Positions 1-64,000 of a stretch of DNA of 64,000 nt are shown piece by piece. Position 1 is the stretch's first letter. Each line of letters starts with the position of its first letter. The notes under the pieces are model-generated. The model had not been told where the DNA came from. It was given only the letters and a program-made list of their open reading frames with translations, and did no database searches. The translations under genes were made by a program, and so were the position numbers. The stretch comes from Bryoerythrophyllum caledonicum (lineage: Eukaryota > Streptophyta > Bryopsida > Pottiales > Pottiaceae), in the NCBI GenBank assembly GCA_963971425.1, contig OZ020523.1, positions 23,913,105 to 23,977,104 on the forward strand. The letters are read 5' to 3'.

Positions 1-388
1 ACTAAAACAAATCTCACTGCCTAATGGAACACACATCATGAACAATGAAGAGTTTAAAACATACCACTTCACCCCATCAAAACTAATCAAAAGCGCACTG
101 AAAATAGCAAGACAACTCTTTTGCCACCCAATATATCCCCCCCCCACACACTAATAATAACAACACACATACATACTCCCATACACTTAAAAACCCATTC
201 ATCACTATAAACAATGACATCACCCCAAGAAATACCCCCCACCACAGACTCATCCTCCTAACTCCTACCCAAGCCACCCTTGCCCCCCAAATTACATCCT
301 CAAAAATCCCACCACGTACCCCATAGACACCATCATACACCACGAACATAGAGAAAAAATAGATTACAACCTAATTGAAAACAAATAC

Positions 389-1315
389 GTGAGATATTTA
401 TGCCAATGGAACCACAATAACAACAAATACAACAAATGGCTCCCCCAAAGAAACCTCTTCCCAAGACACAACCAAAACACCATTACACACGACATCAATA
501 AACTCACACAATATTACCAAAAAACTCAACATAAATTCTACTCCGAAATTATCCTCGCTCACCACCCACAAAGCCAACCCCAAGATACAAGATCCGTCAC
601 CCCACCCATAAGAATCCCCCTACTAAACATTAATACAATGGAATGTAACCCCGAAAAAGACATTATCACCTCATCTAATACGATTAAAATAGACAAAGAC
701 CAAGCACACCTATACAAAGAAGATGGAAGACACCTCTTCACCATCCCCATCACTAGGCTCATATGGTTATGGAACCAATATAACACTAAACTACAAAATC
801 CTACGAGCATTGAACCTATAACTCAATCATTCGAAACCGAAATAATTTGGCTATACCAAAGGTATAAATATAAAATACCAAAAAATAACCCCCTTAAACT
901 TACACAATATACACTACCGACACCGATACTAAACTCATTAATTTCAACATTCAACATCCAACACTCATACTTCTTCTCTCCAGTCACATGCCCCACCACA
1001 CTTAATAAATTTTATTCCCCATTCGAAAGAGATAAAATATTCGGCTCATTAGGAAAAGCCTTTGACTACAAATGGATAGGTAATGGTATGGCCCACCCAC
1101 ACAATGAAGAAGAAACACAACAAGCTCTACATTGGGCCCGCCTCGCTGCCAAACATGACCCAAACTACACCTCCACCGTAATCATAACCCCAGACAAAAA
1201 TTGGTACCAAAATCATAACCCACACTCGGGCCCCTTTCCTGATACACACATCATCACAATATTCGAAGCGGATTCAATAACATATGAAGAACCCACCATC
1301 CGACTAGATCTATAA
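389..1315 (+). pseudogene. PCIF1/CAPAM-like adenine-N6 methyltransferase domain of the retroelement
   Basis: An open frame of 308 codons. The C-terminal ~130 residues resemble the PCIF1 methyltransferase core, which in animals makes m6Am at mRNA caps. A segment on SPVTC and LNKFYSPF corresponds to the 'SPLN..F' stretch of PCIF1. It is followed by the motif FGSLGKAFDY and then AHPHN, where PCIF1 has its catalytic NPPF. A hydrophobic strand TVIITPDKNWY follows, where PCIF1 has a 'FIVFIPEW' strand. The expected NPPF is therefore altered and methyltransferase activity is doubtful. The frame stops at TAA (1313-1315), but the same frame continues open straight into the RNase H region, so this looks like one long protein with a single nonsense change. 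Upstream residues are not recognised. The resemblance is by eye. Confidence 0.6.
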
Positions 1316-2008
1316 AAACCCAGAAATGAACCATCCACTCTACAAATAATATGCATCCACCACCAAAATCACACTCTAGGCACACAAGAACAACTAGAAG
1401 AACTCTCCTCCATAGCAAAGACTCTAAACATACACCGGATACTCACGAAATTGGCCCCACCAACGCCAATGCAAACACCCGTCAACAAAAGCAAAAAATG
1501 GTCAAAACTACACTACAATAACAATACACTAAACTACACCTTAACACCCCCACCCCTCCCGCAGTATCAAACTAACACCCCACCTAAATTTAACCCCGAA
1601 TATAGCTACTATACTGATGGCTCCTTCAAACCGCCAAAACAAATTAGCACGGGATCTTGGCGCAGAGAAAAAGCTGGTTATGGAATATACAACGCTACGA
1701 AAGAAATCAAACTAGCCAAAAGACTACATGGACTGCAAAACATCCTCAGAGCAGAACTTATGGCCATCCACAAAACACTAGAAATCGTCTCAACAAAATA
1801 CAACAATGAACCGGTGCACATATTTACAGATTGCATTAACGCACTATATTTACTAAACACCCAAATAACACATCCTACCCTCCATAATAGTCACCTCGAC
1901 CGAATCATACTAGAATCAATGGTCCAAATGATACTAAAAAGAGAACAAACCACAACCCTCCACAAAGTCCGAGCCCATGCTAATATTGATGGCAACGAAC
2001 AAGCGTAG
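1316..2008 (+). pseudogene. RNase H domain of the retroelement
   Basis: In the same frame as the block before it. It has the RNase H catalytic set: YYTDGSF (first Asp), ILRAELMAI (Glu), HIFTDCINAL (second Asp) and RAHANIDGNEQA, after which the last Asp is expected. Instead of that Asp the frame meets TAG-TAA (2006-2011). The next residues of the expected protein (KLAKEGREK) are read in the +1 frame at about 2010, so a small indel has broken the protein here. RNase H removes the RNA strand after reverse transcription, and this form is typical of LINE-class elements. Confidence 0.8.
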
Positions 2009-3071
2009 TAAACTTGCAAAAGAAGGAAGAGAAAAATCTCATAAAAATGTCAAAGACCCACATGAACACGCCCACGCCACCCCTTACTATTTCCAAAAAG
2101 AAGATTGGCCCTCCAAAGAAGACACTCTCGATAAAGGCCCGGTTAGATTCCTGAGCAAATACCTCAAAAAACAAGACCTACATAACAATCTTGACACAAT
2201 CACAGACAACTTCCCTAACATAGAAAAGTGGATCAACAACAATGACATAGACAATGAACTCTCTACAAATTTTTGGAAAAACCCCATCGTCACCGATTCA
2301 CAAATAACATGCCTTATCAAATTCCGTACCGGTCAATACATGGGAAACGCCCGTAAACAACTCTTCTTTGGAATAGAAAGATTTCCATCCATAACATGGC
2401 CCATATGCCCCTCAACGGACCCCAACACATGGCTACATGTTCTACTCAAATGCCAAAACCACCACATACACTCCCTAATTGTTAAAAGACATAACAAAGC
2501 GGTATGGGAAGTCCGAAAACTAATCACCTCCTACAATAAATCGAGATGTTTTATACTAATGAACGCCGGCACTTTCAGTAACAATCCACAAGAAAATACG
2601 GTCCTCCCGTGGCTACTCCCATGCTCATGTACGACCCAAAGATGTCATTGCAACGCTAGGCTCAAACCGGACATCCTTTGTGTCAAAGGTTTACCATACA
2701 ATGACCCACCACCCAATAACGTCAACCAAGACTACACCATTCAATTCATTGAATTCACATATTGCAACGATAGATTTTCCCCGGAAACAATCCAAAACAA
2801 AATAGACAAATACCAACCCCTTATTGACGACATCATCGCCCTCGGATGGAATGTCGACCCCCTTATGGTAATCACATCCGGCGCTCGGGCCACCACCTTC
2901 ATCCCATCTATGAAAACTCTAGAAGACACCTTCAAGATACCCATTGAAACAATTAAAACATCCTTTAAAAACATTAACACCATAGCTATCCAACATGCCA
3001 TGTCCATTCTTCTACATAAACGCAAAATCGAAAACAACCAAGCCTTCCCCGATATACATGACCCCCCCTAA
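1977..3071 (+). pseudogene. C-terminal zinc-knuckle and endonuclease-like region of the retroelement
   Basis: A continuation of the element's protein after the frameshift near 2005. It contains two Cys/His-rich clusters (CPSTDPNTWLHVLLKCQNHH and CSCTTQRCHC). A PD...EFT pattern follows: LKPDILC, then FIEFTYCNDRF, then K and KY spaced downstream. That spacing resembles the PD-(D/E)xK restriction-like endonuclease at the C-terminus of R2-type LINEs, which nicks the target to prime reverse transcription. The first part of this frame (1977-2010) is only an overlap of the preceding block. It ends at TAA, 3069-3071. The nuclease call is pattern-based and not certain. Confidence 0.55.
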
Positions 3072-3283
3072 ATTCTCCCCCCGCCTTGATTTTCATGACT
3101 AGTTGGTTTTAAGGTTTTTGACTACTTGCCTGGTTTGTGGTTAGTTCGTTGGTTGGTTGACTTGTGGTTCTTTGGTTTCTTGTTACATAGTGTCTACCCT
3201 CGAGAGAGAGAAGTAGTTCCAGCTCACTAATTCCTTGTCCCGTGGGCATGGTCTTAGTAGTGGAACGAACAGACACTTTATTC

Positions 3284-3335
3284 ACGCCGGCCTCCTTCGG
3301 AGACCGGCGTTCTTCTTCTTCTTCTCTTCACGCCA
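3284..3335 (+). other. 3' hairpin and (TTC)n end of the retroelement
   Basis: Bases 3284-3295 pair with 3299-3310 (11 of 12 pairs, one C-A mismatch) around a 3-base TTC loop. A run of TTC repeats and TTCACGCC follow. A structured 3' end followed by a short simple repeat is what a LINE uses for reverse-transcriptase recognition. Function is inferred from position. Confidence 0.5.
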
Positions 3336-5040
3336 AAAATCACAAGTTATGGAGGTGTTTACAATAACTAAAATGGACCTTCAATGACTAGGGATATAGG
3401 AAGTGGCCCTTTCCTTTGTAAAACCCTTCATTTCTATGGATTTTGAAAAGTTAAAACAATGAAGGTTCTCAAGAAATTTCCTTCACTACTACTTGCCTCC
3501 AAAAAGTGCAATTGTCAACTCTAAAGTAGCATTATTCATCTCTGTATTACCCTGCCCACATGCCAAAAGAGTCGAACCTTTTTATGTTTGAAGCACCATA
3601 ACTTTTTCCCTATTAGTCCAAAAAAGAAAGAAAAAACTCCCCTCAAAGATAACCAGTATTCTATTCTCAGTAAACTGCTTAAGATAACAAACTATCCATT
3701 ATAGGTGTGTTAATTAACCCTTGTGCTTTTCTTTTGAGTGCACTCTACGCTCTTACAATCAATTAGTGGTTAAACATGGAGTTGTGATTGCGTGGGATCC
3801 TCTCACTATAGGACACAAGTAGTCCTTAAGTGTTTTAGTGAGTGATACAAATTGTCTTTTCATAATCAATGCATCATATCCAATTCCACTGCCAACTCTA
3901 ATTGCTAGTTCTTTTATTTTATTAGAATTCACAACTATGCTAGCTATTCTACATTGCAATGAGGTTTTGAGAACATAATTCTATCTTGGCTTTCCACTTT
4001 TGCTCCTGTGGCCCGCCTTAATTTAATCATTTTAGCATACCTGCAAAACATTCCATTCAAAGAAACACTAGCCAACAATTATATCTCACTCTTCATATAA
4101 TTGTTGTATTGATAATCCTATGCTATCAAATCTATGTGTTCTTTCTCAAATACTTCCTTATGGCAAATGGTCTTGTTTTATGTCGTCAATCTCATAATAC
4201 ATACTAACAATCTCTTTTTCTTTAGCTTGACTTAATGTACACTTGGTCAAACTTTAATAAAAAGGCATCTAGCCCATCTAATGGTCACTCATAATCTTCC
4301 AGGACTCTCTCAGCTCCATGGTCTTAATTTTCCTCTTCTCAATTGCTCTCTCTCTTAGCAATTCTTTTCATCTCAATTTACTTTCAATATTTGTCATGCT
4401 TCACCCACATGATCTTTTAATAATTCAATTCATACTACAATAACATAAATTGCTATTTGGAGAAAATACTATGGCCTTCTAATTTAATGACTAAGGGTGA
4501 TCAATCCTTATTACATACACTATAGACTTAATTTTGCTCTGCAATTCTATCAATCAAATAGTATAATTATATGCATTTAACGTCACTCTCTATCCACTCA
4601 TCTCAGTTTTAGAATAAAGGGAATTAAAACAATCATACAAGACTAATTGTAATTTTCACTTTATGTTTTCTATACTACTGGTTATTTCTTGACAATTAAG
4701 ATTCATCTCGGAAATATGGAATTAATACTGAGTAAATGACAACTATAGGATTTGACATATGGTTTTCTTTCATTATTGTATTTAATGATAACTAATTATG
4801 TCACTAAATTGAATAAATTGTGATACTTGAATGTGCAATCTAGGTAAATGAATCCAATTTAGCTTTAAGCATGATTGCATAAAGTAATTGGTGGAATTGT
4901 TCAAATTTGACTAATTGTATTTATTGAATATTTGTTCATTTTGGAGCACACATGACTTCATACAATTTGTCATGACACAAATCCTAACTGATTGAGTTAA
5001 CCAAGATGATTTATCTCCAACCATCGTTTTCATAGGGAAA
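3336..5040. other. AT-rich spacer, nothing recognised
   Basis: No open frame of plausible coding character and no clear repeat ends were seen on either strand. Confidence 0.5.
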
Positions 5041-5688
5041 ACTCTACTTTAGGCACCACCGCCGCACTGGATCTCTCTGAAGGCCAATGATGCTTCTTGT
5101 TAGGTGAGCCATTGATTCAACACTTTTTGTCTTGGTTTGTGGCCTCTGTTTTGCCATCCAACGTCGTCCGCGTGACCATCCACACGTATCGGGGGCAAAT
5201 TACGATGGTCAGGAGACAATGATGCCATATCTCACAAAGGAGCTTTGAGCTCAGCGTGTCTTTGCAACCTTCGCCGAGGACTTTGGCTGAGAAGATGCAC
5301 GGAATATCTTTTCTTGGTTTTATCATCACGACACCTGATTTTCTATGGATCCCGTGAAAGAGGAGTGTGGGGGCTGAATGCCTTCTCTACTACCAAGTAG
5401 CAATCACCAGCCGTGCTAATATGCGGTGAGTCTCTAAGGATGGAGAAGGTGACTACAAAGTTTGATAATGGCCTTTGGATTTGGGGCGACATCTTACCGA
5501 TATTGAGGTACAAAGGATACGAGCGTTTATACGTTTATATGTAGCTGTTTTGCCTTTAGCCTCCAAAATTTGGAAACTACAGAGGCAAACCGATTCTTAT
5601 TCAGTTGGTGGATGACTATCCAATCTTCATACAATTGTACAAGCTGAGTCTTTTTAAGAAAGTTGGGATTTAGACACGTTGTCAGGAG

Positions 5689-6420
5689 TTGTTGGCTACC
5701 AGCTTGATTGAACTCTCTAACGGCAAGTACGCTTGTGCTACAGTTATGCCATCGAAGAACGACATATTTGGCAATTGGACTAAGAAGCGAATGTGTGGAG
5801 GTTATACGCTAGTCAATCGCAAGACCAAGTCAGACTGGCATCCTATGCCTACGTCGGTGGAGTTGTTTGATGTGGTAGGCCACGCTAGAGTATTTGGTAC
5901 TCTAGATTTGCGGTCTAGTTACCACCAATTATCATTATTGGTGGATGACCGTGTGAAGACGACATTTGGGGAGTTGATCATGATAAAAGAGATCAACTTT
6001 ACTATTAAAGTTTCTCCCATTTGGTCTCAAGAATGCAACTGTTGAGTATCCAAGGATGACGGATCGGGTGTTGATTGGTTTACAGTTTGCTCGATGCTAC
6101 ATTGATGATGTTATCATTTTTAGTAGGAGCTCATAGGAGCATGTCACGCATCTTCAAGCAGTATTTGAGAGCCTATGTTTGAAGGGATTGCGCTTTCACT
6201 ATGGCAAGTGCAAGTTCTTTCATGACCGTGTGCCATACTTGGGACATATGATTGTTTCAAAAGGTCTTGTTGTGCAACAGACTAAGGTAGATGCGTTGCA
6301 AAAGATTCCTGCCCGAACGAACGTGTCACGGCTTTGAGCTTGTCTTGACTTAGAAAATTACCACGGTCGGTTAATAAAGAGCTTTAGTTTGATTGCTAAG
6401 TTGTTGACTATTCTCACGAA
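5689..6420 (+). pseudogene. gypsy reverse transcriptase fragment
   Basis: It shows the RT segment with GGYTLVNRKTKSD, FDVVGHARVFGTLDL and YHQL. After a break comes ARCYIDDVIIFSR, whose YIDD (6098-6109) is the catalytic polymerase motif. The thumb side follows with YLGHMI. Stops (for example TGA after position 6040) and frame changes make it non-functional. Confidence 0.8.
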
Positions 6421-6774
6421 GAAGGACTAGCCATGGACTTTGGGATGGAAGCAACAACATGCGTTTGCTACTTTAAAGCTGAAGCAAGGTTCAACACCTG
6501 TGTTACAATGTCCAGATCGTTTCAGTTGCACACATACTAGAGTGCTGTGAAATTGTAGGCAATGTTGACTCAGAAGGATGACGAAGATCAAGAGGACGTT
6601 GTCACGTTTGCTTTTAAAAGCAACAACAATGCGGAGTCCAACTATTTGTTCTATGAAGGAGAGGCTTTGGCCACGGTTTGGGCCATAGCCCATTTTAGGC
6701 CTTACTTGTACGGGCATCGTTTAACATTGGTGACCAACCATTAGCTTTTGAAGTGGCTAATGGAATCTGACAAG
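6421..6774 (+). pseudogene. gypsy RNase H fragment, left of insertion
   Basis: It reads DEDQEDVVTFAFKSNNNAES, then YEGEALATVWAIAHFRPYLYGH, the standard gypsy RNase H end, and stops at the boundary of the solo LTR. The homologous sequence resumes at 8191. Several stops are present. Confidence 0.75.
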
Positions 6775-8190
6775 TGTAGGATAGTTATTTTACCTAAGTT
6801 GGAAAATCATATAATGAGTTCACATTCGATCACTAGGGAAGTGAGTTTAAGGTTGGTCAATAAGGTGTCACTATTGGACTTTTGAACTAACTATGTGTTA
6901 ATAAATAAGCTACAACGCCTTCTATACACCATTTGATGTCTCATATGTCATATTCTCTTGGTATATATTCACGGATTGACTAGCCTTACATCCAAGTAAT
7001 TGGTAATAATTTCTTAAAAATCTTCAAGTTCATCATTCAAATCTTCATTTTTATAATATTCTCCCAATTGCCAATACATCGCAGCTTCCAGGCTGACAGG
7101 TTCTCTTATGATTCCAATCCACTCATAGTTCGGTTCATATTTAATTAACCATTGGTAGTCTTCCTCTGCTAGTATTACTCCAATCGGTGTACCGCAAGTT
7201 ATCTTCAATAGAATGTAAATCTCGTCATAGATTTTACACTTAGTCTTTAAATTTACTAATTTCACAATTCTTCCCTAATAGTGCAGCCTGTAGTACTTTA
7301 GTCTCTACAGTCCTCTTAATTTCTCCAATATTTGAGACTCAGATAATTTTATTTCGAGCATATTCTCCAATTGATGTCATTCGGCATAAATGCTCCATCA
7401 ATAATTCCAATTATATCTACAACAACGCTCCTTCCTTTTACGGACAATCGAGTGTCACTCCAATTTGGGATTCTCTATCATATTCTATCTTCACAAGTTT
7501 TGTTCGCTTCCTATTGATCAATCCTTCATTAATTATTTTATTATCTCTTGATTCTTCCAATTTTGGTGGATGACAGCTCATACACCAATTCATAGGGCCA
7601 CTAATCTTCAATTAACCTCCACTGATAACCAACTTTCCAATCACACCATATTACAATCACTCACATTCATCACATTGGTGAGATATATAACATAATTTAC
7701 ACCACACAGATGCACTCCCATTGGTTTCCAACTACTCACAGCATACACAATAGAATACAGATCAATTCACTCCAATTGTTACATACACTTGCACGTTTAC
7801 TCCACAGTTAATAATTTTGTATTTTTGATTATATATTTATATAAGTATTTTTGTAATACTCCAATTTGGGTCCACAGATCACAACAACTTCTCCAAATCA
7901 CATCAAAACTTCCTATCGGCAAGGAAGGATCTCTAGCACCACAGGCATGGAATAAATAAAAACCCAACCGGTTCATCTCCATTCCTTGTACTCTTTCCTA
8001 ATCGGGCACACCGGTTCAGCCTGATCTTGCACCTACCAATTGGTTCAACACTTATTAACCAAATGGATTGGTACCAACCTAACCAAAATGAGCCCATTTA
8101 CACATAATTAACTATCCTATTGGTAATTCACATGTTCTTAACTAAAAATTTACCAATTTGGACAAAATCCTTCTGATTCTACCTATTACA
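6775..8190. mobile_element. solo LTR inserted in gypsy copy 1
   Basis: The 1416-bp segment begins TGTAGG and ends TATTACA, the TG...CA ends of an LTR, and is flanked by the 5-bp duplication ACAAG (6770-6774 and 8191-8195). Removing it with one ACAAG rejoins the gypsy reading frame exactly across the RNase H/connection region. No internal coding domain is present, so this is a solo LTR left by recombination. It is younger than its host element. It contains many CCAAT/ATTGG pentamers. Confidence 0.85.
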
Positions 8191-9300
8191 ACAAGCAAAC
8201 TAGCAAGTTGGCCAGAAGGGCTTTGTTGCTTCAAGAGTATGACTTTGAGGTTGTGCATCAAGCCGACATCACAAATTTGATTTTGCAATCCAAGTCCATG
8301 AGAGGAGGGCTTGTCTTGTGCTAGGTGGCATTGGGACTGTGATAGGGAGTCAATCCCGGGGTGGAACGTAGTTGCTTACCTCATGTTGATGTCTGGCTCT
8401 GCATCTACGTTGTCTAATTGGCAATGGATGAGGAACGGGACAAGGCTCAAGTTGTTAGCAAAGTGTAGGAAGACGTTCTAATTTTGCACAAGCTACAATA
8501 CGAGACACTTTTCCTAGCTCTTTCTGCTGTGAAGTGTGATCAAGTTGGGCACCATATAGCAAGGTTTCATTGAGAGAACAACCTTCTGTTTCAGGCGTGG
8601 TCGCATGGGGCTAAGAGCATAGTTCCCAGACCACATGAGGGGGCTTTGTTGGTACCGCAAGTGCACGAAGACCTTGGACATTTTGGTGTGCAACGGACTC
8701 ATTTAATGTTGCGCAACCAATAATGGCATGTTTTAGCATGTTGCTATGTATGTTTATCGGTGTGAAGTGTGTGATTGGATTTGATCCAACTTCAACACCT
8801 TGTTACCACAGTTGCAGCCTTTGCCCATTATGTTGTTGGGCTACAATTGTTCCATGTTTGTTGCCAATCTGCTTTTTCTCATTGTGTATGGAGAGAAATA
8901 CGTGTTGATAATGGTGGAACATTTCAGCAAGTGGATTGAGTTTGTGGCACTATTGCAGAACTCTTTGAAGTTGGTAGCCATGGCATCCTTGACCATGCGT
9001 TGGCTCGTTTTGAAGCCTCAATTGAGTTGTTGACAAACGAGGGGGTGAGTTCCTTGAGGTTTTTGAAGCTTTGTATATCAAAGCTTTGATTGATTATAAT
9101 ACCACTTCTCGAGATTATCCAGAAGAAGACGGTTAGGCAGAGCGTGTGGTTCAGACCATCATGCAAGGCCTACGGAAGTATGGAGTACTTCAGGGTAGTC
9201 ACCGTGACTGAGATTTGATGATATCATGGATCGCCATAGAGTACCAGATTTGCCGGCAAACTTCACTTGCTGCTTTTAGTCCACATTAGTTGTTGTATGG
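8191..9300 (+). pseudogene. gypsy connection and integrase fragments
   Basis: It resumes with LLLQEYDFEVVH (end of RNase H) and goes on to an HEDLGHFGVQRTH stretch, which is the integrase zinc-binding HHCC region. Remnants of the catalytic core follow (REIRVDNGGTF-like, near 8890). Many stops and shifts are present. Confidence 0.65.
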
Positions 9301-10275
9301 GTAGAAAAAAATTTTAGTGAGTTTCCTTAGGGAAAATTTGACTTTGAGTGTGGATTTGGATGATCCAAAAGAATGGACCTAGTGTTTGTGGGATCAAGCG
9401 GAATTCTTTAAGTGGGTTATTTCGATGGCCATGGAGAACTTGGTCATTGCTTAGTATCGTGACACATTGCGGTACACTCGCATTTGTAGTGGTGTCTGTC
9501 GACCTCAACAGCCACGTTTTTCCATGAGGGATTACGTTTATATCCAACATGAGGTACCAATGACGTTGGACGTCAAGGCTGGGAACTCAATTTTTTGCGT
9601 GAAGGATGTGTTTCCCACTGGCATCTTGTTGCTGGAAGGCAAGAATGGTTGGGAGTGTCGGGAGCACTCTAAAATTGTGCTCCTTGTCATTTACCCATTG
9701 ATGGCTCCATTCGTGCCGAGTTGGCCGTTGTGCCAAATGGCCTTCCGTATTTTGTGCATGGAGAGAAGAAAGGCATGACTAGCATGTTGCTTTAAGATCA
9801 TTGCCAACGTTGTTGGCATATGGTTTGGTTGATGTTGTCCCTCTCCACTCTCCCGTCCAAGGATTGGACTTGCTCTTGTTGTAATAGGTCTTTGAACCAT
9901 ATTTCATCCAAAGAAACAACTTGAATTTCTCTTGGACTTGTCATTGTGTGGTGCGTTGTCATCTAGTTGGAGTTCCTCGTTTTGTTTCAGAGATAGACAA
10001 TGTAGAGATTGACCAAGGGATTGGCAACAAAGTTGGTTAAGGCCATTAAAGATGGGGCTCACATTGCATCCGCCCTACCCTCCCTTAGTTACTTCTCCAT
10101 ACACTTATTGGTTTGGTGACGGGTGACATCTTTGACTTAGAGATTCGTACAGTTGTTGTAGCAAGATCACCGTGACGATAGCCTTGTTAGTGTTATTTGG
10201 TCCTATCTGGTTAGAGGGGCTCTTTAATAGCTCGGAAGGGCACTTAAGGGTGTACTTAGCATTATTATGATTCTG

Positions 10276-10688
10276 TATGTTTTTTATTTATTAATGTTGG
10301 TTGTGATTCTCGATCTTTTGTGTTTAGCAATCTTCGTTTACACGGCAGCTGTCACCGAATGTGGCGTCGAGGACCGGACCACATTGCGTAGTCTTAGTGT
10401 AGATTAGTTAGTTCTAATCTACGTTTGTTAGTGATGTATGTTTGCCAAACCACATCCGTCCAACAGATGTATTTCATCCGTTGGGGTTTTGCGTATCATT
10501 AATAAAGGCTCCACATTCTCTATTTCTGCTCACACTTGTTGATTCTCTCCTTGTGGAGTGCCTGACACTTGACTACTCTTGTGATCAACAACATTCTCCT
10601 TACTTGAGGGTATTTGACTATGTTTTTGGTTTATTATTGTTGGTTGTGATTCTCGAACTGTTGTGTTTAGCAATCTTCTTTTACACGA
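10276..10688 (+). repeat. 70-bp direct repeat pair at the gypsy right end
   Basis: Bases 10276-10345 and 10619-10688 are about 85% alike by eye (shared GTTGGTTGTGATTCTCGA and TGTGTTTAGCAATCTTC). An AATAAAG signal lies between them at about 10500. This may be part of the 3' LTR region. Confidence 0.5.
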
Positions 10689-10963
10689 CATATATCTTTC
10701 TCAATATGCCTTCGTAAAGGTTCTAGCCAAATAATCAAATCCACTTCTGTAGATCAACTTGAAAGTACACAAACAACTTGGAATTCCAATATTCCAATTA
10801 TCAAAGACAAGTAGAAACTATAGAAGGTAGTTATGAATGTTTGTACTTTGCGTAGCATCTATAGAGATTGTTCTCTTATGCCCAAACATCATTATCATTT
10901 TTTCTGCCAATCGGTTTGGATATCCAATTTGAAAGACAAACTTGTTACATGATCATGTTCATG

Positions 10964-11610
10964 CTACATGAAAACCTTCCAAGGACATACTTTAGCCCAA
11001 ATCTTCGCATTAGTAAAGTCCGATAGATCTCTACGCCAAATCTCTATCTTCTGGCGTCCTTCCAAGTATGCTATGTCTTTAAGCTTGATAAAGTCATCTT
11101 GAGTGTAAGGTACATTCAATTTCCTTTGATCATTCCAATTCTTTTGATGTTCTTCACAACTTTGAAGAGATGTAAATCCAACACTTAGTTTCCTTTGAAC
11201 CCATGCCTTCATTCTAACACTGATTCGTGGTTGATTTACGATTTACCTCCTAAGAGACTTTGGATTATTAGGACCAATAGCTAGAGTTCCATCTTCTTGT
11301 TTATGATCCATGTAATAATATGCAACTTCCGCAACATCCAGAAATAGTTGCAATTGTTTAACAGGAAACTCCGCAATGCATCCACATTTAAGGGATCTGG
11401 AAAATCGTAGATCCCTCCTATGATACTCCGGGCCGTATGTGCATTTGTACTACACATGCTCAATGAATGATGAAATGTACGGCCTCTTCTTTGCTTTGCC
11501 TTTCTTTTGCTCCTTGACATTCCAACCAATTGACGAGTTGTCCTCACATGTCTAGCCGTTTGTGAAATCATGAACCCTACAGTAAGGAATGTAGGCATGC
11601 ACAATAGCAT
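10964..11610 (-). pseudogene. transposon-derived protein remnant, family uncertain
   Basis: Two open blocks on the minus strand (11610-11281, then 11212-10964) read into each other with a stop between and another internal break. The first is lysine-rich and then carries a Cys-x-Cys segment (KCGCIAEF) and MDHKQEDGTL, a layout like the zinc-binding N-terminus of FAR1/MULE-type transposases. The second has an AWVQRKLSVGFTSLQ helix. It may be the front of a DNA transposase. No catalytic domain was seen. Confidence 0.4.
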
Positions 11611-11929
11611 TGTCCCATCTTTTCCTACTTATATGATTCCAGGTAATGTCAAGGAATGAAAAAGTCTTGAAGGGGGATATTGAACATTGAGACTATGGCA
11701 TCACTTTGGCATGTTTCTCTATTTAAGAAAACTATAGAATGTAAGAATGAAGAATGTACAAAGCAAAGCGGAAAAGTAATAGAAAGCTGAGAAATGAAAA
11801 TGAGAGGTAACAAGTATTATTTATTTTCAATTAAATGGAAAATAAAACAAATATAACGGACTTCAATTAAAAATAAATTATTAGGTATCTAAGGGCATAA
11901 AGATATTAAAAGCAATACCCATTACGAGA

Positions 11930-12200
11930 AGGACTATTTCCCAAAAATGTCCCAGGTAACCTTTGCCTAGATTTGCAATACCTGTCACAATGAGAAATAG
12001 ACGCAAAAAACGTCCCTGGTTACCTTTTGCATAAATTCTCAACATATGTCACGTCAAAGAAATTGAAAAACATCAATAGACCACAAATGCAATACTTGTC
12101 ACATAAAAAAAAATTGAAAACATAAATAGACCACATGTGCAATACTTGTCATAAAAACAATAATTTGTATAATATGTCCCTGGAGTCCTTTGTTTGACAA
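11930..12200. repeat. degenerate short tandem repeats
   Basis: A phrase like ATAGACCACAAATGCAATAC followed by TTGTCAC recurs about three times with spacing near 60 bp. Related CCTGGTTACC phrases lie just upstream. AT-rich and non-coding. Confidence 0.45.
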
Positions 12201-12496
12201 CGTTTAAAATAATTCAAAATAGGTATGTTGTGTCTTTTTATGCTAGAGTCTCAATACCTTGCACAAGGAACAATTATCCCACTTAAGTCATTTACTCCAA
12301 TGAACATGAGCATGACATCAACCCTCACATGAAAGTGTTGCGATTGAAATACATCATGGTACATGGAATGGTTGATAAACAAAACCCTAAACTCGAAACA
12401 AAAAACCTCAACATTAATCCTTAGAGGTCATAGGCAGACCACATATACGGTCACCAATTATACTCGAACATACAAAAAAGTTATTAAAATTTTGCA

Positions 12497-12613
12497 AGAC
12501 ATACACCTTTGTGTTAAAGATTCTTCAACTAACATCTTCATTTGAAGGTCATTTCAATCAATCTAAAGCTTATCATCTTCAAATATAACACCATACATGT
12601 AGAATATTGTAGA
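12497..12613 (-). mobile_element. partial copy of MITE family B
   Basis: It matches, in reverse orientation, the central part of the TTAA-flanked MITEs at 17.9, 46.9 and 55.5 kb (phrases TTCAACTAACATCTTC, AAGGTCATTTCAA, ACATGTAGAATA). The terminal repeats are not intact here. Confidence 0.6.
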
Positions 12614-12839
12614 GCCAAAGTGTCAAAAATAGTTTTTAAATGTTCAGAGTGTAAAAAGGGTGGACCCATATTGGCTGCGCAACATCAAATGAGTTCGTCG
12701 CACATAAAAATGTCCTAGATCTTTGTGTACATGCCGTATCAACAAATCCCTCTGATCTAGGTTCGGAACTATGCATTTAGTCCCATCCGTCCACACCTAA
12801 AATAGAAGGCCGTTCTCCCAATGGAACCTTGCTATTTGG

Positions 12840-15120
12840 TGTTAACCTCTATTACGCTACATAGCAGAAAGAGCTGAGAGAAGTGTGCCATACTGTAGCT
12901 TGTGCAAGACAAGACCGTCTACCCACACATCGCTGACAACTTCGGCCTATCCAATTCCTCATGAGTTTCCAAGTCAGACAATGTTGATGCGGAGCCAGAC
13001 ATCAACGTGAGATAAGTTGATGCATGGCACCCCGTGACTAACTCCTTGTCATAGTCTCCATGCCACCTGACACTAGCCAGATCCTCCTTCGAAGGACTTG
13101 GATTGCGAGATAGGCCATTCGCATCCAAGTTCGTAATGCCGGCCCGATGTACAACCTCAAAGTCATACTCCTGAAGCAACAAAGCCCACTTGGCAAGCTT
13201 GCTAGTAAGCTTGTCAAACTCCATGAGCCACTTCAAAGGTTGATGGTCAATCACCAACGTAAAACGCTGCCCATACAAGGCGTAAAATGGGCTATGGCCA
13301 AAACCGCGGCCAAAGCCCTTCCCTCATAAGATGAATAGTTGGACTCCGCGTTGTTGTTGCTTCTAGAAGCAAATGCCACAACATACTCTCCTCCTTGATC
13401 ATCCATCTGAGGCAACATAACCTTGAATCCCACAACACTAAAATCTGTTTGCAACTGAAAGGGTCGTGTAGCATTTGGACGTTGCAACACATGCGTTGAA
13501 TTGAGCTTCAACTTCAAAGTAGGAAACGGTTGTTGCTGCTCCTGTCCCCAAGTCCATGGTCAGTTCTTCCTCATGAGAATAGTCAACGGCTTCGCAATCA
13601 AGCTAATGTTCTTAACAAACCGGTGATAATATTTTGCCAAGCCAAGAAAAGCTCGAAGCCTTGACACGTTGGTTGGGGTAGGAAGGTTTTGCAACGCATC
13701 CACTTTGGCTTGTTGCACGCTAAGACCCCCTAAAATAATCATACGTCTCAAATATGGCAACCGATTGTGGAAGAGCTTGTACTTGCAATGGTGCAAGCGC
13801 AATCCCCATTGCCGCAACCTCTCAAATACTGCCTGAAAAATGCCTCATATGCTCTTGTAGGCTACTACTAAAAATGATAACATCATCAAATGTAGCATCG
13901 GGCAAAAGGTAAATGGTCAACACCCGGTCCATCATCCTCTGAAACTCAGCGGATGCGTTCTTGAGGCCAAATGGGAGAAACTGCCAATGGTAGAGTTGAT
14001 ATCTCCCATCTAGATCAATTCTTCAAAATGCAGTCTTTACCCAATCATCCACCTTCAATGGTAACTGGTGGTAATCAAACGGCAAATCTAGAGTACTAAA
14101 TACTCTAGCATGGCCCACCACATCAAACAACTCCTCCGGCATGGGCATGGGATACCGGTCTGACTTGATCTTGCGATTGACCGGCCGATAATCTCTACAC
14201 ATCCACTTCACCGTTTAGTTGCCAAAGATATTCTTCTTCGATGGCATAACTGTGGCACAAGCGTACTTGCCGTTGGAGAGGTCAATCAAGTTGGCGGACA
14301 ACAACTCCACACAACGAGTTTGAACCCCAACTTTCTCCACACAACTGAGCTTGAACAGTTGTTGGAAGATCAGGTGGTCGTCCTCCAACTAGATGTGTAT
14401 TGTTTGCCTCTCTAGACCTCAAAATCATGAAGATAAAAGGCAAAACAACATTTAAACAATCGTATAAATGCTCGTACCCTCCATGCCTTAGCACTGATAA
14501 GATGTGGTTTTAAATCCAAAGGATAGTCATCAAACTTTATAGCCTCTTTCACCACCGTAGAAGACTCACCGTATACCGGCACGGTCGGTGATTGCTACTT
14601 GGTAGCAAAGTTGGCATTCATACCCTAGACTCTTCACTCACGGGATCCACAAAAAATCTCGTGTCGTAATGATCATGTCGGGAAAAGATATCCCGGACAT
14701 CCTCTCAACCAAGGTCCTCAGCGAATGCTACAAGAACACGTTGAGCACAAAGCTCCTCTATTGCATGCCTCTTCAAACAAAAAAGCAGTTCCGCTTCCTC
14801 GATCTCTGTGATATGTAGCACCGCTGCCCCTTGACCATCAGAATCTACCCCTAGCAAGCGTGGATGGTCACGCAAACGGCGCTGAATGGCAAAACAGAGG
14901 CAAACCAAAACAAAAGTGTTGAAGACAATGGCTTGACCCAGTAAATATCAAAATTGGCCTTCAAAGAGATTTGATGCGGCGGTGGTGTTTGTCAAAAAAC
15001 CCATCGTTAGCTCCCTCTCATCCACAGAAGGCCCCTTGTAAGTTTGGGAAGTAGAATCCCAAACCATACCCAGATCACGTGTCCTAAAGGCAAAAGACCC
15101 TGGGTAGTACATCAACGTGG
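12840..15120 (-). mobile_element. Ty3/gypsy retrotransposon copy 2, decayed
   Basis: Minus-strand fragments run from the leader (about 15120-14240) through RT (14211-14023, 13817-13560) to RNase H (13517-13251) and the connection (13278-12919). Recognisable motifs are RDYRPVNRKIKSD, FDVVGHARVFSTLDL, an altered catalytic motif reading FDD near 13880, SNNNAES and LLLQEYDFEVVHRAG. The integrase half is missing. It is the same family as copy 1 but opposite in orientation. Its left end abuts the PPR pseudogene. Confidence 0.8.
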
Positions 15121-15385
15121 GAAATGCCTACCAAGTGAAACCTACACGGTCCACCACGACCAATGGTGGCTCATTAATGATCATCCTTGGTAACCTCCGT
15201 GGAAACACGGTGGTCATCCTATATGTCATGGACCTCACCACGCACGGACCGTTGTACTTGAGCAAGTGCGGAGGCCAACGTCGCGGATGATGCCACGTTG
15301 GTCCAAATCCAACGTGGCCGATGCCCGTAAGAACCCAACGCCGCGGCATCTACAAAGTTACAAACGTGGAGGGACCAAGAAGGTG

Positions 15386-17266
15386 ATGGATGTATGCTCC
15401 ATCCTCACGCACCTACGTCCGTGTATCCCCGAATGGACGGCGTGGAGGGGGCGGGTAAACATCGTGCAGTATATGGACCGCAGCATCAACCTGGATGCGA
15501 TTCTGGAGTCCCTGAGGGAATGCAGCAGCGAGGAGGAGATGAAGGCCATCATGGGTCAGTGGAAGGGCAAGCTCTCGCAGCGGTTGATGATGAGCTTGCT
15601 GAAGCTGGAGCGCGACTGGCAGCGCTCTCTCGCCCTCCACGACTGGATGGTGGAGGAAGGCGGGTACAACATCGTAATCCGAAACGTGCTCAAGGCGCGC
15701 AGGTGGACGCTCGGAGAAGGCCTGCTGAGCGAGGTGATGGAGAAAGGAGTCGTTCGGGACAAGTTCACCTACTCCTCTCTCATCAGCTCGTTTGGTAAGG
15801 CCGGAAAATTCGACTCCGCCGTCATGTGGCTGCAGAAAATGGAGGAGATGGGCGTTCAGCCCGACCTTGTCATCTATAGCAGTGTCATTGAGCTTGCTGG
15901 AAAGCTCAAGAACTTCCCAAGGCTGTGGCTTTGTTCGTGAAGATGAAGGAAGCAGGTACCTGTTGATGTTGTACCTGTTAAATGGAAGTTGTACCTGTTG
16001 ATGTTAGTTAACATGCATGAGATGTCGTTACAGGTGTTGTTCCTGATCGTGTGGTGTACAACTCCATGATCCCTCTGTTTGGGAAGGCGAGGCTGTATGA
16101 AGAAGCGGAAGGCATTCTGGTGGAGATGAACGAGTCGGGGATGGAGCCGGACACGGTGACGTACACGGCGCTGATGAATGCATACACGGAGAACAAGATG
16201 TACACAGAAGCGAGGGGGGTGTTCCTGGACATGCGTGTGAAGGGCTGTCCGCCGGACCTCTGCACCTACAACATAATGATCAACGTTTACGGGAAGTTAG
16301 GTCTGGTGAAAGAGGCGGAACATCTCTTCTGGAAAATGAAGGACACGAGCACAGTCCCCAGCGTCATCACGTTCAACACGCTTATCAACGTCTTCGCGGA
16401 GGCTCACAACGCGGAAGGCGCGTTGCGGATCTACCATTTCATGCAAAGCAAGGGCTACTTGCCCAACATTGTGACGTACAACACGATCCTCAAGATGTGG
16501 TGCAATGGGTATGACTTACAGAAGGTGACGAACGTCCTGCAGCAAATGCAGAGGCGAGGAATTCCCCCGAACGCATCCACGTATAGTCAGCTGATTGCAT
16601 TTTATTGCAAGATTGGCAAGTTCGACCGCGCAGCAACCCTGTTTCAGTCTCTTCGCGTGCAGCGGTTTCCCATGGACTGGGTTTTGTACCATTCCATGGT
16701 GGTAGCTTATGAGAAGGGTGGACTTTTGGGCCATGCCAAGCGGCTCCTTGACGAGCTCAAGATTCCAGGGCACGTCTCCCGCGACACAGCCATCAACGTC
16801 ATGGCGTTGGCCGGAAAAGTAGACGAAGCTTCAAAGCTGTTCTGACGCGCTGAAAACGCTGGAGAGATCAAAGACATCTCAGTGTACCAGAACATGATCA
16901 AGGCCTTCTCGGGAGATGCCAAGATGCCATCGTCTGCTATCAAAGTGTACGAGGTCTTGAAGCAAAAGGTGCTATTTCCAGACTCTGACACAGCTCTCCT
17001 GATCTTGAAGACTCATGGGCACACGGAATCCCTACCCGGCGCAGAGAGCGTGTACACGGAGATGCAGGAGGTAGGGCTGGTGTTTCGAGAGGACGTCCAC
17101 GCAGTCCTCACGCAGTCCTCACGCAGTCTGTCCACGCAGGTCTTTTCATCTGTTCAATGATGAAAAGACCCTTCATCTGGCCATGGCTCGCGTTTTCGAG
17201 AACAACTTCAACAGGTTAGATGATGCTTCAAAGATCATCCAAGGATTAAAAACGAGTGAACCCTGA
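15386..17266 (+). pseudogene. PPR protein like Arabidopsis EMB3140/PDM3 (At5g39980), disrupted
   Basis: Tandem ~35-residue PPR units read in order (KFTYSSLISSFGKAGKFDSA, VVYNSMIPLFGKARLYEEAE, VTYTALMNAYTENKM, VTYNTILKMWCNGYD and so on). The order and flanking text (WQRSLALHDWM, YEKGGLLGHAKRLLDELK) match the chloroplast RNA-processing PPR protein EMB3140/PDM3. One intron, 15956-16033, has GT-AG ends and restores phase. Breaks: a one-base loss near 15918 before the intron, an in-frame TGA at 16843-16845, a short CACGCAGTCCT triplication near 17100, and a +1 shift before the last block (LHLAMARVFENN), which ends at 17266. The N-terminus with transit peptide is absent and replaced by gypsy-derived sequence. 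A functional copy elsewhere is expected. Confidence 0.85.
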
Positions 17267-17875
17267 TTTACTTACCTGGTGGCTTTCATGGAGTACAAGC
17301 TTGTTGAAGACATGATCCGGTTGATGGAGATGTTGCAGTGCTCGGCGACCATCATGTGAGTTCGCAACCTGAGTCTACCGGTCTTGAGCAACTGCACTGT
17401 GTTAGTAGGTTTTCAATCCTGTTCATTGTAGAAGACTTACCTTTCTTACATGCTCCTTCTCTGGTTCAGTCTCCTTACATCTTCTGGTTGATGTCTAGGT
17501 CATGGTTCGACGTTCAGGCTCTTTCGAGATGAGACGTGGTTTTGCAGTGGAGGGATTTTTTTCGGTCTCACTCATTGTGCCAATGTCTTCGAGCTTCGTC
17601 AAGACCAGGTAATCTTATTTTTAGCGAAATGCAATACAAGAGAGTTCTCTTGTCTGTATGGTTTGTTGACAGCAGATTTAGAGTAGGTGACGTCATTGCA
17701 TTTGAAAGGTCAGAGAAGCCACATTTGGGTTGCAACATGATGTTCTCTGTGAATTTGACATACAAGGTGTAAGAACTTATGTATACAATAGTTACAAGAC
17801 TTTTTATTTGTGTTGAGCCCAACCCAATGACATGTGACAATTTTAATATAGATCATTATTGTGCCTATTGCATGC
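17267..17875. other. spacer, nothing recognised
   Basis: No coding homology or repeat ends were identified between the PPR pseudogene and the MITE cluster. Confidence 0.4.
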
Positions 17876-18085
17876 TTGAGAAGTTGCAAAATGGTCATGT
17901 CTTCTACATGTACGGTGTCGTATTTGAGCATGAGAAGGTTGAGATATTGAAATGACCTCCAAATGGAAGATGTTAGTTGAAGAATCTCCAATCCAAAGGT
18001 GTATGTCTTGCTATATTTTGATACATTTTTTGTATGTTAAGAGTAAAATACATGACCGTATATATGGCCCTCCACTGACCTTTAA

Positions 18086-18591
18086 CCCTTTAAGGCCGAT
18101 CAACCATATATAGGTTGATTCTGGACAAAAATTGCGCTACATGCCACCTCAAAGGAATAAATTGACCATGACTTAGAGATGGAGGTAGATGGTCATCTTT
18201 TGAGACCATCGCCACTGCAATCGGTGCACGCATCGAGAAGCTACAGTGATTTCCATAAAACAAGTTTGTAGATTTTCGTTCTGGAATGTAACCATTGCGT
18301 AAATGCCATTCTGCATGATTGAGAACACTACACTAAACATCGCATTTAGTGTAGAGCCCAGTAAATGACTTGTAAATGCTATGAGTTTTTACTCTTGATG
18401 CCAATTTTTACCAAGAGCACAACTCTCTATAGTATTCAAATAAGAGGATCATCATAAACATAGTTGGTAAAAATATTCACTTAAAGTAAAAACTTATAGC
18501 ATTTACAAGTCATTTATTGGGCGCTACACTAAATGCGATGTTTAGTGTAGTAGACCTTCACAGGCCGAGAAAGCTCATCAGCCTCAAAGGG
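18086..18591. mobile_element. 506-bp TTAA-flanked MITE
   Basis: It starts CCCTTTAAGGCC and ends with CCTCAAAGGG, and is flanked on both sides by TTAA (18082-18085 and 18592-18595). It sits exactly in the TTAA at the end of a family B MITE. TTAA duplication with CCCT ends is the piggyBac signature. No transposase is encoded. Confidence 0.75.
18326..18553. mobile_element. foldback MITE nested in the TTAA MITE
   Basis: Arms of about 66 bp (18326-18391 and 18488-18553) are near-perfect reverse complements, beginning ACTACACTAAACATCGC. The arm tips contain their own small inverted repeat. The loop is about 95 bp. A relative lies at 63249-63472. Confidence 0.75.
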
Positions 18592-18602
18592 TTAAGAGTT
18601 AA

Positions 18603-19130
18603 GGAGGCTGTGCTTGCCAAGGGTACCCGATGATTCTGTAAAGTACGAGATTGTTGACATTATGATTGTGAAGAATGGTGTTGACATATCTGCAAAATAC
18701 GAAACAGGTTTCAGTTTCACCTAGTGTCATCAGAACAACAAGATTTAAAATCAGAAGAATCACATTGGTAGGTAGAAGATATGTTGACTAGGCGTAGACT
18801 TATGCAAGCTTTCCGTCTGTTGAAGAATTATGTTTGCATCATGCAAAATAGTCATTAGCAAATCATGCAATGTTATGGGATGAAGTGGCTAACATTCGGT
18901 ATTTAGATATTGCCGATTACATGTGAGATATTATTTCACCAGATTCAAGGGGCAGTAAACATGTCTAGCATGATGTGTAGGGTGAAAACCAAATTTCTAA
19001 AAACATTTGTTAGTATCAAAATCTGTATTTTAAAACTAATTAATTACTCAAATTAATAATTTAATTACTCAGCATAGGGATTGCCAGAGTTGAAGAATAT
19101 TCAGAATTGTGAAGTGTCTGATCATTCTCC
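18603..19130. other. spacer, nothing recognised
   Basis: AT-rich and non-coding on inspection of both strands. Confidence 0.4.
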
Positions 19131-19432
19131 TATAGTCGGCTCTCTATAAATGTTACTCCTCGGGAGCGGGATTTTTGGTAACACTTATGAAGTTATAACA
19201 TATAACATTTATAGAACTAGATACCGACGATTAGTAACACTTACAAAAATAACACTTATGAAATACAATACCGATGGTTAGTAACATTTAAAGAAATAAC
19301 ACATACAAAACTTGATAGTGATGATTAATAACATTTAATGAAATAACACTTGTAAAACTTCAAAGAAAAATCCATAACATATAGAGAATATGAAAGCTGA
19401 AAATACAAAAAATATAAACCATTATGCAACTA

Positions 19433-19502
19433 AATTCAACTCATCTTAACTCAACTAAACTCAACTAAACTCAACTAAACTCAACTAAATTCAACTAAAC
19501 TA
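19433..19502. repeat. 10-bp tandem repeat
   Basis: AACTAAACTC and close variants recur about seven times. It lies just beyond the transposase fragment inside the pogo-like element. Confidence 0.7.
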
Positions 19503-19877
19503 AGCTTTATCCAAGAAAGAATCCATAGTGGATGGATGGGTATCTTCCATACGGACAATTGCCACATCTTGCAGAAGAGTTTGAACCAAGTTGATGCGTG
19601 ATGTAACAACACGTGGTCTTTGTTGAAGAAATTTCTTCACAATATGAAGTGCACCTTCAATAGTGTCAAATCCAACCACCTCGTCTACCGCATCATTTAT
19701 TACCTCATTTGCAACTATCTCCAAGTCTTCGGAAGGAAACATGTCTAGGATATCCTCCTCAGTAGGTTCATAGGGATTATTTACATCAAAGTCTACTTCA
19801 TAGTTTATGAACTCATGAGCGTCCATAACATCGCTATCTTTTAGGTCTAAAAATAAAAGTGAAAGCTGATGAGGCAT
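19500..19877 (-). pseudogene. Tigger-type transposase C-terminal fragment
   Basis: An open frame of 125 codons with an acidic region (YEPTEEDILDMFPSEDLEIV), then a helix GALHIVKKFLQQR and a tail DTHPSTMDSFLDKA. This layout (acidic linker, helical segment, terminal S/T-x-x-D-S-F-F-like tail) matches the C-terminus of Tigger/jerky transposases. The DDE core is missing. Confidence 0.55.
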
Positions 19878-20404
19878 GCACCCATTTGGAAGTTAAAAAA
19901 AAAGTCACAGCCAGCAATCAAACCTCAGCCTGACAGGCCATGCATCCATGATGGGGTGGACGGCATGCCTCTTGCATGCGGCAAACAACCACACCAATTT
20001 TTTTAAAACAAACAAATAAATAAATAAATAAAAATAAAAACTCACTGTATGGCCTGCGATACCCATCTCGAATATGGCCTGCAATGCCCGTCCAGATATT
20101 CCTGGAAGAATCCTAACAACGTTCTTTTTAAAAGGACAAATCTTCTCAAGTTCCACAAAAGATATGATATATATTCATGTGAAGTAATTAAAAAAATATA
20201 AAAATAAGTTCTATTATGATGTTTTTGCCAAATGTAACACTTAAAGAATCATTTTAACAAAGGGGGGAGCGGAACATGTTATAACACTTAACATATAACA
20301 CTTACTAGTGTTAATTTTGAGGTTTTTTTCGGGAGCGAGATTTTTAGTAACACTTATGCGATTCTAACACTTATAGAGGTAACATTTATAGAGAGCCGAC
20401 TGTA

Positions 20405-20945
20405 CTGAGATAGGTTATTGGACTTTCATGTGTCAAAATAAAAAGAATTGTTACTTCAATGAGATGACATGAGCAATATTCATTTGTGGATGTCATAGTA
20501 AGTGATTCATTCAACGGTTAATAAAGAGAGTATTCATTAATACCTAGATGATTGGTAAAAATGTATACAAGAGTTTTTATATATTAAATTAAAATTATAT
20601 ATATATATAGATATATATATAGATAGATGGTTTTTGAATGAAAGATTGAGGTTCTATCTCTTACTTTGCAGGGTGACTTTTTCACATTAATACTGCCTAA
20701 AAATCACTTAAAATGGGTGTCAAAATAGAAGAATGGATTGGTGAGAGGTTTTTACTTTATAGAAACAAACAACTACATCTAAGAAGAATATTGTGTTTGG
20801 TCAGTGAAGTGAATCATTATGAATTACAACTTCAAATGTTCATCTTTTACAGATTCCGTTAGTTAATTTTCATATATTTTATTTATTGAAGCAATAACAT
20901 AAAATGTTTCGATATAAATACCAACGATCTATGAAAACCTTAAAC
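20405..20945. other. AT-rich spacer with a (TA)n tract
   Basis: Bases about 20590-20632 are TA/GATA simple sequence. Nothing else was recognised. Confidence 0.5.
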
Positions 20946-21090
20946 TACCGGGTGATGGTAAGAGTTATCCAACTTCTCCAAATGGAGTGGTTTAGGGTTC
21001 AAGTCCCCGTTGAGGTATGCTGGCTCTATCTAGCGGAACTGTCGGAAGTTCCTAACAAAACAATTCGGTTGACAGTAAAAAAAAAACACA
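20946..21090 (+). mobile_element. tRNA-derived SINE-like element
   Basis: An A-box-like TGGTAAGAG (20956-20964) and a canonical B box GGTTCAAGTCC (20996-21006) are spaced as in a tRNA-type Pol III promoter. The body does not fold as a complete tRNA and ends in A10 (21077-21087) after a short unique tail. This is the layout of a SINE. Target duplications were not identified. Confidence 0.6.
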
Positions 21091-21189
21091 AATTAACTAA
21101 TACCTACAATCTTGTAGTTGGAGTATGGACACCACATCAGCTATCTAGATATGTATAGAGTATTAAAAGATCCGTCCTGACGCATATCA

Positions 21190-24100
21190 TCATGCAAGTT
21201 CTGCAATATTAGCAAGCTCTAGTATACGTATAACTTCATTGAAGCTGTAGCTTGGGGCATGCATGATCAGGTCCTTTTTGTAGTCCAGTTTACACAAGTA
21301 ACGTAAGATGTAGTACACATGCTTACAATATTTCCATTGCCCCTTCTTTCCCAACGCCTCTACTGACATCTTCAAGAAATCTGGGCACGTACATGCGGGG
21401 TAGTCCGTGATGGTCACGCAATACGACTTCTCCTTCTCCATTTCAAGAGTGATAACGCATCCAAATCCCGGATAAGGTATTGCAGTGACATTTGAAACGT
21501 AGCACTGATTCATGAGAGCAGCGCTTGACCACTTGTTTCTATGCTAGACGGAAGGCTCGTCATTTGTCCTGCGAATCTTTAAGCCATTCCGGAAGGTATG
21601 ATAAGAATCCGGATTCTCTGGAATTGGGAAGTGGGAACGCAGAAGAGGCATGTTCAAAGACACTTGAAATTGTCTTCGAGGCGATAGTGTCCCACGTTGC
21701 TCCAACTGAAAACCTGCTTCCTCCAGCGATAAAACCTCTTGCATTGTCAAATTAGTGCCCAGCTTCACCGGCCACGTCATTGGAATCACTGGCCAATCAA
21801 CCACGTTACATTTCTTTGATCCCTTCACACACCGACCAAGATCATCAGCACAAAACCAAAACTCAACGGTGATGCTTCGTGGTGATCTGAATTCTTTTTT
21901 CCTACCGATATACGTCGGGGCTGGAGTTCCATGGATCCCACGCCCTACTTTCGCGCCACACTTCTCAGCAGTCCCGGCCTGCAATGCTTGGCATTGTCTT
22001 TTAGAGTTCTTCGGAAGGCGAGCAATGTGCCATTTCGACGGATCACACTCTGATTCTTGCACTGATGTTGTGTGTCGAACTCCGGAATCTTGTCCACTTA
22101 ACGCCTCCTCGATCCGCGCACGAGTCACCCTCGTGCCATCCCGTGGAATAGAGTAGTTTACCGTATCAGACCGGTGAGAGTCGTTACTGGATCCGGGTGG
22201 CATGTCAAGCTTACGCTTAGTAGATCCAAAGATCTCAGCGCCTTCAAATCCGTCAGTTCTTGTCAATAAGTCTTCCGCCCCTGGAAAACTCTTGACAGCT
22301 TCTGCTATGAGTCTAGGATCACCAGAACGTTGTGCAGATCGCAATCGAAGCGTACTTTTGTCTGGACCTTTACCTGATGTGCCTCCTTTTAACCATGCTC
22401 GGTAAGTAGTGATTTGCATAAAAGCGCGGATGAGGTCATCCACTGTAGCCGCGTATAAACACGTCATCGTGTTGCCGGATTGTTGGAGCCAACGATTGTG
22501 GACAGTCTCCGCAAGGTTGCAGGATGGCATGTCAGCTCTTTCGTCAAGCGTAAGGTCCTACAAAGGCAAATCAAAATGCATTTTAGGAGATTCATCATAG
22601 ATATACTCATTAATAAGATAATCCAAAAGGTAAACGAAAGAGGACTTACAAGCTGCATTGCGCCACCCCATTGTCTATAACGAAAGTGCCAAAACGCCAT
22701 CCAGTCTTCAAGGGCACGATGCCCGCTGTCAGTAGTGGCGCCAGATGAAATCCACCACCCTCGGATCACGTTGTATTGAGCTTCAGCCTCTTCCTGTGAT
22801 TTGGCATTCTTCCATATCTTGCAAAGTGCAATGTGTTGATCTTGAAAGGCAGGGAGAATACTCTTCGTGGTGGCTCGGTGAAGGCACTTTGTCCAATGAA
22901 ATAAACAAGTTCGCTCCCTGTTTTCCAAAGGCACGTCTTTGTCGCCATTTCCATACACCCTCCGTACAGCATGCCAATCAGCTCCTGCGCTATCAGCCAT
23001 GAATCCTTTGAAGTTCGTGTCTTCTACTCCGTGCTTCTTCATTGTATTGTTCAGGTTCTCCCAGAAAAGCTGTTGTGCTTCGGCATCCTCCGATTGCATA
23101 TCACACATGGCTATTGTCATGACTCTACAATATTTGCTGTCGTACACGTGACATGCCATTGTAGTCCAGTCTTTGACCCGCTTCACATGATCAAACATCA
23201 ACCAACAATCTTGGAGGTCTCCACCAGGTTGCATCCGTTTGACAAGGTCAACACCACTACCAGGACGATCGACGGACATTTTAAAAACAAATACCTTACC
23301 TTTAGATTGGCCGGGGAACTTGTTTTCGTGGATGAAGACAAACTTTGATGACTCATTTAAATCCATGATGTTGTCCATAACTCCCTTCCCTCCACTGTAG
23401 AAGCGTTTGCATGACGATACCAGATTCCGGATGTTTGGAGATGAGAGTGTCTCGAACTGGTCTAGGACAGCATCCATAGATGCTCCTTCAAGGTTTGATG
23501 ATCCTGATCCGGGACGGATCAAGTAATCGGAAAGGTAACTCTTACTCCCAGCCATGATGATCGCAGAATTTGTAGCCTTCGGTGTGCGCTGTACTTCCTT
23601 TGCGACGCACTCATGCATCAAGTCCATCGCAGTTTGGTCAACACCCAATGAGATCGGGTGATGGTGATGTCCAAGATGAATGGCAAGTCGGGTGCGCTCC
23701 GAGTCGGGAGAGGTCACATAATATATGCGTGCATCACATAGCGCCAAACAAATGGGAGGGGTTTGGCACACTTTACAAGTTAAGGTTGACTTCCCTAATG
23801 GTGCGCCATTTACAGGAAAAGGAGAGATGGCAAGTCCGGCCCACTCAGTCTGATTCGTGCGACCGTCGTTTCTACATCTATAGTCACAACTGACGTTAGG
23901 GCATTGAAGATGTCCAGTACATGTTGATTTTCGGTATGTGAGACCGAAATCGTTCATAATATTGGTCGTCATAGTCCTGCACCACATATGACCATCGTAC
24001 TGTTTGCTCATTCCGTCGAGCCCCCCTCCGAATTGAGTTGGGATACCTTCTGGAAGAGGTGGTAGTTCAAATATCATGTCTCCATTGTATTGTGGAGGAA

Positions 24101-24755
24101 GATACTTCACACGAGAAATTTCAATACTATCAAAATTAGCGCGTGACAACTCAGACCGAGATCCCTTTCTAGAACAAGTCTCGCGGACGTATGGGATGAT
24201 ACTTCTGCGACCCTTGGACATAGTATGGATAGGAGGCTTCCCGGAAGAAATAGAAGGGGACATCTGAGATCTACTTGCAATTGGAATTAATACAGGCTGA
24301 TGGTCCGTGTCTTGTGACTTGGAGGGAAACGATGACTCTCCCAAGTTTACATTAGAGTCATCGTCATCGTCAGTGTCACTAAGAAACTGTACGCTTGGAT
24401 TAGATTGTCTGCTAATACCGGGCAAAAGTACTGTATCACCTGATTGGGATGGCACAGTCGTGACGCCACACGAGGCATGCGTAGACATTTGAGCATCTGA
24501 GACACCATACACCTTGAAGGAACCACGACATAGATTCCACACAAATCCATTGTCATCGCGGAATTTCACATGGTATATGGAATGCAGAAGACTTCCCGAA
24601 CTATCAAATATCTCCTGTTCGACATGAACTGTTCCAACCCTAAGACCAAAGCGAATACAAAGCACTGCCTCAGGGACATTAACACTGCCATCCTCACCTA
24701 GGGACATGACAAGCGGAACACCGCCACAGTGAGACGTGAGAGACGCCATAAACAC
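21190..24755 (-). pseudogene. MULE-type transposase with SWIM finger, one intron, one in-frame stop
   Basis: Exon 1 is 24755-22650 and exon 2 starts at 22557. The 92-bp intron (22558-22649) has GT-AG ends and keeps phase 0. Order: an N-terminal region, a Cys/His zinc-binding part (LQCPNVSCDYRC to HLGHHHHPI, residues ~280-385), then the MULE DDE core (MFDHVKRVKDWTTMACHV, FKGFMADSAGADWHAV, CLFHWTKCLHRA). After a basic linker comes a SWIM finger, CTCPDFLK...YCKH. The reading frame is continuous except for one TAG at 21544-21546 that cuts off the SWIM finger. SWIM-bearing MULE/FAR1 proteins are transposases or derived regulators. No terminal inverted repeats were found nearby. One substitution (for example CAG to TAG) would explain the break. 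Confidence 0.8.
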
Positions 24756-25352
24756 AAACTTAAAGCAACAACAAAGTTAGATCGACTATGAAAGATGAGA
24801 GATGTAGAATTGAATGAGAGTTAAATACTTTGTCCAATTGACGAAATAGAGAGAAGGGAGTTACTTTACTACGACGGAATATTGCATTCTTAGTATGCCA
24901 GAACGACTTGCCTACAATCTGACACGTCTTGATTGAACAGGACAAAGTAGAAACCAATCTTAAGGTCATAATTAGAGTCATCAATTATCATTGTAATATT
25001 ACTAGCTGTATCCCCTAAGCCACCTTGTTAGCTTAAAGTAATATATTCTCCGATGTTGTCGTTATTCACTTAAGATGAACGATAAATCCAATTAAGTGCA
25101 ATTCTTGTGGCTGATGAAGCAATTAATAGAGATGCTATAGCCGCTTTAAACTTCTAGATTGAAATTCAAATTAAGGCTGACAACAATGGAGAAATTAGTT
25201 AGAGATCATGGGCCATCTCGTTGGCAAGTCCTTGAAATAGAAAAATAGCTCCAAGTAGGTCTAGTTGAGGTACAACCCTCTCTTGCCATATCATAGCAGC
25301 CTCAATCTTGTAATCATGTTCATTTTGACGCAACCAGGACGACTTGTAGAGG
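24756..25352. other. intergenic spacer
   Basis: Divergent from the transposase and upstream of the ParB-like gene. It is AT-rich, and no clear promoter motif was fixed. Confidence 0.4.
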
Positions 25353-28300
25353 ATGACAAGCAAGGGTGGCCGGAAGAGAAGAACAGCACACAATTCAAAT
25401 CCGAAGCCCGGGAGTGCCCCAACGCAGCGACAACAACACAAGGCTTTGGTTTCAGAGGAGAGTCGTGAGGACCAGTCATCTGAGGGGCCCGTGCGATTCA
25501 GAAATTTGTCAAGTATACTGCAAACAGAAGAGGCGCCTCATTGTACTATCGGAGTAAGTGCTTTATATTCATTTGATAAGTTAGTATTCAATATTGCAAT
25601 CTTGTACCGGTCATACTCTAATTCATGTTTGCATAGTCGTCCAGCTATTTGATGCCACTGCGTAGAGATAGGGGGGAAGAAGAGTCTATACAAGTTATCA
25701 TGACGAGTGATTTCACGGGACCTAATGCATCAATAAGCTCGATGCATGGGGGTAAGGGTGCAAACGATGTTGGTGACAACCATGAGTGTCAAAGCATGGA
25801 CTCAAGTATGAACCCAAAGAGCCGAGCAATTTCGTCACGATCCGCAAGAAATAGGAATAGGTCCTCGTCTAGGGCAACCAATGGTAGACCAAAGACCGAT
25901 CGAGGAAGCGTGGTGGATAGTGGGCCAATACAGTTGGGTGCGGAGCGGGCCCGAATGACACAGGTACGTTATATTCGAAAGATTTAACAATGTGCATCAT
26001 AACCATGGTTTCATATTAATCTCAATGTATCTCTTACTTTATTGTGCGTTGTGGTTACTACACAAAAGGTAGTTTGATCCTAATATTAATCTTTCTGGAT
26101 ATTGACCAATACAATATAAGCAAGTTTTAGGGCATGAGCATCACCTTTTAGAGCAGCGTGAGAACCTCGTCTTGGTTTCTAACTTGCGCTCGAGCCCTTG
26201 CAACTGTGAGGATTCTCTTTACACCCCTACCACATACCATAAACTTCGTCAAAACCCTATTCGAATGTTTTTTCGTATACCTGCTGATGTGCTCTACTAG
26301 TGAATGATTTTTTTCGAGCTACAGTTTGAGCACTGCTGTTGTAGAGTTGTTCTTGGACATTAGGAATTGATTGAGACGAATTTGAAAGTGGAATTGATTG
26401 AGACGATTTGAAAGAAGCGGAATTGCTTTGACTTGCAGGCTGGAGGTGGTGAGAACGGAGAAGGGAGTGGACAGACTCACGACGAACAGGAGCTGCATAG
26501 GCAAGCAAGACAGGTAAATATGAGACTTCTTGAGCGGACTCGTTTCATTTCGAAGTTACTTTATGGTCTGCCCCGTCTCTCCTTTTCAAGTACAGTACTA
26601 ATGTTTGTATGTCCAAACCCTAGTCCTTCTCGAATAACCCAACACCCATATCGTATGTTTTATGTCTGTAAACCCTGATCTAGTGAGCGATTGTTATTTC
26701 GATTTAGTAATACCTAAATGCTTGTGACTTCTTCAGGTTGGCGCTTCAGGGAGTCGTGCCGATGTTGGGTTCTCCAGCTTTGACTCTGACGTAATCGTTG
26801 GCGACAAGAACCGGGGAGCACTAGTTGTGAGTTACTTTCCTACTCGGAAATGAATCCATGGTGCCTGAATTTCTGGTTTTTAAAAATTACACTCATTCAA
26901 TGTTCAACGGCGTTTTTGGATTCTGAAATGTTTGATTACTGTACGAATCAGTTGAGAGAAGTCGCCTCACGTTTTCTCGTCGCTTTATCATGAGTTGTTT
27001 CGTGATTCAAAATTCCGGCCGGGGAACGGAAATCAGTTTTAGAGGTCTCCTTGGGTCCCTCGGATCCGAGGGACTGCTTAAGTGCAGAATTCTGCATTTT
27101 GATTTTTCCTCGACCTTTGTTTTTTCGAGTAGATGCATTACTCATATTTGTTTCTTTTTCAAAATGTCAATCGATTTTTAGAAGCTTGTGTAGACTCTGA
27201 AATGTGGTTTAAGTATGTGTATTAAGGTGCCTCGGATCCGAGGCTCAAGTTTGCAAGTTGCTTTTGCATGAAAATTCTTTTGTTTTGGATGACTTAGCAA
27301 CGAAGGAAAATTAGAGTTTGAGGGAACCTCGCGTCCCTCGGATCCGAGGGACTCATTGCTTGCAGAGTAATGAACTATGTTTTTTCGTCCACACGAACTC
27401 AACATTAAATTTGCCTGATTTCTTGGTGTAAAAGTTATATACACATTCCATGTTGAGTGCGTAACTGTTTTCTGAATCTTGGTTTAAGTTGATGTTCAAG
27501 GTGCCTCGAATCCAAGACTTCGGTTATAACGGAGCTTATGCATGATTTGAGTTCTAGTCAGAATTCGATAATGCTGGGAATGGAGTTTAGAATTAGTGGA
27601 GGCCTCGGGTCCTTCGGATCCGAGGTACTGTTTGATCGAAAATGTTTCAAGTTTGTTTTTTTAGATGTAAGGATTCCTCTTTGCTTTTGCCTAAATTTAA
27701 GGTGTTTGAATTCTAGCAAATTCGATGTTCAGTGGCTTGTGTAAACTCTGGAATGGGGGATTCAAAATTGAATGAGTATGCCTCGGATTCAAGTTACACG
27801 TTTTCACGTCGCCTATTCGTGGAAAATGATTTGATACGAATGACCTTGCCGAAAAACCAGTTCAGATTTTTAGTGAGCCTCAAGTCCCTCGGATCCGAGG
27901 GACTGTTCGAGTGTAGATGAGTGAAGTATGTTCTTTCGTTGATCGCAGGTTTTCTTTAGCTGAAGCATGACATCAATCTGTTATTTGTTTTAGTTTCATT
28001 CGGTGTTTAGTGGCATGTGAGGATTATGAAATGTGATTTTTGTAAATAAACAAAGGTTCCTTGGATCCTATGATCTTGATTTCTCGTCGCTTATTCATTA
28101 TAATAGATATACATTCGAATGAAACTTCAAAAATGGACATCTTAGTTTCAGGTCTCCTCGGGTCCCTCGGATCCGAGGGACTGATAGGCAGCAGAAATAT
28201 GATGTATATGTCATTGTTGGTCCAAGTCTCAAGTATTCACGTCGCATATACACGATATTGATAATGACTCGAACGATCTAGCTAAGACTGGAAATAAGAA

Positions 28301-31300
28301 TTTAAGGGAGCCTCGGGTCCCTCGGATCCAAGGGACTGATTGCATGCTGATTTCTGCAGTATAGTTTTTCGTCGACGAGGATTCTTTGTTTCTATGGCCT
28401 GACTTCATCGTGTGTTTTTTAAAAACTTAATCGATTATTTGTGGTGTTATTTGATTTGGAAAAGTGGTTTAGGTTAATCAACGGAGGTGCTTCGGATCTG
28501 AGCTTAACGATTTCTCGTCGCTTTTGCATGATATAAATATTGAACTGAATGTGATATTCGGGCTTGGAGTTCAGATTTAGGGAGTACGTTGGGTTTCTCG
28601 GATCCGAGGGATGGTTTGAGAGCAAATTTCTGTACTCTGTTCTTTGGTCGACAATCACTCTTCTTCACATGAACCTGACTTCACCTGTGTTTTATTTCTG
28701 TTATCTCGATGATAAAAAGGCAAGTGCAGATTGTGGAATATGGTTTGAGTGTATGTTCAATGGTGCCTCGGATCCGAGGCTCTTGATTTCTCTTCGCATA
28801 TACATGATATATAATTTAGGATTGAATGAATTGGCCGAGATAGGAAATCAAAGTTATAGGGAGCCTTGCCTGCCTCGGATCCGAGGGACTTATTCACAAG
28901 CTGAAGTCTGGAGATAGTTTTTGTTGACGTGGATAATAAATTGCAGAAGCCTTACTTAAAAGATCATGGTTCAAATGTTCATTCTCTTATTTTAGAACGC
29001 ATGCGTTGTATTGTGGCTTGTGTGGAAGCCGAATTATGGTTTCGGCGCTTCTATGACTGTGCCTCGGATCCGAGGCATGCTTGTACTGGTCATTTTTAAT
29101 GTTTAGAATTTGAGGTACTTTTGTTATGACGATTCTATTTGTTTTGAGTTACAAGGAGCAAAGGGACTGATGGCGTGATGATTGCCTCGGGAATCATCTT
29201 TGCCGAATCCAGATACTGTATCGACAAATACTGTATCGACACAGATTTGTGGCGTCGCTGTTTTTAAAATTCGATATATAAATGAATGTACTTGCCTCAA
29301 ATCCGAGGAAAGTGATTGCTGGTCTTGTTTGAATGAACCGAATTCAAGAGTCGATTATAGAAACATACTGGAATCTTTTGAACCAAGGAAAGTGATTGCT
29401 GGTCTTGTTTGAATGAACCGAATTGAAGAATCGATTATAGAAACATACTGGAATCTTTTGAACCACTGGTTAGTGCATGTAGTCTGATGCATGCTGGATG
29501 CTTGTGCATGCTTGTTGCTTGCTTGAATCTCTGTTGTGTCGACCTCGAGAACTGGATGCTTGTTCGTGCTTGTTTGTGCTTCTTCGTGCATGTTGCCTGC
29601 TTGAATGATTTAAAGTCGAATGAGCTTCGTTTAAGCCAGTCGACGTCTTTGAGGCATGTTTTATGTATTTCTAGTCACGCTGCTACTGAAGACATGGGTT
29701 GTTCTTACATGTTGCATGCTGGATGCTTGTTCGTGCTTGTTGCTTGCTTGAATCTCTGTTGTGTCGACCTGGACAGTTGGATGCTTGTTCGTGCTTGTTG
29801 CTTGCTTGAATGACCAAAAGTCGAATGAGCTTCGTTTAAGTCAGTCGATGTCTTTGAGGCATGTTTTAAGTATTTCTGGTTCCGCTGCTACTTCAAACAT
29901 GGATTCGTCTTACATTTGTATAGCTTGTATATGCTTCTTACATGCTGGAGGATTTGTTATAAGCTTATATCAAGTTGCACTCTTCCAGGATTGTTTACTT
30001 CGTTACATATGTTGGATTTTTGAAAAGCTTCAATTTCATGCTCCCGGATGTTACTGATAATATTTTTCAATGCATGACTGAAGATGGCGACACCGCATGG
30101 TGACAAGGTCACGGCCACTGTGGACTTGGAGATGCCGAGTGTGGACACAACTTCGGCTTCTGAAGCTTTGGGATCTCTTCCAGCGGATTTGAGTTTAGTC
30201 GTGCAAGTTGTACCGGCGATGGGGGTGGATCCTGGTTTGGACTTAACAGAGCTCTCATTGAGGAAATCCATTCGAGGGACTTCCTATGATGTGCTCCAGA
30301 AGTCTCATTCTCCATCTATTGGAGAGTTGCACATCCCACTCTGCCGAATGTTGCCAATGACGGAGGTGCGTATTCCAGTCAAACCGGATATAGAGAAGTT
30401 GAAGAGCGAGTTTGTCAAAGGGTACCGCCCAGGATCTGCATGTTTTTATGTCGCATTGAAAGACTTTTCCATGGCCGAACGGGAAGTTCTGCCTGAGGAG
30501 CGTGCGGGATGGTCAGACCTTTGGCGGGCGGAGGATCAGAAGTTCGAAGCATTGATTGCAAGTAGGGCTGAGTTACAATGCCTTTCTGATCGTTATTTTT
30601 TTGTGTGGGATGGCAACCACCGCCATCTTGCATGGATGGATGTCATATCCACCATGCATAGGAACGATTCTGTCTTTCATATTCCAGTCCGGGCAGTTTT
30701 ATTGGAGCCTACATTGGGGAACCGCCATATATTATTAAACGCCATGACGGATTGGAACAAGTGAGTTATTTTCTTGATTTCCTTTTATTGTTTTGTTATT
30801 TTACATTTCTTTGTATATTTATGGATATTTTGGTATGACTTTGGATTTCATGTACGTTGTCTTACAGGCAGAAAGACTCCGACCATGTGACACAACAACT
30901 GTCACATGATGTGAAGAGAGTTCAGCATTTTGGGTTGTTGGACTTCGATCAGCTCAAGGGTCTAATTAGTGAGGAGGATCACGATGCTAGTGTGGCGGAG
31001 TGGGCTAGAAAGGGTACCAAAAAGTGGTACCATATGACCTTTGATTCATTCTTGAAATTACTATATGAGGTATGTTGGAATTAAATTTGGTCCATGTTTG
31101 TGTACTCTAACCTATTATATGTGGCACATAATACGTGTATGATATGTTATTGTATATTTTTTTAAATTAGACTAATACTCCCTTATTTGATTTCTTCTTG
31201 TAGAGGGAGCTTATTGCAGCTCAAGAAGATTGTATTCGAACTTACCGTGACACACTTGTGACCGGTGTTGGGGCTGATCGTGTTGGGAGCTCGGCGGAGT

Positions 31301-34147
31301 TGGTCACTCTATGCTCCGAAGCGGTGCACAAGAAGAAGACTCAATGTGGCACCTTACTCACACGACTTCTTGCCATTGCTGACCCTCGTAATGGTGAAGA
31401 GTTTTTCAAAGAGGTATTTATTTGTTCAATTCATTGTACTCGTTCATTCAATATCATTCAATGATTTTATTGTATTTATTGACCATTTCTCTGTTATCCT
31501 TTGATTCAGGTTCTTCATCATTACGATGTTTATCAGAACAAGCCGGAAATCACATCAGAGAAGCTGCAACTGCTTTGTACTTCCAAGGTTTCTGCGAGGT
31601 TCAAAGGTAGATGGATGCGTTGGTGGAATTTGTCGAAGGAGGGAAGGGATGAATACAATTTCCCAAAAGCACCATGTTCGGAGATCAGCCTTAAACCGTG
31701 GCTTGACGTGGCTTCATTTTGGGCAGGGGTAAGTGCCTTTTTCTTTAATCCAATTATGTTTCTTTTTTGCATTTCTTGTAAGTTATGTTTTGTAACATTT
31801 TGTTTTCATTGTACAGCTTGAAGAGGAGGCAGAGAAGTTATTTGCCAAGGTTGTGAAAGAAGACAATATCACCATTAGAATGGAAGGTCTCCCGAATCCG
31901 GTATTGGATATTGGCTCATGGATTGAGGCCAACTCTCCCACGTTCTGGAAGAAGGCGTTCAAGAACCATTTCAGTGGGACAAAGCCGTTCGTGAAGTCTG
32001 ATGAGTTTCTCAAGCAGCCAGAGACACCTCAAAGTGTCAAGAGAGTGGTGCTCCGATATTTTTGGCGAGAGCTCGTTGCCAACGGAGCTTTGCAGCCTCG
32101 GGAGTTGCCAATCCGGTTGAGGAAGTGGTGAGATACCACAGTCAGCGTTGAGTGCATCTTCACAGAGTCTCAGCTGCGCCGTTTTACTCGGCATCATTTG
32201 GCTCAGTGTCCTTGGTACTTGGAGCTTTGGCATTCAACTCCGACTCCAGGTGACGAGGTGGAGCTTCGGGAGTCATGTGATGCCTTGGCTCAACATTCTG
32301 GCGCGGGTCCAGCTTTGCAGGCTTCAGCTCCATTTCAGATTGAGCCTGACCTTGAGCTCTCTGAAAAGGCAAAGGAGAGGGCTAAACAGAAGGCGGCCAA
32401 GATTGCAGCCAGAGGAGCAGAGCGAGAAGCGTCCCGTTTGGAGAAGGAGACTAGAAGAAAGGAGAAGAAAGAGACTCGAGTAAGGAACAAGGAATTGGCA
32501 GCTCTAGTGGCGAAGGAGGGGCCCGAGAAATTGTTGTCTGCTGTGGGTCTTGGTTTGTTCTCACAGCCGGCACCTATATTGGCAACATTTGGCGCTTCTC
32601 CATCCGCCAGCAGCCGCCCAGGAGCATTCGTTGCAAAACCAGCGCAGACTATCTATTCGATTCCTGTAGTGGAGCAGTCAGAGTCCACTGTAGCTGTTGA
32701 GGTAATGAATACCAGCGCCTACTCTATCTTTACTGACTATGATTCAGTTACAGCTGAGGATGACGTTCCGCCAGTTTGGAGGGATATAGCACAATGGTTG
32801 ATGGCCCATGGCGGATCCAAGTCGCGGTACATGAAGGGGGAGTTGACTGAGGATGGTTTGGCGGATATGTTCATATTTGACGTCCCGGAGGACTTGCCAG
32901 TTCCAGGCATTCAGGGTGGTACCGTGATTCCACCATGGAACACACTACCTACAGTGCCGACCCCCAAGGGACGGAAGGAATCACTGTGGATTCGGTTTAA
33001 CTTCGAGTTGGCAGAGTCGTTTCTTCGTGATGGAGGAGCTATCATCGTGTTTTATCCAGATTCCAGGTTCATTTCAAATGAACTAGTTTCCTGGGCTCAG
33101 TGGTCAGGATTCGACGAAGAGGCGAAGTGGTTCGCCATCAATGGACTTCCCCTCTTCTCTGATGGTCGTCCGGGCCGCGTACACAAGACTTTCATGGTCA
33201 AGTGCTTCGTTCGGAAGAGGGATCCTCCAATTCCATTTGTCTTCAATGACAGAGTGGAGCTTCTGGCGGATGGGATTGAGCTTTCTTCAGACGGTCATCT
33301 GACCAATTACATCACCCAGGAGTCACTGACAGTGAGGGCCTCCACTGGGATGCCATGGCGAGGAGCCAGAGAGAAGTCGCAGAATCTTTTGGAGGCTCTT
33401 ATTGATCTTTGCACCAAGGAAGATGAGATTGTCATGGACCTCACCGCTTCTACTGGTATATTCATTTCATATTTCCATTTTGTTTTTTGATTATCCAACC
33501 ATGATTCTAATTTCTTATTAGTTGTATTCCATACTATTTCCAGGTGCATCTATCAAGGCTTGCAAAGCCCTCAAGCGTCATATTCTTGCCTTGGAGGTAG
33601 ACAAGGACTTAGTAGATGAGGTGCTTCGATCCATGATTCCACAGACGGTGGAGGTCAATTCTGCGATTGTTGAGCCTATGGAACAGACTTCTCTCAAGCG
33701 CCCTTTGGAGCTTGGTGATGACGAACCAGAGATTAAGACTGCGCCTAAGAGAACTTGTAAGTAAGTTCTCTTCATTCATTTGTTGTTTTTGTTATCTTAA
33801 TCTTTCATCCTTTTGTTCTAATGTAAATCAATTGCAGACGGTTCTCGACGTCGTTGATGGCTTCTCTGTCAACACCTCCCGTTGGAGTGCTGGCTCGCTT
33901 GGCAGGGAAGGTAGTCAGTCCGGTACAGCCGCATATTTTGCCTGAGTATGCTGAAGCTGCTGCCATTGCATCTGTAGCGCAGCCGTCGCCTCCACGATGT
34001 CCACGGACTGCTCGATCCGGCTCTGGAGCGAAGATTTTTGTGGATGATGAAGCTGAGGAGGCTAGTACTGATTCTGATAGTGGTTCTGATAGCAGTATGC
34101 CGTTTATCCATCAGGGCAGTGACGATGAGTTCACATCTGAGGAGTAG
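25353..34147 (+). CDS. ParB-like / degenerate DNA-methyltransferase-like fusion, in-frame TGA
   Basis: Eleven exons read with consistent phases: 25353-25553, 25637-25963, 26439-26513, 26737-26826, 30084-30760, 30868-31069, 31204-31413, 31510-31728, 31817-33455, 33544-33760, 33838-34147 (1389 codons). Exon 5 has a ParB/Srx-like fold: a TEVRIPV strand, then WDGNHRHLAW (the ParB GxxRxxA box), then IPVRAVLLEP. The middle is helical and Lys/Arg-rich. Exons 9-10 follow beta-class methyltransferase order: DVPEDLPVPG where DPPY should be, FLRDGGAIIVFYP, then VMDLTASTGASIKACKAL, the AdoMet motif I. The catalytic motif is thus degenerate. TGA at 32129-32131 splits exon 9 and no intron spans it. Reinitiation could make two proteins. 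The tail is acidic/serine-rich. The start and the acceptor at 30083 are the weakest points. Confidence 0.65.
26945..29310. repeat. ~277-bp tandem array with two alternating palindromes, in intron 4
   Basis: Palindrome A, GTCCCTCGGATCCGAGGGAC, is perfect at 27055, 27333, 27884 and 28162 and degenerate at 27609, 28317, 28593 and 28872. Palindrome B, GCCTCGGATCCGAGGC, is perfect at 27229, 28765 and 29060 and degenerate at 27503, 27780, 28056, 28489 and 29294. A-to-B spacing is 170-174 bp in all but the last unit and B-to-A spacing is 104-107 bp. One unit (28162-28317) has lost its B site with about 122 bp. The sequence between sites has diverged more than the sites have. Confidence 0.9.
29305..29464. 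repeat. 80-bp tandem duplication
   Basis: Two nearly identical 80-bp units, 29305-29384 and 29385-29464, immediately follow the last palindrome. Confidence 0.9.
29487..29905. repeat. ~206-bp tandem duplication
   Basis: Units of about 206 bp share GTCGAATGAGCTTCGTTTAA and TGTTGTGTCGACCT. Short GCATGCTGGATGCTTGTTCG-type motifs repeat inside. It lies in the same intron. Confidence 0.8.
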
Positions 34148-36827
34148 TGAATCCTCTATTTTGTATGTTGTATTGACCTGATATGAGGCTTTGGATTTAT
34201 GGGTATATATCACCCTTGTATGTCTTATTTGATTATCTGTTTCATCCACATAAATGTTTGTATTCTAGTTAGATAATCTAATAGATATTGAATTATCATT
34301 CACGGATGGATTTTAATCAATTTTTATAATGTGTCTTTGAATTTAGAACTATATAATTATCACATCATGAATAGTATACAAAGGTTGGAATATTTTTAGA
34401 TGGTCCATCACTATCATTCTTTCCATTCAGCACCCTAAACCTTCTTGCAGAAATTTACTTTAACCTAAACAATCATTAGAATAGTACTACATATTTGACT
34501 TATTTAGAATAGTAATACACATCCAAGAGAATTCCTCTACTGCAGTCTGCAAGTCGTAGAGTTATTCAAGCGATGTTTATCCATGGACTTAAGATATTTG
34601 CAGTAAAAGAATTTTGATAGTTGGAAAGATGAACTTCATCTCCATATTTTTAATTCTATGGTATAAGAAAATATGGGGATTATAGATGTACTTCTCCGCC
34701 ATTAGTCTTATATGAATTCGTTATTATTTAAAATAGAAGTTTGCATTGTAATATATGTTACATTATCTATTATCCGGTTACTTTTAGATGTAATTTTTCC
34801 CCAAACTTCTAATAATTGGGCCACGGCTATAGGTGCCTCTATTGAATAAACTATAAATGAAAGCGATTGCAAGTCAAGAATTTCTCTTATGTTGATTTTT
34901 TTTTTTTTTTTTGAAGCACAATCCACCTACACTCACGGCAATAGGTGTTCTTTTTAATTTCACAACAAAATTAATGGTAAAATTTGTCATGAATTCAGTG
35001 CTCGCCGCTGGCCGCTCACCGCTTACCGCTCACAAGATAGCATTCCTGATCTTGATTGTGACAAAATAAGAGTGTTGTTGTAAAAGAACCTCTATTAAGA
35101 AGACAATGCTTGACACTCACAAGTACATATAAATATAAATATAAATATAAATATAAATATAAATATAAATATATGTGTATGTATATATACTTATGTACTT
35201 ATATATATAACATCAATATATCTTGTTCAAGTCCATGATAATGTATACAAGAAACTAGTATATATAATCTATAGGTTAGATAGTAGAATTAGAAGTTGTT
35301 GAATTAGATTGTAAGGATCTTTCGACTAAGTTTAATTACAATGAAGTTCACAATAAGAATGTACTTTTATATTAATAAAATAATTTATTTAAATCAAATA
35401 ATGGATAAATGTTTTATCAATATTTAGAAAAAGATTTAAATTAAAATTCTTCTTCTTGGTAGGACTTCTATCTTTCTTTTCTCTTTTCTAGTTTTGCTAC
35501 CCTTCTATTGTGTTATGGACCTAAGTATAATTGGTAATCAATGTTGTGTACTTACAATGACCGCCAAAACAAAGTATGAAATCATCAACACTACAATTAG
35601 CCATTCATACTTTGTGATTTACTACAATAAAAGCAAATCAATTGGTGATTCAAGTTCTATCTCAAGAAATTCATGTGGCTACCTAATTACAAACCTAGCA
35701 ATGCAAGATGGATTGAGAAAGATGTGGACCAAAATACATTACTTCTAAAACTCAAATATGCTCACTTGGACTACAAAGACATGATGCAATCTAAGCTACA
35801 AAGCTGACATGTACAAGTGGTTTTTTGCTTGTAATTGAGAGCATGGGCATATTCTTGGCAGTTATACATGTAAATGTGTCCATCATCAGTACACATCATC
35901 TATGCAAACTCAACAAAATGGTTTCATTAAAGTAACTATTTGTTGTTAATAGGTAGCTAGTAGAAGTGACAACTTTGTAGAAGTTGAGGAGGAGATGAGA
36001 GTACTAGAGATGTTGTTAGTAATTTACAAGTGTCAAAGTTGGATTACATAGTTTCGTAACAATTGATATGAATCATAGTTTTGGTGGCAGGCCAAGGGTG
36101 TACAATGCAAGTGATTGAAGGGCTTGTGTGAGAAATCATTAGAGGTGGCAAGGAAACTACACATAAATTTGGAAATTACCTAGGTGAGTAGCTCTGTTGC
36201 ATCCAATTTACCTACATTGCTGGTTGAATTTGACCAAGCTCGTTTCTTACTTGATATAATATCAACGCTTGCATGATATGATTGTACTACAAACATCCAG
36301 AGCACCAACATCATAATCGAAATCCAACTCCCTGGGTCCCAACTGATCCACAAATGATAACACCAGGCACCCATTGCTTCCAGATCCACACAGCCATGAT
36401 TCCAGGCACACCATCAAGCTTCCCCAAGCACAAGTTTCCCCCAATCATGTCAAATTTGTAGAAAAAGTTCTGAATTGCAGACGTGAAGACATGTACACAG
36501 TATGGAATGAACCACAAGTGAACAACCTCCTAAGCCAATGTAGAGTACAAGAGTCAAATGAACCAGACCTATCCTAGAGTACTACCTTCGCAATGAGGCT
36601 ATCAAAGAGCTTTTGACCACTCTCCACAATGAAAAGGGTTAAGATTTCTGACAAAAACAGCATGTGTAGAGGAAGAATTTACCGGCAGATGCTAGCCTCA
36701 AGGTAAGATTGGCCTGTACAACTCCTCAAAGCCAGTTTCTGAATCAATTGCTGGTTCCATCTACGAGCCCCTGATCCTTTGTAATGACATCCAGCAGCTC
36801 AGTATCCGTCACCAACTCGCAAAAAGA
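34148..36827. other. AT-rich spacer between genes
   Basis: No supported gene. It contains a T18 tract near 34895, a CCGCTCA-like repeat at about 35004-35032 and the hexanucleotide tract listed separately. Confidence 0.5.
35126..35172. repeat. (ATATAA)n microsatellite
   Basis: About eight uninterrupted ATATAA units. Confidence 0.9.
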
Positions 36828-36960
36828 TTGGCATGTACACTCATGCCAAAAGGGAAGAATAGCACGTACACTTCTCAAGCCAAAAGGCGAGATTAGTGCA
36901 TACACTCCGCCAGCCAGAAGGTTGGATTAGCTGGCACACTCCGCATCTCGCCGAAAGAAC
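36828..36960. repeat. ~34-bp degenerate tandem repeat beyond the IBTK-like stop
   Basis: Four units built as ATT(A/G)GC..GTACACT..GCCA(A/G)AAGG. They lie just downstream (minus sense) of the stop codon at 36992, probably in the 3' UTR or just past it. Confidence 0.6.
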
Positions 36961-36991
36961 TCTCGGCCATGCAAGCCTTCGTCCATACCGC

Positions 36992-39900
36992 TTAATTCTC
37001 CATGGGCCTGACGATTTTGACGCTCGTGTAGAGACGCCGGAGATCCTTCATGGCCTCCTCCTCTTTCTGGATGTTGCGGATGGGAGACGGGTTGACGACT
37101 TCCGGCTTGTACCACCGGTTGGGCGCCTCGGTGGACGGGGAGGCCAGGTCGGAGAGCGGGGCGGCGGTGCTGCCTCCTCCGAGGACGGACGTCAGGGAGC
37201 CAAGGGGGCTCGTGACCTGAGGGCTGCCTCGGGAGCCAATTGGGCGTTGCTGCGCTTTGTGTTGCTTCACCTGAAAGAAGAATAGCTCAGGATACCAGAT
37301 ATTTGTGCAAAACCTTGGAATATCAGAGATTCAGACAGAATAACAGAAATTCGTACAAAACCTTTGACCAACTCAAAACCTCAACCTATCAGAAACCTAC
37401 GCAGCACACCTCAGACTATCAGAACTCTACACAAAACGAAAGACTATCAAGACACTGTAAGACACACCTCGGGCTCTCAGGAATCTACACAGAAACCTCA
37501 CACTATCCGAAAGCTACACAAGTCCTCGGACTATCGTAGATCTACACTAAAACCTCGGACTAGCAGAAACATACACGAAACCTCTCCATCATCACACCCC
37601 TAAACCGCTCCATTATCTGGAGGTGTCTACTATAACTTCTCAGGCATCTCTCCAGACTGCCACACGAGAATGTGGCCCCTCTGAAGCTGACCATGGAAAC
37701 CACCCCTCACTAAAGTACAGAAAAACAGATGAAACAAATCAAAAGAGGGGATACATCATCCAAGCTTATGAAGAGAGACCACATACCTGTTGCACTTGGA
37801 TATCCCGCAACAAAGGAGCAGACGTCCCCGGCGACCGCCCCGCCCAGGCAGGGGGGCTATTCTCCGGATGCAGCACGCCCTGCGAGTGCCGGGAGGACGC
37901 CATCGCAATAGGAGCCGAGCTTCGCACGAACTCCCTCAAAGGCACTCTCAGCGCACCTCCATCTCCCTCATCGACCAAACCTTCCCCAACCCGAAACCCT
38001 ACCTTCATAGAGCTCGAAGGAATCCTCGGCTTGGGACTGGACCCTTCCCCCTTCTCCAAAACAGGAAATTTTCCTACCTTTCTCTCGCCAGGACTGGTTC
38101 CTAGTGATTTTGGACTACTTTCTACTACTGGTGGCTTGAATCGTACACTCTGCTGGGTCTGGATATCGCGGAGAGACGCAGACCCTTGCTTGGGGATGTG
38201 AGAGCCGCCCCATGCTGGGCCCTCGGGTTTGGGAGGAGGAGGCGGAGATGGAGTCTTCTGTGGCGCTTCCAGGGCGCCGCTGAGGAACATGGAGAGGCCG
38301 CCTTTCTTTGCATTCTTCTTGGATGAGGATGATGAGGAGGGCTTTGGTGTTTGGGCGGTCGTCCAGGAATCGGAGGGAGGAGGTAAACCAAATCCCGATA
38401 TCTCCTTGAATCCGCGCTCGGGCTTTTGAGGAGTTTGAGGCTCTGGTGTGGAAGAAGAAGGCTGGCTCTCCAGCAACGCTATCTTTTGAAGAGTTTCCTG
38501 CCAAACAACCGAAGTAAGACCAATGTTGCAGGCAATTGAAAAAAGAAACCAGACACTAGAGTGTAACCTGGAGTTTGAATTGTGCCACATTCATTTTATT
38601 TACGATTTGTTTAATCTAGATAGTTATTAGATGTAGAAGAGTTTAGTGGTCTTTCAAGTAGAATTTGTAATAAGTATAGAAGAACCTAAGGGTCTCTTGA
38701 CTCAACATCAAATCAGTGTCTAGCTCGTGAAAAAATTTCAATAAGATTCCAAGACTATTAGAGTTGATTTGAGCTACTTAGAGGTGATTTTGATGATTCA
38801 AAATGAAAAACAAGAGATGTCATTCAAATTTCGGATGACTTCACACATAACTCTGCTTGCTCTGGAAACAAACATGAACTGCAAATACCTCAAGGTCAAA
38901 ATCTTCATCTGGATTCGCTTCCTTATTCACTTCCTTGGGTGGATCAGCACTCTGACCACGTCCTGCGGAGCCTTTGCCCTTCTTCCGACCAAGGCGTGCA
39001 CCGTGTTTGTTGTCTGCTTTACCTGGGGCATGCTTCATCTCCTTCTCAGCAGGACTGCTCCTTATTGCCTTCGGAGTTCCAATCAGCGGGGGCAACACTC
39101 CAGACTCCAGCAACGAAAGAGAAACCTCTAATTCGGGCTTTGACAGAAGCTTGGCCAGCTGCTGGCTATCTAGATCATGGCCCTTGAGCTGTTTCAACTC
39201 CAGCGCTTCGATCTGTTGCAGCTTCTTGCGCACAGCCCTTAACTGCTTCCCAACTGCATCGTCTCCTCCTGTGTCCTTAGAAAGGAAACCTTCACTTGAT
39301 GTCTTGAACTCCCCACTTCCCACGCGCAAGTTGCGCATCCGTGAGTCGCCACAAGTATCACTGTCCTCTTCCTCACTGTCTATGACCACAGGGAGCGTTG
39401 CGCTTGGGGTTGGGAGCAACCTCGGGCTCCATGGCTCACTGGAGCTCGAGTCCAGGATTTTCTCTAATTCAGCCAACAGGGGTGACGGTAATTGTGCGTA
39501 TATCGAAGGAGATATGGTGAGAATGTAGTCCAGATTGCGGATAACCAGATCCTGCAAGAGCCAGAACCAGAATATGTGAGAAAAAGAAACAAGGTACAAC
39601 AGAACAATCTAAGTGAAGTTGTTTGTAAAGTCACCCGTTGTTTGAGTAAGATACACCCCCTTTTTCAGCTCAAAATACTTCTCGATTAATCTAAAATCAC
39701 CTCAAAAAGAGAGAGAGGCAGATAGTATTCATCATGAAACCTCATGCAAACTCCTTTTCCACTCTCAAAGACGGCTAGAATTACATTCACTTGAGTTCAA
39801 AGACCACAATACTCATCCATGGTTCTGATTGAAAGACCAACAAGCTCTTCTATTGTTCTGATAACTACTTAGAGTGAGGAAAGAGTAGTCGAAAGAGGGA

Positions 39901-42900
39901 GTATCTTATAGAAACTTTTTGGGACTTATGTTAAAGAGCTTCGTTTTACCTCGCAATACCGCTTGAGATGATCTGCACCGAGAGAATCTGCAAACTCAAG
40001 CAGCTGCAGAGCATTCTTCGGCTCAACGATGGAATCCGCGACCACCTTCTGACACAAGTCTTTTAGGCTCGGCACGCCTTCATCCACCCTGCTCGGCGCT
40101 GGAGCTCCAAGAGGCTCAGATTCTTCCTCCACATCAACATCTTCATCAGCGGACTCCTCATCTTCTTTAGATACAACAGGGAGCTCATTGACTGGCTTCG
40201 TGGAATAGGTAGGAGCATACAGAGAAGCGACGACCAATGAGTGCGTTTCTCCCACCGACAACCTAGTGATGTGCTTTGCACCGTGAACACGAACAGGAGA
40301 TGGACGCGCGTCCGCCTTGCCTTCACCGTCCCAGACGTACACGTTTCCGGTTGTTGTTGCAACTGCGGTGCGGTACTTGCCTGCCGCAACCGCCACAGCT
40401 TGGTGGTCCGCCATTGATGAGAGCTGTGAGAAACAGAATGAGGTTAACAGTGCAACGCATGTGCTAAGAAAACTGCAACCCAAGCACCTACCTAGAAAAA
40501 GGAAATAACCAGACAAATATAACCATTGTTGAGGAATTCGTACGTAAAAAAAGAGAACAATACGAGACAGAACTTAATTGTGTAACTCGTGTGTTAAGAA
40601 TGAGGTGCAAGGAGAGTAATCCATAATGCAACAAGATTTACAGACGGATATGATCATAGTTGAGGAATTGGTACCTCAAAAGAGATAATAATATTATACA
40701 GAGATCAAGGCTTGACAAGAATTCAAAACAGTCTTGCACACTAATCCAAGGTAAAGTTTTCACCTGGTGAGGGCGCAAATGTGGATCGGCAGACACCCAG
40801 TAGAAAATGAGGCCATCCTCTGTGACTGCTGTGCTGTGAGTCATGCCTGCTGCAATTGCAACCACATGAAGACGATCCGCTCGGTGGTACTTCAGAGGAT
40901 GCGGCCCTTTCTTCCTGATGTCTCTAGCGACAGCCACACGGCGAGGAGTCACCATCTTGTAGCCCCATGTCATCACCTGCACAAGATCCAGAGTCAACAA
41001 ATTAACCAAAGCTGCTGCCCACTTTAACGACAAGCAGTCAAAACTTCAATTGAATATGTAAATGGCTTGAATGATAAAGGATTGAAAATACAGTCACCGT
41101 TGAAGATATCAATGATGATCCAACATCGAACTACCTAGCAAAGAGCTTTCTTTACCTCATTGCCAACTAATAAAAATTTGACAACAATCGAGTAATTACC
41201 TCTCCTTCAGCGCCAAGGACCACAGTGTGGTACTTTGCAGTAGAAATGGCCACCATATGCCTACCCTTCAAGTACTCAATCAACCGTGGAATGCAGTTGG
41301 ACGCAGAGTTGGAGGTGCCATAACCAAGCTGCCCCTCACTATTACAACCCCAAGTGTAGACTTCACCACACTCCGTCAAAACAGCGCTATGTTTGTTGGC
41401 TGCCGCTACTGCTCCCACGCGAGCCTTCAGTGTCGCCACTTTCCGTGGCGTTGCTTGCGTATCCACGGATGGGTATCCTAAACGACCATCTGCAAGACAA
41501 ACAATCTCAAAGGATTACAAAAAAATCACCACATAATAGAGTTCTTTGTACAACGTTTCAATAAGATACCCCCTCTTTGACTACTCTTTCCTCACTCTAG
41601 ATAGCTATTACATCAACAGAAAAGCTTGGTGGTCTTATCCTTCAATTCAGTCAATGGAAGAGCTTGGTGGTCTCTAGACTGAAGTCAAAGTTTGAGAGAG
41701 AAGAAAGAGTTTGCATAATAAATATTAGCCACCTTTCTCTCCTTTCAGCTGATTTTAAAATATTAAGAGGTGATTGTAATGAATAAACAGGTGGTATCTT
41801 ATTCAAACTTTGGGTGATTTTACAGACAACAAGGTTGCGGAGACGAGCCTCGATTTGAGCCCCAGGTGTAGACTTCGCCTCCGTCCGTTGACATCACAGT
41901 GTGATGTTTTGCCACAGCGATTACTTTCACCTTTTTTCCAACAAACCCGCTGGTGACTTGTCTGGGAATGATAACTGCAACTTGCCCACTGCAAATGAAA
42001 AACGAAAAAATCAGTGAACAGGAACTATATACAAATACATTACACGAACGTGTAAAGAATCATACCTGTGGATGTCGAAATCAGGATGCCCAAGGCGACC
42101 GCCGCGCCCGAAACCCCAGGTATAAACATCCCCACTTGCAGTCACAGCTGCACTGTGAAACTTAGCCGCTGCAACATGTGTAACGTCAAGAGTGTGAAAC
42201 GCATCCAACCGACAAGGTATCCTCTGAATCCCTGCAGTCCCTATTCCCAGCTGGTAATTCGCACCGTTGCCCCAGCTATACACCTCCGTCAAACCTGCAG
42301 AGATCAAATTCTCAGATAAAGAGACTCCATCATGATGATAGTGTGGCAATCGTCACAATCATCACAACAACAAAAAAGGCAAAACAACAACAACCACCAA
42401 GAAATTCGTGGACAAGCGACTGGTTCAATCGGGTGCTGTACCTGAATTGAGAGGGTTCGCAATGGCACGCTTGACAGGGCCAGATATGAGGTCAACTGGA
42501 ATTCGACCTCTTGTATCCTCAAGCACCAACGAAGCACCCGCTTCAATGAGCACACCAGCAACAGCCAGATGCCCGAAATGCAGAGCCCTGTGCAAACTAC
42601 TCCATCCGGACTCGCCATCCTGCCCAAGCAAAACACAACGTAAGGAATTCGTTTCATCTTCCAAAAATAAGACATGATCAGAAAATCGGTTGTCAACATG
42701 ATCTGCCGTTCAGTTCCATTTTAGCTTCCGAAGATAGGAGAACCAATTTCAATTCAACTCCGAAGATAGGACATAATCAGGTACTATCAGAATCATTTCA
42801 GCAATCAAGGATAACGTACCCGAGCGTCCGGGTTAGCACCCGCTGCAAGCAAACGCCGCACAATCGGTATGTGATTTCTCCAGACCGCGATGTGCAGAGC

Positions 42901-43071
42901 AGTAGATCCAAACACATTCCTCCCATCAACGTTTCCACCAGTTCTCTTCACCGCGGTCAGCGCCAACTCCACGTCCTGGATGGAGCCATTCCGTGCAGCG
43001 CTCCAAAGATCGCCGCCGACTTTCCTCTGCTTGTGACTCGAACCAGGCGACGGAATACTCGTCGCTTCCAT
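36992..43071 (-). CDS. ankyrin/RCC1 protein, plant IBTK-like (Arabidopsis At3g03790 family)
   Basis: Ten exons keep phase throughout: 43071-42820, 42619-42442, 42294-42066, 41988-41849, 41489-41200, 40976-40764, 40423-39950, 39551-38889, 38497-37787, 37270-36992, giving 1142 residues. Two ankyrin repeats come first (TALHIAVWRNHIPIVRRLLA, WSSLHRALHFGHLAVAG). An RCC1 beta-propeller follows (VYSWGNGANYQLG, VYTWGFGRGGRLGHP, VYTWGCNSEGQLGYG, MTWGYKMVTPRRV). Then a BTB/BACK-like helical part (CQKVVADSIVEPKNALQLLE), a VVIDSEEE acidic stretch and a C-terminal tail with repeated SLRDIQ/LRDIQVQQ boxes. Length is close to the Arabidopsis relative. Members of the animal IBTK family act as cullin-3 adaptors; the plant role is not established. 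All splice sites are GT-AG except intron 4, which appears to start GC. The ATG at 43071 follows an in-frame stop. Confidence 0.92.
37290..37600. repeat. ~30-bp minisatellite in the last intron of the IBTK-like gene
   Basis: Degenerate units of the type CTATCAGAAACCTACACAAA followed by ACCTCAGA recur about ten times inside the intron 37271-37786. Confidence 0.7.
38595..38858. mobile_element. diverged MITE copy in intron 8 of the IBTK-like gene
   Basis: It shares GAGGTGATTTTGATGATTCAAA, GTGGTCTTTCAA and a terminal ATTCAAATTTCGGATGACTT with the copy at 41541-41830. Ends are decayed. Confidence 0.5.
39618..39935 (-). mobile_element. MITE copy in intron 7 of the IBTK-like gene
   Basis: It begins GTTGTTTGTAAAGTCACCC then TTTGAGTAAGATAC, matching in reverse the right end of the copy at 41541-41830. 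Internal GAGTGAGGAAAGAGTAGTC is the reverse complement of the same region there. Confidence 0.65.
41541..41830 (+). mobile_element. MITE copy in intron 4 of the IBTK-like gene
   Basis: Inverted ends: left TTTCAATAAGATACC and right GGTATCTTATTCAAA, the right arm continuing through GGGTGATTTTACAGACAAC. The right end is 18 bp from the splice donor of exon 4. Confidence 0.7.
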
Positions 43072-44286
43072 CGAATACTTGCACACTACCTCTGCGAATA
43101 CAATTCTTCAGCAGGCGAAGATGCGAATTCCATCGTCATCAGCTGCTTCTTCGCCGCCAGTGGAGCAGGCCAACCCTAGCAGCCAGTTGCATGTTCTCAT
43201 AGACCTGCGCAGAAACGTCGCCTCGCCCAGCAGAGGGTGCTGTTGCGGCCTCGACGCGAGTTGTAGCAGCATTTAGTTGGTCACATGAAGCTGCAAGTCC
43301 CATGCTCTTCTACAACTAGAAAGCCATCTTCCTGGCAACAGAAACAAAGCGAAAAATGTCAGTAACCAAAACATATTCTTGGCAAAACTTCTGCAAGAAG
43401 CTCCCAGCATTACCAATACCTCTAGTTCAAAAAACGCCTCAGAAATTATTCACATGAATCAGAATTGTAGTAGAGGCACAGAGACGTGAGCGACAAAATT
43501 CCGCACGAATCTTCGGCAATTCCAAGAGCCTCTCAGTTCCAAAGGATGCCTGCTACAATTTTCACACGACTCTGAATTGCAACAAACAAGCGACGAAATC
43601 AACACACCTCCGCAACTTCACCGAAGACATGCTCCAAGACGCAATCTCAAAGGTCAGATTGATGAAACCCTAGCCTCCACCGCTTCTCTGAGCTGCGGAA
43701 ACTAGCGACTCCAGCTGATGCAGAGCCACGAATCCAAAAATCCAGAGCTTAGGAAAGACAGAGGCGTAAACCCTGAGCAAACCGAGCGAACTTCACTGCA
43801 GTGGCTTCCGCAAAGACGGCGCGACAAAGACGTCGCCCGCGACGCACGTCAGCCGCAGCAACGAAATACTCTAAAGTAATCCGCAAAAGAGAACAAAATC
43901 CGCCACCAAGAGGACCTCGAACCAAAACCTGAAAGGAGAGCGACTCGTGGCGGAGAGTTGCAAACCGCATCCAGGAATCAGAAAAAGGCATGTGCGGTGC
44001 ACCGAGCGCGCATCTAAAGCAGCATCATTCCTCTCTCTCTCTCTCTCCACTTTCGGGGAAGAAAAGTTGCGGTGCTGCAACGTGTTGATATCCTCTTGAA
44101 ACACATGTTCCCTACTCGCAGGGTTTGCGTCTGGTGCATCAACCGCAGACGGATCTCTCTCACCATCACATTTCTCTCGGCGAGAAGGAGCGTGGATCGA
44201 GCTCCGAAACCGGACAGCGTTGTAGTTTCAGTTTAGGGTTTGTTTTTCGAGCTCTCTCTCTTCCCAGCTCACAATTGTGTCTCAAG
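43072..44286. promoter_or_regulatory. shared upstream region of the IBTK-like gene and HOP2
   Basis: The two genes start 1.2 kb apart in opposite directions. A (CT)n tract (44031-44047), common in plant 5' leaders, lies about 240 bp before the HOP2 start. Leader exons or introns of the IBTK-like gene may occupy 43072-44000. No TATA box was fixed. Confidence 0.5.
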
Positions 44287-45394
44287 ATGGCTCCCAAAGC
44301 AGACAGCGTCGAAGGTAAACTTTGTAGTTTCACTCTAGAATTTGCTTTTCGACGACTTCTGCCTGATGCGGGCTTTTTTTCGTGGGTTTTGTGCCTGACG
44401 CGGTTGTTTGTGGCTGTGCAGGTGTGGTGCTGAGATACATAACCGAGGTATAAGCTCTTTCTCTCTCCGAAGTTTTCTTTCTTAGGTTTTTTCGTGTTTT
44501 TGATGGAGTAGCGTTTTTTTTTTTGGGTTTGTTTGCAGCAAAACAGACCGCTGAATGCACAGATGGTGGCGGACGCGTTGGCGAAGCATGGGATTAAGAA
44601 GCAGGCGGTGCAGAAGGTGATGGACACGCTCGCGGCCAACGGGCATATCTCCTATAAGGACTACGGGAAGCAGCGCGTGTGTCTGGCGAGCCAGACGCAG
44701 TTCGACATTCCGGACATCGACGAGTTGGACGCCATGAAGAAGGGCAACGAGCAACTGCAGGTCGATGTCGCCGCTGTGCGCGCGCACGTCGCCGAGCTCG
44801 AAGCAGGTGCGTGTTTGTGTGGAGAGTCTGAGTTCGGGGAAAGGTGGAGCTTAGTCTCATGGTTTGCTTATTTTCTCTTGCAGGAGTGAAGTCGACGGAG
44901 TCTAGCTTGACGCTCGAAGCGATCAGGGCGAAGTCGATGCTGTTGAGCTCCGAGGTGCGAACCATCTCTGTTGTGAATTCTCGCAGATTATAGCTTGTTC
45001 AGTGTTTTCAGACTTTCCTTGTGATGTAGATGGAGGTGTTGGAGACGAAGGTGGCTTCGTTGCGAGGAGGCAGCGTGTTGGTCACGCGTGAGGACCGTCA
45101 GGAAGCTCAAGCTGCCTACGATCACAAGTTAGGGTTATGGAGGAGGAGGAAGAAGATATACCAGGAGCTTTGGGGCATGATCACCGAGTCTATGACAGAG
45201 AATCTGAAAAACCTCAAGGTACGCAACTTCTTATCCCATTTCCTGTACCCATCCTCTCGTGCCCATTTTTGTACCTGACATCAGGGAATACACATTTGCA
45301 GGAGGAGATTGGCATTGAGACTGATGAAGACGTTGGATGCAACATTGCGGAGTACAGCAACTTGGGAGCGAAGAAGCAGAAAACGGGTCGTTAA
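44287..45394 (+). CDS. HOP2: HOP2 meiotic homologous-pairing protein (TBPIP family)
   Basis: Six exons: 44287-44314, 44422-44447, 44539-44806, 44884-44954, 45030-45218, 45302-45394, all with GT-AG junctions and matching phases, giving 224 residues, close to the ~226 of plant HOP2. The N-terminal winged-helix DNA-binding domain (residues ~10-70: VVLRYITEQNRPLNAQMVAD, KKQAVQKVMDTLAANGHISY) is followed by a leucine-zipper coiled coil (~80-160). A C-terminal segment contains KLGLWRRRKKIYQELWGMIT and the terminal EEIGIETDED motif. HOP2 with MND1 stimulates the DMC1/RAD51 recombinases and ensures homologue pairing at meiosis in the nucleus. It is divergent from the IBTK-like gene and convergent with the SHIPPO gene. 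Confidence 0.96.
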
Positions 45395-45702
45395 GCTCAA
45401 GTGACCAGGTTAGGTGCTTACAAAAACCTAGAAAAATGTTCAGAATTTGGATCAGAAAACCATTCTCTAGATGCAAATGTACAAATGTGAAATAGCCATT
45501 TCTAGTCTTCTCACAGAACCGTGCTCTCAGACAATATATATTTACACAGGAAGCACGGCACATCGGAGTAGAGAGCCATGATACCATATTCTAGATGCGA
45601 ATGTCCAAACGTAGAAAGCCCACATCCATCAGCGTCAGCTCCATCAGGGTCATGGCGATCATCAGAGAGAGATCAAACAACATTGCTGTACACGTCCTGG
45701 TT

Positions 45703-46134
45703 TCAACGTTTTTTGAGCGCTTTCATATTGCGGTTGGGAAGCCGCTTGCGCTCAATCCGGAACCCCATGGTGAAGGCCGGCGCATCGCCGCAGTGCGGGT
45801 GATCGGTATCATATTGCCCCGGGCCAGGGCTCTTCCCAGGGTTGATTCCATCCAGGCGCTGCCCCATGGTGACCTTGGGCAGCTGCTCAAGCGCGTAAGG
45901 ACTGTACGCTCCAGGTCCCGGGTTTTCGTTTTTGCGGGGGTTGAGCTTTCCCTTCAAGGTGTAGCTGGGGCCGCCTGGGCCTAGCTTTGGACTGTACTGC
46001 CCTGGTCCCGGTTTGCTGCCGTCGCTGGGGCGGCTGAGCTTGCCTCCGAGCGTGTAGATGGGCGCTTGGAACGTGGTCAGGTGGATCTGGGCGCAGTACG
46101 CACCTGGCCCGGGATTGTCACCATAATCCACCAT
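45703..46134 (-). CDS. SHIPPO/ODF3-type sperm-tail PG-rich repeat protein
   Basis: A single exon of 143 residues from ATG at 46134. It has four STPGR/SHIPPO repeats with PGPGxY at residues ~8-13, 42-47, 72-77 and 103-108, separated by YTLGGKL/YTLKGKL segments. Such proteins line flagellar axonemal microtubules and outer dense fibres. In plants they are kept only in lineages with swimming sperm. At 143 residues it is shorter than animal ODF3 (~250), so it is either a short family member or lacks an unseen 5' exon. Its stop is 309 bp from the HOP2 stop, tail to tail. Confidence 0.85.
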   Translation of the reverse strand: MVDYGDNPGPGAYCAQIHLTTFQAPIYTLGGKLSRPSDGSKPGPGQYSPKLGPGGPSYTLKGKLNPRKNENPGPGAYSPYALEQLPKVTMGQRLDGINPGKSPGPGQYDTDHPHCGDAPAFTMGFRIERKRLPNRNMKALKKR

Positions 46135-46858
46135 ACTTTCGGAATCCAGCTCTCGGAACTAGTCTGAGTGAACACTCCGTTTCCGGGAGTCTGTACTCTA
46201 CTCTCAAGTGATGGTTGGACATGGAGGGGAATGAGGGACTGGATTGGAGCAGGTTTTGACGTTCAGGATCCTGAGGAGGACGACTGCTCCGATCTGGCTG
46301 TGGAATCAAACTGGACTTGGATCGGCAGCGCCAGAGGATTTGGATCACAGCTTGCCATACAGGCTTCAGTTTTCTGTGAGTTTTCTTCGGGCGATGGTGT
46401 CCAGAGGGAGATGTATTTTATTGGTCTCATATGCATTGGACGCAACATGCCTTGAAAACATGTTGATATGTATAGGTCATGTAACCAGTCTTTTTTTATA
46501 ATACTCATTCTTTGACTTCCGAGCCTGCTCACTCTTGATTGCACTTGAATCCCAACATACCTGTGCAATGTTTCAGTCTTCTATTTCCCACAGATCTTAT
46601 CATCGTTGGTGCTTTATAAACCTCTTTGTGGCATTGTACTTGTAGGTATTCATTGTATTTGAGTGTGTTGGTGTATTTGGCATGGCATTATGAGGTATTC
46701 CATGAGTTCTATTTCTCTAAATCATGATCTGGCTCTTGAAAAAGTGTGCATATGATGCGTGCAAATCTGAACTTTGGAGGTCACAATCTAGTTCCTCTTG
46801 AGTTTCATGTAGATTGAGATTTAAGAGACCAAAAAGTGATTGTGTGGTTACCAAAGGG
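46135..46858. other. spacer, no gene seen
   Basis: It includes the likely promoter of the SHIPPO gene next to 46135. Nothing else was recognised before the MITE cluster. Confidence 0.4.
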
Positions 46859-47004
46859 TTAACCCTTAATTGTCAGAAGGTGCTGTTGGTAGCCATAGTA
46901 TTCTACATGTGTAATGTCGTATTTGAACATGATAAGGTTGAGATATTGAAATGACCACCACATGAAAGGTGTTAAGGTAAGCCCCCCTAAAATCGACAAG
47001 TTAA

Positions 47005-47947
47005 CCCCTAAAGGACCAAACGTCCCCCCGAGGTCATTTTGGATTCTGGGCATGTACCTACAATTCGAAAAAAAATCCTTTTGGATTGAATTTTTTTTTC
47101 AAGATAGGATCTGATAAGAGCTTCGTGGAGATTTTTTTTTTTTTTTTTTGGATTTGTGGTTTGAAAGTTAGTACCACTTAAAGCCAAAAGTGGGACTTCG
47201 AGCACCTCCAAAATTTTTGACAAAAGTTTCTATTGACATTGAGATTTTTCACACACATAAAGAATATTTCCTTATTTGGACATTTTCAAAAAAAGTTATT
47301 GTCTTTAGTGTAGAAAGGCATTTTATTCCAAGACAAACATTTTCACACATTGTCGGGCATTTTGACACATTGTCGGGCAACAGGGGAAAAAAACTTCATC
47401 TTTTCTACATAAAACCTAGAGATCTTCAAGTTTTTCACTTTTTTTTTTCAACAACAATACATGGTGAAAACCTTCTTCTTGACCGTTTGGATTATCATTT
47501 GAATACATACGTAGTTCACAAAAAAAAAAAACCGTGAAATGGCAATTTTTGAACCTCTACTCCTTGCACACTTGTTTTGAATATGCTACACCCCTTTTTT
47601 ACCTCTAAAATTTAGTGTGTTGGGAAATAACATCATGCTTAAGACAATGGTAAAAGATTTAGACCTCGTACAATGCAAAAATTTGATACAAAATGAAGTC
47701 AAAGTCAGCTGATCTACTCAACGCAGGGATGAAAATGAACCATTGTTTTCACTTTAAACACTAAAATCTATCATTCCGTGCAGTGGATTGGAACCAAAAT
47801 TTGATGGCATGTTTATATGGAAGTCTTTTTGAAGATCTTACGGTTGAAAATCCGAAATTCACTTTAAAATGTGACTTTCATGTCTCTTTTTTACAGTGGC
47901 AGTTTTGGACTGGTTTTAGAGCGAATTAGGTCGTGGTCCTTTAGGGG
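47005..47947. mobile_element. MITE family D, 943 bp, TTAA-flanked
   Basis: Inverted ends CCCCTAAAGGACCA and TGGTCCTTTAGGGG, flanked by TTAA (47001-47004 and 47948-47951). It is absent from the copy of element A at 62.4 kb, where the target reads ATAA (62476-62479). Interior landmarks (AAGAGCTTCGTGGAG plus a T18 run) recur in the copy at 51201-52122. Confidence 0.85.
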
Positions 47948-48278
47948 TTAAGGAATGTGCATGTATGGAGAGAGGAGATAATTTATACTATTATTTTTTA
48001 GTGATAGCCAATAGAATCACAATTCCAACCCAAGTGATTTCATATCTTTTCGATGAAAACTAAATTAGTTATGAATTTTCAAACGAATTTTCAAAATGTG
48101 CAGCTATGTTTAGTGGGTGGCCAGCAGTAGGTACCCCCCATAACCAACAACCACAAGTAAGGGTCTTAACTAATAGCAAACCTCCATTTGGAGTTGAGTT
48201 GGTGGTAATGGGATGGAAGAGGGTTGGATATAGCCCAATGGAAGAGGGTTGGATATAGGCGTTGGCTATGGGTTTTTG

Positions 48279-48573
48279 GCCCAGGGCGAATTGACCACCT
48301 CATTGGGACTTACCCGAGGTGGGTCCCGTCTTAATTACGTGGGGTAATTTTTCTGGCCCTCTAATTTTGGGGGGCCCAGAGGATTTTTTGGAATTTTTTT
48401 GACAATTTGGACAATTTTTTTTAGGGTAATTTGGGGCCTATTGATTACCCTCGAGGTCCCTCCCTTGCTATAAATAGGGGCCCATCCAAAAACAAAATAG
48501 GGGCCAGGTTTGGCCCCACCACCTCGTGGCCCCCTCGGGTAAATCCCAATGAGGGGGTCAATTTGCCCTGGGC
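48279..48573. mobile_element. MITE family C, 295 bp
   Basis: Inverted repeats of about 43 bp begin GCCCAGGGCGAATTGACC and continue CCTCATTGGGACTTACCCGAG; the right arm is the reverse complement with a few changes. TATAAATAGGGG lies near the centre. It is absent from the related sequence at 62.78 kb. Confidence 0.8.
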
Positions 48574-49198
48574 ACGTTTCGTTGGTTGTGGGGAGGCTTA
48601 CCTTAGTTGAAGAATTTTCAATCCGAAGTTGTAAGTCTTGCTGGACTTTAGTACTTTTTTGGTATCCACAGAGTGAAATACGTCCCTATACCTACAGGTT
48701 CCTGACTGACATTTAAGGGTTAATAATGTCATCCTCTACCTTTCTGGTCCTCATGTGAATCTTTAACTGCCTGTATCTGCCTCAAAATGTCTCCCATGAT
48801 TGCAACGCATCATGTGCTGCATATGATTGTGAGTGAATGTGCATGTTTGATTGAGTAGCCTTTGAAAAATATTATTTTAAAATTTCGCAGTATTGAAACC
48901 TCCTCATACTTACATTCAGGAAAATCACGTTGACTACAGAAAAGCGTACGTGGGGATGATACACATAAGGAATATCAGGGAACAGAATCTGAAGATTGTG
49001 CTGAATTTGTGATGTGCCTTTTTGATTTGTTGGTCATGTTGGACCAATGCATCCCAATCTCATTATTCCTCTTTGAAGCTGATTATTGAAATTCAGAGCT
49101 ACATAGGGCTAATTTAATTTGTTCTCAAAAAGATAAGAGGTCAAAACTGTGCCCGACAATACAAACGACCATAATATATTGTACTAAATTAAATTATT

Positions 49199-50775
<1,577 letters not shown>

Positions 50776-51200
50776 ATCCAAGACTCAGTTGGGCATAGAG
50801 CAAGGTGCCCCTTAAACTTTGCTAAAATTTAATATTTAGAGGCAAAGACAAGATATGGGCTGCAGTTTCTGCTTAGTTTTAGACGAATCTTGCACACGAC
50901 AAAGTATCCCCATGTGCTCTCTTGAATGTGAGAGCTTTGGTTGTTGTCTTGTGCCACGTGGGGCTGCAATAACGTGCCGGTTATGTTGCAAACAAACAAA
51001 CTGAATGCAACGATTTATTCTTCTGCATGGATCCAACTCATAACATACAATGATAGGAACTACAGACAATGAAACATCAAGTGCCATGAGTCAGGATTAA
51101 CACAAATCTAGCTGGCAAATGAACAGGCACCTAAACCCGTCTTAGCCATACCAACCGTCTTTTGTCGAAATCTAAAACCCACATTAATTATGATCCTGAA

Positions 51201-52122
51201 CCGCTAAAGGACCAAGTGTCCCTTGGGAGGACGATTTTGATTTTGGGTAGGTTCCTGAAAATCGAAAAAAACTTTTTTTCAGAATTTTTTATTCTAGATT
51301 CTCCCTCATAAGAGCTTCGTGGAGTCTTTTTTTTTTTTTTTTTTGGACTCATAGTTTAGAAGTTATTGGCCTTTGAAGTCAAATATGGAGACACTAGGCA
51401 GCCTGGGCAGCCTTGTGAACCAATGAAATACAAATGTCGAAGGGGGATACTTCCTCGTGTGAACAAAAGTTTGATGACCCTGACTTTTAGGGGAAGTGGC
51501 CCAACATTTGATGAACAAGACCCATTTTCAAAGACTGCCCTACCAAAAGTTGCTTGGATAATTCAATAAAGTGTTTAAAATTAGAGATTTTACTATTTTT
51601 ACCCAATTCTTTTTTCTAAATTAGTGAAAAATGGAATGACAAGTTTGAACGGTCGGGATTCTCAAATATGTTAAGTTGTATGTAACAAACATTTCCACTC
51701 CATTTTTGAAGTCATTGTCACGTTTTTGTACCCCCGTGCACCAAACTATTTATCTCAACATGCTTCACTCCTCATTTTGACCTAAAATTTTGCACACAAT
51801 TAGCTAACATCATATGAATCATATTGGTAATGGTTACGAATACACTTTAGTGTAAAAGTTACAAGATATGCAAAGTCAAAGTGGGCTGACCTTGTTGGGC
51901 AAGAAGCAAAAGAAACTATTTCTTGCGCTTCAAACGCCATAATCCTCATATCCGTGTGGTGGATTGCAATCAATATATATGCCATATTTAGATAAGATTC
52001 TATTTTGAGATATCATGGTTAAAAGTCCAAAATCTTGCTTCAAAATGTGATTTTTGTGCCTCTATTTGACAATGGCAGTTTTTGGCTGGTATTTGAGCAA
52101 AATTGCCAAGGAACTTTACGGG
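51201..52122. mobile_element. MITE family D copy
   Basis: It starts CCGCTAAAGGACC (target decayed to TGAA) and ends AACTTTACGGG before TTAA (52123-52126). The interior follows the copy at 47005 (TAAGAGCTTCGTGGAG then a T-run). Confidence 0.7.
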
Positions 52123-52815
52123 TTAAGGTGGAGACACCCGATTCCAATAACTGAAGTCAGTTGGGGTCTCAAATGGCATTGTATGTCAAAAAAATATGTA
52201 GAAAGATGTGGAATCAGGAACAAAACTCAACAAATACTTTTTCATATTTAATCTCTAAAATTTGGTATTGATATAGAATTTAAACGCTCAAAATCACCAA
52301 AGCCCATAGTTGTTATGTAGAGTATGTAATAGTTGTTATGAGGTGGTTTGAATTTTGTGATAGTGAGTGAAAGAGAGAAGACATGCCATGCAATTCCTAT
52401 AAAATGCATGACCCAATTCCCCACCCCCTTTTGAGACTTTGGAGACAACGCCACCAATGAGGAGCTCAAGTGGCGTGGTGCAACCAAAAACTGCACACCT
52501 CATGATCCAATGCCGCTACGCATTATTTTAAGGTACTGACATTTAAGAGATTTTTGGAACGGTTATGGGTGGGTCGGTGATTGAAATTGGATTGCTCTAC
52601 ACAGCAGATTTGGGTGGGTGATTGAATTCGGATGTCTCCACCTTATATTATGTGAGACCACAGAATTTTTTTGAGAGTGAGGTTTGAAGGTGGAGCCACA
52701 TGTTTCATGAGAGGAGACTGGGAAGTGCATGCGTGTGATTAGTGGGTTACAAAATTGAATCTCCCAAGAAGCTCTACTGCACCAACATTAAAGTTTTACT
52801 ACCATTGGCACTTAG

Positions 52816-53379
52816 CCCCTAAAGGACCAAGGCGTCTCTACTTCAGTAATTAAAAATGAACTTTTTGAAAATGTACCCGTCGGATTGTTTTCTAAACTAA
52901 AATGAGATGATGTGATAAATATTTTGTGAATTTTCACCCGTGCCAATTGAAGGATAATTGTTGTTAAGGTGAAAATGTTTGTTCCCCAAACAGACACTTG
53001 GTCGTCGGTTAAACCCTAATGTAGCCTGACAGTTTCAGAACAAAAACACTTCAAAATTGTTGGATTCTAGTGCCATGAATAAAGAAGGAAACAAAAACTT
53101 TTAATTCTTGTTCTGATCGTAGGATCTCCATTTAGACTTATTCAATAACATACTCACAAAATTTTATAAACTTTGACGGCATGGAAGATTATTATAAAAG
53201 TGTTTGAAGTTAAAAAATGGTTCATTTTCTTCTGTACGTTGAGTGGATTGGCAGACTTTGGCTTCACTTGGTGTCAATTTTTTGCATTGCACAAGGTCAA
53301 AATCCATTACCATTAACCTCTAAAAGTCACGTGAGGAGACTCTTACAATCTTCGGAGGGGACTCTTGGGCCTTTAGGGA
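52816..53379. mobile_element. MITE family D copy, short form
   Basis: Ends CCCCTAAAGGACCA and GGGCCTTTAGGGA, flanked by TTAG (decayed) and TTAA (53380-53383). 564 bp, with a different interior. Confidence 0.65.
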
Positions 53380-53786
53380 TTAAAGTCAAGCATGATGATA
53401 GTTCCTTATTCACCAATTTTTAGAAATAGGGGACGAGGGTAGCATAGTCTAAGCAATTGTGCAAGGAGTGGAGGTTTAAAATTGCTAATTCACGTTTTAG
53501 TTTTTTGTAAACTTAATATGGTTTAGTCTTTAGATTGATAATCCAAATGGTTAATAAGAAGTTTTACACCACATTGTTTATATGTGAAATAAATAAAAAG
53601 TAAAAAATGGAAAGATCTCTAAGTTTATATGGAAAAGATGAAGGTTTTTAGGTACCTTTCCCAACAATGTGTGACAATGTGTGAAAATGTTTGACTTGGG
53701 TTAATGCTAATTTTCACTAAAGACAAAAAAATTACTATGTAAAGGGAAATAATTTTACTTTTGAGTATTGGAAATCTCACATATAA

Positions 53787-54408
53787 CCCCTAAAGGCCCA
53801 ATGTTCCCTAGGGGGACATTTTGAGTTTGGGTAGGGTAGCAAGCTCTCAAACTTAGGCATAATTCTCTGAGATTTTTTATTGAATGGGCAACTTTCTACA
53901 AAAATTATGTCTATGGAAAGCTAATAACTTTAATTCTAAATTTAATAGAAATTATAGTTTTTGTTTATTTATAAAAAAGAAAATGATATATGCAAAACTT
54001 AAAGTATATTGTTGATTCTTAGCACATAGTTGTATTGTAAGAATTTTCTTCCCCTCTTCTACTTCTAAAATTTGGTGCACATGTGCCTAACATGATCTTT
54101 TTTAAAGTTAAAAAGTGGAAAATCGCAGAGCGTAGTGCAAAAAAATGCCATAGAAGGTGGTTGAAGTTTGTTAAAGGTGTTTAGTATGACCTCAAGAAGA
54201 GTTTATGTCTCACTTCAAAGGGTGATATCTTTCAATCCATGCGGTCAAACTCAACAAATATTTTACCCCATACACTTGTACAATCCTAGTACAAGATCGT
54301 ACACTTACATATGTAATAATTGTGTTGGTTTGCATTTTGTGTTGAATGCATTGAAACTAATAGTTTTTAGCGAGTTTGGGCTTGTAAAATGGCTTGGGCT
54401 TGTAGGGG
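53787..54408. mobile_element. MITE family D copy, short form
   Basis: Ends CCCCTAAAGGCCCAA and TTGGGCTTGTAGGGG, flanked by ATAA (decayed) and TTAA (54409-54412). 622 bp. Confidence 0.65.
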
Positions 54409-54587
54409 TTAATAGAGTGTTCTAGCAAAATTTTATGGAGGTGCCCAACGTGCCGGCTCTCCCCATTTGAAATTGAAAACCCTATAAATTTTTAATTAAA
54501 TATCAGATTTAGGAAAGAATTGTTCTCCCATTGCGGCCTTAGTAATGTCCCTTCGACAATAAATTTTCAAAGTGGAATATTGGAAAT

Positions 54588-55035
54588 CGACACCATAGGA
54601 ACTTGACCAAACTTTCGAAAAGCCCATTTTTGACGCTTGGTTCTCTAGGGGTTAGTCTGCCGGTCATGGGGGGTGTACCTTAGAGGGCTAATGTAGCGCA
54701 TGCAAAGAAGACCAAGAATATAGTGGTTGATGCACTCTCACCTTGAATGCCTGATTACAAGCACCCTTTATGACCCAAGTTTTGGAGTGAATTCAAGAGT
54801 GCATATCCACTAAGTTGGCACCATAGGAATCCAACCAAACTTTCAAAAAGCCTGTTTCTGACACTTGGTCCTTTAGGAATTAATTATACATGGATCAGAG
54901 AGCCACTGTAGTGCATTCCAAGAAGACCAAGAATGTAGTCGTTGATGCGGCCCCACCTTGGATGCCTGATTACAAGCACCCTTTTTGACCCAAGTTTAGG
55001 AGTGAATGCAAGTGCGCATATCCACTAAGTTGCCC
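54588..55035. repeat. ~230-bp tandem duplication
   Basis: Two units share GCACCATAGGAA, CCAAACTTTC, AAGAAGACCAAGAAT and GCCTGATTACAAGCACCCTT. Each has a family D-like end (CTAGGGGTTA, CTTTAGGAATTA) inside. Confidence 0.75.
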
Positions 55036-55154
55036 CATGGCCACCTCCGCCAGCCATGATATTGACTTGTCCACAACTAACTTAGAGTTGAACTCCTCCA
55101 ACTCTAGCCCAACCTCCAGCCAATCATGAACAAGTCTTCCATGGAATCCACCAG

Positions 55155-55480
55155 ATTCCGGTGTGATACCTATGCGATATTCATGTGATATTGATGTGAT
55201 ACTGCGGTGGTACTGAGGTGGTCGTGTATGTGGTAAAAACGGCGGTAAACCTGTGGAGGTTGTCTGTCACACACACAAGGAATCTACACCAGTTTCTGAT
55301 GTGATACTTGGGTGATACTGGTGTGAGATACTCGCGTGGTACTGAGACGAGTTTGCCCGTGCAAACAGAGGTTAAGTTGTGACACATGTGAGGAGTCTAT
55401 ACCAGTCTACGATGTGATACCTGTGCGATAGTCCCGTGATAATCATGCAATACCCTCCTGATACTCTGTTGATACCATTC
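55155..55480. repeat. degenerate GTGATACY tandem repeat
   Basis: GTGATAC-type units (GTGATACCT, GTGATATTGAT, GTGATACTG) recur many times in two blocks separated by unique sequence. Confidence 0.65.
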
Positions 55481-55539
55481 ATATACCCGGGCAATTCGTG
55501 TACGTGAAAACAATACACTTAGAGAAAGACTCAGGTTAA

Positions 55540-55761
55540 CCCTTAAACGTCAGTTAGAAACCATACATACAGGGACGTATTTTACTCTATAGAATACCAA
55601 AAAAGTACTAGAGTCTAGCAAGGCTTACACCTTCGGATTGAAAATACTTCAAGTAACATCTTCCATTTGGAGGTCATTTCAACATCTCAACCTTATCATG
55701 TTCAAATACAACATTATACATGTAGAATACTATGGCCACCAGTGACACCTTCAAATAAGGG
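55540..55761 (-). mobile_element. MITE family B, intact, 222 bp
   Basis: Ends CCCTTAAACGTCAG and CTTCAAATAAGGG, flanked by TTAA (55536-55539 and 55762-55765). It is the cleanest family B copy in the window. Confidence 0.85.
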
Positions 55762-55839
55762 TTAATACAAGCGCGACTGGACGTGAGGAATCGATTATAC
55801 GCACTTAACGTCAATGGATGTGTGACTAACTTCATCGAT

Positions 55840-56035
55840 AGTTTTGACCCTGACCCCTTGAACGTTAGAAAGTGCCAGTGGTGCCCACATGTATGGTGTC
55901 GTATTTGAACACGATAAGATTCAAATATTGAAATGACCTCCAGATGAAAGATGTTAGACTTTAGTATTTCTGGGGTATTATACAGAGAATAATACGTCCT
56001 TGTATGTACGGTTCCCGACTGACGTCTAAGGTTAA
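55840..56035 (+). mobile_element. MITE family B, decayed
   Basis: It carries the same core (ATGGTGTCGTATTTGAACAC, GATATTGAAATGACCTCC) and a right end GACTGACGTCTAAGGTTAA. The left end is decayed. Confidence 0.65.
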
Positions 56036-56409
56036 ATAAGTTGTTGAAGTCATTCAGATCGTGATTCTGTTTGCAAGGAACTTTGCAGTCACATGCAAAG
56101 AGTGTGCGGCTATGGTGGTGAGAGAGAGAGAGAGAGATTTCATGGCACATCGGAATGCGTTATAATGAGCTCGGAAACGGTCGGATGCCATTTGCAAGAG
56201 CCGACGAATGATCAGCCGGTGATGGCTGCTGCAACAGACCAGCGATGAGCTTGCGCAGATAATAATTACTGCAGATTCGTCGACTATTCCGGGCTGGTAC
56301 GCATGTCGGCGAGTTGCTTTTTCGGACGAGCGAGTCAGCTGTGGACATGCGTGTTTTGTGACAGAGAGCGAGAGAAAGAGGGAGCGATTAGAGCCGTTGG
56401 CCGGGTCGC
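56036..56409. promoter_or_regulatory. upstream region of the OCTOPUS-like gene
   Basis: It contains a (GA)n tract (56120-56138), which in plants is common in leaders and binds BPC/GAGA factors. The TSS is not fixed. Confidence 0.4.
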
Positions 56410-57713
56410 ATGATGGAACGGAACTCCTGCGACCGCCATCCTAGTTCGCTGCTGGGAGGCGGAGTGTGTGCCAGCTGCTTGCGCGAGCGGATCGCATCGG
56501 TGTGGCCAGGCCATGGCGAGGAGAGAGAGGAAGAGGTGAGAGAAGTGAGAGGCGTGAAAGAAAGCGCAGTGGATTCGAAATCTGAAAGCCTAGCCGATGT
56601 TATAGTGGAATGGACAGAGCTTCACGCGAGGAGGAGGCGAGGTTTGGATTCGGTGAGCAGGAGTTTTGATTTGGCGGAGTTTAAGAAGAAGGTGGAGGAG
56701 GTTGATCCGATGGAGGCCACGGCGAGGCATGTGAGGCGGGGCTCGATGGAGCGGAGTCCGCAGCTGAGCGTCTTGATGAGCGCGCAGAAGCTGCAGACGC
56801 GCTCGATGCCGCTGGACAACCGCGCGGCGGAGGACACGGCGTCCAGAGTGATCCGCGAGGAGGCGGACGAGCTGTACGCGGACGACCTCGGCGTGTACTT
56901 GGACGGCTTGCAGGAGCGCGACGGCGACGGCGAGGAGCCGCAGCCGGAGCAGCGGAGCGTGAAGAGGAGCCCGAAGTGGATGCGTGTGCTCCTCAGCCCC
57001 GTGATGTCAAGGAACAAGGTGTTTCCGAGCCGGTCGAAGGAGGATGTTGCGCGTAAGGCCGGCCGCGGCGCGAAGAAGGGGAGGCCCTCGAGATTTGCGT
57101 CCTCAGATTGGAGCCACACAGACGCCATCGGCGCTGCGTCCCCGCACTGGATGGATGCGCTGCCCTCGAAGGAAGGCCTGCCGGAGGCGCGCCGCCGAAG
57201 CACCATTCGCAGCTCCCTGCTCTCATGGCTCCAGGTTAGGGTTTCGTGGTTCGTTTTCGTCCGCTGCGCATTTGTCAGATCTCATTCCTGCTGCGAGCGC
57301 ATATGTGAGATGCTTCAGCTTGTTTTCTTTTGTTCCTGCAATGCTTAGGTCGTCTTTTTCCTCATTCCTGCTGTCATTTCCTGTTGTCGGAGTTCCTGAA
57401 CTGAACCTATTCTTCCTGGCATTAGGATTCGGAGCGCACGAAGAGGAAGAAATATGAGCAATCAAGGCTGGCGCTGTCGTCGTCGTCGATGTCTGCCATT
57501 CCGGACTCCTTAGAGGACACGCTGCTCCGGGATCTCATCACGGTAGGGCACTTGCACGAGATCGCGGAGGAGATTGAAGAGGAGGACGAAGAAGTCACGA
57601 CGCCCGACTCGTTGGGCGACGTCGCGTCGTTCGGAAAGTTTCTTCTCAGTGCTGCGCAGCGGCAACCGAACTTGGCCAGTCTCAGGAGCTTCTCACGCAC
57701 TGCCTCATGTTAA
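56410..57713 (+). CDS. OCTOPUS-like (DUF740) polarity protein
   Basis: Two exons, 56410-57234 and 57426-57713, GT-AG and phase 0, give 370 residues. The N-terminal CDRHPSSLLGGGVCASCLRE matches the conserved RHP...CxxCLRERL zinc-like signature of the plant OCTOPUS/DUF740 family. The remainder is charged and low in predicted structure, with a Ser/Arg-rich segment and an acidic EIAEEIEEEDEE stretch. In Arabidopsis OPS is a membrane-associated polar protein of phloem precursors; a plant without vascular tissue would use it otherwise. Two consecutive ATGs begin the frame, and either could start. The family call rests mainly on the N-terminal signature. It is convergent with the PARP gene. Confidence 0.7.
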
Positions 57714-58390
57714 TGCTCTTTCTGTGAGTCTTCTCACGGCGGCTGATCACAACACAACAAGAAACAGTATGTACAACCTTTGCTCTCAGTTGAGTAGATT
57801 GTCATGACCTTTGCCCTCAGGTTCAGTTTCTGAGGTTATTGTCCATGCCACGAGATTTTCGGCCTTGCCCCGAAGCTGTAGAATATTGCGTCAGAAGAGC
57901 CTATCCATTACCTTTGTAGCACTATCATCTTAGTTGTAATTATACTGAACATATTTAGTCCTTGAAGGTTCGTGTAACCATTTGACGATAACAGGTTGTT
58001 CGCTTCATCGAGACGTTTTGCTGCGTAACTTGGCTGATGGATGATAGATGTGTCCCTACAAGAACTGAAACGCAAAAGTGACCAGTTTAAGCCGTTGGTC
58101 TATTTGTATTTTCAGTGACTGAGTGATTGAAAAGGAAAACAACGTCTCGTCGTGGCAATAGTGTTGGCAGCGATTCGAAACAAGAGCGGATACTCATGTC
58201 GAAGTCGTGATCGACCGATACCCCTTCATAAATTACAGCAAAAATTGTGGCCACTGTACATCAAAATTGAATGGCACCATGTACATCATGTTATTGTCTG
58301 CCTTCATATTGACGTGAATCGTCTCGCAGCTTCTTCATCTATACAGTTATATTAGGGACAGGTGACCTCATTCACCATTTTTACAAGCAG
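57714..58390. other. 3' spacer between convergent genes
   Basis: It holds the 3' UTRs of the OCTOPUS-like gene and the PARP-E2 gene. Nothing else was seen. Confidence 0.5.
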
Positions 58391-61354
58391 CTATGTCGTC
58401 GTCTTCCAGCCGTGAGTTTGAGCAGCGCGCAGGAAAGCTTCCCTGGCCTCGCCCTCCTGGTACTCCCTCGACACCCTAAAATCCAGCCTTCCCTCGCCTT
58501 CCATGAACGCCATGACGATCTGCACGAGCACGCTCTCGACGTTGCACGCAGGGCTCCAGCCGCTGGCCGTGAGAAGCTCCATGCAGATGCTGCCGCCGAC
58601 GGTGACGTGCCCGGTGTGCATCTTGAACCGCGGCGAGAGGACGCGGACGAAGGGAGGATCGAACGGGAACATAGCGGGGAAGGCGACCTCGAGCTCCACC
58701 GCGACCATCTGCGGGAGCTCGCGGAGGCGCTGGAGCTCCTTGAAGTCGTTGTACAGCTTGGCGCTCGATTTCAGCAGGTACGGGTCCAGGGAGATCCGCC
58801 ATAGCGCGAGGTTCGACTCGTCCGGGATGGCGACCGTTGTGCCGGAGAGCACCGAGGCCAGCTCACCGCGCTCGATGAGGCGCGCGAGTGGAGGTGCTTT
58901 CTTGATCTCGCGCATCAGGTTCCTGAATTCTTGCATTACAGCTAAGTTTCCAGATTGCGATGGTGCTGTGTGGGTTGCGTTCTCGATTTTCTTTAAGGAT
59001 GGCGACGGAGCAGATCTTTTGATGGATTCCGTTGCTGTGTGTGCCAAGAAGATTGCGCTGCGTTCGGTCATGAGGCGCTCGCGTTGTGCTTTTTGAGCCG
59101 CGGCATGAGAATCTTGGAGGCAGAGGTAATGCGCGAGCAGGTCGGTGGAGTTGGAGTTGGAGGTGAGCACGCGGTCTTGGACGCGGATGTACTTGTCGTG
59201 CTTGAAGACGTTCGCCTTAAGGACGAGGAGGTAGCGGATGGCAACGTTGAGTTCATACTCGCGCGGCACGACGAAGATGTTGCGGCTGGACGCGATGGTG
59301 CACTCACGCTGGCTGCCCTTGATAACTTCGCAGATCGCCACGCACTGGAAGCCGTCCTTCAGGTTGCCGTTGATCCAAGACCCGGCGGAGTGACGCGCGT
59401 AGCCTATGGAGATGTCGAGGTCGTTCGCGAGGTAGATACCTTCTCCGTAGGCGCTGCCCGTGGACATGAAGCTCGTGTTGCTCATGCTGCGCAGGCCGTT
59501 GCGGAGGATCGAGTACCAGTTCTCCGACGGGCTGCCGTGGAATGCGAAGAACGAGCCATGGAGGTCGCGCTGGCCAGTGAAGTAGGCCTCCTTCTCCGGC
59601 GTGTCGTGCAGGACGACGAACTGGTAGTGCGTGAGCTTGCAGGCGGTGGGGTCTTCCTTGTTGAGCGGCTTCAGCACCTCGTTCCCGAGGGTGAGCAGCG
59701 AGAGCGAGAGGCGGTTCGTCATGAGCACGAACCGCGTCACGTCGTAGGCCAGATTCGCCTCCTCCGTCCAGGGCTCCTCAGGATCCGGCTCATAGTACCC
59801 GACCGAGGAGCGTTCCACGATGGGCCCGCCGTGCGGCGCGAGCTGGAAGCCCTTGTACTTCTGGAGGTACCACGCGCGCGTCAGGGCTCTCTTTAGAGCG
59901 CGCTCGCTGGTGGCGGTCGCAAGGGTTTTTTCGATGGCCGGGATGGCTGACAGGACGCGCTTCAGAAGCTCGAAGCGCTTGTTCGCGCGGCCGAGGTCGA
60001 ATTTCCTGGTGGACTGGTCCGGGACGCGGCTGCCGCTGAACCAGCCGCTCCGGCCTCGTATCTCCTGCTTATTGAGCAGGAACCCCGGGAACGGTTCGAA
60101 CACGTCACGGCTCGACTGCACCGCGCAGCACGCCAGCGAGAGGTCCAGATCCACCAGCGCCGGGTTGCTGCGCATCTCGTCCAGCACCGACACGCCCAGC
60201 CCGAGCTCCTCGAACCGGTAGAGGCAGAAACTATCCTCACAGGTGCGCATGCGCGTAACCGAGAACGGAAGCTTATTCCGGCACACGAGGCACCAGCCAG
60301 GCAGCAGGCGCAGCTGGTGCGCGATGAAGAGCGCCAGCCTCACGAATGGATTCGGGTGGAGCTCCTTGCCTGTCTCCTGGTGCAGATTCTGGAAGAATTT
60401 CATCGTCAGCTCGGGTAAGAGCACGTCCAGTCCGTAGCTGCGGTTTAGATCCCCGCCAGACGCCTCCAGGAACCGGTCGATGTCGTCATCTGGATCCTTC
60501 TCAACAACAATTCTGCTGCTGCTGCTCTGCATGGCGCTCACGCTCTCGTAGAGCGGCAGCTCCTCCCCCCGAAAGGTGGACTCCGACCACGCATTCTTGG
60601 AAAACTCCAGGTTCAGCGCCACCGGCTCCAGCACCGTGAGTCCCAGGCCCGCGGCAATCCGCTCGTCGATCATCCCCGCCATCTCCAACTGCACCTGAAC
60701 CGTCAACAGCATCGGCTTCGACGCGAAGCGCACCCACATTAACATATTCTCCAGGTCGTCCCTCGCGCCCCCCTGGAAATCCTCGCAGATCCGCCGCGCT
60801 TTCTCCGCCATGGCGTGCAAGTGCCCTCGCGTCCGCGTCTCGAGCTCTGCCTCGCAGACGGTTCGCGTCTCACCCATGGCGATGTCGTAGCACGACAAGT
60901 TCACGTCGTCCTCGTCGTCACTCTGGTCCTCCTCGCTCTCGTCATCGCCCGAATAGGCCCTCTTGAAACCTTCTTTGGGGTCCTCCTCTATTTCCTCACG
61001 ACTCCTCTTGGCCAGGTTAATCCTCTTCAGCGCGGCGAGCAGCAGGTCCAGGACTGCCCAGAGCGCGTTCTCCGTCACGCTGATCTTCTCCAGGCGCTCG
61101 TTCAGGTCCATCATGGCCGACTCCACCTTGCCAGTGATGTCGACCATGGTGAGCACCAGGAAGACCTCGCCGGAGTCTGCAAAGACCCCGGACGAGTACG
61201 CCGATGGGACGAGGATCTGCAGCTTTGCTGATCCACCGTGCACGAGCAGCTGCAGGTGCGTCTCGCTCGCCTCGTCGAGCTCCACGCGCAGTTCTGCGAG
61301 CGCGGCGTGCTTGTAGTTCGCCCATTCCTGGTACTCTCTCTCTGTTGTTGACAT
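58391..61354 (-). CDS. PARP catalytic domain fused to a UBE2Q-like ubiquitin-conjugating domain
   Basis: An intronless frame of 987 residues from ATG 61354. Residues ~1-110 resemble an RWD/ubiquitin-fold-like lead. An acidic stretch (~125-150) and a long helical region follow. The PARP signature lies at ~600-700: FFAFHGSPSENWYSILRNGL (catalytic His), then SAYGEGIYLA (Tyr), with a hydrophobic third position as in mono-ADP-ribosylating PARP6/8/16 types. The C-terminal ~140 residues are an E2 fold: FPAMFPFDPPFVRVLSPRF, then GHVTVGGSICMELLTASGWS with the active-site Cys near ~922, as in UBE2Q. It may couple ADP-ribosylation to ubiquitin transfer. GC is high and there is no intron although neighbours are split, so retrocopy origin or transfer is possible. 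Antisense open frames here are shadows. Confidence 0.92.
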   Translation of the reverse strand: MSTTEREYQEWANYKHAALAELRVELDEASETHLQLLVHGGSAKLQILVPSAYSSGVFADSGEVFLVLTMVDITGKVESAMMDLNERLEKISVTENALWAVLDLLLAALKRINLAKRSREEIEEDPKEGFKRAYSGDDESEEDQSDDEDDVNLSCYDIAMGETRTVCEAELETRTRGHLHAMAEKARRICEDFQGGARDDLENMLMWVRFASKPMLLTVQVQLEMAGMIDERIAAGLGLTVLEPVALNLEFSKNAWSESTFRGEELPLYESVSAMQSSSSRIVVEKDPDDDIDRFLEASGGDLNRSYGLDVLLPELTMKFFQNLHQETGKELHPNPFVRLALFIAHQLRLLPGWCLVCRNKLPFSVTRMRTCEDSFCLYRFEELGLGVSVLDEMRSNPALVDLDLSLACCAVQSSRDVFEPFPGFLLNKQEIRGRSGWFSGSRVPDQSTRKFDLGRANKRFELLKRVLSAIPAIEKTLATATSERALKRALTRAWYLQKYKGFQLAPHGGPIVERSSVGYYEPDPEEPWTEEANLAYDVTRFVLMTNRLSLSLLTLGNEVLKPLNKEDPTACKLTHYQFVVLHDTPEKEAYFTGQRDLHGSFFAFHGSPSENWYSILRNGLRSMSNTSFMSTGSAYGEGIYLANDLDISIGYARHSAGSWINGNLKDGFQCVAICEVIKGSQRECTIASSRNIFVVPREYELNVAIRYLLVLKANVFKHDKYIRVQDRVLTSNSNSTDLLAHYLCLQDSHAAAQKAQRERLMTERSAIFLAHTATESIKRSAPSPSLKKIENATHTAPSQSGNLAVMQEFRNLMREIKKAPPLARLIERGELASVLSGTTVAIPDESNLALWRISLDPYLLKSSAKLYNDFKELQRLRELPQMVAVELEVAFPAMFPFDPPFVRVLSPRFKMHTGHVTVGGSICMELLTASGWSPACNVESVLVQIVMAFMEGEGRLDFRVSREYQEGEAREAFLRAAQTHGWKTTT

Positions 61355-62433
61355 TTCTGAACCCCTAAAAATTCACCGTCTGACACTTCACAGAAATCTA
61401 TCAGTAGTCTAGAAAGAACTTCGATTCGGAGGAAGATTTATGGTGGCAGAGAGATTGCTTACAAATATGAGCCGCATGAAATCTGACCGAGTCTTAATTG
61501 TGGATTGTAACGCAGCGCGAGGAGACGTACTTCAGCATCCTGAAACTCACGTCACATTCAACAAGACAACTTCACTTAGACCTCCGTATCACTCCTCAGT
61601 TAATTTGCCACGGTGCGGAACTTCCAACAACCTTTTGCTCGTAAAGTAAACTTAAACGTACTTATTGCATCGTTTGAAACCTTCCCTCCACGGCCAGCTT
61701 GATATTTGCGAAAAGGTGAAAAGAACTAGGTGAGAGTGCAGAACACCATGACAAGAAGACAAAACGCTATTGACTACGTCGACGTGACAATGCACAAAAA
61801 CGATGAAAAGTTGAAGCTCACAAACACGGTGTGCATTTTACAGGTTCATGTCGTGCGTCGGAGCTTGGGTTGCACCCAGAATCAGAAGACACGCTTCAAC
61901 GAAACCTAATACTGCACCTCACGCTCAACCCTAAACTACCAAGTCAAGAATTTTATGCAATTTAGATAGTACCGCACGACATAGCCAAAAGCCTGAACCC
62001 CCTAAAACAGACCCCCACAACCTCTCCAAAAAGCTTCTTCAACACCACCTACATACCAAAGGAACCAAGCCACATGCAGAGAGACGGATCGGAGTCACAA
62101 ACGAGCCAACAAGGAGAGCATTCGGAGCAAACGAAACTCAGGGCTGCCCTGAACTTGATGTTCATCATCTGCCGAAACCATTAAACAGCCTCTCTTTTAC
62201 CGACAACCTTACCCCCAAAATTCAGCTTCGAGGCCACGCAATTGCCCCGATCATGTCAACCAGGCTCCTACCGAAGCTCTCACCTTTCCCACAGAAAACT
62301 CCTACCGAAACTCTTACAACAGAATGATCCAACTCAGGCAGTAGCAGAGGGATGATCAGCGGTCCACGGAAGTGATCAATTTGAGGTGATCATATACCTT
62401 GGGCGCAGATACCGAGGCTGACCTCACCATGCA
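61355..62433. other. upstream region of the PARP-E2 gene, otherwise empty
   Basis: The promoter and leader of the minus-strand gene should lie at 61355-61700. No motif was fixed. The A/C-rich stretch 61900-62350 shows no coding homology. Confidence 0.4.
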
Positions 62434-62803
62434 AGGGTAAGCGCAGCCCTCACACTTCTCTCTAAAACCGACAAGATAAGGAATGCGCATATATGGAGTG
62501 AGGAGGTAATTATACTTTTATTTTTCGGTGATAGCCAATAGAATTACAATTCCAACCCAAGTGATTTCATATTTTTCTGATGAAAACTGAATTAGTTATG
62601 AATTTTCAAACTGTGCAGCCATGTTTAGTGGGTGGCCAGCAATAGGTCACCCCCATGACCAACGACCAAAAGTAAGGGTTTTGACTAATGGCAAACCTCC
62701 ATTTGGAGCTGAGTTGGTGGTAATGGGATGGAAGAGGGTTCGATATACCCCAATTTTATAGGCTTTGGCTATGGGTTTTGGTTGGTCATGGGGGGGCTTA
62801 CCT
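62434..62803. mobile_element. element A, short copy without nested insertions
   Basis: Ends AGGGTAAGC and GCTTACCT inside the palindromic flank ATGCA...TGCAT. The body matches 46975-48602 minus the family D and C insertions (CAATAGAATTACAATTCC, TTTAGTGGGTGGCCAGCA, GTTGGTGGTAATGGGATGG). Confidence 0.75.
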
Positions 62804-62829
62804 TGCATCTACTACATAGAACAAAAAAA

Positions 62830-63180
62830 CAAAGGGCTAATACCCGGTCGATACCCAAACAATCTGTTGCGCCATATGGCAATATCCTGCATATCCGACT
62901 TGTTGGCCTTCCTTGACACGTGGCAATAGTTAGGTAAGAGAGGAAGGGACATACCTAATGATGGAAACCAGGGATACCTAGGTGGTACCCACTGTAGGCA
63001 TAAATAATGGGCATATGCGTACTTTATTTCGGATTGTCATTGATCTGGTGGGGACAACGAGGGGTCGACTAGTATGATGATAAAAGAGGAAGGAGATACC
63101 TTGTGATGGAATCCAAGATACCTAGGTGGTACCAACAGTAGGAAGCGGCAACACATGGCATTTATTTTCATTGTATCTAT
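62830..63180. repeat. partial tandem repeats
   Basis: TGATGGAA(A/T)CCA then GATACCTAGGTGGTACC recurs at about 62959 and 63107. GGCTAATACCCGG and GCGCCATATGGCAATATCC relate to the repeats at 63.5-63.8 kb. Confidence 0.6.
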
Positions 63181-63248
63181 TTTTACTTTGAAAATTTTAG
63201 TTAAAAAACCTGAACTTACATTACCTGTTGGGAACAACAAGTCAATTT

Positions 63249-63472
63249 ACTACACCAAACACTGCATATAGTGTGGACCACAATAGTTCGAGTTTTTATA
63301 CTAATTAGAAATTTACATCCAATCGGCGACTGACACACACTTGCTTGAAACAAATAGCCAGTCAGATTTTGACATGCATGTGCTTGATGCAAATTAGTGT
63401 GGGTGATCCACATCAATTAGTGATCCACATCAATTATGCATCCGCACTATTTTCAATGTTTGGTGTAGTCTC
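63249..63472. mobile_element. foldback MITE
   Basis: Ends ACTACACCAAACACTG and, in reverse complement, ACTACACCAAACATTG. Length and internal GAGTTTTTA resemble the element at 18326-18553. Confidence 0.65.
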
Positions 63473-63509
63473 TTTGTAATTATTATTATATCTATTACAT
63501 ATAATAAAA

Positions 63510-63835
63510 TGGCCAAGAGCTAATACCCGGACTAATATGTGGGCATCTCAAAATGCGCCACATGGCAATATCCGGGTCAAGTTTACTCTATATACGTAGG
63601 AAATATGGGTATCTAAATAATGGATATATGTTTACTTTACTAAGGATTATTATTGTCTAGTTGGAGACAATGGAGGGTTCACTAGTCTCCCTACAGAATA
63701 AATGGCCAAGGCCAATAACTGGACCTATACCTAGGCATCTCAAAATGCGCCACGTGGCAATATCCGGGTCACTTTTACTTTATATACGTTGGAAATCCGG
63801 ATATATAAATAATGGGCCTATGTTTATATATATAT
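63510..63835. repeat. ~190-bp tandem duplication
   Basis: Two units share ATGGCCAAG, GGCATCTCAAAATGCGCCAC and TGGCAATATCCGGGTCA, then TATATACGT(A/T)GGAAAT. Confidence 0.75.
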
Positions 63836-64000
63836 CGTCCATCGTCCCCCCCGTCCTCCGTCCCCGTCCCCACCCCATCCTTTTTTTTTGGTGGTTTTTC
63901 TTGTCATGCTGACTTGGCAATATTAGTTTTTTCCAACCCGACCCAGGTTAGGAATTACTGATCTCCAAGGTTTGAGATTAGGGTTTCAAGGGGTCGATGC
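63836..64000. other. pyrimidine-rich end of window
   Basis: A C/T-rich stretch (CCCCCGTCCTCCGTCCCCGT) is followed by unremarkable sequence. Confidence 0.5.

Follow-up and report, generated by a model that had tools for sequence, protein, structure and literature searches.

A palindrome array in the genome of the moss Bryoerythrophyllum caledonicum lies in an intron of a transposon gene and, on balance, probably represents a cluster of putative sites at which a dimer, in all likelihood of a protein encoded by the element, would bind in a manner comparable to the VANDAL/VANC system. The analyzed DNA (the window, 64,000 nucleotides) contains a copy of a Mutator-like DNA transposon, in which a transposase-like gene runs leftward and a second gene, gene2, runs rightward (Table 1). 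The 'intronic regulatory array' belongs to this transposon gene, and assigning it to a host gene is an easy misreading.

Table 1. Coordinates of the transposon copy, its genes and the palindromes in the window
Feature	Position	Strand	Remarks
Mutator-like transposon copy	20874..35048	.	leftmost ~0.4 kb including left inverted end absent in window
Transposase-like gene	21193..24776	-	open frames 22467-24776, 21547-22557, 21193-21543
gene2 exon u1	25652..25984	+	ends approximate; reading frame conserved in other copies
gene2 exon u2	26427..26513	+	start approximate; splice donor CAG|gtaaat
gene2 exon u3	26737..26826	+	phase 0
gene2 intron with palindrome array	26827..30083	+	~3.26 kb; GT donor after u3
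Palindrome A	27055..27074	.	perfect, 20 bp; centre ~27065
Palindrome B	27229..27244	.	perfect, 16 bp; centre ~27237
Palindrome A	27333..27352	.	perfect, 20 bp; centre ~27343
Palindrome B	27503..27518	.	decayed; centre ~27511
Palindrome A	27609..27628	.	imperfect; centre ~27619
Palindrome B	27780..27795	.	decayed; centre ~27788
Palindrome A	27883..27904	.	perfect, 22 bp; centre ~27894
Palindrome B	28058..28073	.	decayed; centre ~28066
Palindrome A	28162..28181	.	perfect, 20 bp; centre ~28172
Palindrome A	28317..28336	.	one mismatch; centre ~28327
Palindrome B	28489..28504	.	decayed; centre ~28497
Palindrome A	28593..28612	.	perfect only over inner 12 bp; centre ~28603
Palindrome B	28765..28780	.	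perfect, 16 bp; centre ~28773
Palindrome A	28870..28889	.	perfect over inner 14 bp; centre ~28880
Palindrome B	29060..29077	.	perfect, 18 bp; centre ~29069
gene2 exon e1	30084..30761	+	ATG at 30084; end approximate
gene2 exons e2-e5	30839..32128	+	ends approximate
gene2 exon e6	32132..33457	+	first part, methylase-like domain
gene2 exon e7	33522..33764	+	remainder of methylase-like domain; ends approximate
gene2 exon e8	33830..34147	+	approximate
gene2-side terminal inverted repeat CAGGAATGCTATCTTGTGAGCGG	35026..35048	-	

Complete copies of the transposon measure 14.4-14.5 kb and have inverted ends and 10-bp target duplications. Comparison of sampled slices showed that the window corresponds to the copies on C2 and C12 exactly to positions 20874 and 35048/35049; past 20874, these two copies run on in sequence that they have in common with each other and with locus L009, up to the inverted end. 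The terminal inverted repeats, CAGGAATGCTATCTTGTGAGCGG / CAGCGACGCTATCTTGTGAGCGG, are shorter than those of many Mutator-like elements (MULEs), and their core GCTATCTTGTGAGCGGTGAGCGG yielded 132 + 122 matches in the genome against 0 for the control. Both complete copies that were read at their two ends (2/2) are flanked by a 10-bp target duplication, GTATCACCTT on C12 and CTCCTAAAAG on C2, which falls within the range of 8-11 bp given for MULEs in the available text of PMC6446971.

In the window copy, the transposase-like gene displays (as seen by eye) a GCM-like Cys cluster, D / D / CxxH motifs and a SWIM-like CxC..CxH motif. The hallmarks of MULE transposases are the D / D / CxxH / E and SWIM motifs. 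The first D is retained in all four copies covering that position, L016 retains the second D and CxxH, and L013 retains the second D with a stop at the Cys, while the motifs are decayed in L007 and L009 and the E residue is not retained in the two copies checked. The Pfam search of this gene gave no relevant match besides Transposase_mut, at only E 0.24 (10.7 bits, below the cut-off of 21), and the Mutator-like classification of the array-bearing element is therefore drawn from motifs, ends and target duplications.

Comparative splice signals define the position of the array within gene2. The acceptor of exon u3 (cag|GTTGG) is found at the aligned base in 5/6 copies, as is a GT donor (5/6), and an AG immediately precedes the ATG of the exon after the array intron in 9/10 copies. 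These signals put exons u1-u3 5' of the array, which is therefore intronic, and they bear out the first-pass annotation on this point; a first gene model with the array between two divergent genes was rejected on the same evidence. The first-pass annotation did not recognize that the intron-bearing gene belongs to a transposon. Exon u1 has a dN/dS of 0.43-0.84 (four comparisons), and exon e1 has tblastn matches in L007-L011, L013-L017, L019, L021, L022, L036, L061, L062 and L063.

The C-terminal end of gene2 carries a bacterial-type N4/N6 DNA-methylase-like domain (PF01555, E 5.3e-7, 30.2 bits vs a cut-off of 26.7). This N6_N4_Mtase match was obtained for 3/3 members with spliced e6+e7 and not for unspliced e6, and profile searches with the other gene2 pieces gave no family match. 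Gene2 shares its C-terminal AdoMet-motif region with the bacterial beta-class N4/N6 adenine or cytosine methylases (PF01555; DpnA 5hfj, CcrM NF050803), but its match starts only after the first 36 profile positions. DPPY is the catalytic-type motif of N4/N6 methylases. A motif of this type is absent from the expected place in three aligned gene2 copies and in L063, all of which have a conserved FDVPE there, and this substitution makes methylation activity of the predicted protein doubtful. No gene2 relatives were found in viral contigs, and a plasmid search with the methylase part returned two weak records.

Within the intron, eight A and seven B sites alternate as previously described, far above chance expectation. 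The window intron contains 16 sites with ≤3 mismatches from the 12-bp core CTCGGATCCGAG, and 173 such sites occur in 17 array regions, some of which are related copies, vs 9.2 expected from mononucleotide shuffles. The reported spacing holds in complete units (A-B ~172 bp, B-A ~106 bp), whereas one unit is shortened to 155 bp between A 28172 and A 28327 and has no B site. The perfection of the palindromes had been overstated: four of the eight A sites are perfect over at least 20 bp and three of the seven B sites over at least 16 bp. The description of constant sites amid drifting spacers fits the A sites, with a mean pairwise column identity of 0.90 over 20 bp vs 0.52 outside (eight units; rank 2/212 windows), and applies more weakly to the B sites (0.73 over 14 bp vs 0.54 outside; seven units; rank 9/147).

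The same contrast between A and B is seen against the older array copy on C3, from which the A sites differ at 18/143 positions vs 542/2029 in the spacers (p 1e-4) and the B sites at 31/112, similar to the spacers. In comparison with the C2 copy, A and B together differ at 11/272 positions vs 221/3279 in the spacers (p 0.096), and with the C12 copy at 3/272 vs 17/1918 (p 0.73), neither being significant. Such a lack of extra palindrome conservation is expected of recent copies in neutral decay but lends no support. In L061 and L062, conservation of the palindrome exceeds that of the remaining unit only modestly (0.95 vs 0.84, rank 18/262, and 0.93 vs 0.82, rank 8/261, respectively).

The core recurs across the genome. 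It has 1281 exact occurrences vs 8 for the reversed control, and the exact 20-bp A palindrome has 144 vs 0. When 1173 bases of the array were used as DNA query, 28 genome matches were found in all, including three close copies outside the window (C12, 99%; C2 and C855, 94%), the older copy on C3 (74%) and weaker pieces elsewhere. Ubiquity as in a common satellite, raised earlier as an argument against constraint, is a property of the 12-bp core with its dispersed matches and not of the 277-bp unit. Among the A clusters listed, at least 15 of 18 have an exact inverted end no more than 12 kb away; of the other three, one is that of the complete C2 element, whose ends are variant. Conversely, both elements that were chosen by their ends alone and read carry arrays (2/2; period 274-277), and all three end-to-end pairs among those listed on C1 contain cores. 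Cores lie 5' of exon e1 in 13/13 C1 loci having e1. Four of 18 C1 loci (L005, L006, L012, L018) have one core each without a gene2 match, and L020 has only a distant e6 match, its cores lying elsewhere than 5' of this match. Viral contigs contained no core pairs spaced 92-122 bp apart (0).

Nine element families share the core although their spacers align little above background. Unit identities between families are 0.42 (window-L061), 0.48 (window-L062) and 0.52 (L061-L062), compared to an unrelated baseline of 0.39-0.41 from three pairs with the L023 unit in mismatched orientation. Constancy of positions +/-1 to 6 is partly by construction because most sites were selected on them, L061, L062 and L063 being free of that selection. 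The outer dyad positions (+/-7 to +/-10) played no part in site selection. Here, the family consensus GNNYCTCGGATCCGAGRNNC is near-fixed at +/-7 and +/-10 (G at -10 in nine families, C at +10 in eight, agreement at +/-7 in eight) and free at +/-8 and +/-9, with only five and six families agreeing at -9 and -8, respectively. With this pattern, the dyad looks like one bound by protein and less like an RNA hairpin.

The core is also shared with another genome. L063, a relative found only via the gene2 protein, is 51-68% identical over seven exons, the nearest moss gene2 DNA being at 71%. Just 5' of its ATG exon, it carries a decayed site besides three exact cores. Two of these cores sit within perfect 30-bp palindromes, the arms of which have 0 matches in the moss genome. 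Among C1 gene2 loci in the L063-like group, all four that could be checked, at 5.82, 7.22, 10.15 and 19.18 Mb, lack an exact core within 12 kb (4/4). The same palindrome at the same spot amid changed surroundings across families suggests that a protein, perhaps one encoded by the element, probably docks there. Gene conversion within the array, offered in the first-pass annotation, cannot by itself explain one core common to several families and another organism.

A rather unlikely alternative is a reader encoded by the host, a transcription factor or chromatin protein that the element would exploit as enhancer or insulator. A core that stays constant across families, and in L063 from another genome, while the remaining intron changes is what a stable host reader would produce, and VANC-type targets, in contrast, change between related elements according to the accessible parts of PMC5735166 and PMC10398659. 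Among the sites listed, however, most lie in these elements and are not scattered genome-wide. We know of no host factor recognizing this 20-bp dyad. It is quite improbable that the palindromes lack function, being favored by mutation (template-switch correction of near-palindromes, repeat expansion) and dispersed through conversion and transposition. The absence of extra constraint in recent copies agrees with such an origin, as does copy 2 of L063, which mixes the arms of copies 1 and 3, a mark of templated arm correction. Arm correction, however, can neither hold one 12-bp core amid different spacers and in another genome nor fix +/-10 yet leave +/-8 unpaired.

RNA hairpins in the intron were also suggested in the first-pass annotation and found no support; we regard such hairpins in the transcript, for splicing control or as a small-RNA source, as very unlikely. 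The intron does lie in transcribed orientation, and palindromes in L063 are up to 30 bp long, with a compensated pair distinguishing two of them. Against this, core substitutions in gene2 orientation (C>T 51 and G>A 48 of 147) show no strand asymmetry, and the lack of a C>T bias counts against hairpins because tolerance of G-U pairs would allow it. In addition, the +/-8 pair is uncomplementary in 4/9 family consensuses, +/-10 keeps its sequence and not pairing alone, and the whole window has 0 Rfam matches at gathering scores. That the sites serve partition or replication (parS or iteron-like) and are recognized by a ParB-like domain in the N-terminal part of gene2 is the least credible explanation. 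The short resemblance of YFFVWDGNHRHLA in e1 to the ParB DG-x-R-x-x-A stretch is opposed by hhalign (0.4% probability, E 0.17, vs 93.9% for a ParB-ParB control) and by the lack of any Pfam or NCBIfam match, ParB_N included, in 6/6 members. Two structure models were poor (pLDDT 31.8 and 35.2), and Foldseek with the pLDDT-35 model gave 19 matches at E up to 10, none ≤0.001, a result that carries no meaning because of the model quality. A ParB/parS relationship was rejected as motif resemblance only, with profiles and the positively controlled hhalign negative and structure models unsupportive.

An array of candidate dimer-binding sites, as the first-pass annotation had also proposed, is the best reading of the observation. 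We infer that a dimeric protein, most likely element-encoded, would recognize the dyad, the candidate readers being either the methylase-like gene2 protein or the transposase. With many sites packed into one brief noncoding segment, the element would flag itself as a target, and the bound protein may act against silencing or regulate element genes, in the way VANC proteins act on VANDAL tandem-repeat motifs. VANC21 binds such motifs in the introns and upstream regions of VANDAL21 (available text of PMC5735166). As described in the accessible portions of PMC5735166 and PMC10398659, the VANDAL elements of Arabidopsis, which are MULEs, resemble the moss element in combining a transposase with a further gene and in having short motifs, dense inside the element, in fast-evolving tandem repeats of noncoding parts, introns included. 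From the same portions, they differ in their motif (YAGTATTAY, against a long dyad in the moss), in targets that change where the moss core is constant, and in known binding and hypomethylation, features that are putative in the moss. In profile searches, gene2 is set apart from VANC by its N4/N6 methylase-like domain and the lack of any other family match.

The CENP-B box is one short protein-binding motif kept in otherwise different satellite repeats. The moss arrays likewise keep one short motif amid differing tandem repeats, but CENP-B box satellites are centromeric arrays, whereas the moss arrays are short and inside a transposon intron. Fungal DNA transposons with TET/JBP dioxygenases likewise carry an extra gene for a DNA-modifying type of enzyme; they differ in enzyme class and host, and the available part of PMC12730594 does not mention a palindrome array. 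By title or abstract start, no description of the array was found in the literature, preprints and most subscription journals being outside coverage; one or other of the core strings occurs in six papers.

Transposons known to bring along a sequence-specific recognition system of their own are few. A bolder version of our reading is tentative: the transposon may have captured a bacterial-type DNA methylase that now acts as a sequence-specific self-recognition factor, through either a degenerate catalytic motif or real GGATCC-directed modification. The cluster of target dyads in its own intron would have stayed constant across moss lineages while the surroundings were replaced, forming an epigenetic self-tag unrelated in sequence to VANC. 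If self-targeting is true, the moss element, with its constant dyad, natural arrays in the hundreds and an unrelated protein as candidate, would mean that VANDAL-style self-targeting arose more than once. The dyad would then be a clean probe for the reader protein, and the escape of such elements from silencing would be directly testable in laboratory moss.

The two alternating palindromes, A and B, that the first-pass annotation had reported in the window are present, with eight A and seven B sites alternating at the spacing described (A-B ~172 bp, B-A ~106 bp), except for one shortened unit of 155 bp (28172 to 28327). The sites had been regarded as perfect or nearly so; those that are perfect number four of the eight A sites (over at least 20 bp) and three of the seven B sites (over at least 16 bp). 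Constancy of the sites amid drifting spacers stands for A: in the alignment of the eight A units, mean pairwise column identity is 0.90 in the 20-bp palindrome versus 0.52 outside, ranking 2nd among 212 windows of the same width. It was overstated for B (seven units; 0.73 over 14 bp versus 0.54 elsewhere; rank 9 of 147). Further 3' in the same intron (29306-29915), an 80-bp unit occurs twice at 97% identity, along with 205-225-bp repeats at 81-92%.

Features of the array, its element and the relative L063 (bare coordinates refer to the window)
Feature	Location	Strand or size	Basis or remark
Exon u3 of gene2	26737-26826	rightward	comparative splice signals
Palindrome array, A and B sites	27055-29077		read in the window sequence
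Transposase-like gene	starts ~24.8 kb	leftward	motifs read by eye
Complete element copy	C12:1908912-1923443	14.5 kb	10-bp target duplication
Complete element copy	C2:9268868-9283275	14.4 kb	10-bp target duplication
Perfect palindromes, L063	16-45 and 338-367	30 bp	both with exact core

The intronic location proposed earlier is borne out by splice signals and coding constraint, the host being a transposon gene (gene2, with exons u1-u3 5' and e1-e8 3' of the array). The u3 acceptor (cag/GTTGG) stands at the aligned base in five of six copies and a GT donor is found in five of six; in the sixth (L010), both are displaced by a few bases. The exon after the array begins AG/ATG in nine of ten copies, joining phase 0 to phase 0. 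Constraint is moderate for u1-u3, with dN/dS 0.20-0.84 in the 10 of 11 comparisons that could be computed; for e1 and e5 it is clearer (0.06-0.59; 5 of 9 computable).

The genome searched comprises 437 Mb in 894 contigs, the window being C11:23913105-23977104. LEAFY-family hits occur in it at seven places. At the best of these, a LEAFY segment agrees with PDB chain 4bhk_A (LEAFY homolog 1, the Physcomitrella protein) in 62 of 65 aligned residues (E 2e-38), whereas Arabidopsis LEAFY (2vy1) scores lower (E 1e-24); the host is accordingly taken as a moss. A DNA search with 1173 bases from the array recovered copies on contigs C12 (99%), C2 and C855 (94%) and C3 (74%). In sampled slices, similarity to the window ends at 35048/35049 in C12, and its left limit is 20874 in C2 and C12 alike. 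Because the C2 and C12 copies and locus L009 share sequence beyond this limit up to an inverted end, the window copy lacks the left end. The complete C12 and C2 copies, whose lengths were derived from end coordinates, are flanked by GTATCACCTT and CTCCTAAAAG, respectively. Exact matches to the inner end GCTATCTTGTGAGCGGTGAGCGG number 132 + 122 in the genome (reversed control: 0). MULE target duplications measure 8-11 bp according to PMC6446971. Inspection of the transposase-like gene shows a cysteine cluster resembling GCM, together with D, D, CxxH, E and SWIM-like motifs; in other copies the motifs have partly decayed. Pfam returned Transposase_mut alone, weakly (E 0.24). On target duplications, ends and transposase motifs, the element is classified as Mutator-like.

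Spliced exons e6+e7 of gene2 matched N6_N4_Mtase (30.2 bits, cut-off 26.7, E 5e-7; three of three members), the DpnA methylase structure of the PDB (E 1.5e-4), phage methylases and, weakly, CcrM; family searches with the N-terminal exon gave no match. Since FDVPE replaces the expected catalytic motif in gene2 copies, this methylase-like domain may bind rather than methylate. Elsewhere, the window contains LINE-like open frames (218-3071, +) with RNase H (PF00075, E 2e-10), of which frame 218-1315 matches PCIF1_WW (PF12237, E 2e-11) and related pieces occur in L006, L007, L009 and L011, and a 970-bp microsatellite of ~242 perfect tandem AAAG copies (49543-50512).

The central 12-mer of the palindromes (core), CTCGGATCCGAG, occurs at 1281 places in the genome (control: 8) and the 20-bp A palindrome at 144 (control: 0). 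Among the places listed, 15 of 18 A clusters have one of the listed exact ends at most 12 kb away; one of the others is the complete C2 element, which has variant ends. Gene2 matches were found in 14 of 18 loci on contig C1 fetched because they hold the core, and cores lie 5' of e1 in all 13 that have this exon. L020 has a distant e6 match only, with cores not 5' of it, and four loci (L005, L006, L012, L018) have a single core without a gene2 match. L061 and L062, which were selected purely for their ends, each carry an array of period 274-277 at the same place, and three of three C1 end pairs among the matches listed enclose cores. The palindrome is a general feature of such elements, beyond what the first-pass annotation saw. 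Another dispersed motif, GGATCCTACGATGAGGATCC with its complement, was seen at four loci (e.g. C1:12701220) among 43 GGATCC-N8-GGATCC matches.

Nine families, grouped by us on their flanks, share the core; their unit consensuses otherwise align at 0.42-0.52 (baseline of wrong-orientation pairs: 0.39-0.41). Spacing varies between families (127-375 bp) and is therefore not the kept feature. Outside the selected 12-mer, -10 from the centre is G in 9/9 families and +10 is C in 8/9; +/-7 agree in 8/9, -9 in only 5/9 and -8 in only 6/9. Between copies, palindromes and spacers did not differ significantly in C2 (11/272 versus 221/3279, p 0.096) or C12 (3/272 versus 17/1918, p 0.73). In the comparison with C3, an older copy, A sites were conserved (18/143 versus 542/2029, p 1e-4) and B sites were not (31/112), with uncertain tandem-unit alignment in both cases. 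We infer that the active lineage was under constraint and that its copies then decayed neutrally.

A search of bacterial and archaeal genomes with e1 yielded one relative, L063, on a contig that is catalogued in a metagenome bin of Synechococcales and carries a moss-like transposon gene; as this gene has introns, the contig is most likely a eukaryotic contaminant. Seven exons match gene2 (51-68% identity); the nearest moss gene2 DNA is 71% identical. Four sites ~107 bp apart, three with the exact core, lie just 5' of the ATG exon. The arms of its two 30-bp palindromes differ mutually by one compensated pair, and a mosaic copy lies between them at 130, a pattern resembling templated correction of the arms of near-palindromes. 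The moss genome has no match to the arm GGGTCTCGGATCCGAGACCC. The exact core CTCGGATCCGAG was not found within 12 kb of four of four checkable C1 loci in the gene2 group closest to L063 (5815784, 7223534, 10148395 and 19180447). These loci may contain a variant, some other palindrome or no palindrome at all, which bears directly on the docking model.

RNA hairpins, offered earlier beside dimer-binding sites, are not supported by the substitutions. In gene2 orientation, 51 C>T and 48 G>A occur among 147 core substitutions at 173 sites; this symmetry fits decay of methylated cytosines at the DNA level and is unlike a G-U-tolerant hairpin. The pair at +/-8 is also uncomplementary in four of nine family consensuses. 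Free inner and fixed outer dyad positions are what a dimeric protein would read.

According to PMC5735166, VANC21 of Arabidopsis VANDAL21 binds YAGTATTAY in tandem repeats and removes methylation; the arrays occupy VANC21 and VANB21 introns as well as the region upstream of VANA21. The moss system is similar in anatomy to the system as described there. However, moss gene2 matches the methylase family and nothing else, and its core is constant whereas VANC targets change; the resemblance is anatomical and does not establish VANDAL/VANC membership. Literature searches found no published description of the moss array. The palindromes are real, belong to a transposon and are more general than first seen, and the array likely functions in protein docking.
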